A DNA stretch of 40,826 bases from Myxococcales bacterium. Lineage in GTDB: Bacteria; Myxococcota; UBA727; GCA-2721815. A model generated the notes under the pieces. That model saw only the letters and a list, made by a program, of their open reading frames with translations. It made no database searches and had not been told where the DNA came from. Position numbers and translations under genes: made by a program. How positions within the stretch are numbered: position 1 is the stretch's first letter; the number at the start of each line of letters is the position of its first letter. The DNA is taken from the NCBI GenBank assembly GCA_002721815.1, contig PBLQ01000055.1:1-40826 (forward strand), read 5' to 3'. Below, piece after piece: positions 1-40,826 of the stretch.

Positions 1-243
1 ACCATGAGTTCAGTGACGGGCGAAAAAATGGGCGAAAGCCACGTGGTACAAGCCATGGATCAAACGTTGAGCCACGTGGGCGGCCAGTAAATATCTTGGC
101 ACGGCTTCCTCTTCTTCGGGATCGGGCCACAAAGGAGAAACGACAAAGCCATCCACCTGGCCGCCCACGTGGCTCAACGTTTGATCCATGGCTTGTACCA
201 CGTGGCTTTCGCCCATTTTTTCGCCCGTCACTGAACTCATGGT
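1..243. repeat. 87-bp perfect inverted repeat at contig end (fold-back)
   Basis: Bases 1-87 are the exact reverse complement of bases 157-243, around a 69-base unique spacer (88-156). The match stops abruptly at base 88. The right arm and spacer carry a normal GH3 reading frame. The left arm only supplies an antisense tail with no GH3 character. A perfect palindrome at the extreme end of a contig, breaking a conserved gene, is typical of an assembly or amplification fold-back. A real cruciform cannot be excluded from sequence alone. Confidence 0.95.
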
Positions 244-1536
244 GCCGCCCTTGTGACAAAAACGGACCATGGGCACATTGTCATAAAACCCGGTGACCTG
301 AACGATATCGTTCATGTCGTAACGATACAAACCGCCTTGATTGGAAATCACCACATTGTATTTTTTGCCGGGTCTTAACTGGTGCAAGAGGTGTGTGTCT
401 TTTTCACCTGCGCGGATTTCGTCGATTTCTTCTTCTGGCATAAATTCAAAAAACAGCCCGTGGGGCATCAAAACACTGTCGGCACCTTCTGCATCGACAG
501 GCGCACCAAAACCGCCCTCACTGGCGGCGTAGCCATAGTCGAGGATGGGAACTTTTCCAAAATGCTTGGTTATTTTTGGCAAATACCAAGAGCCCGTTCC
601 CCCTTTCCAGCAACAGACCCCTGCCAAGTCCTCCCACATGTCTTTTAATAAAGGTGTTCCTCCATTTTTGGCCGCACTTTCTCTAATCAGCGTCGCCACA
701 TCGGGTCGGGGAAAACACAAGCTTTCAAGGTATTCTTCCAAATGACGGTTATCCTTTAGGGAAACCCCCAAACGGCCTTCTTCGATGACTTTTGCTAAAG
801 CCTCGTGATGGTTCTGAAAGGTCTTAATGAATAACCCCAGAGTAGAAGGATTAATGGCGGCCACCAAAGACACTTCTTCGCACAAGGCAAACCGCATACA
901 TAAAAAGTAACGCGCTTTAAAATCACGAATTCGAAAGACCTCTGCAGGTACCGCATCCATGAAACGCTCAGACTCTTCAACACCACCAGACAAGCCGCGG
1001 GTAATGGAGCCGGCCCTGATGCCGCCAGGAAGCTCTTCGGTCTGAGGAGACTGCATGCTGAGGATTTTCCCGCGTAACATTCCGGGCATGGTCAACAGCA
1101 ACGTGCGCATCCAAAACCGACGACTCACCCGAAACTCCTCCACGAATGAAGGCGTGATGGGGATGAGCTTGCGCCGGCCAGTGGTTCCAGAGGTCGTGGC
1201 GAAAAAAGAAACGGGCTCAGAGACGAGCACGCGCTCTTCTCCTTGTAGCATGCGATTGACCCAAGGCATGACATCGTCCCACGATTGAAGTGGCACACGA
1301 GACTTATAATGGTCTAAAGAGGTCATTTGCCCGAAACCATAAGCACGGCCAAATGCAGTGTCCTGATTGCGTTCAATGATTTTGGTGAGAACTTCGAGCT
1401 GCGCCTGTTGAATGTTTTGCGCGGCTTTGAGCCAAATGGCCTGAGACCGAACGAATAAACCTTTAGCTAAGCTTCGTATCCAATCGTCGGGGAGTAAGCT
1501 AACGAACCCCACCATGATACTGAAGAACAGCTTCAT
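10..1536 (-). CDS. GH3-family acyl-adenylating protein, 3' end corrupted by fold-back
   Basis: This belongs to the GH3 branch of adenylate-forming enzymes, named after plant acyl-acid amido synthetases. They activate a carboxylic acid with ATP and usually transfer it to an amine. Bacterial members are mostly uncharacterised, so the substrate is unknown. The ATP-binding loop ATTSGTTGRRK is at residues about 113-123. Later family signatures include DYGYAASEG, the GGLYRYDMNDIV stretch and a GEKM/E segment near the C-terminal hinge. ATG at 1536 follows a GAGGG Shine-Dalgarno. Only the part down to about base 88 (some 483 residues) is credible. The last ~25 residues come from the inverted copy, so the true C-terminus lies off the contig. 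The gene starts 26 bases after a terminator that ends the upstream transporter operon. Confidence 0.85.
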   Translation of the reverse strand: MKLFFSIMVGFVSLLPDDWIRSLAKGLFVRSQAIWLKAAQNIQQAQLEVLTKIIERNQDTAFGRAYGFGQMTSLDHYKSRVPLQSWDDVMPWVNRMLQGEERVLVSEPVSFFATTSGTTGRRKLIPITPSFVEEFRVSRRFWMRTLLLTMPGMLRGKILSMQSPQTEELPGGIRAGSITRGLSGGVEESERFMDAVPAEVFRIRDFKARYFLCMRFALCEEVSLVAAINPSTLGLFIKTFQNHHEALAKVIEEGRLGVSLKDNRHLEEYLESLCFPRPDVATLIRESAAKNGGTPLLKDMWEDLAGVCCWKGGTGSWYLPKITKHFGKVPILDYGYAASEGGFGAPVDAEGADSVLMPHGLFFEFMPEEEIDEIRAGEKDTHLLHQLRPGKKYNVVISNQGGLYRYDMNDIVQVTGFYDNVPMVRFCHKGGTMSSVTGEKMGESHVVQAMDQTLSHVGGQVDGFVVSPLWPDPEEEEAVPRYLLAAHVAQRLIHGLYHVAFAHFFARH

Positions 1537-1561
1537 TATTGGTTATTCCCTCGAAAGAGTT

Positions 1562-1625
1562 AAAAAAGAGGGGTACCGCGACGCATGCCCCAAAAACCCA
1601 CTAAATGCGCCGGACCCGGTACCCC
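1562..1625 (-). terminator. Rho-independent terminator of the HAD-transporter operon
   Basis: On the minus strand, arms GGGGTACCG (1570-1578) and CGGTACCCC (1617-1625) form a perfect 9-bp stem. An inner CGCAT/ATGCG stem (1582-1586 with 1605-1609) closes the loop further. TCTTTTTT follows directly. It lies 144 bases after the transporter stop codon and only 26 bases before the GH3 start, so it could also act as an attenuator for GH3. Confidence 0.75.
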
Positions 1626-1768
1626 ACCTAGGACCAATTTGACTTGGTAACACAGGTATCGGAACGCTTTCGGAATCCGTTAATGCTTTGAAGTAAAAAA
1701 AATGCAGATTTTTGTTAATTAATTTCACTTCAGATCCGAAAGATTTTTACTCTTTATTTTTCAGCAGG

Positions 1769-3253
1769 TTACGAGGTTTTCTTTTGCGGCTTGGCGTTCC
1801 AGACCTTCACGGCCAAGAGGGTTCCCAGCAAAGCCAGTGGAATCATTGAGATGGGCCAAGCGGACCAATTGGCAGGCTCTGTGGCTGGACCGACGATTTT
1901 ACCTGCGGCATCCAGTTGCTCATCTGGCAAGATGACCCCATAGGTGAAGGACATGACCGCTGTGCCCAAATAGACAAAGCCATCAATGATGCCCACAGCA
2001 ATCCCCACGTTCTTTTTACCTCCAAAATCCATGGAGGCCGTACCGGAGAGCATGCCATGCACACCAATTACGGCCATAGACATAAAAATCACCAGCCAAG
2101 CTTGGGGATAGAAATTGAAGGTACCAATGGTAAACAGCGGGCCTGAATCGTAGAAAATGACGAGCAAAATGCCACCCAGCAGCATGACGGCGTAGAGCAC
2201 CACTGCCACCGGGCCACGACGGGAGTTAAAGACCCGATCGGAAATAATCCCCGCAATCACACCACCCGTAATCCCGGCCACACACAACAGCATGCCCCAA
2301 TTGTTATAGACGAAATCATCTTTGAGACTGAGGATGGTATCGGTTTGCTTGGCGAACGTACGGTACCACTGCATGATGGCTTGACGTAAAAAGCCGCTGC
2401 AAAACTCGATACATGCAATGGTCATGATCACCGGGTTTTTCAGCATGAGCTTGAAAACATCTACTGCCCCCAATTGGGGCCCATCGTCTCCAGATGACGC
2501 ATCGGCCGTATCAAAATCGGCATGCCCCGCTTCGCCGGGGGTATTTTTAACCACCATAAAATCGATGACCCAGAAGATGGCCAACAAAATGGTAGGCGTC
2601 AGGAATACCCACTCCAAGCCCCAAGAGTTGAGGATGGCGTAACCCCAATCGAACGCAAAATAGATGCCCAGGGAAATCAGAATCCCAAAAATCGCACCAA
2701 AAACGCCGCGCTCGTTCACATGGAACCAGGGCGCGTTGACTTTAACGATGGCCACCGCTCCAAAGCTTTGAAAGTACATGTTGATGCCATAAAGAACCGA
2801 AAAAATAGTCACAAAGTTGGTCCCGATCGCCTCGTGCATGAAACCGGCATGCAACAGAGACAAGGAACACAATCCCATCATCAAGTTCATGACCATGGAG
2901 CCGCCCGCGCCCAATAGAATCGCAAGCTTACCACCAAATTTGTCAGTCAGGGGGCCGTTAATTAAAAATGAAAAGCCATAGACCACCGTGCCAACGCCAA
3001 AAATCATTCCAAAGTCGGCATTGCCCATCATGGCGCCACCATCGGAATCTTTCATGCTTTCAAAAGCAAACTTGGAAACCTTTAAATTGTAACGCCCCAT
3101 ATAAAGGAAGGCATAGGTCAGCCCCAAAGGTAGCCAGTTCAGCCCCCGCCGCTTCAAGAATGCATCGGTATGGCCAAGTGCCACTTTGGGCAACCGGCCA
3201 ATAACCAAAGTCACGACGACAAGTAAAATAAGAATAGGAGTAAATTGCTCCAT
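1769..3253 (-). CDS. OPA-family major facilitator transporter (organophosphate:phosphate antiporter type)
   Basis: A 494-residue inner-membrane transporter with about 12 hydrophobic segments. It resembles the GlpT/UhpT/UhpC (OPA) family, whose members exchange sugar phosphates or glycerol 3-phosphate for inorganic phosphate. The segment LTYAFLYMGRYNLKVSK after the first helix is typical of OPA proteins. An upstream in-frame extension would overlap the HAD gene out of frame. ATG at 3253, preceded by AAAGG, gives a normal N-terminus (MEQFTPILILLVVV) and is chosen. It begins 4 bases after the HAD phosphatase stop, so the two are co-transcribed. The pairing suggests uptake and hydrolysis of a phosphorylated metabolite. 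The actual substrate cannot be read from the sequence. Confidence 0.85.
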   Translation of the reverse strand: MEQFTPILILLVVVTLVIGRLPKVALGHTDAFLKRRGLNWLPLGLTYAFLYMGRYNLKVSKFAFESMKDSDGGAMMGNADFGMIFGVGTVVYGFSFLINGPLTDKFGGKLAILLGAGGSMVMNLMMGLCSLSLLHAGFMHEAIGTNFVTIFSVLYGINMYFQSFGAVAIVKVNAPWFHVNERGVFGAIFGILISLGIYFAFDWGYAILNSWGLEWVFLTPTILLAIFWVIDFMVVKNTPGEAGHADFDTADASSGDDGPQLGAVDVFKLMLKNPVIMTIACIEFCSGFLRQAIMQWYRTFAKQTDTILSLKDDFVYNNWGMLLCVAGITGGVIAGIISDRVFNSRRGPVAVVLYAVMLLGGILLVIFYDSGPLFTIGTFNFYPQAWLVIFMSMAVIGVHGMLSGTASMDFGGKKNVGIAVGIIDGFVYLGTAVMSFTYGVILPDEQLDAAGKIVGPATEPANWSAWPISMIPLALLGTLLAVKVWNAKPQKKTS

Positions 3254-3257
3254 GAAA

Positions 3258-3992
3258 CTAACCTTTCGATACGTACTCTGAAAAATCAAAATCTTTAAGT
3301 GAAGGCATTCCTTCTGGGGGCAATTCGGCCATTGAGGCACGCTGCGTATCGAGGAATACATTGACGGCCTGGGGCCATTTCTTACGGAAAATCTCGCAGT
3401 TTCCCGGCTCATTATCGAAAGTGGCAATCACTTCGCCCAACCCATCAATGAAGTTGGTTGCAGCCTCTTTAAAGTCTGGGTCCGGCATTTCAAAATTTGG
3501 TTTGAGCAACATCTGCGTGTTGACCACGCCTACCGGAAAGCCGTTACGCCTCAAGGATTCTGCACATCCCACCAACATGCCGGGTGCATCACGCCCGGTC
3601 AGGTAAACGATGAACACGTCCCGCTGAAAAAGGTGCTGCACAAAATCACTGGCTCCCGCCACAGGCTGGTCATAATACTGATAATGATCACTAAAGAAGC
3701 GATCGAACCAGTACGAACCCAAGCGTTCGGTCAAAGTGTCATCTGCAACCCCGAGCTGCTTGAGGATGTCGGTCATCAAATAGGGTAAATTGGTGCGGCG
3801 AAAAGCCTTCAGCTTCTCATCCAGCTCCGTTTCACCATGTTGAACGGCGTATTCATGAAGAATTCGCCAGAAACGTGGACCCACATCAAAGAGGGTGGCG
3901 TCCAAATCAAATACCACCACCGGTCGGTTGCCTTGGGCTTTCACAGCATCGATCCGGCTCATAACATTCTGATAAAGTTCTGCTTTCGACAT
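3258..3992 (-). CDS. HAD-superfamily hydrolase (phosphatase)
   Basis: A 244-residue cytoplasmic hydrolase. HAD motif I is FDLDATLFD at about residues 28-36, with the nucleophile Asp and the general acid Asp two positions on. Motif II is VYLTGRD. Motif IV is ATFDNEPGN, carrying the Mg-binding acids. A moderately long cap lies between motifs I and II. The family removes phosphate from small molecules through an aspartyl-phosphate. ATG at 3992 has GGAAGG just upstream. The next gene, an OPA transporter, starts 4 bases after its stop, so the pair probably handles the same phosphate ester. The specific substrate is unknown. Confidence 0.85.
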   Translation of the reverse strand: MSKAELYQNVMSRIDAVKAQGNRPVVVFDLDATLFDVGPRFWRILHEYAVQHGETELDEKLKAFRRTNLPYLMTDILKQLGVADDTLTERLGSYWFDRFFSDHYQYYDQPVAGASDFVQHLFQRDVFIVYLTGRDAPGMLVGCAESLRRNGFPVGVVNTQMLLKPNFEMPDPDFKEAATNFIDGLGEVIATFDNEPGNCEIFRKKWPQAVNVFLDTQRASMAELPPEGMPSLKDFDFSEYVSKG

Positions 3993-4093
3993 AGGAAGTC
4001 CTTCCCATTTGACGTCCGAAAGGTCAACGGGGACTGACAGCTTTCCATTTGGGCATGTCAGCGCATCTCTCTGACTGCTTCAGCGGTGCCCAC

Positions 4094-4207
4094 CTATCGA
4101 TAAACAGCAGAATTAGTGGGTTTGGGTGGCGATTTAATGCCGCAAGCTCCCAGGGCCATCATGAAGGCTGCGAGCAGGACACCCACCACGGCTTTTCGAT
4201 TTACCAC
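4094..4207 (-). CDS. Small lipoprotein, 37 residues (LptM-like)
   Basis: The reading frame starts at GTG 4207, overlapping the end of the outer-membrane protein gene by 7 bases. A strong Shine-Dalgarno, GGAGGT, sits 5 bases upstream. The product has a basic N-terminus (VNRKAVV), a hydrophobic core and a clear lipobox, LGAC, with the lipidated Cys at residue 22. It then reads GIKSPPKP and ends soon after. The CGxK..P start of the mature part recalls the LptM/YifL family of tiny outer-membrane lipoproteins that assist LptD, but the match is too short to be firm. Placement directly after a beta-barrel gene fits an outer-membrane partner. It is easily missed because of its size and GTG start. Confidence 0.7.
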   Translation of the reverse strand: MVNRKAVVGVLLAAFMMALGACGIKSPPKPTNSAVYR

Positions 4208-5736
4208 GGGCCACCTCCGATCATGAGTCCAGAACGACTTCGGTTTTGCCTAAAATAGCCAGGCGTCCCCACGGGGCCCACGAACCACTCCGTAAAGGCC
4301 CCTACAAAGAAGGTTGTGTCCGGCCAATGGAGGGCCAATTCAAACTTGGATTGGTGATCACCCACCTGCAGACCTGTCTCATTGGCCAAAGACCATGAAA
4401 CCCATTGAGGCCAAAGATAACCATTCAATCGCGTTCCAAATGCCGGTCGGTAGTATTCCTGTCGCGTTGACGTATCGCTGTCCATGGGCTCCACCCCAAA
4501 CAGGAAGGTATTCTGTGGTAACTGCCCCCATCGAAACAACGCCAATTCGAGGGAGCCTTCAATGAACTCGCCCAGGCCACTTTCCAACGCCAACGCAACG
4601 GCATCGAATGAAGCATTCATGGAGCGTAAGCCACCCTGCTCCCACACTAAAATATTTTTGCCCATCCCTGGGACTTCAGCCAGATAATGCAACCACTCCA
4701 TTTTTATAATGGCCAACCCAAATCCCCAGGTGGCATCGAGGGTGGTCGAGGCCACTTTCGCGCGTGTGAATAGAGGGTCGGTGTTCACCAAAGGACAACC
4801 ATCGGCTCCACAACCGCCCGATACAAAGGTCGGGTCCAAGGACGTCATGAAATATTGATAATCCGCTGGGGCCCCCAAAAGAACTGGCGTTTGATCGGGT
4901 CCCCACACCCCGCTGACGCCCAGGGTAATTTCATCGATTTGCCCCTGCACCCGAAGGCCTGCAGCCAGTTGATCCAACGCAGTGGTCTCTTCCATATACG
5001 CGCCTATGCGCGACATGTTGCCGAGTGGGTCGCTGCGACCTAAAGCTTCTTGGTACCGACCGAACTGGTAGTGGCCTTGTTGGTCTGCCGTGAGGTAGTT
5101 CCGTTCGGCATTCCAGGGAAACATCAGGACAAACTCTGAAGACAAGATACTGGCTTGTGTGCGTAAACTCGCCCCCCAAAGCGGTTCAGAACCTTTAACA
5201 GGTTCTAAAAAGGCCGCCCCGTGGGTCCGATAAGCTGGCTGCAGCCGATCCCCTAAAGAAAAAACTTGGGTATGGCCCCAGGGCACCATCTGCTTGCCCA
5301 CCTGAAGGTGAAAATACCGGCCCCAGCTTTGTTTGAGATAGAACTCGTACCATGCGGCCCAATCTCCGAGGTTATCCGCATCGACGTCAGACACCTGAGG
5401 AACCCACCACCGCCAAAGGCCATTTAAATGAAGCTCTAGATGATCGGACAAGTAACCACTGGTAACCTCCAAAGAGCTCAAAGAGCCCAAGGCCAGCGCA
5501 TCCCGGCCAACGCCAAAAACGTCTTGGCGAATTTTGGTTTGAAACAAAATGTTGTCTTCCCAAAATTGGCCGATGTCCGACGGGGGCGGCGTTTGTTCCG
5601 TAACGCCCTCTTCTTCATCGTCTTCAATAATGATTAGTAGCTCTTCTTCGTCGTCATCCTGTGCACGTGCCGTTGCATTGAGACCCAGGCCTCCAATCAA
5701 CAACAGGAATAAAACAGCTGACTTCAAACCATTCAT
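4201..5736 (-). CDS. Outer-membrane beta-barrel protein, porin-like
   Basis: A 511-residue exported protein. It has a signal peptide of about 25 residues ending ATARA, then a very acidic linker (DDDEEE, EDDEEE), then a long region of alternating polar and aromatic residues. That region includes segments such as LELHLNGLWRWWV, YFHLQVGKQMVPWG and GASLRTQASILSSEFVLMFPW, typical of barrel strands. It ends in Trp, and outer-membrane proteins usually end in an aromatic residue. The general look is like DUF1302 or alginate-export type barrels, but no family is firmly recognised. A Cys pair (GGCGADGCP) lies in a probable surface loop. ATG 5736 lies 15 bases after the rpsU terminator, so expression may depend on read-through. 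Confidence 0.65.
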   Translation of the reverse strand: MNGLKSAVLFLLLIGGLGLNATARAQDDDEEELLIIIEDDEEEGVTEQTPPPSDIGQFWEDNILFQTKIRQDVFGVGRDALALGSLSSLEVTSGYLSDHLELHLNGLWRWWVPQVSDVDADNLGDWAAWYEFYLKQSWGRYFHLQVGKQMVPWGHTQVFSLGDRLQPAYRTHGAAFLEPVKGSEPLWGASLRTQASILSSEFVLMFPWNAERNYLTADQQGHYQFGRYQEALGRSDPLGNMSRIGAYMEETTALDQLAAGLRVQGQIDEITLGVSGVWGPDQTPVLLGAPADYQYFMTSLDPTFVSGGCGADGCPLVNTDPLFTRAKVASTTLDATWGFGLAIIKMEWLHYLAEVPGMGKNILVWEQGGLRSMNASFDAVALALESGLGEFIEGSLELALFRWGQLPQNTFLFGVEPMDSDTSTRQEYYRPAFGTRLNGYLWPQWVSWSLANETGLQVGDHQSKFELALHWPDTTFFVGAFTEWFVGPVGTPGYFRQNRSRSGLMIGGGPW

Positions 5737-5750
5737 GTTCTGCTCGTAAC

Positions 5751-5775
5751 AAAAAAGGGTGCCATTGGCACCCTT
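5751..5775 (-). terminator. Rho-independent terminator after rpsU
   Basis: On the minus strand AAGGGTGCC-aat-GGCACCCTT forms a perfect 9-bp stem (5755-5763 with 5767-5775) with a 3-base loop, followed by a T tract (complement of 5751-5756). It lies 28 bases after the rpsU stop and 15 bases before the next start codon. Confidence 0.93.
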
Positions 5776-5802
5776 GATATCATATTTTTTGCATCGAGAT
5801 GA

Positions 5803-6009
5803 CTAGATGCCTTTTTGCTGCAATCGCTTCTCTCTCTTACGGGAGCGCGCTTCAGCGGCTCGAGCTTTCAACTTACGCTGAATGGAAGGTTTGAGATAGT
5901 GCTCGCGCTTGCGGACCTCTTTCAAGATGCCGGCTTGCTCTACTTTACGTTTAAAACGTTTGATGGCGCGTTCAATGCTTTCGCCATCGCGAACTGATAC
6001 TTTCGTCAA
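5803..6009 (-). CDS. rpsU: Small ribosomal subunit protein bS21
   Basis: A 68-residue, very basic protein of the 30S subunit that contributes to mRNA binding in initiation. The family core is plain: [21 protein letters not shown], then [20 protein letters not shown] and a Lys/Arg-rich tail. Two starts are possible. GTG at 6018 directly abuts the Shine-Dalgarno AAGGAGG. TTG at 6009 is 8 bases away from it and gives the usual N-terminus (M)TKV, so TTG is chosen here. A strong terminator follows the gene, so it is a separate short transcription unit or the end of one beginning with the membrane protein upstream. Confidence 0.93.
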
Positions 6010-6105
6010 AACACTCACCTCCTTCGGCGCCTAATTGTGCTCTCGCACGCGGCAGAAGAGGAACTAGGCCTTTTTGGATGCCCTGTCAACGCCCTGCATT
6101 AATAG

Positions 6106-6540
6106 TTACTTATTTAACATGAACAGCATGGTTCCGACACCTGCTGAGGCGAGCGCCAAACCAAGGATATCCCACCGGAATCTATCAGTTTTTCTGCGCA
6201 TTCGGTGACGATTAGCCATAATGCCCGCCACGCTCAACCCTTGGCATAGGGTTACCAATATAAAAACCGCTTGTTTCAGTCCGACATTCCACCCGGGTTT
6301 CGGACCTTCTTTCATGAGACGGTGGAAAAATGTTTCGGTTTCAGGGGCCGCAACGTCTAGCATCAAAACGGCAAGAACCAATAAGGCCCAGCCTCCAATG
6401 CTGAGGTAAGTCATCGCCTGAACCCAAAGGTCGGGGCCTTTACGACGATTGGGTCCCCGGAGTTTCTTTTGGGGCAATCGCCATTCGTTCAGCAAAAAGT
6501 CATCGTCTTTGTTGTCAAAGCCGTTGGTGGCGGTGGTCAT
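6106..6540 (-). CDS. Small membrane protein, about three transmembrane segments
   Basis: A 144-residue protein with no recognised family. The first ~40 residues are charged and Arg/Lys-rich (KKLRGPNRRKGPDLW). They are followed by three hydrophobic stretches at about residues 45-65, 90-108 and 124-141. The middle loop contains FFHRLMKEGPKPGWN. ATG 6540 has a good Shine-Dalgarno, AGGGGG. It lies between the NUDIX-folP-tmk run and rpsU on the same strand. The 76 bases upstream contain a 6-bp hairpin (6575-6589, GACTGC/GCAGTC) without a U tract. Confidence 0.6.
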   Translation of the reverse strand: MTTATNGFDNKDDDFLLNEWRLPQKKLRGPNRRKGPDLWVQAMTYLSIGGWALLVLAVLMLDVAAPETETFFHRLMKEGPKPGWNVGLKQAVFILVTLCQGLSVAGIMANRHRMRRKTDRFRWDILGLALASAGVGTMLFMLNK

Positions 6541-6616
6541 CTCATCCCCCTGAAATGTTTACCACTGTTTAACCGACTGCACTGCAGTCTTATTCCTCCG
6601 ATTTATAGCACTGATT

Positions 6617-7159
6617 TTACGATTGCGCCAGCGTTTGAAATGCCCGGAAAAGCCCCACCAAGGTTTTACCATCGGTCAGCTCCCCATTTTGGATCATCGC
6701 TTCAATTTCGGGACGAGTGAACCAATCGGTGGATAAAATCACTTCATCGCGATCATGCTGGATGGGGACATCTTCAAGGTCCGTCGCCAAAAAGAAATGG
6801 ATTACCTCATCACTGTAGCCTGGCACCATGAACGCAAAACCCATGTCTACCATTTTGCCTGCCGCCACGCCGGCCTCTTCTTTGACCTCTCGGTGTGCAC
6901 ACTCTAAAGGCTGTTCATTAGGCTCTAAGCAGCCCGCCGGGATTTCCCACAAATAGCCGCCCGAAGCATGGCGATACTGACGAATCAACGCGAACTGCCC
7001 ATCTCGATGAGGAATGACCGCGGCGGCTCCGGGGTGACGGATAATGTCTAAATCTGTGGTCACACCGGAAGGCAGCAGGACCTCTTCACGGCCGTATGTG
7101 AAGACCCGTCCCTGCGCGATTTCTTGACGATGGATTGTTTTCCCTGGTTTTTCAGTCAT
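6617..7159 (-). CDS. NUDIX hydrolase, ADP-ribose pyrophosphatase-like
   Basis: A 180-residue cytoplasmic hydrolase of nucleoside diphosphates linked to another moiety. A complete Nudix box, G-x5-E-x7-RE-V-x-EE-x-G-V, occupies residues 76-98. Ahead of it, the segment LIRQYRHASGGYLWEIPAG is the pattern of the ADP-ribose pyrophosphatase (NudF) group, and P-x-Y follows in VPGYSDE. The gene starts 4 bases after folP and is probably the last gene of the tmk-folP operon. A housekeeping role in clearing ADP-ribose is likely, but the exact substrate is inferred from family resemblance only. Confidence 0.88.
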   Translation of the reverse strand: MTEKPGKTIHRQEIAQGRVFTYGREEVLLPSGVTTDLDIIRHPGAAAVIPHRDGQFALIRQYRHASGGYLWEIPAGCLEPNEQPLECAHREVKEEAGVAAGKMVDMGFAFMVPGYSDEVIHFFLATDLEDVPIQHDRDEVILSTDWFTRPEIEAMIQNGELTDGKTLVGLFRAFQTLAQS

Positions 7160-7163
7160 TGCT

Positions 7164-8018
7164 TCACCCCCGCCGATAAAATCCGTCGATGACTTTTAAA
7201 AATTCGCTCGCCATCTCAACGTTGTGAACCCGAACCAATTGCGCCCCCGCCGCCACTGCCACTGCCAAGGCGGCCTGGGTGGCCACATCTCTTTTGGATG
7301 CTTCTTCAATGCCGGTCAGTTCGCCCAAAAATCGTTTCCGCGAAGGGCCGTAAAGGATACCTGCAGCTTTGCCTTGCAGACGCGTTAAATGTTCGGTCAA
7401 CAGAAGGTTGTGCTCCAGCAACTTCCCAAAGCCGATTCCTGGGTCAAGCAATACTTTTTCGGGATGAATCCCTACCGCCTCGCAGGCGTTCACGCGTTCA
7501 GCCAAATAATCGGCCACTTCCTTAACCACGTCATCATAGATAATTTCACCGCTCTGCATATTCTTGGGCGTCCCACGCATGTGCATGAGCACGAGCGCAT
7601 CCGCGTTTTTGGCGGTCGTTAACATGGCCGGGTCGTGGGTACCGCCGGACACATCGTTCACCCACGAAGCACCTTCTTCAAGACATACCCGAGCGGTCTC
7701 AGCATGGCGCGTATCGACGCTAATAAATGAAACTCCCTCACGAACTAATCCTTTAATCACCGGCAAAACCCGCGCGCATTCTTCTTCGGCCGTGACCGGA
7801 GCCGCACCTGGCCGAGTTGACTCACCACCCACGTCGAGGACATCTGCCCCTGCCGCAGCCAACGCCATCCCATGGGCAATGGCGTGATCCGCTGCGAGCC
7901 ATTTGCCTCCATCGGAAAAGGAGTCGGGCGTCACATTCACCACCCCCATAATGAACGTTCGCTGCCCTAAAACCAGTTGCCGGTCGCCACACTTCAAAAT
8001 AACGGGTTGCATCCTCAT
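7164..8018 (-). CDS. folP: Dihydropteroate synthase
   Basis: This enzyme condenses p-aminobenzoate with hydroxymethyl-dihydropterin pyrophosphate in folate synthesis and is the target of sulfonamides. All family landmarks of the TIM barrel are present: GVVNVTPDSFSDGG near the N-terminus, DVGGESTRPGA, NDVSGG, DPGIGFGK and GPSRKRFLG. The start at 8018 gives an ATGA overlap with the tmk stop (translational coupling) and a 284-residue product of normal length. ATG at 8012, two codons further in, is an alternative. Confidence 0.95.
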   Translation of the reverse strand: MRMQPVILKCGDRQLVLGQRTFIMGVVNVTPDSFSDGGKWLAADHAIAHGMALAAAGADVLDVGGESTRPGAAPVTAEEECARVLPVIKGLVREGVSFISVDTRHAETARVCLEEGASWVNDVSGGTHDPAMLTTAKNADALVLMHMRGTPKNMQSGEIIYDDVVKEVADYLAERVNACEAVGIHPEKVLLDPGIGFGKLLEHNLLLTEHLTRLQGKAAGILYGPSRKRFLGELTGIEEASKRDVATQAALAVAVAAGAQLVRVHNVEMASEFLKVIDGFYRRG

Positions 8019-8620
8019 ACTCCCAAATGTTTTTGCATCGCCTCGCACAGTGCCTGTGTGACTTCAGAGATGCTTCTGTCACCGTTCACCTCGATGGCGT
8101 TCTGCGAAGACGCCAGACGGGCGTATCTTTTTTCGAGTGACTGTTGCTTGGCCAAGTCATCGTAGACCTCTTCAACTCCACCTCGATCTTTCACCCTTTT
8201 GAACGCTGCCTCCGCACTGATGTTCACCCAAAACGTGAGATCCGGCTGGGGCGCATATTGATTGATTTGCGCCACCCATTCCTCGGGACAATCTTCGCCT
8301 TGATAGACCAAAGACGAAAGCACGTAGCGATCACTGATGACGAAATCACCCGCCCGAAGATGCGGCTCAATTTCAGCCTCCCAATGGTGCAGCCTATCGG
8401 CCGCAAAAAGCAGCGCCAACATCTCCCAATTGACCGCTTGCCCTTCTTTTTTCGCTAAAAATTCACGAATGGTCTTTCCAATCACACCCGTAGATGGCTG
8501 TCGCGTCAGATGAACTTTTTTGCCCTGCGATTCCAAATGAGCTTTCAAGTTCTCTGCCTGGGTGGTGGTTCCCGAACCATCGATCCCCTCTAAAACAATA
8601 AAGCGCCCTCTTTTTTCCAC
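8015..8620 (-). CDS. tmk: Thymidylate kinase with unusual P-loop
   Basis: This enzyme phosphorylates dTMP to dTDP. The 201-residue protein starts at GTG 8620 with AGGAG five bases upstream. The family order is intact: LEGIDGSG P-loop at about residues 10-17, LTRQPS in place of the usual TREPG, FAADRLHH, and ISDRYVLSSLVYQG with the DRY motif. The P-loop reads GSGTTTQ rather than GSGKTTQ, so the Walker A lysine is replaced by Thr. I believe related deltaproteobacterial enzymes share this, but could not check. It is followed by folP with an ATGA overlap. Confidence 0.92.
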   Translation of the reverse strand: MEKRGRFIVLEGIDGSGTTTQAENLKAHLESQGKKVHLTRQPSTGVIGKTIREFLAKKEGQAVNWEMLALLFAADRLHHWEAEIEPHLRAGDFVISDRYVLSSLVYQGEDCPEEWVAQINQYAPQPDLTFWVNISAEAAFKRVKDRGGVEEVYDDLAKQQSLEKRYARLASSQNAIEVNGDRSISEVTQALCEAMQKHLGV

Positions 8621-8628
8621 AACGTCTC

Positions 8629-10086
8629 CTAAGTCCGTCTGACTTCTTGTGCTTTAACCAAAACCGATTTGGCAGGTGGTTCCACGTCGCTGATGATTTT
8701 TCTCACCTTGTGCCCCTGCCCGCTGGTTCCGATGGCAGCCACCTCTTCGATCACGTATTGGACCATGCCATTAATATCATGTTGTTGTAAATACTGCTTA
8801 AAGTTATCTTCCAAGCGCGCAGCGACGGAGTTCCCATATGCATTAGATGCGGCGACAAAACGTATCTCGACCTTGGTGGCCGTGGGCTGATACACCTGAT
8901 ATTGGTTGAGCCCTGCCACGCCCAAAAATTGCAACTCGATGGGAATGGGTGAATGGGCCTGCCAATGTCCGTCTCGCCCACAAAAGTAGAGGGTATCATC
9001 TGTACGCCCCTGAACTTGGATTCTGGCAAAGGGTGATCCGCAAGGACACTTTCCCGAAACAAATCTCACACGGTCTTCTAAGGCATAACGAATAATGGGC
9101 TGACCATGGTTCAGCAGATTGGTCAACAAAACGCGGTGGGACCACTCACCCTTGGGAACGGGTTGATTGTTTTCATCCACACACTCAATGATGCAAGCGT
9201 CCTCGTTGACGTGCAGCATTTCTTCTGGGCAGGAGGTGGCCAAAGGGACGCACTCAGTGCAGGCATAGGTCTCTCTGAAAGCGGCCTTGGGAAAAGCTTC
9301 TTTGATTTTTTGTCTGCATCGCAGCGAGGCGTGCTCTGAGCCCATCGTGATCAATTCAGGCGCGATTTTAAGCTTGCCCTCGAGCTGGGCCTGAGCCAAC
9401 AGTCCCAATGTACTCGGGTAAGCGTGCAGCAAATGGGGCCTCAAACGATTCAAACGTTTTAGAATGACAGGCAATGGGTTTTGCACCGGAATTTGCTCAC
9501 TGCGCGCGGCCACACGAGCGGGACCTGGCACTTCTTGCCCCAACAACGCCGTCATGAAATGCCCCCCGGTCGCCACCACAAAAGCGGCTCTGAACTGCCG
9601 GTGTGGCCCAAAATGCAACAAGCCTTTTTGACGCAGCCAGGGCAACATCAATCGCGCAAAAATCACGCCTCTGGTTCGCCCCCAGCTGGCCTTATCATTC
9701 AGAAAAATGCCCAGCTCACCGGTGGTTCCCGATGTGGTCGCCACAAGATATTGGTCCCGAAACCAACGGCCCGCTTTGGATGCGTCATTGATCCAGGGAT
9801 GTAGGTGGGCCAAACTGACCCCAGCGCCAGTGGCAAAAAAGTCATCGAAGTTGTTCCGCAAATCCTGCTTGGTGACCACCGGGAAGTCTTCCAGTGCAGT
9901 ATGTGCGCCCAAGCCCCGCTCTTGGTAAAATGGGGTTTTGGAGGCCAGTTGAAGTACCTGAGCCAAGCGTTCATTGCGTACATCTTGGATGGCCACCGCG
10001 CCTTCCTTGACGCATTTTTCTGCCTCTGTGACAGCGTCTAAGAACGCAGAAAATTCTTCAGTTTTTTGAGACCACCATTTTCTCAC
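8629..10086 (-). CDS. PaaK-like phenylacetate-CoA ligase family protein
   Basis: A 485-residue adenylate-forming enzyme of the PaaK/CapK group, which activates carboxylic acids, typically aryl acids, to CoA thioesters or adenylates. The ATP loop ATTSGTTGELG is at about residues 116-126. A Cys-rich central region (CTECVPLATSC and KCPCGSPFARIQVQGRTDD) matches the zinc-binding and hinge part of this family. The N-terminal segment LASKTPFYQERG is also typical. It overlaps the lipoprotein gene before it by 4 bases and precedes tmk by 8. The substrate is unknown; the neighbouring acyl-CoA genes make a CoA ligase role plausible. Confidence 0.82.
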   Translation of the reverse strand: MRKWWSQKTEEFSAFLDAVTEAEKCVKEGAVAIQDVRNERLAQVLQLASKTPFYQERGLGAHTALEDFPVVTKQDLRNNFDDFFATGAGVSLAHLHPWINDASKAGRWFRDQYLVATTSGTTGELGIFLNDKASWGRTRGVIFARLMLPWLRQKGLLHFGPHRQFRAAFVVATGGHFMTALLGQEVPGPARVAARSEQIPVQNPLPVILKRLNRLRPHLLHAYPSTLGLLAQAQLEGKLKIAPELITMGSEHASLRCRQKIKEAFPKAAFRETYACTECVPLATSCPEEMLHVNEDACIIECVDENNQPVPKGEWSHRVLLTNLLNHGQPIIRYALEDRVRFVSGKCPCGSPFARIQVQGRTDDTLYFCGRDGHWQAHSPIPIELQFLGVAGLNQYQVYQPTATKVEIRFVAASNAYGNSVAARLEDNFKQYLQQHDINGMVQYVIEEVAAIGTSGQGHKVRKIISDVEPPAKSVLVKAQEVRRT

Positions 10087-10724
10087 GGTTGGGTCACCAG
10101 GGTTGCGGGATCTGCGATACTGTATTTGAGCAATTGGAATTGGGCGGTGCGCTTGGGCTCACTGGCTCCTTGAGGCTGGACGTATTGGGTCAATTGGATA
10201 ATCCCCACATAAGGCGCATAAATCCATTCCATTTTCATCTGTGCACTGGGTTGATTGGGCCCCGGCCGAATATCCACTTCACCTTGGATTTTCATACAAT
10301 GGTTAAAAATACCTGCGGGAACCGCGATGGTTAAATCCTTAGCCAATATTTTGTACCGTTCAACAACGGTTGCAGAACGCACAGCCATCCAATGGTGGCC
10401 CACGGCCAGTGGCATTTTCATGAGGTAGCGGTTCCCGTCGTGAACACCCGATGTTCGCATTTGGAAAATATCGCCCCGACTGTCTTTGAAGCGGTTCCCT
10501 GGAAGGTTTTCAACAATTGAAACCGTTTCGATATTGCTTTCGGCAGGAGCGGGTGAAATTTTATACGTCCAGCTGGAGCCAACGGTGACAGGAAAATACA
10601 CCTGTGATGATTGGGGTGGCGTTTCGTCGGGCGCCGTTTCCGTTGCGGTATGGGCACATGCCCCAACCCAAAATAGAAAACCCACTCCGAAGCCGATAAG
10701 CCACTTGCTATTTCTTTTTGCCAT
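10083..10724 (-). CDS. Lipoprotein of unknown function
   Basis: A 213-residue exported protein. The basic N-terminus (AKRNSKW), hydrophobic core and lipobox VGAC (lipidated Cys at about residue 23) mark a lipoprotein. The mature part begins with a Thr/Pro linker and continues with YFPVTVGSSWTYKI. That resembles small beta-rich lipoproteins in which a sequence like PLxxGNxWxY opens a lipocalin-like fold. ATG 10724 is preferred to the TTG one codon upstream. It overlaps the HEAT-like lipoprotein gene by 17 bases and the CoA ligase by 4, so it is part of the same operon. No specific role can be assigned. Confidence 0.75.
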   Translation of the reverse strand: MAKRNSKWLIGFGVGFLFWVGACAHTATETAPDETPPQSSQVYFPVTVGSSWTYKISPAPAESNIETVSIVENLPGNRFKDSRGDIFQMRTSGVHDGNRYLMKMPLAVGHHWMAVRSATVVERYKILAKDLTIAVPAGIFNHCMKIQGEVDIRPGPNQPSAQMKMEWIYAPYVGIIQLTQYVQPQGASEPKRTAQFQLLKYSIADPATLVTQP

Positions 10725-11634
10725 CAATTGATTTTCTTTCAGTGGTTTTTGCCATTGCTTGTTCTACGGAGAACAAAGCAGACCCCGCCGCATGACGAAC
10801 CGAAGCATCCTCATGACCGGTGGACATGGTGAACAACCATGCGGCTGCCAACCTGCCCCCCATGGCTTTCGCGGCCATAATGGCCTTTTTACGCACAGGA
10901 GAAGGCTTGCGTTCTGCATAATCAAAAACCGGGTTGAGCCCTTCAGGGTCGCCTATCAACGTCAATGCCGTCAATGCTTCTTGAGCCAATGCAGGATCTT
11001 TTCCAAGTAAAATTTCGCCCAATGCACCAGTGGCGGCTTTGGTTTTGCGTGCGCCCAATACACGAATGGCCATACGTTTCTTATCGCCTTTGAATGTTTC
11101 GCCTTCGTCGATGGGTTTCAACCAAGTTAACAAGGTTTCAGTGGATTCATGAACGGTATTGGCTGCAGTCTCCACTTGATTCAGACACTGTGCCAACGCG
11201 CTCTCAAAGGTATCTTTTGTGTCGTCACCGTCTTCGTAAGGAACGGCCGCATAACCATAAAAGTCGCCCATGCTCGGGTCCTTCGGGTTTTGCAACCTGG
11301 CGGTTAGAACCCACAGATGTTTTCCACCTTTTTGTTTGGGTTCCCGCAGGATGCCGTCCAAGCTCAACCTTAGAATGAAACCTTCCTGCGCATTGGGTAA
11401 CACCTGCCAAGCTTTCTTACCGTGAACATATTGGTTGGCCATCTCGCGCAAATCGTTCTTTGGTGCCTTGGGGAATCCCTTTTCAAAACCGGGGCTTAAG
11501 TCAATCAATAGTTTGCGAACTGTGACGTCCCGCGTTTCATGGTCAACGCATCCAACAACTGACACGCAAAACAGGGTGAACATGATCACGCAGCGTGCGC
11601 CCGTAAATATTGTTTTGCCGTGCATCTTGGGCAT
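10708..11634 (-). CDS. Lipoprotein with C-terminal HEAT-like repeats
   Basis: From ATG 11634 the product is 308 residues. The signal sequence ends in VVGC, with the lipidated Cys at about residue 29. The first half is a mixed domain (FILRLSLDGILREP, LWVLTARLQNP, DFYGYAAVPYED). The second half consists of paired helices of the HEAT type, such as MAIRVLGARKTKAATGALGE, QEALTALTLIGD and VRKKAIMAAKAMGG, which usually form a protein-binding solenoid. ATG 11625 is an alternative start. It begins 11 bases after the HMG-CoA lyase stop. Lipoproteins with HEAT repeats are common in myxobacteria-like genomes, but the partner is unknown. Confidence 0.75.
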   Translation of the reverse strand: MPKMHGKTIFTGARCVIMFTLFCVSVVGCVDHETRDVTVRKLLIDLSPGFEKGFPKAPKNDLREMANQYVHGKKAWQVLPNAQEGFILRLSLDGILREPKQKGGKHLWVLTARLQNPKDPSMGDFYGYAAVPYEDGDDTKDTFESALAQCLNQVETAANTVHESTETLLTWLKPIDEGETFKGDKKRMAIRVLGARKTKAATGALGEILLGKDPALAQEALTALTLIGDPEGLNPVFDYAERKPSPVRKKAIMAAKAMGGRLAAAWLFTMSTGHEDASVRHAAGSALFSVEQAMAKTTERKSIDGKKK

Positions 11635-11645
11635 GAGTAATCTTA

Positions 11646-12566
11646 CTAACACTTGCTGTCTTGTCGCTGCGCCATCATGGCCTGGAAAGCTTTCGAGGGT
11701 AAATCGCGCCCAAGAGCACTTTGGATCATTTCGGATGCGTTCACCAATACGTTTAAATCAACCCCAGTGTCGATACCCATGGACTCAAACATCCAAACCA
11801 CATCTTCGGTGGCCACATTTCCAGACGCCCCTGGGGCATAAGGACAACCGCCCAAGCCTCCCGCAGCACTGTCGAATGAACGAACACCTTCTTGATACGC
11901 TGCCAACATATTCGCCAAGGCCGTCCCACGGGTATCGTGTAAGTGCATGGCCAAACGGTTCACAGGAACGCTTTCTTTGAGAGCCCGTACCAGCTCATGG
12001 GTTTGTTTGGGATTGCCCACCCCGATGGTATCACCAATGCTTAGTTCGTATGCCCCGAGTTCAAGCAGTTTCTCGGCCACTGCAACTACAGCGGGAACAG
12101 CGATGGGGCCTTCGTAAGGGCAACCAAAAGCGCACGACACGTACGCACGAAAGGGAACGCCCAAGTCTATGGCGCGTTCGGCCACTGGCCGGTAGCGCTC
12201 CAAAGCATCTGAGGTACTCGCGTTAATGTTCTTTTGGTTGTGGGTGTCACTGACGGACAAAACCAAAGACACCTCGTGCACACCCGCCTCTATGGCCCTT
12301 TCGAACCCCACCATATTGGGAACCAGGGCGGCATAGCTCACAGACTCCGACTTGTTCAAAGAGGCGATAACCTCTTGGCTGTGCGCCATACTTGGAATCC
12401 ACTTTGGATGCACCAATGCCCCGGCCTCGATCCGCTTCAGTCCCGCTGTTTTTAGCAGGGTAATGAACTGGGTCTTATCAGCCACTGACACTTGGGTGGA
12501 TTCGTTCTGAAGCCCATCTCTGGGCCCCACCTCCATCAGACGCAACTGTTCACCATCTAATTCCAT
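11646..12566 (-). CDS. mvaB: Hydroxymethylglutaryl-CoA lyase
   Basis: This enzyme cleaves 3-hydroxy-3-methylglutaryl-CoA to acetyl-CoA and acetoacetate, the last step of leucine breakdown. The 306-residue TIM-barrel protein has EVGPRDGLQNE at residues 12-22, the HLHDTRGTALAN metal-binding stretch and the signature GGLGGCPYAPGASGNVATED with the catalytic Cys. Its position downstream of a thiolase, dehydrogenase, hydratase and acyl-CoA dehydrogenase set on the same strand fits a short-chain or branched-chain acyl-CoA pathway. The acetoacetate formed would feed the thiolase after CoA activation. Confidence 0.93.
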   Translation of the reverse strand: MELDGEQLRLMEVGPRDGLQNESTQVSVADKTQFITLLKTAGLKRIEAGALVHPKWIPSMAHSQEVIASLNKSESVSYAALVPNMVGFERAIEAGVHEVSLVLSVSDTHNQKNINASTSDALERYRPVAERAIDLGVPFRAYVSCAFGCPYEGPIAVPAVVAVAEKLLELGAYELSIGDTIGVGNPKQTHELVRALKESVPVNRLAMHLHDTRGTALANMLAAYQEGVRSFDSAAGGLGGCPYAPGASGNVATEDVVWMFESMGIDTGVDLNVLVNASEMIQSALGRDLPSKAFQAMMAQRQDSKC

Positions 12567-12657
12567 TGCTTCGGGCTATCCTCAATCATTAATACAAACA
12601 CAAACCACTCTGGTTCTATCACAGGCCCCAGCAGAGATCAGCCACGAAAAGAGGCTT

Positions 12658-13254
12658 TTATTCGCCCTTTTTGACCCGCGAAAGCTCCACTAACACGTTG
12701 ATTTTTATGGGGCCTTCAATTTTCACGAAGGGGTGCCCCGGCTTCGGAATGCCCAATGAGGTCAGGTTCGCTTCATGGTTGATGCGCAAAACACCACCTT
12801 TGTGATTGCCCTTCCATTGGTATGGAATTTCCACATAAGCGCCCTTTCGGACTGGGTCCATAAAACCCTTGATGCGTGGATCCCCCACCGGTTGACCATC
12901 TGCGCCCCATTTAGGAGCGATTCGATCAAGGGAATAAAGATAGAAGTCTCCCAAATGTGGTTTGAGAATTTGGCTCACCACATATTGGTCTCTTAAAGGA
13001 TCACCACTTTGGAAGCTTTTAGGATCCAAGACCAAGCGAAACTTAAATGGGTTCCATCCATCTGGACCACGCAGTTCCACTTTCTTTATTTTTAGGCTGC
13101 CTTCGATGAGGCCCGCAGATGTGGGCAACGCAAATTTCAAAACGCCAGCGTCTTTCATTTGGTACCGGGTCACCGCGGAGGCCTCATTCGACAATGCTGC
13201 CAACAACAAAAACGCTACCGTATACCATACAGGATGAAACCTTCGATATTTCAC
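12658..13254 (-). CDS. Exported protein, faintly YceI-like
   Basis: A 198-residue protein with a signal peptide ending ASA (about residue 27). The mature part is beta-rich, and a central segment (FRLVLDPKSFQSGDPLRDQYV) recalls YceI-type lipid-binding barrels (SLDTGDxLRDxHL). The resemblance is faint and the family is not assigned. Translation starts at GTG 13254, whose GTGA overlaps the TGA stop of the gene before it, with AAGGA six bases upstream. The two genes are therefore translationally coupled and probably work together. Confidence 0.6.
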   Translation of the reverse strand: MKYRRFHPVWYTVAFLLLAALSNEASAVTRYQMKDAGVLKFALPTSAGLIEGSLKIKKVELRGPDGWNPFKFRLVLDPKSFQSGDPLRDQYVVSQILKPHLGDFYLYSLDRIAPKWGADGQPVGDPRIKGFMDPVRKGAYVEIPYQWKGNHKGGVLRINHEANLTSLGIPKPGHPFVKIEGPIKINVLVELSRVKKGE

Positions 13255-14093
13255 TTCGAATCCTTTTGGGCAGGCTCAATTACCTTCACCTTTGGCAAAT
13301 CCACTCCCGCTTTGACCGTAGGTATTTTCTTTAAAGGCACCAACATCTCTTTGGGGCCCGCCACGTCCATTTGGGACATTTTCAAATCTTGGATAAACAT
13401 TGAACCATCCAGTTCATTTTTTAGCTCTAGCACTTCACGCTCAACATCCCATTTCAGCTGGGTGGGCGTTCGAGACCAGTCAGCATGTTGTGTCATGCGC
13501 TTGAGATGATGGTATCGGGTGGTTTTTTCGGCCTCTGGTTCCGACCACAAAACGTCTCGCAGGCAAGGTGGTGGATCAGGTTGCGTGGCCCACCGCTGGT
13601 AATCCTCCACAGATTGCGGAAGCGGCCCCGCTACGGTGATCGTGTGATGCGCTAATTTTTGGTAAGGCAAACCTAAATGATAGGCACATACACGAACCGA
13701 CCGATTCGCCAAACGATGTGAATGCTCCAAAAGTCCGTTATAAAAAGAAACCGCCTCCAACAATGCTTGTTTATGTGGCGACAGTTCAACTCGATACAAA
13801 CGCACTTCACTCTCTAAACGAAGGGCAAAGGCAATGCGACGAATTTGTGCCAACGGATGGGGCGCCCCTTTTCCCTTCACGCCAGCCAGATGGTCCAGGG
13901 GATGATTGGTACGGGTATAATCCACACCGGCAATACCAAACAGACTGCTAGACACCAAAGACAAATCAACGGTGTCTTTGAATCGAGGCGTTTGCACATT
14001 TGCAGTCGTCGCCGCTTGTAACGCAGACGCCAAAAAAAATATCCCAATGGTGGCGCCCAAAGCGAAGGCCCTCGATCGATCAATCAATTTCAA
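13251..14093 (-). CDS. Exported protein of unknown function
   Basis: No known family was recognised. The frame is open from ATG 14150, but that start would overlap the end of the acyl-CoA dehydrogenase gene by 71 bases and lacks a Shine-Dalgarno. TTG at 14093 or 14087 gives a textbook signal peptide (KLIDRSRAFALGATIGIFFLASALQA) and only a short overlap, so 14093 is used here as a judgement. The mature part is about 250 residues, with a helical middle (LLEAVSFYNGLLEHSHRLANRSV), a Pro-rich loop with one Cys, and a basic C-terminus. It is coupled to the next exported protein through a GTGA overlap. Confidence 0.6.
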   Translation of the reverse strand: MKLIDRSRAFALGATIGIFFLASALQAATTANVQTPRFKDTVDLSLVSSSLFGIAGVDYTRTNHPLDHLAGVKGKGAPHPLAQIRRIAFALRLESEVRLYRVELSPHKQALLEAVSFYNGLLEHSHRLANRSVRVCAYHLGLPYQKLAHHTITVAGPLPQSVEDYQRWATQPDPPPCLRDVLWSEPEAEKTTRYHHLKRMTQHADWSRTPTQLKWDVEREVLELKNELDGSMFIQDLKMSQMDVAGPKEMLVPLKKIPTVKAGVDLPKVKVIEPAQKDSK

Positions 14094-15243
14094 AAGCCCG
14101 TATGACTTCCCGTGCAATGACAATGCGCTGCACTTCACTGGTTCCCTCATAAATCCGAGTCACACGCGCATCGCGATAATAACGCTCGATGGGGAAATCT
14201 TCCACGAATCCATAGCCGCCGTGAAGCTGCAGCATGCGGTCCACGATCCTATTGCAAGACTCTGAGGCGAATAATTTGGCCATGCTGGAAGCCTGAGCAG
14301 AACGCCCAGTGCTGTCCCTTAGGATGGCTGCCTTCAGGGTCAGCATCCAGGCTTGATCCAATTCGGCACGGGAGTCAGCAATGGCGATTTGCGAGGCCTG
14401 AAAATCAGCCACCCGTTTTTTGAACACTTGACGATCAATGGCGTACTGGACCCCTTCTTTCATCGCCGCCTCGGCGATACCCAGACATTGGGCCGCAATA
14501 CCAATTCGTCCGCCGTCGAGGTTTGCAAGGGCAATGCCGTAACCGCCGCCCCGCTCACCAATGAGCTGATCACGGTGAACACGACAGTTTTCGAAGATCA
14601 ACGGGACCGTGTTGGATGCGCGCAATCCCATCTTTCGTTCTTCAGGTCCAATGATGAGACCGGCCGTGTCTTTTTCAACCCCGAAACAACTGATGCCCCT
14701 CGACCCTTTATCCGGATCGGTCACCGCAAACACCAAATGAATGCCTGCATAGGTCCCATTGGTAATCCATTGTTTACTGCCATTCAAAACGAAATAATCT
14801 CCGTCTTAGGTGGCCGTGGTTTTCAAAGCCGCTGCATCAGATCCGCAATGTGGCTCGCTCAGACAAAAGGAACCCGCGCCCAAACGCCCTTGAACCAAAG
14901 GATCCAACCATCGTTCTTTTTGAGATGCGTTCCCAAACTGGTTCAACACATTCGCTGCCAAATTACACACCGCCACGGTCACTGAGGTAGACGCACAAGA
15001 TTCAGCCAATGCTTGCAAAGCCAGGACGTAGCTCAGTGTGTCCGCCTCTGCGCCGCCGTGGTCCATGGGGACACAAATCCCCATGAGACCCAGCTCACCC
15101 AGTTGAGCCAGCACTTCTTCGGGAAACGTCTTTTCTACATCCCATTTTTCAGCGTTGGGTTTCAGCCTATCCTGACCGAATTGCTTCGCCGTTTCGTAAA
15201 TGAGATTTTGTTCTTCTGTGAGTGAGACGCCATATTTTAACAT
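14080..15243 (-). pseudogene. Acyl-CoA dehydrogenase interrupted by an in-frame TAA
   Basis: The frame runs in one phase from ATG 15243 to the stop at 14080 (388 codons, normal family length) but carries a TAA at 14806-14808. The upstream part ends LSEPHCGSDAAALKTTAT. The downstream part resumes DGDYFVLNGSKQWITNG, exactly as an intact family member would read across this loop. The later part has the FAD/CoA-binding and catalytic regions, ending with IYEGTSEVQRIV, which carries the catalytic Glu. A single base change from AAA, CAA or GAA would explain the stop. It is either a recent nonsense mutation or a sequence error. ATG 15243 has GAGGG upstream and lies 13 bases after the preceding acyl-CoA dehydrogenase gene. 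Confidence 0.85.
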
Positions 15244-15256
15244 TTTATTCCCTCGC

Positions 15257-16402
15257 CTATGCGAATTCTTTGATCACGTTACTGGCAATCACAATTCTTT
15301 GGATTTCACTGGTACCTTCATAGATTTCAGTGATGCGTGCATCTCGGTAATGACGCTCCACAGGATATTCGGTGACGTAGCCATTGCCCCCAAAAATCTG
15401 GATGGCCTGATGGGTGACAAAAGTGGAGGTCTCAGAAGCGACTAACTTGGCCATAGCAGCCTCCTTGGTATAACGTTCACCCGCGTCTTTGAGCATCGCT
15501 GCCCGCCAGGTTAAGAGTCGGGCTCCCTCGATGCGAGTGGCCATGTCGGCCAACTTAAATTGAATCGTCTGCAAGTTAGAAATAGGTCCGCCAAATGCTT
15601 TTCGCTCTTGGCTGTATGCGATGGCAGCCTCAAAAGCGGCCTGGGCAATTCCCAAAGCCTGAGCGGCAATCCCAATGCGCCCCCCATCCAAAGTCATCAT
15701 GGCAATCTTGAAACCCTCTCCTGGCTCACCCAAAAGGTTATCGCTTGGGATGCGGCAATCTTCAAAAATCAGATTGCAGGTGGACGAGGCCCTGATACCT
15801 AACTTGTCTTCTTTTTTTCCTAAAGACAGCCCCGACGTGGGCATGGGTACTAAAAATGCAGAAATGCCGCGGTGTTTTTGACTCTTATCGGTGGTTGCAA
15901 ACACGATGGTGGCATCAGCTTCATACCCATTGGTAATCCAAGACTTGGTGCCATTGATGACCCATTCATCACCATCACGGACGGCGGTGGTGCTCGCGGC
16001 ACCTGCGTCAGAGCCATTGCCGGGCTCCGTCAATGCAAAACAACCCAGTTTCTCACCGGTGGCGAATGGTTTGAGAAAGTTTTCTTTTTGCGCATCAGTG
16101 GCTTTTTTGGAGACTGGGTCACAATAAAGGGAGTTATTGACGCTCATGACCACACCTACAGAGGCACAACCACGACTAATTTCTTCCATGGCAACGGCAT
16201 AGGCCAGATTGTCCAAACCACTTCCACCCCATCGCTCTTCGACGGCAACGGACATCAGACCAAGTTCGGCTAACTTCTTGACTTGGTTTTCGGGAAAAAG
16301 ATGTTTTTGGTCAAACTCGCCAGCCAACGGCGCCAGCTCTTTATCGGCAAAATCCCGACAGGTTTCACGCAACATCTCATGGGTTTCAGACAACTGATAC
16401 AT
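15257..16402 (-). CDS. Short-chain (butyryl-type) acyl-CoA dehydrogenase
   Basis: This FAD enzyme forms the alpha-beta double bond of short acyl-CoAs and passes electrons to electron-transfer flavoprotein. The 381-residue protein has the features of the SCAD/butyryl-CoA dehydrogenase group: [76 protein letters not shown] and [15 protein letters not shown] with the catalytic Glu. The gene sits 17 bases after the hydratase gene and precedes a second, interrupted paralogue. Given the flanking thiolase, dehydrogenase and hydratase, it completes a four-step C4 acyl-CoA cycle. The direction (oxidation or butyryl-CoA synthesis) is not fixed by sequence. Confidence 0.93.
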
Positions 16403-16419
16403 TCACTTTACTCCATTCA

Positions 16420-17211
16420 TTATCGGCCTTCGAAGTTTGGCTTTCGTTTTTCCATAAATGCTTCGATGCCAATCTGACGGTCGCGAGAGCCGAAGACCAA
16501 ACCAAAGGCACGGGACTCCATGGCATTGGCGGTTCGCAAGTCGGCATCCGCCCCTTCAACCAACAAACGTTTACACAAGGAAATGGCATAAGGCCCTCGC
16601 TTGGCGATCTTCTCTGCCAATGCGGTGGCCGCTTCGACCACTTCGCCTTCGGGTACCACTTCGTTAACCAAACCAGTATCTCGGGCCTTTTGGGCCGAAA
16701 GTTTGGCTGCAGAGAAGATGAGCTCTTTGGCCCGAGCGATTCCCACGCGGCGGCACAAACGGCCGATGCCACCAAACCCAGGAATCAGTCCTAAGTCGGT
16801 CTCCACCAAGCCCAGTAGCGCATTATCACTGGCGTAAATAAAATCGCATGCCAGTGCTAACTCTAAGCCACCCCCCAACGCAAAACCGTTAACTGCGGCA
16901 ATGACCGGAATGGGCAATTCGGAAAACTTGTCCAGAATTTGATGCCCCAGCTGGGAAAAGTGTTCGGCCTCTAGCGGTGTGTAGCTTTTCATTTCTTTAA
17001 TATCCGCACCCGCGACAAAACTTTCTCGCCCTTCGCCTTTGGCACCGGTCAAAATAACACACCGAATTGACGGTGTGTTTTTCACATCGTCAAATGCCGC
17101 GCTTAACTCTTGCATGGTTTGTTGGTTGAGCGCATTGAGCACTTCTGGGCGATTAATGGTGATGATGCGAACCAGGCCGCGATCAGATACAATTAAATTT
17201 TCGTATGCCAT
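16420..17211 (-). CDS. Enoyl-CoA hydratase (crotonase type)
   Basis: A 263-residue crotonase-fold enzyme that hydrates 2-enoyl-CoA to 3-hydroxyacyl-CoA. The oxyanion-hole region GADIKEM and the segments AAVNGFALGGGLELALACD and GLVETDLGLIPGFGGIGRLCRRVG are present. Both Glu residues used for catalysis in hydratases are kept, in GGGLELA and LVETDLG, so hydratase activity is preferred over an isomerase. It lies between the hydroxyacyl-CoA dehydrogenase (21 bases away) and the acyl-CoA dehydrogenase (17 bases away). Confidence 0.93.
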   Translation of the reverse strand: MAYENLIVSDRGLVRIITINRPEVLNALNQQTMQELSAAFDDVKNTPSIRCVILTGAKGEGRESFVAGADIKEMKSYTPLEAEHFSQLGHQILDKFSELPIPVIAAVNGFALGGGLELALACDFIYASDNALLGLVETDLGLIPGFGGIGRLCRRVGIARAKELIFSAAKLSAQKARDTGLVNEVVPEGEVVEAATALAEKIAKRGPYAISLCKRLLVEGADADLRTANAMESRAFGLVFGSRDRQIGIEAFMEKRKPNFEGR

Positions 17212-17232
17212 GTTTTTTCCTTATAAAAACAT

Positions 17233-18087
17233 TTAGTCGTTGTAGTTGAAAACGCCGCGACCGGTTTTCCGGCCCAACCAACCTGCATCCACGTGTTGAC
17301 GCAACAAAGGGCATGGGCGGTATTTGCCATCACCCAAACCATCGTGAAGCACTTCCATGATGTACAAGCATGTATCGAGCCCGATAAAGTCAGCCAACGT
17401 CAAAGGCCCCATGGGATGATTGGCGCCGAGTTTCATGGTGGTGTCGATGTCCTCTGCGGAACCCACGCCTTCCATGAGGGTGTAAAATGCCTCGTTGATC
17501 ATCGGCATTAAAATACGATTGGCCAAAAACCCCGGGTAATCGCGACTCATGGTGGTAATTTTGCCCATTTTCTCCGCAAGTGCCTTCACTTGCGCAAAGG
17601 TTTCATCGGAGGTGGCGATGCCCCGAATGACCTCTACCAGTTTCATGATGGGCACAGGATTCATAAAATGCATGCCAATGAAATGTTCGGGTCGCTGGGT
17701 CGCCGCAGCCAAACGGGTGATGGAAATAGAAGACGTATTGCTCGCCAAAATTGCGCCCGCCGGCATTAAGCCGTCAAGTTCTCGAAATATTTTGGCTTTG
17801 AGCTCTTCGTTTTCGGTCACAGCCTCTACAACCAACTGCCGGTCACTGTGACTTTGCAAATCTTGGGTCCATTTGATGCGTGCAGCCGCAGCGTCCGCAT
17901 CTTCTTGGGTGATTTTTTCTTTTTTCACCAAACGGCCCAAACTTTTGGCCACACCGGCCTCGCCCTTGTCCAAAGACGCTTGGCTCACGTCAGTCACGAC
18001 CACGTCCAAGCCTGCCACTGCTGCCACCTGAGCGATGCCGGCCCCCATTTGGCCTGCGCCTACCACTCCGATTCGTTGAATATCCAT
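17233..18087 (-). CDS. hbd: 3-hydroxybutyryl-CoA dehydrogenase
   Basis: A 284-residue NAD(P)-dependent enzyme that interconverts 3-hydroxyacyl-CoA and 3-oxoacyl-CoA. The N-terminal Rossmann motif [11 protein letters not shown] is at residues 10-20. Later come [12 protein letters not shown], the catalytic His region [15 protein letters not shown], and the C-terminal domain with [18 protein letters not shown] and [14 protein letters not shown]. Its length fits the stand-alone monofunctional type (Hbd/PaaH) rather than the large fused FadB type. It lies 24 bases after the thiolase gene. Confidence 0.94.
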
Positions 18088-18111
18088 TTTTGTCTCCTCA
18101 CCGCATCTCAG

Positions 18112-19287
18112 TTAGGAACGCTGAACGATCAGCGCCACACCTTCGCCACCGCCAATGCACAATGATGCACACCCGGTTTTCAAGTTATCTTTTTCCATGA
18201 CCGAAAGCAGGGTCACCAAGATCCGTGCCCCGGAACAGCCGATGGGGTGCCCCAAACTCACGGCACCGCCCCAACAGTTCACCTTGTTGCGATCCAATTC
18301 GAGTTCGCGAATCGCCGCCATGGCCACCATGGAAAACGCTTCGTTGATTTCAAAACAATCGATGTCGTTCGCACTCATGTTAGCTGCTTCCAAAGCATTT
18401 TTCATGGCGCCCACGGGAGCCGTGGTGAACCAAGCGGGGTCTTGCGCAAACGTCCCGTCGCTCACCAAAGATGCCAAGATTGTACAGCCTCTTTTTTCCG
18501 CTTCTTCTCGACTCATCAAAATTAATGCTGCGGCGCCATCATTGATTTTTGAGGCATTCGCGGCGGTCACGGAGCCTTCTTTGCCAAACGCAGGTCTCAA
18601 ATCGCCCATTTTCTCAGGCCGGTACAATGGCGGCTCCTCGTCCTTGTCCACGACAGTGACGCCCTTACGGGTCTTGATTTCGACTGGCACGATTTCGTTA
18701 TCAAAAGAACCATCGGCCTGTGCTTGTTGCGCACGCTCATAGCTCTCTTTGGCAAATGTATCTTGCGCATCCCGGGTAATATCTAACTCCTTGGCACAAG
18801 AGTCACCAAAACCACCCATATGGGCATCACCATAAGGGTCCCACAGTCCGTCGTGAATCATGCTGTCGAGCGCTTTACCGTGGCCCATCCGCATGCCATC
18901 ACGGGCCGTCGGCAACAAATAAGGAGCGTTGGACATGCTTTCCATACCACCGGCCACCACCACGTTGGCTTGGCCCAGTGCGATGGATTGTCGTGCCAGC
19001 ATGACGGCTTTCAAACCAGAGCCACACACTTTGTTGATGGTCATGCAAGGCGTTTTGGTGGGCAAGCCAGCGTACAGTGCCGCCTGTCGGGCAGGTGCCT
19101 GACCCACACCAGCGCTCAACACTTCTCCCATGATCACTTCATCCACATCTTCTGATGAAACGCCTGCATTCTTGAGTGCACCAGCAATGGCCACCGCCCC
19201 AAGTTGCGGCGCAGTTTTGGCCGACAAGGCGCCTTGAAATCGTCCAATGGCAGTTCGCGCTTTTCCAACAATTACAACTTCTCGCAT
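18112..19287 (-). CDS. Acetyl-CoA C-acetyltransferase (thiolase)
   Basis: A 391-residue thiolase that joins or splits acetyl-CoA and acetoacetyl-CoA. The nucleophilic Cys is in KVCGSGLKAV (residue 88). The second active-site elements are NEAF, GGAVSLGHPIGCSGAR (His) and CIGGGEGVA (Cys). The frame is open for another 38 codons upstream, but ATG 19287 has a perfect GGAGG six bases ahead and gives the normal N-terminus MREVVIVGKARTAIG. It is the first gene of the acyl-CoA operon; its promoter should lie in the 145 bases before it (19288-19432), where no clear consensus promoter was seen. Confidence 0.95.
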   Translation of the reverse strand: MREVVIVGKARTAIGRFQGALSAKTAPQLGAVAIAGALKNAGVSSEDVDEVIMGEVLSAGVGQAPARQAALYAGLPTKTPCMTINKVCGSGLKAVMLARQSIALGQANVVVAGGMESMSNAPYLLPTARDGMRMGHGKALDSMIHDGLWDPYGDAHMGGFGDSCAKELDITRDAQDTFAKESYERAQQAQADGSFDNEIVPVEIKTRKGVTVVDKDEEPPLYRPEKMGDLRPAFGKEGSVTAANASKINDGAAALILMSREEAEKRGCTILASLVSDGTFAQDPAWFTTAPVGAMKNALEAANMSANDIDCFEINEAFSMVAMAAIRELELDRNKVNCWGGAVSLGHPIGCSGARILVTLLSVMEKDNLKTGCASLCIGGGEGVALIVQRS

Positions 19288-19432
19288 GTTCTTCCTCCAT
19301 GGGCTTCCACGCCCAGAAAACACCGCAAATGACGTTGTTGGCCTAACATGCAGATGGCTGGGACACAACGAGGGCCGCAACCCAGGGTTCGGGCACCACA
19401 CCCAGCGTGTCTTTCTTAAAAGTTATTTAAAA

Positions 19433-20497
19433 TTAGCCATTTGAAGGAGGGCTTGGGGGTTTTAGCTCTCCGGTTTCCATGAGCAGTTCCATTCTTCTGC
19501 GCATGAGCTGACGCCTTTCGAGCCCCTGGGCCAAGGCACAGCGTTTAGAAATGGCGTCCAAGAGGAGTTTTTGATCTCCGATTTCTTCCATGCATTCCAG
19601 GTATTCGCCCCAAGCTTCCCGATCATCTTTGTCCACATCGATGATGCGTTCGAAGTAACCGGAGGCTTTGTAAGGATCGTCTAAGCCCAAACGCGTGATG
19701 CTGCCAAGCTCCATGAGGACCTCTCGTTTGTCCTCACCTTCGCTCAGTGCTTCCTCCATCTCCAAAACTTGAATCATGCTTTCGTAGTGTTCGCCCCCAC
19801 GAAGGGCTCGGATAACTTCTGCTCGCAGGTCATTTTGCGAACGCCACAACAGCTCCGTGCGCTCCACGCGAACAAGAGGTTCCGGCTCAGGATCACCAAA
19901 ACATGAAATTAAATCTGCGATGGCATGGAGCTTGTCGCCTCTTGCTTCTTCGTGGTCTTCGGAGAGATTTTGAAACTCGAGCCATAAGTTATTAATTGCA
20001 GAAAGCCATTCTGGGTTGTCGTCGCCACCACCCACCCCGTGAGCGGCTTCAGCATCATCGAACGAAACTGCTTTTTGGGTTTGCCCCCAGGGCCCATGAA
20101 TTACTTTTGCCCTTTGCATCTCTGCCCGCTCTTCGGGGCTCATGGCATCTAAAGCTTCGATGTGTTTTTCCACCTGCGCCATCAAAACAAAAAGGTCTCC
20201 AGGGTCTGCTGCATTCTCCGCCGCAAATCGAAAGCAGGCCAATGCCAAATGGGGCCGGTTCATCACCCCCCAAAGGGTGTCGCCCGCTTGTTGCGCGCAC
20301 CAAGCCGCTTGCTCTTTTTCGGGAGCCGTTTTCGCTAAAACAATGTTGGCCCGCACCCACGATTTGCGACTTTGCATCACTTGCACACACCGTCTCAGGG
20401 CCAGCAGCGCATCTTCCCAAGGCGCACCATGTTTGAGCGCTCTAAGCCAAGCGTCAAAGGTGGTGTCGATGGGTGGGGTGCCAGTCTCGGATGTCAT
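19433..20497 (-). CDS. Helical-repeat (TPR-like) protein
   Basis: A 354-residue cytoplasmic-looking protein with no signal peptide. It is mostly amphipathic helices in TPR-like pairs, for example NRPHLALACFRFAAENAADPGDLFVLM and DDPYKASGYFERIIDVDKDDREAWGEYLECMEEIGD. A central acidic/Gly linker (AAHGVGGGDDNPEW) separates an N-terminal from a C-terminal helical block. ATG 20497 has GAGG upstream. It is on the same strand as the acyl-CoA operon, but a 145-base gap separates them. The role is unknown; such repeats usually mediate protein contacts. Confidence 0.75.
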   Translation of the reverse strand: MTSETGTPPIDTTFDAWLRALKHGAPWEDALLALRRCVQVMQSRKSWVRANIVLAKTAPEKEQAAWCAQQAGDTLWGVMNRPHLALACFRFAAENAADPGDLFVLMAQVEKHIEALDAMSPEERAEMQRAKVIHGPWGQTQKAVSFDDAEAAHGVGGGDDNPEWLSAINNLWLEFQNLSEDHEEARGDKLHAIADLISCFGDPEPEPLVRVERTELLWRSQNDLRAEVIRALRGGEHYESMIQVLEMEEALSEGEDKREVLMELGSITRLGLDDPYKASGYFERIIDVDKDDREAWGEYLECMEEIGDQKLLLDAISKRCALAQGLERRQLMRRRMELLMETGELKPPSPPSNG

Positions 20498-20610
20498 ATC
20501 GTCCTCATGAAGGATTTTTCAGGAGATTCATACACCCAAACAGGGGGGCAAATAAAGGAAATGACCCCCTGTGGGTTGCCTTCTCTATGAAGTCGTAGCA
20601 CAGTGCGGCC

Positions 20611-20844
20611 ATGTTCGAATCATCCATCGATATGGTCTTCACCCTGCTCATTGTGGCAGCCGCCATTTTTTACTCCTCACGGCATTTCCTCCGTAAGGAC
20701 CAACTGCCTGAATTCCTTGAAAGCCTGCTCACCCATCACGCCAAGGCGCTGGCATTCGTGCTCTTGGGCTGCGTGGCGATTCTGGTGTTTTTTGGCCTAT
20801 TTTCAATACTTTACACCACTACTGGACAAACGCCGGGCCCCTAA
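20611..20844 (+). CDS. Small membrane protein, two transmembrane segments
   Basis: A 77-residue frame on the plus strand between two minus-strand operons. It has two hydrophobic stretches (MVFTLLIVAAAIFYSS, and AFVLLGCVAILVFFGLFSILY) separated by a charged loop (RHFLRKDQLPEFLESLLTHHAK). This is a believable two-helix hairpin rather than random coding. No convincing Shine-Dalgarno precedes ATG 20611, so the call is moderate. It ends 21 bases from the convergent purF stop. Confidence 0.5.
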   Translation: MFESSIDMVFTLLIVAAAIFYSSRHFLRKDQLPEFLESLLTHHAKALAFVLLGCVAILVFFGLFSILYTTTGQTPGP

Positions 20845-20865
20845 CAAATCGGGACTGGCTGCGCC

Positions 20866-22356
20866 TTAAGCGGTGGGTGAGTCTGCCGCTGATTTCGCGC
20901 TGTCGCTCCGCGCTTGGCCCAAATGCTGGAGATACTCTTGTTGGACATCTCCGGTCACGTATTTGCCTGAAAACACCGAATCCTCGAATTCGGTGATCAG
21001 CGCATTGCCCTCCACCCCACATTTAATGAGATCTTCGAGATCTTGGTAGATCAGCCAGTCGGCCCCAATCGCTTGGCGAACGGCCTCCACATCGCGATCA
21101 TGGGCGATCAGCTCATTGGCAGCCGGCATATCGATGCCATAAACGTTGGGGTAACGAATGGGTGGCGCAGCCGATGCAAAGTAAACATTTTTCGCCCCTG
21201 CTTCACGCGCCATTCGAATGATTTCTTGGCTGGTGGTCCCCCGCACAATGGAATCATCCACCAACAAAACATTCTTACCCCTGAATTCTAGAGGGATGGG
21301 GTTCAGTTTCTGTCGCACGGATTTTTTGCGAATGGCTTGCCCCGGCATGATGAACGTACGACCGATGTAGCGGTTTTTTATGAACCCCTCGCGAAACTTC
21401 ACGCCCAAATGATAGGCCACTTGAATGGCGGCTGTTCGGCTCGTATCAGGAATTGGAATCACAACGTCAATATCGTTATCTGGACGCATGCGAAGTATTT
21501 TTTGGGCCAAGTAGTTGCCCATGCGCAGGCGACTTTTGTACACCGAAATACCCTCGATGATTGAATCCGGTCTGGCAAAGTAAACGTATTCAAAAATACA
21601 GGGGTTATGCGCAAATCGTTCAGCACATTGCTCACGAAAGACTTGTCCGGTACGCCCCTCTTGAATCACCAAGGCTTCGCCAGGCGCCAAGTCACCCGTC
21701 AGAGAAAAGCCCAATGCGTCCAAGGCGACGGACTCTGATGCCACCATGTGCTCCACCCCCGCCTCTGTGGTACGCGAACCAAAGACCAGTGGACGAATCC
21801 CGTTGGGGTCGCGAAATGCGAACAGACCAAACCCGGGAATCATGGCCACGACGGCATAAGCGCCTTTGCAACGTTCGTGTACCCGACGAATGGCTTTAAA
21901 AATATGCTTGGCCTCTAAAACATCCACCGCTTGCTCTGCCAATTCGTGGGCCAGAACATTGAGAAGGATTTCGGAGTCGGAACGGGTATTGAGATGGCGA
22001 TGGTTGCCCGTGAGCAAAGACGCCTTCAAACTTTCTTGATTGGTGAGATTCCCATTGTGGCTCAATGCAATGCCGTAAGGGTAGTTCACATACATGGGCT
22101 GTGCTTCAAGCGCACTTGACGTACCAGCCGTGGGATAACGCACATGGCCGATGCCCAAATTACCGATGAGTTCGTGAATGTCGCGGGTTCGAAAGACATC
22201 CTTAACCAAACCATTGTCTTTGCGCAGAAAGATGCGTTCGCCCCCAGTGGTGGCAATCCCCGCCGCATCTTGGCCACGATGTTGCAGGACGGTGAGCGCG
22301 TCGTAGATTCTCAAGTTAACGGGATCGGTTCCCAATATTCCAACGATGCCACACAT
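20866..22356 (-). CDS. purF: Amidophosphoribosyltransferase
   Basis: First committed step of purine synthesis: glutamine amide nitrogen is moved onto PRPP. The 496-residue enzyme starts MCGIVG, so Cys2 becomes the N-terminal nucleophile without a propeptide, as in the E. coli type. The glutaminase part has [19 protein letters not shown] and RDPNGIRPL. The PRPP-binding motif [17 protein letters not shown] is in the C-terminal half. ATG 22356 has GGGAG upstream. It is the last gene of purS-purQ-purL-purF, 43 bases after purL. Confidence 0.97.
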
Positions 22357-22399
22357 GCAGGTCTCCCTTTGCTTTAAACACCAAACGAGATTCAGAACG

Positions 22400-24658
22400 T
22401 TAAGCTACAACCTCGGGAATCGTACGGTCAAACAATTGTTGCAGCTCTTTGAGCGGTTTTTGAACCACCCTGTCTTGTCCAGCGTGAACACTAAAATTTT
22501 CATCAGTGCTGACCTGACCGATCACTTCTAAAGGCAATGCTGAGGCACTGCTTCTTAATTCAGCCACGTGTTCTTTCGACACCGCGAGCAGAACCGACGG
22601 CTTGTCTTCGCCAAAAAGTACGCCATGCAAACCATCGCCATTTTCAGGGATGAGATGCTCAGGCAAATGAAGATGCACACCCGTTTGGCTCGCCAAAGCC
22701 AAGCGCAAAGCAGCAAAGCTGAGTCCACCTTGCTCGACCACCGCAGCCGCGTGCACCTTGTCTGATTTCACCGCCGCACGGGTCCAATCCGACAAAGTGG
22801 CCACATCACCCAAATCCCAATCTTTGACATGGCCCACATTGGTTTTCAAAGAAGCATGGATGGCCTCACTGCCCTCCACTTCGGTGGCGGACCAGCCGGC
22901 CAAGACCAAGACATCGTTGGGTTGCATTTGGTGAAAACCCACCGCTTGGTCTGGGTCCTCATGCACGCCCACCGTGGCCACTGTGGGTGTGGGTAAAACG
23001 GCCGTACCATCAGTTTCATTGTATAAGCTTACATTGCCTGAAACCACCGGTACTTCCAGTGCTTTACCTGCGTCAGCAATGCCATCGATGCCTTCGACCA
23101 TTTGCCACATAATCCGAGGGTTCTCGGGAGAACCGTAATTCAAGCAATCAGACAAGCCCAACGCGCGCGCACCGGTGGCCGCCAGGCGCAGTACACCGTT
23201 CGCCACCGCACGACGACCACATTCTCGAGGGTTCGCCAGACCTTTTCGGCCGTCTGCTTCGATGGCCACCGCAATGGTTTTTCCGCATTGAGGCACCTCG
23301 ACCAATGCGGCACCCGCTTGTCCAGGACCAATTCGCGTTCCAGCTCCAATGGTGTGGTCATATTGAGAGGTCACCCATTTTTTTGAAGCCAACGTACCGG
23401 AGCCCACCAAATCGTCCACCACGTCGTCTGGTTTTTTCTGTAGAAAAAGACGATGATCTTCTTCGGCCAATCTTAACGCGCTTTTGGGTGCCTCATAGGG
23501 ACGATGGTACTTTGGCGCTTCATCGGCCAAAGCCCGCGCCGGTAACACGCCCCATTCTTCACCGTGCCAATTCAAACGCACACAACCATCATCGGTCACT
23601 CTGCCGATTTGAATGCAGTCGAGGTCCCATTTGCCATAAATTTCTTTTAATCGTTGTTCTGCGCCTTCTTCAGCCACCAACAACATTCGTTCCTGACTCT
23701 CGGACAACATGATTTCATAAGGCGTCATTCCCGTTTCGCGCATGGGAACTTTATCGAGGTCCAGAGAAATCCCCCCCCCCGCTCGTGAAGCCATCTCGAA
23801 AGACGAAGAGGTCAAACCGGCCGCGCCCATATCCTGGATGCCCACCAACAGATTTTCTTTAAATGTTTCGAGACAAGCTTCTAAAAGTAATTTTTCTTTA
23901 AAGGGGTCGCCCACCTGAACAGTGGGGCGTTTTTGTTCGCTGTCTTCGTCAAAAACGTCAGATGCCATGGTGGCGCCATGAATGCCATCACGACCCGTTT
24001 TTGCCCCCACATAAAAAACAGGATTGCCAACGCCTTCTGCCACGCCTAGGAAAATCCCATCGTGCTTGACCACACCCGCGGCAAAAGCATTGACCAAAAT
24101 GTTACCGTTATAAGATGAATCAAAAGCCACATTGGAAACCACCGTGGGAACACCAAAGCAATTGCCATAATGGCCAATGCCGGCAACCACACCTTTCATG
24201 AGATGGGCTGTCTTCGCATGTTTTTCTTCGCCAAACCGCAAAAGATTCATGGCAGCAACGGGACGCGCTCCCATGGTAAAAACATCACGTAAAATTCCAC
24301 CCACCCCTGTAGCCGCGCCTTGGAAAGGCTCGATAAATGAGGGATGGTTGTGGCTTTCAACCTTAAAACACACGCCCCAGTTGTCGCCGATGTCAACGAT
24401 GCCTGCATTTTCCCCTGGGCCCTGCAACACGTGCGGCCCCTCCGTGGGCAATCGAGCCAAATGGGCGCGACTGCTCTTGTAGGAACAATGCTCGCTCCAC
24501 ATGGATCCGATGATGCCCAACTCAAGCTTGTTGGGGGTACGGCCCAAGATAGACACTGCCATTTCGTATTCTTTGTCGGTCAAACTGGCATCAGCCGCGT
24601 GAGACGGGTCGGTGAGATCTTGGTCTTGCAAATGGACGTAAGGTTTTAACTCAGACAT
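22400..24658 (-). CDS. purL: Phosphoribosylformylglycinamidine synthase subunit II
   Basis: The small-type PurL (about 752 residues) makes FGAM from FGAR and ATP, taking ammonia from PurQ with PurS as a bridge. Family landmarks: [17 protein letters not shown] at the N-terminus, [54 protein letters not shown] and [12 protein letters not shown] 24658 is chosen with AGGTG six bases upstream; GTG 24667, three codons earlier, is possible. It starts just after the purQ stop. A C9 run (complement of a G run) at about 23770 lies inside the gene but the frame is intact there. Confidence 0.97.
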
Positions 24659-24667
24659 GTTGGACAC

Positions 24668-25354
24668 CTATAGGTTTTCGGCCAAGGTTTTCAATAAGGG
24701 CAAGCCGTCTTGGCCTCCCAACCGGGATTCTGAACGTCGTTCGGGATGTGGCATCATGCCCAAAACGTTGCGATTGGGGCCGCCAATAATGCCAGCAATA
24801 CCATTTCGCGAACCGTTGAGAGTGCCGTGCCCGTCTGCGTCTTTGGCGATGTAACGAAACGCAACGCGTTTATCGGCCTCAAGCGCTTGAATGATTTCTT
24901 CACTGGCGAAATAATTACCATCGTGATGTGCCACCGGCAATTGGATTTGTTCTTGGGTTTCATAGCCACGCATGAATCCGTCAGAAGTGCCTACGGCTTC
25001 AAGCCCGACCACATCACAAGCGAACAAACCATGGTGGTTGGGCATCAATGCACCGGGCAGCAAACCCACCTCGCACAATACTTGAAACCCGTTACAAACA
25101 CCGAGGACTTTGCCGCCCTTTTCGGCAAAATCTTTCACCGCAGCCATGATGGGTTGATGTGCCGCCATGGCACCACAGCGAAGGTAGTCACCATACGAGA
25201 AGCCCCCAGGGATAAAGATGCTCTGGGTGTCTGCGGGCAAAGCCACATCTTGGTGCCAAACTTCAACGGTCTTAGCCCCCACCACATTTTGCATCACATG
25301 GAGTGAGTCTCTAAAACAGTTGCTTCCGGGAAATCGAATGATTGCAACAGTCAT
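24668..25354 (-). CDS. purQ: Phosphoribosylformylglycinamidine synthase subunit I (glutaminase)
   Basis: A 228-residue class I glutamine amidotransferase that supplies ammonia to PurL. The nucleophile Cys is in GVCNGFQVL. The catalytic His/Glu pair is in MMPHPERRSE. The N-terminus, VAIIRFPGSNC, is typical of PurQ. It starts 3 bases after the end of the restored purS frame and ends just before purL, so all three subunits of the complex are encoded in order. Confidence 0.97.
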   Translation of the reverse strand: MTVAIIRFPGSNCFRDSLHVMQNVVGAKTVEVWHQDVALPADTQSIFIPGGFSYGDYLRCGAMAAHQPIMAAVKDFAEKGGKVLGVCNGFQVLCEVGLLPGALMPNHHGLFACDVVGLEAVGTSDGFMRGYETQEQIQLPVAHHDGNYFASEEIIQALEADKRVAFRYIAKDADGHGTLNGSRNGIAGIIGGPNRNVLGMMPHPERRSESRLGGQDGLPLLKTLAENL

Positions 25355-25357
25355 GGC

Positions 25358-25605
25358 TTACGCTTCTTCAAGAATTTTGATTTTGAAATCTTCCATCACA
25401 GGATTGGCCAAAAGTTTTCGCTCATGGATCCCAGACGCGCGATGGCCTCTTCATGGCTTTGGTCTTCGAGTTCTAAATGAACCACTTTGCCCACCCGTAC
25501 CTTCTGGGCATCGGTGAAGCCCAATCGATGAAGGGATTGTAAGACCGCTTGGCCTTGGGGATCTAAAACCGCCGGATTTAACGTAATCTGTATTTCTGCT
25601 TTCAC
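25358..25605 (-). CDS. purS: Phosphoribosylformylglycinamidine synthase subunit PurS, frameshifted
   Basis: PurS is the small subunit that bridges PurQ and PurL. Translation starts at GTG 25605 after a perfect AGGAGG with 6-base spacing. The N-terminal part (KAEIQITLNPAVLDPQGQAVLQSLHRLGF and KVRVGKVVHLEL) is typical. As given, the frame runs into TGA at 25396 after 69 residues (ending SENFWPIL). Adding one A to the AAAA run at minus-strand 25418-25415 restores SEKLLANPVMEDF followed by KIKILEEA and a stop at 25358. That makes 82 residues, the normal length and C-terminus. A one-base deletion or a homopolymer error is therefore near certain. The coordinates given are for the restored frame. 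Confidence 0.92.
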
Positions 25606-25961
25606 CTGGCACCTCCTGGTAAGGGGTATCTGCTATGGCCTGCACCGTAAATGCTCAAGGGGTCGGCCACGGACAGGTCTGAATTTTGCTATCCTGTCAC
25701 ATTGGAAACACGTCAAAAGCAGCCTTTAGAAGGCTGTTTTATGCTTGAGAACACATCATTTCCTCGTAAATACAGTAACTTAAAGGTTGTTTGCGCTGTC
25801 GCACCGCCCTGACCTGCCTGCGCCTTTGTCCGAGGATAAAACGCCTTCTCAGCGGGTTCTTTTTTCGAGGTCATAAGGGCGAATTTTGGCCTGCCAGCCT
25901 TGGCCCGCATACCGGTTCAGTTTATCCTTTGGAGGAGTCGTTCAAACGGGGAGAACCAGCC
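25606..25961. other. Divergent intergenic region between purS and the giant lipoprotein
   Basis: These 356 bases hold the purS Shine-Dalgarno at the left edge, a symmetrical hairpin at 25716-25740 and the leader of the plus-strand lipoprotein at the right (GGGGAG about 9 bases before ATG 25962). Promoters for both directions are expected here, but no convincing -35/-10 pair was seen. The plus-strand frame is open back to 25791, but that stretch does not look like protein. Confidence 0.6.
25716..25740. terminator. Symmetrical terminator-like hairpin between divergent genes
   Basis: AAAAGCAGCCTT-tag-AAGGCTGTTTT forms a 7-bp GC-containing stem (25720-25726 with 25730-25736), extended by A/T pairs, with a T run on either strand. 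It would work as a terminator in both directions. As no gene ends here, it may be an attenuator in the leader of the purS operon or an insulator. Confidence 0.55.
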
Positions 25962-28900
25962 ATGCTGAAGACACTATTTCCATTCATTTTCGCACTCCTG
26001 CTCGCGGCTTGTCCGCAAATGCCGCCAGAGCCGCCAGAGCCAGGCCCCGATTCTGAACCCACACAGTCTGATGCTGGAACGACGGAAGGCGCAAGTGACG
26101 GTGCGCCATTAGACGCAGGCAGTGCAGATGGGAGCCCGGATGGAAGTACGGATGTGACCCTTAACGATGCCGGTACAGGCGACGGTATGTCTGATGGCGC
26201 TGTTGTGGATTCGGGCAGCTCAGATGGGAGTTGGGATGGCAATGCTGACGCCAGCCCTGTCGATGCAGGTCATGGGGATGGTTCCACAGACGGCGCTGAG
26301 GATGGGGCGACAATAGACGCAGGGCAAGTCGATGGCACTTCGGATGGATCCGGCCAAGTCACTGCCGATGCAGGTACGGACCATGGGGGCACAGATGGCA
26401 GTCACACCGATGCAGGGCATGAAGCATCACCAAGTACGGATGCCGGATCAACCGAGCCCTCAGGCCCGAACTGGGAGGCTGCCTGCGCTGCGCGAGCCAC
26501 ATTCTTAGCCAATTGTGCATTAAAGCACCAAGTGGATGGGGCTTATGAGACGGCTTACAACCAATGCCTCACCGAACGGTCTAATTTTTGTTCGGCCGAA
26601 GAGGAACAAAAACTGTACGACGCCCTCACCTGTTTGACGGCGCTCACCATTCCTACCGACATCGCCGCGTGCCACAATACCGGCTTTATTGAAAGTGCAC
26701 GCGTTGAGTGTCTCATTCCCGGTGTTGACCGCGGCTGTTACGAACTGAATGTGCAAACCGACTGTGCAGATGGTGTGGGTTCTTTTTCTGAAGACGAAAA
26801 ATGTGATTTTTTCAACCATTGTGCCGATGGTACCGATGAACAAAACTGCCCCTGGTATTGCGTAGGTGCGGATTCCTACATTCCTTTGCAAGCCTCTGAT
26901 TTTTGCGATGGTCAGTTTGAAACCTGCCCAGACGCGTACGACGAAAACTGTGTCCAGGTCGATGAGAACTGCAGCATTCATCGAACGCTTGCCTGCGACC
27001 AACACGTTAACTGTGAAGGCGGTGGAGACGAATTCACCACCGGCACCAGTGGATTCCAACTTCAATGTATTTCAGGCCCCAACGGTCAGTGCGCCGAAGG
27101 ATTCCATCGGGCTGCTGCATGCGATGACGTGGATGACTGCGCCGATGCGTACGATGAGGATGCATGTACCCTGACCACTGGAAATTGCCGCATTCACCCC
27201 GATTTCATTTGCGATGGGGTGGCGGACTGTGACTCAGGTGAAGACGAACAAGGCTGCAATGGCCTGTGCGATGCTGACACCTCTTGCGTGCAAGACTGCA
27301 ACGGCGATTGGGGCGGTGACGCGGCCTTAGACAGCTGCGACGTGTGCGACAATGACAGCACCAATGACAACACCACATGCACCCAAGACTGTGAAGGCAC
27401 CTGGGGTGGCGCTGCCACAGCGGACTGTAACGGTGATTGCAATGGCACCGCCTTTTTAGATGAATGTGGCGCCTGTGTTGGCGGCAACACTGACGATGAA
27501 GCCTGCGAACCGGCCTTACCAGACGCTGGGACAACCGATGAGGACAGCAACGCCACGGGTGGAAACGATGCGGGCCACCAACAGCCCAGTGGCGATCTAT
27601 GTTCTTCCATGGCCCAACCGGACACCCCCATGGATTGTTTGCTCGAATGTCGTGACTTGCAATGGGTCGAAAACCACTTGGATTTCGATGGCGGCCCTGC
27701 AGATGCAGAACCCTCAGAAGGCGAACCCTCTGGCTACTTCGATTGGGTCGGCAATGGTCAGTTTATCACCTACGGTGAGATGTGTGACGGCACCAACGAT
27801 TGTGACTCTGATGACAATTACGACGAAGATGCTTTCTGCCGGGCGCTCTTCCGATGTGAAAATGATGAACAACTCATCGCTATAGAGATGGCCTGCAACG
27901 GCAACGACGATTGCAATGATGGCAGCGATGAAAACAACTGCCAAGAAGTGGGCGAAGAGAACTGTGTCCTTCCCGAATCCCTCATTTGTGACGGCAATTA
28001 CAACTGCGATGATGGGGCAGACGAACAACTGTGCGCCGTTGGTGAGATGACCGATATCGGGCCGGCAACCGCAAACACGGTTATCATCTCAAAGAGTGAT
28101 GTTAATGACGGGGCGCCCATGGTGTGGGATCTGGTCAACGTTGAAACCGATGATGAACTGGCATTAATATTCAGGTGGGTCCTTGGCGAGAACAATTATC
28201 AAATGCTCTCATTGCAGATTCCCGATGGGGCCGAGGCTGGCCTCAACGGTTTCTTCGGGCAAATGGCCTTCGTTCACAGCGATAACGATGAACCCACGAC
28301 TGCATGGGCGCTGGATACCAATTGCGCGATAAATCTTAGCGCCCCCTACCCGGCGGACCCGCAACCCGCGCTTTTCTCTGGTTACACCAACGAGTGCGAG
28401 ATGTATGCCAACTACGGTGATGATGCGCCTCTCTTCACCATGACGATATCATTCACATGGGAGACCTCGTTCGGTGCTGATTTTGAATGTGCCGATGGCA
28501 GCGGCACCATCCCGATCGAAGAGGTCTGCAATTTCGAAGAACAATGTGCCGACGGCAGCGATGAATCTGGTGATTGCCCAATCATCTGCCAGTGGATCGA
28601 CGATGAAGAGCCACAACCTGCAGATTTTTCACCGAACGAAATTGAGCGTTCGAACATGTGTGATGGGATTGCTGATTGCACCACCGGTTTTGACGAACAT
28701 CCATGGATTTGTGCATCGAATTTCAGATGCGACGATGGCGCTCGCCTGCTCCACAGCGATGGTATGTGCAATGGCATCATGGACTGCACCGATGGAAGTG
28801 ATGAAGAAGCTTGTGAGGAGCGCGGCGATGAATGTACGATCCCTGCTTCACGAATTTGCGATGGGGTTTACAACTGTTACCAAGGCCAAGATGAAACCCT

Positions 28901-31397
28901 GTGCACGCCCCCACCCGAGTTTACGGACATCGGGTATCCCGCCGACCTTGATCGAATGACCATCTCCATTGAGGGCTGCACGGAAACCTGGACCTTACTG
29001 GCCCCTGAGTTTGATGATTCAGGCGTTCGCCTCGTCTATTGGAATGAAATGAATGCTGGGGCCTGTGAACCCTACAGCTCTGGCTATGCAGCAAGCATCT
29101 ACATCCCTTATGAAACTGAATCGGGACTGAGGTCCTTACACGCTGCAACTGGCGCAGGCTTGGCCATCACCCAGCTTAGCAGCTCAACCGCTTACGTGGC
29201 CTTTGATGAAAGCTGCTATGCGGAATTCACCGGCGAATTTCCCACTGAGACAGAAGATCAAGAGTTCAGTGGGTTTTCTTCACCTTGTGCTCTTGCAGGC
29301 ACCTTCGAAGGTCAACCCGATGACGCCATAACCCCACTAAATGTTCAAGTTTCGTTCCGCTGGCAAGAAACGGCGGGGCCCAAATTCACGTGTGATGATG
29401 GCCAAACCATCCCCGAGGCTTCACATTGCGATGGTTACGCTGATTGCGCCGATTGGTCCGATGAGCTCAGTTGCCCAGGCAGTTTCTCATGTGACGATGG
29501 CCAATTTATTCCCGATGACTACGTTTGTGATGGCTCGCAGGAATGTGACAATGGTGCTGATGAACATGACAGTTGTCCCGTTTTCACCTGCGAAAACGGT
29601 CAAACCATTCCCGCCCAACATGAATGTGACTTTGGTGCCGATTGCGAGGATGGATCTGATGAACATGACCAATGCACAAACGGCTTCCAATGTGGCGATG
29701 GCACTAACATCAATCCCGGCTACGTGTGCGATGGCGATGAAGACTGTGATGACGACTCAGATGAAGCGAATTGCCTCGTCTGCGACAATGGTAACTTGAC
29801 GCTGCCGCCACAAGCCGTATGCGACGGTGACTTCGATTGTAACGATGGGGCCGACGAAGAAAACTGTGGCACTGGCAACCTTGGCTGCACCGACCCGGAT
29901 GCCAACAATTACGACGCCTCTGCCGATACGAGTGATGACACCTGCATTTACGACATCCAATTGAGCGTGGACATGAATTGTGCGCCAGATTACGACTTTG
30001 TTGCCGGGGATCAAGTACACGTGGGCAACAACAGCGGGCCCGAATACAGTCATTACCTGACAGATGAAGACGGTGATGGCATTTGGACCGGTACCGCTCA
30101 AGTTAGCCAACGGGCCACTCATTTCAAAATCGCCGTGGCCCGAGACGGTGATGATGCGTATTTGGTGGAAGATTTTGACTCCGATGGCGCCTGCACTGAG
30201 GATTATATCAATTCTGATTTTGGCAGTCTCGGCTTTTGGAGACCAGTCAGTATCACTGGTGCCACCTCTTTCGAGTTTGCCTACGGCCGCTGCGGTACTT
30301 GTGACGACCCACCCACCTGCCCAGACAACAGTGTCGTAGATACCGATACGGACCTTTGCGAATGCATCGCGGGCTACCAATGGAACGGCGACAATACGGC
30401 ATGCGAGCCCAGCAACACCAACGGGTACGGTTGCCTGGACCCCGATGCCACCAATTTTGATGACACCGCTACCACCGCCCATATTTGTATTTACGATGTG
30501 ACCTTTGCGGTGGACATGAGCTGTTCTGGGGTGGATCTTGCAACGGGTGATGCAGTCTTTATCCATACCTACGATGGCAACCTGATCCCGCTCATTGTGG
30601 ATGACACCAACCCTCAACGCTGGACGGGGGGCGGTGCCGTCGAAGTTCCGCAAGAAGGCGGTGCCTTTCAATATCGCGTGGTGGTGGATCGACCTGAACA
30701 GAGCAGTTCCACCTACTACGCTTTCGAAGATTTTAGCGGCGCCTGTACAGAAAATGTTATGCCCGAAGACGTTGATATGGGGTTTTGGCGCACGACAACG
30801 CTAGATGCACCCACGAATCTTGATTTTGCCTTCGGTCGTTGCGACGCCTGCCCTGAGCCACTGTCACATCCATTCTTCACCGAAATCCATTATGACAATG
30901 GTGGCAACGGGGAAACGGATGAAAATGAGTTTATCGAGATCACCGGCCCTGTGGGTACCGATTTATCCCAATACTTCATCGCCTTGGTCAATCAAGATGG
31001 TGTTTTGTACGAATTGTGGCCCTTGGGTGGGGTGATTGAAGACCAATCCAATAACCCTAATCCGCCCCTCAATGGCGCAATTATGGGCGCCTACAAAATA
31101 GACACACCGGGGATTCAAAACGGGCCCAATGATGACTTCGCGCTCATTTACATGATGGACACCGACCAAGAAGAGCTCGTTGAATTCCTCAGCTACGAGG
31201 GTGAGGTCACCGTGGTTGATGCAGGGGCTGACAGCAGTTTACAAAACGAAACGTCGGTGGACATTGACGTTGCCGAGAACAGCAGCACCACGCCCACCCA
31301 ATCTTTACAACTTCACACCATTAACGGTGAAAACATTTGGGTCGGGCCTTTTGAGGCCACGCCCGGGGCGGTGAATCCGGAATTAATATTTCAGTAA
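25962..31397 (+). CDS. Giant modular surface lipoprotein with LDL-receptor class A-like repeats
   Basis: From ATG 25962 (GGGGAG upstream) the product is 1811 residues. The signal sequence ends in the lipobox LLAAC, with the lipidated Cys at residue 17. Order of parts: an Asp/Gly-rich linker (residues 37-167); a Cys-rich region; about 17 LDLa-like calcium-binding modules of the pattern CDGxxDCxDGSDExxC, in groups; two DCNGxWGG motifs; two copies of a roughly 270-residue block of LDLa modules plus a beta domain; two copies of a GCxDPDAxN motif plus a beta domain ending FAFGRCxxC; and a C-terminal lamin-tail-like domain (HPFFTEIHYDNGGNG, ENEFIEITGP). It is probably anchored on the cell surface and stabilised by calcium and disulfides. 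Adhesion or ligand binding is inferred, not shown. The tyrosine phosphatase gene follows after 90 bases. Confidence 0.88.
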   Translation: MLKTLFPFIFALLLAACPQMPPEPPEPGPDSEPTQSDAGTTEGASDGAPLDAGSADGSPDGSTDVTLNDAGTGDGMSDGAVVDSGSSDGSWDGNADASPVDAGHGDGSTDGAEDGATIDAGQVDGTSDGSGQVTADAGTDHGGTDGSHTDAGHEASPSTDAGSTEPSGPNWEAACAARATFLANCALKHQVDGAYETAYNQCLTERSNFCSAEEEQKLYDALTCLTALTIPTDIAACHNTGFIESARVECLIPGVDRGCYELNVQTDCADGVGSFSEDEKCDFFNHCADGTDEQNCPWYCVGADSYIPLQASDFCDGQFETCPDAYDENCVQVDENCSIHRTLACDQHVNCEGGGDEFTTGTSGFQLQCISGPNGQCAEGFHRAAACDDVDDCADAYDEDACTLTTGNCRIHPDFICDGVADCDSGEDEQGCNGLCDADTSCVQDCNGDWGGDAALDSCDVCDNDSTNDNTTCTQDCEGTWGGAATADCNGDCNGTAFLDECGACVGGNTDDEACEPALPDAGTTDEDSNATGGNDAGHQQPSGDLCSSMAQPDTPMDCLLECRDLQWVENHLDFDGGPADAEPSEGEPSGYFDWVGNGQFITYGEMCDGTNDCDSDDNYDEDAFCRALFRCENDEQLIAIEMACNGNDDCNDGSDENNCQEVGEENCVLPESLICDGNYNCDDGADEQLCAVGEMTDIGPATANTVIISKSDVNDGAPMVWDLVNVETDDELALIFRWVLGENNYQMLSLQIPDGAEAGLNGFFGQMAFVHSDNDEPTTAWALDTNCAINLSAPYPADPQPALFSGYTNECEMYANYGDDAPLFTMTISFTWETSFGADFECADGSGTIPIEEVCNFEEQCADGSDESGDCPIICQWIDDEEPQPADFSPNEIERSNMCDGIADCTTGFDEHPWICASNFRCDDGARLLHSDGMCNGIMDCTDGSDEEACEERGDECTIPASRICDGVYNCYQGQDETLCTPPPEFTDIGYPADLDRMTISIEGCTETWTLLAPEFDDSGVRLVYWNEMNAGACEPYSSGYAASIYIPYETESGLRSLHAATGAGLAITQLSSSTAYVAFDESCYAEFTGEFPTETEDQEFSGFSSPCALAGTFEGQPDDAITPLNVQVSFRWQETAGPKFTCDDGQTIPEASHCDGYADCADWSDELSCPGSFSCDDGQFIPDDYVCDGSQECDNGADEHDSCPVFTCENGQTIPAQHECDFGADCEDGSDEHDQCTNGFQCGDGTNINPGYVCDGDEDCDDDSDEANCLVCDNGNLTLPPQAVCDGDFDCNDGADEENCGTGNLGCTDPDANNYDASADTSDDTCIYDIQLSVDMNCAPDYDFVAGDQVHVGNNSGPEYSHYLTDEDGDGIWTGTAQVSQRATHFKIAVARDGDDAYLVEDFDSDGACTEDYINSDFGSLGFWRPVSITGATSFEFAYGRCGTCDDPPTCPDNSVVDTDTDLCECIAGYQWNGDNTACEPSNTNGYGCLDPDATNFDDTATTAHICIYDVTFAVDMSCSGVDLATGDAVFIHTYDGNLIPLIVDDTNPQRWTGGGAVEVPQEGGAFQYRVVVDRPEQSSSTYYAFEDFSGACTENVMPEDVDMGFWRTTTLDAPTNLDFAFGRCDACPEPLSHPFFTEIHYDNGGNGETDENEFIEITGPVGTDLSQYFIALVNQDGVLYELWPLGGVIEDQSNNPNPPLNGAIMGAYKIDTPGIQNGPNDDFALIYMMDTDQEELVEFLSYEGEVTVVDAGADSSLQNETSVDIDVAENSSTTPTQSLQLHTINGENIWVGPFEATPGAVNPELIFQ
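26070..26462 (+). repeat. Coding repeat: DAGxxDGxxDG units
   Basis: About nine imperfect units of 10-18 residues begin with DAG or DSG and usually contain two further DG pairs, covering residues 37-167 of the giant lipoprotein. The unit is highly acidic and could bind calcium or simply act as an extended stalk holding the domains off the membrane. A short echo (DAGTTDEDSNATGGNDAGHQQ) occurs again at about 27523-27585 between domain groups. Confidence 0.8.
27640..29380 (+). repeat. Internal duplication: LDLa modules plus beta domain, two copies
   Basis: Copy A (about 27640-28475) and copy B (about 28585-29375) share the same order: a Cys-containing opener, MCDGxxDC, an FRCxDxxxL segment, MCNG/ACNG LDLa, an ICDGxYNC LDLa, TDIGxxA, then a beta domain ending FSGYxxxC or FSGFxxxC and SFTWET or SFRWQET. 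The copies have diverged to roughly one third to one half identity by eye, so the duplication is old. Confidence 0.75.
29881..30850 (+). repeat. Internal duplication: GCxDPDAxN plus beta domain, two copies
   Basis: Copy 1 (about 29881-30302) and copy 2 (about 30431-30852) each start with GCTDPDANNYD or GCLDPDATNFD and ICIYD/TCIYD. Each continues with a segment like VDMxC and an EDF...ACTEN/ACTED stretch, and ends GFWRxxxxxxxTxxxFAFGRC or FAYGRC. The GCxDPxAxNY motif is a known short calcium-binding-like repeat in secreted bacterial proteins. Confidence 0.75.
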
Positions 31398-31402
31398 TAT
31401 GT

Positions 31403-31467
31403 GAAAGTCTTCACGCAAATGGCTGGGTGCCCCAATGGGGATTCAAGTCCTCGAAGACTTTCCAGCC
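31403..31467 (+). other. Structured intergenic element with a possible pseudoknot
   Basis: Between the giant lipoprotein and the phosphatase gene, GAAAGTCTTC (31403-31412) pairs perfectly with GAAGACTTTC (31453-31462). Inside, CCCC-aat-GGGG (31430-31440) forms a small hairpin, and GGCTGG (31421-31426) can pair with CCAGCC (31462-31467) across the first stem. There is no U tract, so it is not a simple terminator. Confidence 0.5.
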
Positions 31468-31487
31468 TACAAAAACCGAGGTTTTAA

Positions 31488-31961
31488 ATGGCAACTATTA
31501 AAGTGCTCTTTGTTTGTACGGGAAATATCTGTAGATCTCCGACCGCAGAAGGCATCTTCAGGCACAAGGCAAAAGAAGGCGGGCTTGAAGCGATGTTTGA
31601 AGTGGATTCGGCCGGCACCAGTGCCTACCATGTGGGAGAAAGTGCCGATGCCAGGTCGCAAGAGCATGCCCGGTTTAGGGGCTATCACTTTGCGGATATC
31701 CGATCACGCCAAGTGGTGCCTGCTGATTACGAGCGTTTTGACAAAGTCATTGCCATCGACCGGGGCCACCAGCGCTTCATGAGCTTGCAAGCGGAAGACA
31801 AAAACCGCCACAAAATCGAGCTCTTCATGGATTATGTGCCCGATGAAAGCACCCAAGATGTCCCCGACCCCTATTACGGGGGAGACATGGGTTTTGAACG
31901 GGTTTTGGATTTGGTGGAAAAAGGGGTGGCGAATATGCTAAAACAATGGACCCCTAAATAA
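31488..31961 (+). CDS. Low-molecular-weight protein-tyrosine phosphatase
   Basis: A 157-residue cytoplasmic phosphatase. The active-site loop CTGNICRS (C-x5-R, Cys10 and Arg16) and the general-acid motif DPYYGG (Asp127) are both intact, so it should be active on phosphotyrosine or a related substrate; arsenate reduction by this fold is another possibility. GAGG lies about 11 bases before ATG 31488. It lies between two large lipoprotein genes on the same strand and its stop is 19 bases before the next start. In many bacteria such phosphatases pair with tyrosine kinases that control polysaccharide export, but no kinase or export gene is visible here. Confidence 0.93.
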   Translation: MATIKVLFVCTGNICRSPTAEGIFRHKAKEGGLEAMFEVDSAGTSAYHVGESADARSQEHARFRGYHFADIRSRQVVPADYERFDKVIAIDRGHQRFMSLQAEDKNRHKIELFMDYVPDESTQDVPDPYYGGDMGFERVLDLVEKGVANMLKQWTPK

Positions 31962-31980
31962 CTGTTTGGTCCAGCTGCCT

Positions 31981-34725
31981 ATGTCTTCAAAATCTCCCTT
32001 TTTGCTTCTCCTTCCCTGCGTGGTCATGGTTGCAGGGTGCCCAGAGCCCGAGAAAGAAGAAAAAGCACCGCAAAAAAGTGAACCATTAGACCTCACGGTC
32101 AACCTCAAAGCCGGTGAAGTCCGATGTGGCCCGGTGACCCACGCGGATGAACTGATCGGCGGCCCGGTGGCTTACGGACAAGTGGGACGCAGCTTTAAGT
32201 GTTATAATGATCAAATCCGATTCCTCGTCCAGGATCACAGTCGACCCATGGGGGTCTCTTCATTAGGGGGCTCAATCATCGATGTGGACTTGGTGCGAGA
32301 TAACTCACCGGAGTCTGGGGCTGACACGTTTAAAGAGATGGTGCCCGCCCCCGGAACGGGTGAAGTGATGGTCGAAACCATGCAGGTGGTCAATGATGGC
32401 ACCAATGGCGAACCAGCTGTGCTGCGCGTCACGGGCCGACAAACCCCCAACACCATTGTTCCAACCACCTATTTCATTTATCAAGAGATCTTGGGCGAAG
32501 TTCAAACCGATTACATTCTACGTCCCGATGTGAACTATATCGAAATTAAAACCACCATTTTCAACGAGACCGACGACTTTATTGGCCCGCTGTTAATGGG
32601 TGATTTTGTATCCTTTGGTGGGGGAACACGGCCCTACACCCCCGAATATGGTTTTGATGAAGTGCCCATGTTCACCGATATCGGGTTCTTTGCCGGCGTG
32701 CTCGGTGATCACGTCTCTTACGCGTACGCCTGCCCCAACGGACCGGCGTTGGCCCCCATCGTTGAAAAGGGCATCACTGCTCCCGTCTGTGATGATGAAC
32801 TCATCGTCGCTTACGAAGAGACTTCTTCACGTTTCCTGTACGTGGGTGACGGCTCTTTGGAAAGTGTGGCCAAACCCATTTGGGACATGCAAGAGGTCGC
32901 ATTGGCCACGGTTGAAGGTATCGTGGTTTCCCCCGACAACGTTGGACTTGCCAATATTCATGTGTCGGCACTCACGCAATCCATTTCTGAAAGTGGTGCG
33001 CGCGTGGTCAACCAAGCACGTACGGGCTTAGACGGCTCCTTTAGCCTGCATTTACCGGAAGGTAACTACACCTTCATCGCCCACCACCTGGAGCACCAAC
33101 GCTCCAATGAGGTTGCCCTCACGGTGGTTGCAGGACAAAAAGATAACATTGAACTACAGATGCAAGGGCGTGGACAACTGATCATCGAAACGGACTTTTT
33201 TGATTTGAGCGGGGATGCCATGCAAAAACACCCCGCCAAGTTGAGCATCATGCCCAATGAAGGCGTGCAACTGCCACACAACGCATTGGGTGAATGGGTG
33301 GCCAAAGGTCTGAGCAACTATCATTTGAGCACCGATGGCTCTTTTGATGTGCAAGTTCCCCCAGGTGATTACACCGTTTATGTGTCACGCGGATTTACGT
33401 TTTCACGCTTCGCGACCGATATCACCATCAGCCATGGAAACACGGTGAACGTGGCGGCAGAACTCAGACAAGCCATCGACACCACTGGTTTTGTGGGCAC
33501 AGAGTTTCACCAGCACTCTTTGGGAAGCGTGGATGCCAATGTGCCGATTCCAACCCGCGTGCTTGAAAATGCAGCTGAAGGCATTCAGTTCGCGGCAGCC
33601 ACAGAACATGACAATATTATCGACTTTCAACCCTTTATCGAAGCATTGGGGGTCGCTGACTTCATTCGGGCCGTTCCGGGCAATGAAGTCACTTACACGG
33701 GCGGTCTGGGGCATTTCAATGTGTATCCTTGGGATGTGAACCCCGAAGATCCTTACCGTGATTTGGGGTCCCATATTTGGTTCATGACCACTGCCAGCAC
33801 ACTCTTCGAAAAAATCCGGTCCCTGGCAGGCGACCCCCTCATTCAGGTGAATCATCCACGGTCCGGCTACAATGGTTACTTTTCCCAAATGGGGCTCAAT
33901 CCCGTTGACGGCTCCTTTGCACCTCGCGAAGAGGCCACCATTCCGGTACTCCCCCCAAAAATCTATTTGGACTGGTCCAATGATTTTGAAGTCATCGAAG
34001 TGAACGGCAACCTCGGTTCCCCCTCCCTCTTCACCGAAGAAAGCCGCGCCAGTTTGGCTGACTTGGCACTCAATTCCCCAGACAGTGTTCCCGTCCTGGC
34101 GGACTACATGGCCCTCTTGGGTTCTGGCCGTCATGTGGTGGCCACTGGTAACAGTGACGCCCACACTGCAAACAACACCATTGGCTACCCACGATCTTTC
34201 GTGCGCATCGATGAAACCAATTTTAACGCCTGGAATAAAAACGATGTTCGAGACGCCATGCGCGCGCAACGCGCCGCTGTGGGTCAAGGGTGTTTGGTGC
34301 TGTTCAAACACCAAGACAAAACCCCCATGGGACTTCCCGAAACGCTCACGTCTGAAGAAGCAACATCGTTAGAGGTCTTGGTACAAGCACCGAGCTTCGT
34401 CAGCCTGAACCGGATTGAAATCTACATCAATGGCATTATTCAAAATATTGAAGAAACGGGTGAGGACGGGCTTCAAATCACGTCCAGTGAAGAAGGCGCC
34501 ATTCATGTACCTTTGACCAATACCGGCTCTAACAGCACCACCGCTCGCTATCGCAAGACCTTAAAGAATTTACCCGACAAAGATTTGATCATTATTGCGG
34601 TGGTCCGTGGTGGTTCAGGGTTGGCCCCTACAGGCCATGGTTCACCCTTTTGTTTTTCGGGTCCCACTTATGTAGACAGCGACGGTGCGGGCTTCGAACC
34701 GTGGCTCACCGGGTCAGAATTTTAG
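31981..34725 (+). CDS. CehA/McbA-like PHP-domain metallohydrolase lipoprotein
   Basis: A 914-residue lipoprotein (lipobox VAGC near residue 21, followed by PEPEKEEK). The N-terminal half is beta-rich. Two carboxypeptidase-regulatory-like domains follow (about residues 305-400 and 405-500), each ending with a segment like GSFSLHLPEGNYT or GSFDVQVPPGDYT. The C-terminal half is a PHP hydrolase domain with metal ligands in TEFHQHS, AATEHD, PGNEVTY, GHFN, VNHPRSG and TGNSDAH. This is the pattern of CehA/McbA enzymes, some of which cleave carbamate or phosphoester substrates. The physiological substrate is unknown. The ATG at 31981 is chosen over an upstream TTG because it gives a proper signal peptide. 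Its stop is one base from the convergent dnaE2 stop. Confidence 0.88.
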   Translation: MSSKSPFLLLLPCVVMVAGCPEPEKEEKAPQKSEPLDLTVNLKAGEVRCGPVTHADELIGGPVAYGQVGRSFKCYNDQIRFLVQDHSRPMGVSSLGGSIIDVDLVRDNSPESGADTFKEMVPAPGTGEVMVETMQVVNDGTNGEPAVLRVTGRQTPNTIVPTTYFIYQEILGEVQTDYILRPDVNYIEIKTTIFNETDDFIGPLLMGDFVSFGGGTRPYTPEYGFDEVPMFTDIGFFAGVLGDHVSYAYACPNGPALAPIVEKGITAPVCDDELIVAYEETSSRFLYVGDGSLESVAKPIWDMQEVALATVEGIVVSPDNVGLANIHVSALTQSISESGARVVNQARTGLDGSFSLHLPEGNYTFIAHHLEHQRSNEVALTVVAGQKDNIELQMQGRGQLIIETDFFDLSGDAMQKHPAKLSIMPNEGVQLPHNALGEWVAKGLSNYHLSTDGSFDVQVPPGDYTVYVSRGFTFSRFATDITISHGNTVNVAAELRQAIDTTGFVGTEFHQHSLGSVDANVPIPTRVLENAAEGIQFAAATEHDNIIDFQPFIEALGVADFIRAVPGNEVTYTGGLGHFNVYPWDVNPEDPYRDLGSHIWFMTTASTLFEKIRSLAGDPLIQVNHPRSGYNGYFSQMGLNPVDGSFAPREEATIPVLPPKIYLDWSNDFEVIEVNGNLGSPSLFTEESRASLADLALNSPDSVPVLADYMALLGSGRHVVATGNSDAHTANNTIGYPRSFVRIDETNFNAWNKNDVRDAMRAQRAAVGQGCLVLFKHQDKTPMGLPETLTSEEATSLEVLVQAPSFVSLNRIEIYINGIIQNIEETGEDGLQITSSEEGAIHVPLTNTGSNSTTARYRKTLKNLPDKDLIIIAVVRGGSGLAPTGHGSPFCFSGPTYVDSDGAGFEPWLTGSEF

Positions 34726-34726
34726 T

Positions 34727-37700
34727 TCAGCGAAAAAAGCGCCCTTGTGCCGCGGACACCACGTCTTGCTGCCCTTTAAAGCCCATCATGTCATTGGCAA
34801 TCACGTGAACAGAATTGTCTTTTTTCTCGATGCGACCGCGCGTCCATAAAAATGGACTTTCTTTTAAAATCGTACGCCATTTTTCGAAATCAGAAGGCCA
34901 GACAATCACATTGGCCAAACCGGACTCATCTTCGAGGGTCACAAAACAGGTACCACTGGCCGTTCCTGGCCGTTGCCGCCCAATCACCAAGCCCAAGATA
35001 TCCACTTGTTGACCATGCCGGCTTTTTTCCAAGACGGTTTTCAAATTAGGGGGCAAAGGGGATACCGATTTTGTTTGTAGCAAATGACGCACGTGCGACA
35101 CTGGGTGGTCGTCCAAAGAGAACTGAGTGGTCTCTAAATCCCATTTTAAGACATCGAGCGCGCTGGGGGTTTTCAAAGGTAGGTGTGCATCGGACGCTGG
35201 CAACATGGCCAAAAGCGGTAATGTTTCTTTTCGCCCGTCGTAAATGGCTTCACGTCGGTGTACATAAAAACAGTCCAATGCCCCCGACTTGGAAAGTGAT
35301 TTTAATGACCGCGCGTCGAGATTGAGTCGGCGGTCCAAATCACGACGGTTTAAAAAAGGCCCGTGCCGCTCTCGATGAAGCACCAAATTGTGCCCCACCC
35401 GCGAAGACAAATGACGCACCAGTCGCAAACCCAAACGCAAAGCCACGCCGGCCTCACAGGACGATGTTTCTAAAATGCTGTCCCATTGGGAATGCTGCAC
35501 ACAGGCCGGGCGCACCCGGACATCGTGACGTTGTAAATCAGAAATGATCTGCGCCGGGCTGTAAAACCCCATGGGCTGGCTGTTGAGCAAAGCTGCAGCG
35601 AAGTGTGCGGGATAATGAACCTTGAGCCATGCCGAGGCATATACCAAGATAGAGAAACTGGCCGCATGGCTTTCAGGAAATCCGTACTCGCCAAACCCCA
35701 CCACTTGCAAATACAGCTTTTTGGCAAATTCTTCTGAGATGCCCCGCTCTGCAAAACCAGCCAGCAATCGAGCGCGATGTTTGTACAAGCCCCCTTTTTT
35801 CTTCCAGGCGGCCATGTCTCGACGTAATTGGTCGGCCTCGCCAGGCGTGTACCCCGCCCCCACAATGGCCAGTTTCATCACCTGTTCTTGAAAAATAGGC
35901 ACGCCCAGGGTGCGCTTTAAAATGGGCTCTAAGTCAGGGTGCGGATAAACGATGGGTTCTTCCCCGCTGCGCCGGCGCAAGTAGGGGTGTACCATACCCC
36001 CCTGAATGGGGCCGGGACGCACGATGGACACCTCCACCACCAAATCATAAAAAGTACGTGGTTTCATACGCGGCAACATGGCCATTTGCGCTCGACTTTC
36101 AACCTGGAACACCCCGAGTGTGTCAGCCCGGCACAAGGCATCGTATACCTTGGGGTCTTCAGCAGGAATGGAAGCCAAACTCAGATGACGGCCATGATGC
36201 CTCTGCACCAGCTGAAGGGCCTTGCGAATACAAGTGAGCATTCCCAATCCCAAAACATCCATTTTGAAGAGACCCAATGCTTCCACGTCGTCTTTATCGA
36301 AAGGCAGGACCGTGCGATTGGGCATCCGCGCCGGCTCTACTGGCGCAACAGTGGTGATGGGCGCTTGCGTGAGAATAAAACCGCCTACATGAACCCCTAA
36401 GTGCTGAGGGTATTTCTGTATCCGACGTGCAAGATGCATTAAGTGCTGGAGTGCTGAAGGTGACTCTTCGAGTTCAAGCAACGCCAAACGTTCGGGAGTC
36501 AAATCGCCCAACGATGTGCGAAGCATGACATCGGATATTTTTGCCAAACTGTCATCAGAAAAACGAAGTGCCTTTCCCACCGCCCGAATGGCTGAACGTC
36601 CGCGATATGAAATCACCTCACACACCATGGCTGCATGGGCTCTCCCCCATTTCTCGTAGATGGCCTGGATGACTTCTTCGCGGCGTTCATGTTCAAAATC
36701 CACGTCAATATCAGGCGGCTCGCCACGTTCTTTCGAAATGAAACGCTCGAAAAGCAAATCCATGCGAACGGGGTCGATGGCCGTAATGCCCAAACAAAAA
36801 CACAAGACACTGTTGGCAGCTGAACCTCGTCCCTGGCACAAAATGTTTTTTTGCCGCGCTAAACGAACGATATCGTGCACCGTTAAGAAATAATTTGATA
36901 CTTTCAGTTCAGAGACCAGTTCGAGTTCATGGGCAATTTGCTTCTTCACTTTCGCTGGCACTTCACCATAGGTATCGACGCTATAACGTTCACAGGCACC
37001 GGCATAAACGCGCGCTCGGAGTTCATCTTGCGACGATACCCCCACAGGAACATCGGCCGGAAATGCCCATTGGAGCTGAGATAATTCAAAGGAACAATGT
37101 TGTGCCACCATCACACTGCGCTCTAAAGGGCATGGCATCTTCGGCCATTTGCTGCGCCAAGCCTTCGCTCGTTCTTTGATTTCTTGTGTGTGGCACAAAC
37201 GCGCCTGGGCATTGGGCAAAAGTGAATGTGCAGCATCAGATAAGGACTGGTTTTGACGAATACACGTCAGGATGTGATGGGTTTCGAGTTCATCACTGTC
37301 CACCAAAAAGGGACGGGCCGTGGCCAAAGGCGGAATTCTAAACTGTTCAAAAAGACGGCGCGCCCAATATAAAACAGCCGCATCTTCGGGAACATCGTGA
37401 GCATACAACGACGCTGATAGCCGGGTACCGAAATGTTTTTGCAGCAAGGGAATCGTCGCAAATAAAAGACCCGGAAGGACCGTGACCCAAAGTCCTTCAG
37501 CGTGACGACATAATAACGATAAAGAAAAATGGCTTTCTTCTTTGGGTCGATTTTGCCGACTTTTGGTTAAGAAAGCACAAAGGTTGGCATAGCCCTGAGC
37601 GTTCGCCACGTGCACCCACAACGACCCTTCCGTAAAAGGAATCTCACAGCCCACCACCACGCGCACGTGTTGCTTTTGGCCCTCACGAAAAGCCCGCACC

Positions 37701-37981
37701 ACCCCTGCCACCGTGCCCAAATCGGTGATCCCCACCACGCCACCTTCAAAGGCTGCGGTCCGCGCCACCACCGACTCGGGCGTGCCAGATCCGGGCCACC
37801 CCCGCGCCAAATGGGCATAAGTGCGCCCGGTGACGGCCCCATGAATGCTCAGGCCTGAAAAAGCGGTTCGTGCCCCTAATTCAACGAATCCAACGGGCAC
37901 CGCGTCATTGGCCGCCTGACCTTTAAATACTTGATTTTTTGTGGAAATTGCTTTTCCACACCCGATGGATATTCGCCGCAT
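34727..37981 (-). CDS. dnaE2: Error-prone DNA polymerase DnaE2 (ImuC)
   Basis: A 1084-residue C-family polymerase used for translesion synthesis and damage-induced mutagenesis. The catalytic acidic motif PPDIDVDF is in the palm, after GRGSAANSVLCFCLGITAIDP. Later landmarks are the FQVESRAQMAMLPRMKPR region, the GFPESHAASFSILVYAS region and a C-terminal OB domain (CFVTLEDESGLANVIVWP). The N-terminal PHP domain has lost its metal ligands: the usual ELHxHSxFS reads ELGARTAFS and TDHD reads TDLG. Usually dnaE2 follows imuA and imuB, but neither is nearby, so it stands alone here. An SOS box separates the promoter from ATG 37981. The exact start is uncertain, since GTG at codon 28 would also give a sensible domain start. 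Confidence 0.93.
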   Translation of the reverse strand: MRRISIGCGKAISTKNQVFKGQAANDAVPVGFVELGARTAFSGLSIHGAVTGRTYAHLARGWPGSGTPESVVARTAAFEGGVVGITDLGTVAGVVRAFREGQKQHVRVVVGCEIPFTEGSLWVHVANAQGYANLCAFLTKSRQNRPKEESHFSLSLLCRHAEGLWVTVLPGLLFATIPLLQKHFGTRLSASLYAHDVPEDAAVLYWARRLFEQFRIPPLATARPFLVDSDELETHHILTCIRQNQSLSDAAHSLLPNAQARLCHTQEIKERAKAWRSKWPKMPCPLERSVMVAQHCSFELSQLQWAFPADVPVGVSSQDELRARVYAGACERYSVDTYGEVPAKVKKQIAHELELVSELKVSNYFLTVHDIVRLARQKNILCQGRGSAANSVLCFCLGITAIDPVRMDLLFERFISKERGEPPDIDVDFEHERREEVIQAIYEKWGRAHAAMVCEVISYRGRSAIRAVGKALRFSDDSLAKISDVMLRTSLGDLTPERLALLELEESPSALQHLMHLARRIQKYPQHLGVHVGGFILTQAPITTVAPVEPARMPNRTVLPFDKDDVEALGLFKMDVLGLGMLTCIRKALQLVQRHHGRHLSLASIPAEDPKVYDALCRADTLGVFQVESRAQMAMLPRMKPRTFYDLVVEVSIVRPGPIQGGMVHPYLRRRSGEEPIVYPHPDLEPILKRTLGVPIFQEQVMKLAIVGAGYTPGEADQLRRDMAAWKKKGGLYKHRARLLAGFAERGISEEFAKKLYLQVVGFGEYGFPESHAASFSILVYASAWLKVHYPAHFAAALLNSQPMGFYSPAQIISDLQRHDVRVRPACVQHSQWDSILETSSCEAGVALRLGLRLVRHLSSRVGHNLVLHRERHGPFLNRRDLDRRLNLDARSLKSLSKSGALDCFYVHRREAIYDGRKETLPLLAMLPASDAHLPLKTPSALDVLKWDLETTQFSLDDHPVSHVRHLLQTKSVSPLPPNLKTVLEKSRHGQQVDILGLVIGRQRPGTASGTCFVTLEDESGLANVIVWPSDFEKWRTILKESPFLWTRGRIEKKDNSVHVIANDMMGFKGQQDVVSAAQGRFFR

Positions 37982-37985
37982 GGCC

Positions 37986-38001
37986 CTGTGATACTACACA
38001 G
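37986..38001 (-). promoter_or_regulatory. SOS box (LexA operator) of dnaE2
   Basis: CTGT-GTAGTATC-ACAG on the minus strand is an exact CTGT-N8-ACAG palindrome, the gamma/betaproteobacterial LexA consensus. It lies between the candidate -10 and the start codon, over the expected transcription start, which is an effective place for a repressor. Confidence 0.75.
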
Positions 38002-38008
38002 ATGTTCA

Positions 38009-38038
38009 GTTATCAAATTATTGGTTTGAGCGATGCAA
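38009..38038 (-). promoter_or_regulatory. Candidate sigma-70 promoter of dnaE2
   Basis: On the minus strand, TTGCAT (38038-38033) and GATAAC (38014-38009) are separated by 18 bases. Each matches the sigma-70 consensus at most positions. Transcription would begin at about 38002, at the edge of the SOS box and some 20 bases before the start codon. Confidence 0.55.
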
Positions 38039-38073
38039 AATGCCCCCCAAGCCACCCTAACCCATCGAAAAAG

Positions 38074-38520
38074 CTACGCGGCACCGGAGATGTGGACGGC
38101 ATCACCCACCTGCACTTGGCCCCCTTTTAAGACCCGGCAGCACACACCCCCACGCCAATGGGAGGCCAAAGCTTCTTGCAAACCGTCGTGCGCTTCATCC
38201 ATGCGAAAACAAGGCACCGTTTCTTTCGTGATTTGAAGTTGCACATGGCCGATGGACAAAATTTGGCCCACCATCTTTTTGTCGAACAACAGACCTTCTA
38301 CCAAGAAATTCGCTCGCCGGGTGGTCCAAGGTAAATCCGCCCCTGCCGCTTCACAGGCTTGTCGCCAACTTTCGAGACTCAGCACCGTCACCTGTCGCTT
38401 GCCTGGCTTGCCGCGCAGGTCGCCTTCAACGCCAAAAGCTTCGCCCACGAGGGTCTGCTCTAGCTCTTGCATGGCCGCTCTTTTTTTGCTCCGACGGGCA
38501 ATCCCTATGAGTTGACTCAC
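38074..38520 (-). CDS. MOSC domain-containing protein
   Basis: A 148-residue single MOSC domain, the fold found at the C-terminus of molybdenum cofactor sulfurases and in YiiM-type proteins that handle sulfur or N-hydroxylated substrates. The N-terminus SQLIGIARRSKKRAAMQELEQ matches short stand-alone MOSC proteins. GVEGDLRGKPGKRQVTVLS and the conserved Cys in TKETVPCFRMDEA are present. GTG 38520 with GGAGG five bases upstream is chosen over the TTG at 38532, which overlaps that Shine-Dalgarno. It is divergent from the selenoprotein gene (141 bases between starts) and lies 92 bases ahead of dnaE2 on the same strand. Its partner and substrate are unknown. Confidence 0.85.
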   Translation of the reverse strand: MSQLIGIARRSKKRAAMQELEQTLVGEAFGVEGDLRGKPGKRQVTVLSLESWRQACEAAGADLPWTTRRANFLVEGLLFDKKMVGQILSIGHVQLQITKETVPCFRMDEAHDGLQEALASHWRGGVCCRVLKGGQVQVGDAVHISGAA

Positions 38521-38661
38521 CAACACCTCCAAACCTTCAATGGCCTTATATCGAATCTGTGGCAGGTTTCAAATCAGGGATGAAGGAATAAAGATGGGCC
38601 TGAAATGGTTGTGTTTGGGTCTTCCTTTCAATCATGCGTCCGAAAGGTGCTATAAGAAATC

Positions 38662-39174
38662 ATGACCGATCTACTGCAACATGAATTGCAAAACCCCCAT
38701 GGGGAAAATCTAACACTCACTGATATTGTGGGCGATCAACCTACCCTCTTTGTTTTACTCAGGCACTTCGGTTGAATTTTCTGTCGGGAGCAGGCTGTTT
38801 CCTTTGAAAAACGATTGGCCGATATCAGGCCTCACGCCCAACTTGTGTTTGTCGGGAACGGCCTGCCAGCCATGGCCGAAGATTTTATCGAGCAGTTCAA
38901 CATTCGCTCTCCCGTTTATGTGGATCCGGCACGCATTCTTTATAAAGCCTTGGGGTTCAATGCGAGTAAAATGAAAATGCTCAGCCCGAGCATGGTGCTT
39001 TCCGGGATGAAAGCCGCCAAAAAAGGTTTTATCCAAGGCAAGCTTCAAGGCGACCCGTGGCAGCTGGGAGGGGTTGTCTTATTACACCCTTCCGGGGAAA
39101 TACCTTACGTGTACCGCAGTGCCTTTGCAGGCGATCACCCCGACGTGGATGATGTCATCGCACGTCTTGTTTGA
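38662..39174 (+). CDS. Selenocysteine-containing peroxiredoxin-like protein (SelL/AhpC-TSA_2 type)
   Basis: A 170-residue thioredoxin-fold redox protein with a UGA at codon 38 (38773-38775). The frame is open from ATG 38662 through the UGA to the TAG-proximal TGA stop at 39174. Around it the protein reads TLFVLLRHFG-U-IFCREQ. Relatives have Cys in that place (RHFGCxFCRE), so UxxC replaces CxxC. Downstream parts QLVFVGNG, VYVDPARILYKALGF, GDPWQLGGVVLLHPSGEIPYVYRS and AGDHPDVDD match the peroxiredoxin-like PF13911 (PRXL2/SelU/SelL-related) family. A SECIS-like hairpin follows the UGA. It probably reduces peroxides or disulfides; the electron donor is unknown. The Shine-Dalgarno is weak and distant (AAAGG). 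The stop is 2 bases from the convergent membrane gene. Confidence 0.9.
38777..38810 (+). promoter_or_regulatory. Bacterial SECIS element
   Basis: Directly after the UGA, TTTTC (38777-38781) pairs with GAAAA (38806-38810). Above a small internal loop, GGGAGC (38786-38791) pairs with GTTTCC (38797-38802, two G-U pairs), closing the loop AGGCT. The loop GG lies 18-19 bases after the UGA. From memory, E. coli fdhF has GCAGGTCTGC with its GG at 19-20, so both shape and distance agree with SelB recognition. Confidence 0.82.
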
Positions 39175-39176
39175 AC

Positions 39177-40826
39177 CTAGAAACGAACTTTTTGAATGAG
39201 AGAAAACTCATCATCTGAGAGCGCGTAAGGGTCTTCCTCCGCTTCTTTCGGCAAATAAAAACGTCGGCTGTCCCCTTCACGTGGCTCAAAGTTAGGAAAA
39301 GCCCGTTCGATGGTGTCGGTGTTCCATTGATCATCGCGCCCCCAAATCCAAATTTTAGGCGAGCGTAAAAAGGGGCCGTTTTGAACCAAGTCGTGCTTTC
39401 GAAATTGTATGGGGTGGGTGTGGTCCACAAAATTGAGTTCCAAGTCGTCATTGGGTTCAGTGGCTGGCCTGATGCTGAGTTCTTGGGTCATGAGATCTTC
39501 GATTTGAACCATGCGCAATGGGACGAAGAATACCGCCCCTAAAATCACGCCCAACATGATCTTACGCGGCCAAACCCAGCCGTCACCGGCTTCGTTTTTA
39601 AAGTGCGCCATGGCGGCAGCACCGAGAATCACCAAAGAAACCCAACTGCCCTCGAAATAACGATAGCCCCAACCATGTCCGCTGTCGGTGTGTATCAAAA
39701 AGTAGCCGACGTACATGAGCAAGGCGCTGTACCCAAACATCCGCAACGGTGACCCTTTGGGCGACCGCCAAAATCCCCACCACGCCAGCAACCCTAACCC
39801 TGGCATGGCCCAAACCCAAAGTTTGAAAAGAGCGATAATCCGCGCCACGGGCCGCAGGCTCCAATCGAGCTCTGAGCGATAATTGAAAAGCATGGACACC
39901 AAATTGTCTGCTGGGTTCCCCTGATGATCAGGCGCTCCCAAGTCGAACATCCACATGGCCCACCCAAAGCCCACGAGCAAAACGATGGGCAAATAACTGA
40001 GCACGAGGCAAGTGACTTTGGCAAAGCCTTTCTCTTGTCGGAGCAACCAAAAGAACCACGGAATGGCAAACAACGCATGGGGCATGGGTTGGTGTTGAAC
40101 GATGGCCATGGAGCCCAGGATACCGGCCAAAATGACCCGCAGGAAAGTGGGCTTTAAAAGCAATGCCACAAAGCCCAGGGAGCTGAACAAATAAAAGGTG
40201 TTGGGGTACATGGAAATGGCATTGACCAAGAAGTTGGGTGACACGATGAAAAATAAAACGGCCCAAGAGGCAGCAAAAGATTGACGTCCCAACAACTCAC
40301 GACACACATATTTGGCCAAATATAGGCATCCCACGGCGAGCGACACATTGAGCATCCACGGCACACCGAGCAATGTAAATGGCGTTCTCAACAACGCATT
40401 GCCTGGCCAGTAACGACAAAAGATATCGCCCGACTCGAACATCACAAAAAAGTGGTTGTGATACACCGGCGGCAACAACAAAAATCGAATATTGTAGGGC
40501 CAATTGCCCATCATCTGCCCTTCGGCAAAGATTTGACTTTGAAAGTCAAAGCAATATTCGTCGATGATGTAGGGCCGGCCCTTGTAGACCAAAAAATGAC
40601 ACACCACCAACACCACGCCCAACACCAATGCGGGCATCCAGGTCTTCTCGGCCCATTTTAAAATGGTTTCTGGCTTTCTCACATCCACAAACAAGAGCAG
40701 TAAGAAAAACCCAACAAATCCAATCAAATGCCAAAAATCATGGTCGGTGTATTGGTCGTGATACAGGCTGTTGAGGTTCCAATAGTAGCGCATGTAAATG
40801 CACAAACCCAACCCCACCAGGGTGAA
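39177..40826 (-). CDS. Polytopic membrane glycosyltransferase-like protein (GT-C/GT39 type), 5' end cut off
   Basis: At least 549 residues, open to the window edge, so the true start lies outside; the first visible residues are FTLVGLGLCIYMRYYWN. There are about 10 transmembrane helices, then a C-terminal soluble part of about 90 residues. After the second or third visible helix comes GRPYIIDEYCFDFQSQIFAEG; a D-E pair in this first external loop is the catalytic hallmark of GT-C dolichyl/undecaprenyl-phosphate-sugar transferases (ArnT, PMT). Other family-like points are FCRYWPGNALLRTPF and SPNFLVNAISMYPNTFYLF. It probably glycosylates lipid or protein at the membrane outer face, but the donor and acceptor are unknown. 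Confidence 0.75.
   Translation of the reverse strand, partial: FTLVGLGLCIYMRYYWNLNSLYHDQYTDHDFWHLIGFVGFFLLLLFVDVRKPETILKWAEKTWMPALVLGVVLVVCHFLVYKGRPYIIDEYCFDFQSQIFAEGQMMGNWPYNIRFLLLPPVYHNHFFVMFESGDIFCRYWPGNALLRTPFTLLGVPWMLNVSLAVGCLYLAKYVCRELLGRQSFAASWAVLFFIVSPNFLVNAISMYPNTFYLFSSLGFVALLLKPTFLRVILAGILGSMAIVQHQPMPHALFAIPWFFWLLRQEKGFAKVTCLVLSYLPIVLLVGFGWAMWMFDLGAPDHQGNPADNLVSMLFNYRSELDWSLRPVARIIALFKLWVWAMPGLGLLAWWGFWRSPKGSPLRMFGYSALLMYVGYFLIHTDSGHGWGYRYFEGSWVSLVILGAAAMAHFKNEAGDGWVWPRKIMLGVILGAVFFVPLRMVQIEDLMTQELSIRPATEPNDDLELNFVDHTHPIQFRKHDLVQNGPFLRSPKIWIWGRDDQWNTDTIERAFPNFEPREGDSRRFYLPKEAEEDPYALSDDEFSLIQKVRF

Follow-up and report, generated by a model that had tools for sequence, protein, structure and literature searches.

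A probable bacterial selenoprotein of the SelL-related, PRXL2-like redox family with a UxxC active site

We identified a gene that appears to be broken by an in-frame stop codon but is almost certainly intact (probability of about 95%) in a Myxococcales bacterium contig of 40,826 nucleotides, the whole of which is referred to here as the window. The gene is predicted to encode a peroxiredoxin-like selenoprotein with selenocysteine (Sec) at active-site position 38 (Table 1). A sequence-only reading of the window had proposed a true selenoprotein at this place, and that proposal is now strongly supported by the conservation of the UGA in relatives, the presence of selA, selB, selC, and selD, and purifying selection on the codons 3' of the UGA. 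Insertion of Sec in vivo, which we infer from the reading frame, the conserved UGA, the machinery, the purifying selection, and the family, is likewise strongly supported.

Table 1. Positions of the predicted selenoprotein gene, its features, and the Sec machinery genes (window coordinates unless a contig or locus is named)
Feature	Position	Strand	Details
Predicted selenoprotein gene, SelL-related/PRXL2-like redox protein	38662..39174	+	170 aa, Sec at position 38
TGA codon predicted to be read as Sec (U38), replacing the catalytic Cys of CxxC	38773..38775	+	Alignment with homologs
TGT, Cys41, second residue of UxxC and presumed resolving Cys	38782..38784	+	Invariant in 55-sequence alignment
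Candidate SECIS GGGAGCA-GGC-UGUUUCC	38786..38802 (+14..+30)	+	17 nt, 7 bp, loop GGC
119-aa fragment with TTG start, possible gene-caller output	38815..39174	+	Sole standard ORF in frame
Terminal TGA, followed two codons on by an in-frame TAG (TGA ACC TAG)	39172..39180	+	Sequence
tRNA-Sec (selC)	C51:44825-44919		71.7 bits versus gathering score of 47; ARAGORN SeC, anticodon tca
selA	L010:8937-10256		Directly 3' of tRNA-Sec; TIGR00474, 426 bits, over cutoff
selB	L010:10267-12075	-	Convergent with selA; TIGR00475, 273 bits, over cutoff
selD	Contig C14		419 bits, without internal stop

Reading frame, family, and predicted chemistry

The frame runs on the plus strand from an ATG to the terminal TGA (39172-39174), and its lone internal TGA, at residue 38 of 170, lies in the context LLRHFG-U-IFCREQ. 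The observations that had been made from the letters alone hold at each point: a single frame carries a single TGA, at 38773-38775; the TGA falls at the first Cys of the motif RHFGCxFCRE, where the aligned codon is TGC or TGT in 79 of 84 homologous matches; and standard ORF calling leaves only the 119-residue fragment in this frame. Apart from the TGA, no lesion was found in the gene, and the family motifs are kept 3' of it in the 55-sequence alignment.

Family models and searches were run with Cys written for Sec38. The protein matched the Pfam family AhpC-TSA_2 (PF13911) at 60 bits against a cutoff of 27 and AhpC-TSA (PF00578) weakly, at 27.7 bits. The NCBIfam model NF040769 (“SelL-related redox protein”) matched over nearly the whole length at 128.4 bits against a curated cutoff of 120, just below which two of four Sec relatives fall (115.2 and 118.9). 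The earlier assignment to SelL/PRXL2-like proteins and PF13911 is upheld by these scores, except that the UxxU of SelL proper is absent. A single-sequence search of solved structures gave only two entries, both of human prostamide/PGF synthase (PGFS; wild type, E value of 9e-10), and a profile search again had human PGFS as its top match (3e-23), with U38 aligned to the first Cys of RRFGCVVC. The AlphaFold2 model (mean pLDDT of 94.4, pTM of 0.90) is thioredoxin-like, and Foldseek placed human PGFS at the top, followed by PrxQ/Bcp peroxiredoxins.

On the basis of family, fold, and an invariant Cys41, we propose that Sec38 is the attacking nucleophile, with Cys41 in the resolving role. In the model, Sec38 would lie at the N terminus of the first long helix (residues 39 to 50), with Cys41 one turn on. 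Sec38 would attack a peroxide, or another oxidized small molecule or disulfide, to give a selenenic acid or a mixed selenyl-sulfide; Cys41 would then resolve the oxidized Sec38 through an intramolecular Se-S bond, which a reductant, presumably of the thioredoxin type, would reset. The product probably acts as a Sec-containing peroxidase or as a disulfide reductase, its substrate being suggested by fold and motif.

Because PRXL2B and the PrxQ/Bcp proteins are the nearest folds, peroxidase-type activity would be our first choice, with a disulfide or endoperoxide reductase as a serious alternative. The protein might be a true selenoprotein and yet act as a ResA/TlpA-like thiol-disulfide oxidoreductase or a PRXL2B-like endoperoxide reductase rather than as a peroxidase, a reading that is compatible with Sec at position 38 and that we consider possible, at somewhat less than even odds. 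UxxC is a disulfide oxidoreductase motif, ResA structures turn up in the fold and profile searches, and the top match is the human prostamide/PGF synthase. However, PrxQ/Bcp peroxidases stand above ResA in both the fold search and the profile search, a signal peptide is not evident in the protein sequence, and one neighbor encodes a MOSC protein and the other a protein that matched no Pfam family, with no cytochrome maturation genes seen adjoining. Elsewhere in the window, a gene at 25791-31397 (plus strand) encodes an acidic, Cys-rich protein of 1,868 aa with many repeats like LDL-receptor class A modules (CDGxxDCxDGSDE), which are unusual for a bacterium.

Conservation of the TGA in relatives

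A first scan for homologs, in bacterial and archaeal genomes taken one per species, yielded 80 loci and, with the window included, 84 aligned matches. Beside the 79 Cys codons, five matches carry TGA: the window gene, one locus from Desulfobacteraceae (L024), and three from Chloroflexota (L029, L043, and L045). In each of these three Chloroflexota genomes, a Cys paralog adjoins the Sec paralog. A search of 195 genomes from the window's own phylum found TGA in 22 of the 24 homologs covering the site, window included; the other two are L102, which has TGC, and L115 (genome G056, codon near locus position 1890), in which the U-x-x stretch is absent, leaving RHFG-C-REQ. Over all comparisons, the codon of U38 encodes Cys in the 79 homologs of the first search and is TGA in 25 besides the window gene, Cys being the prevailing state outside the phylum. 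The gene was not found in other genomes of the window's own class, and no relatives were found in viral contigs.

The tree of these sequences requires Sec and Cys to have been exchanged at least seven times, three of these exchanges being forced by well-supported branches, and does not settle which state is older; loci labeled Myxococcota fall among the sequences of the window's phylum, which is therefore probably Myxococcota. Purifying selection acts on the coding sequence 3' of the TGA: across eight pairs of closely related homologs, dN/dS was 0.10 to 0.32 there and 0.04 to 0.31 upstream of the TGA.

Since TGA occupies this codon in a further 21 genomes of the phylum and at four loci outside it, the TGA of the window gene is not there by chance, and its conservation in relatives indicates that it is not a read error. 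A recent pseudogene, or a sequencing or assembly error in a Cys-encoding gene, would take a single base change from TGC or TGT, and the window gene is without a close relative for comparison; nevertheless, independent errors at the same codon in so many genomes and loci are not credible, and the lack of a second lesion, the motifs kept 3' of the TGA, the low dN/dS of the relatives there, and the Sec machinery of the same genome make such a defect very improbable. For the family as a whole, we reject it on the shared TGA, the purifying selection, and the machinery.

Selenocysteine machinery and hairpins downstream of the UGA

The source genome comprises 4.60 Mb in 74 contigs and is 98% complete. 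A search of it for selA, selB, selC, and selD, suggested as a check by the sequence-only reading, found all four (Table 1). Across the phylum, SelB is present in 147 of the 195 genomes and in 21 of the 22 that carry the TGA, the 22nd being 61% complete and having a tRNA-Sec. The last winged-helix domain of the SelB encoded in the source genome scores 51 bits, compared with about 60 to 80 in most of the phylum, and this low score may go with SECIS candidates lying nearer the UGA. Searches of this genome for Fdh-alpha and SelW (PF10262) did not find a Sec form of either. We propose that SelB and Sec-tRNA(Sec), steered by a short mRNA hairpin just 3' of the UGA, would place Sec at position 38.

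Three further thioredoxin-fold genes of this genome contain an in-frame TGA, with a hairpin 3' of the UGA in each. The first (L128:1252-1893, minus strand; G000:C45 near 84092) encodes a predicted lipoprotein peroxiredoxin, Bcp/PrxQ-like, whose lone in-frame TGA is at the likely position of the peroxidatic Cys (FYPLANTSG-U-TTQ) and is followed by a strong hairpin, GGUCUCGG-GUU-CCGAGAUC, at +14..+30 (loop GUU, P = 0.0045), the same offset as that of the window hairpin. The second (L129:1032-1751, plus strand; G000:C58 near 7418) encodes a predicted exported ResA/TlpA-like protein with the TGA in FW-U-GSC; its hairpin, at +14..+30 (loop GGC, P = 0.0045), has both the offset and the loop of the window hairpin. 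The third (L130:1031-1804, plus strand; G000:C21 near 55938) encodes a predicted exported protein with TSP3 repeats and a thioredoxin-like part, its TGA in AAW-U-QGC, and has a 17-nt hairpin, GGAGGUG-GGU-CGCCUCC, at +18..+34 (loop GGU).

Two other readings, general use of UGA as a sense codon (as in table 4) and near-cognate read-through, have a negligible probability and are rejected: the inserted residue is not visible from sequence, but the gene's own terminator is TGA, long genes of the window show no internal stop under table 11, TGA stands for Cys rather than Trp and occupies the redox Cys site of four genes, and a dedicated set of tRNA-Sec, SelA, SelB, and SelD is present.

By the rules quoted in PMC13188914, a bacterial SECIS has a loop of 3 to 9 nt, a stem of 4 to 16 bp, a G within the first two loop positions, and its loop 16 to 37 nt from the UGA. 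The window hairpin agrees with all four of these rules; its loop lies 17 nt past the UGA and its size equals that of the minimal bacterial upper stem-loop, 17 nt (PMC11431864). Its place is similar to that of the E. coli fdhF SECIS, the loop of which also begins with GG. Against synonymous recodings, the hairpin has a P value of about 0.003 to 0.007 at its fixed place but of 0.2 when all places are scanned. Folding of stretches of 41 to 81 nt around or after the UGA was not significant against dinucleotide shuffles (z of −0.85 to +0.39), and an Rfam scan of the gene gave nothing relevant. The hairpins at the same offset in the first two of the other TGA-containing genes provide independent support, and we regard the window hairpin as a weak SECIS candidate.

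In numbering from the U of UGA, the relatives have an approximately 8-bp hairpin at +22..+40, in which G30 is nearly invariant and U32 invariant. Over 25 sequences, two-sided changes occur in 20 cells compared with 8.5 after shuffling, and the covariation score was reached by none of the shuffles; a control slid by −1 scored about equally high, partly because some of the stems sit one base off, the register being inexact in some sequences. Compared with synonymous recodings, individual stems stand out only mildly, but the deviation has the same sign in all 26 TGA genes (mean z of −1.2). The Cys form L102 is without this hairpin (−2.5 kcal/mol versus mostly −10 to −17 kcal/mol in the TGA forms). 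L115, which has no UGA, keeps a strong hairpin where a SECIS is expected and likely represents loss of Sec through a 9-nt deletion, with the hairpin as a SECIS relic. The +22..+40 register does not form in the window gene, and the window loop is without the GU that is conserved in the loops of the relatives.

Known relatives and implications

SelL proteins are Prx-like and occur in prokaryotes and eukaryotes (PMC2398784), with aquatic members among the latter (PMC2398784, PMC3316567). The SelL proteins of eukaryotes carry two Sec residues (PMC3473315, PMC3316567), which lie two residues apart (PMC3316567). The window protein is Prx-like as SelL is, but it has UxxC and one Sec, position 41 being Cys (TGT), whereas SelL has UxxU. 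Given the two Sec residues of eukaryotic SelL, the SelU/PRXL2 proteins are the closest eukaryotic relatives with Sec; Sec forms of SelU1 to SelU3 occur in animals (PMC3473315). SelU3, which is PRXL2B or prostamide/PGF synthase, shares fold and motif with the window protein, and human PGFS is about 19 to 24% identical to it in structural alignment. This likeness is one of predicted fold and sequence match, the prostamide H2/PGH2 reductase activity being that of PRXL2B. In contrast to the animal SelU/PRXL2 proteins, the one described here is bacterial, with its SECIS candidate within the coding region.

Among bacterial proteins, the AhpC/TSA selenoprotein of an Olavius symbiont (pfam13911/cd02970) belongs to the same Pfam family but has UxxS rather than UxxC, as listed in PMC9312934 and PMC13188914. 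The known bacterial UxxC thioredoxin-like selenoprotein family is alike in motif and fold, and the much higher score for PF13911 than for PF00578 sets the window protein off from it. In a term search of the main text and tables of two prokaryotic catalogs (PMC9312934, PMC13188914), the only Sec form of PF13911/cd02970 found was UxxS; the UxxC form may have been entered under a different name, such as with the Prx-like UxxC proteins of pfam00578. Kinship with SelL has already been recognized, as the NCBI family name “SelL-related” attests. Sec in the animal SelU/PRXL2 lineage and the two-Sec SelL being already known, the window gene would be a further, well-supported bacterial case. More tentatively, and with odds somewhat against it, the UxxC form of PF13911/SelL-related proteins might constitute an uncataloged bacterial selenoprotein family for which Sec rather than Cys is usual in a single phylum, probably Myxococcota. 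Such a family would be the bacterial equivalent of animal SelU3, with Sec at the corresponding catalytic position, and its SECIS would here have shifted to a shorter, closer hairpin alongside a diverged SelB.

A 119-residue fragment from standard gene callers would omit the active site of this protein, so that the catalytic residue would be overlooked, and the same would hold for relatives annotated as fragments. The Sec forms, the Cys form without the hairpin, and the hairpin-bearing form without the UGA make up a natural series on the gain and loss of Sec and SECIS, and the window gene links the animal SelU/PRXL2B enzymes with their predicted bacterial Sec relatives.
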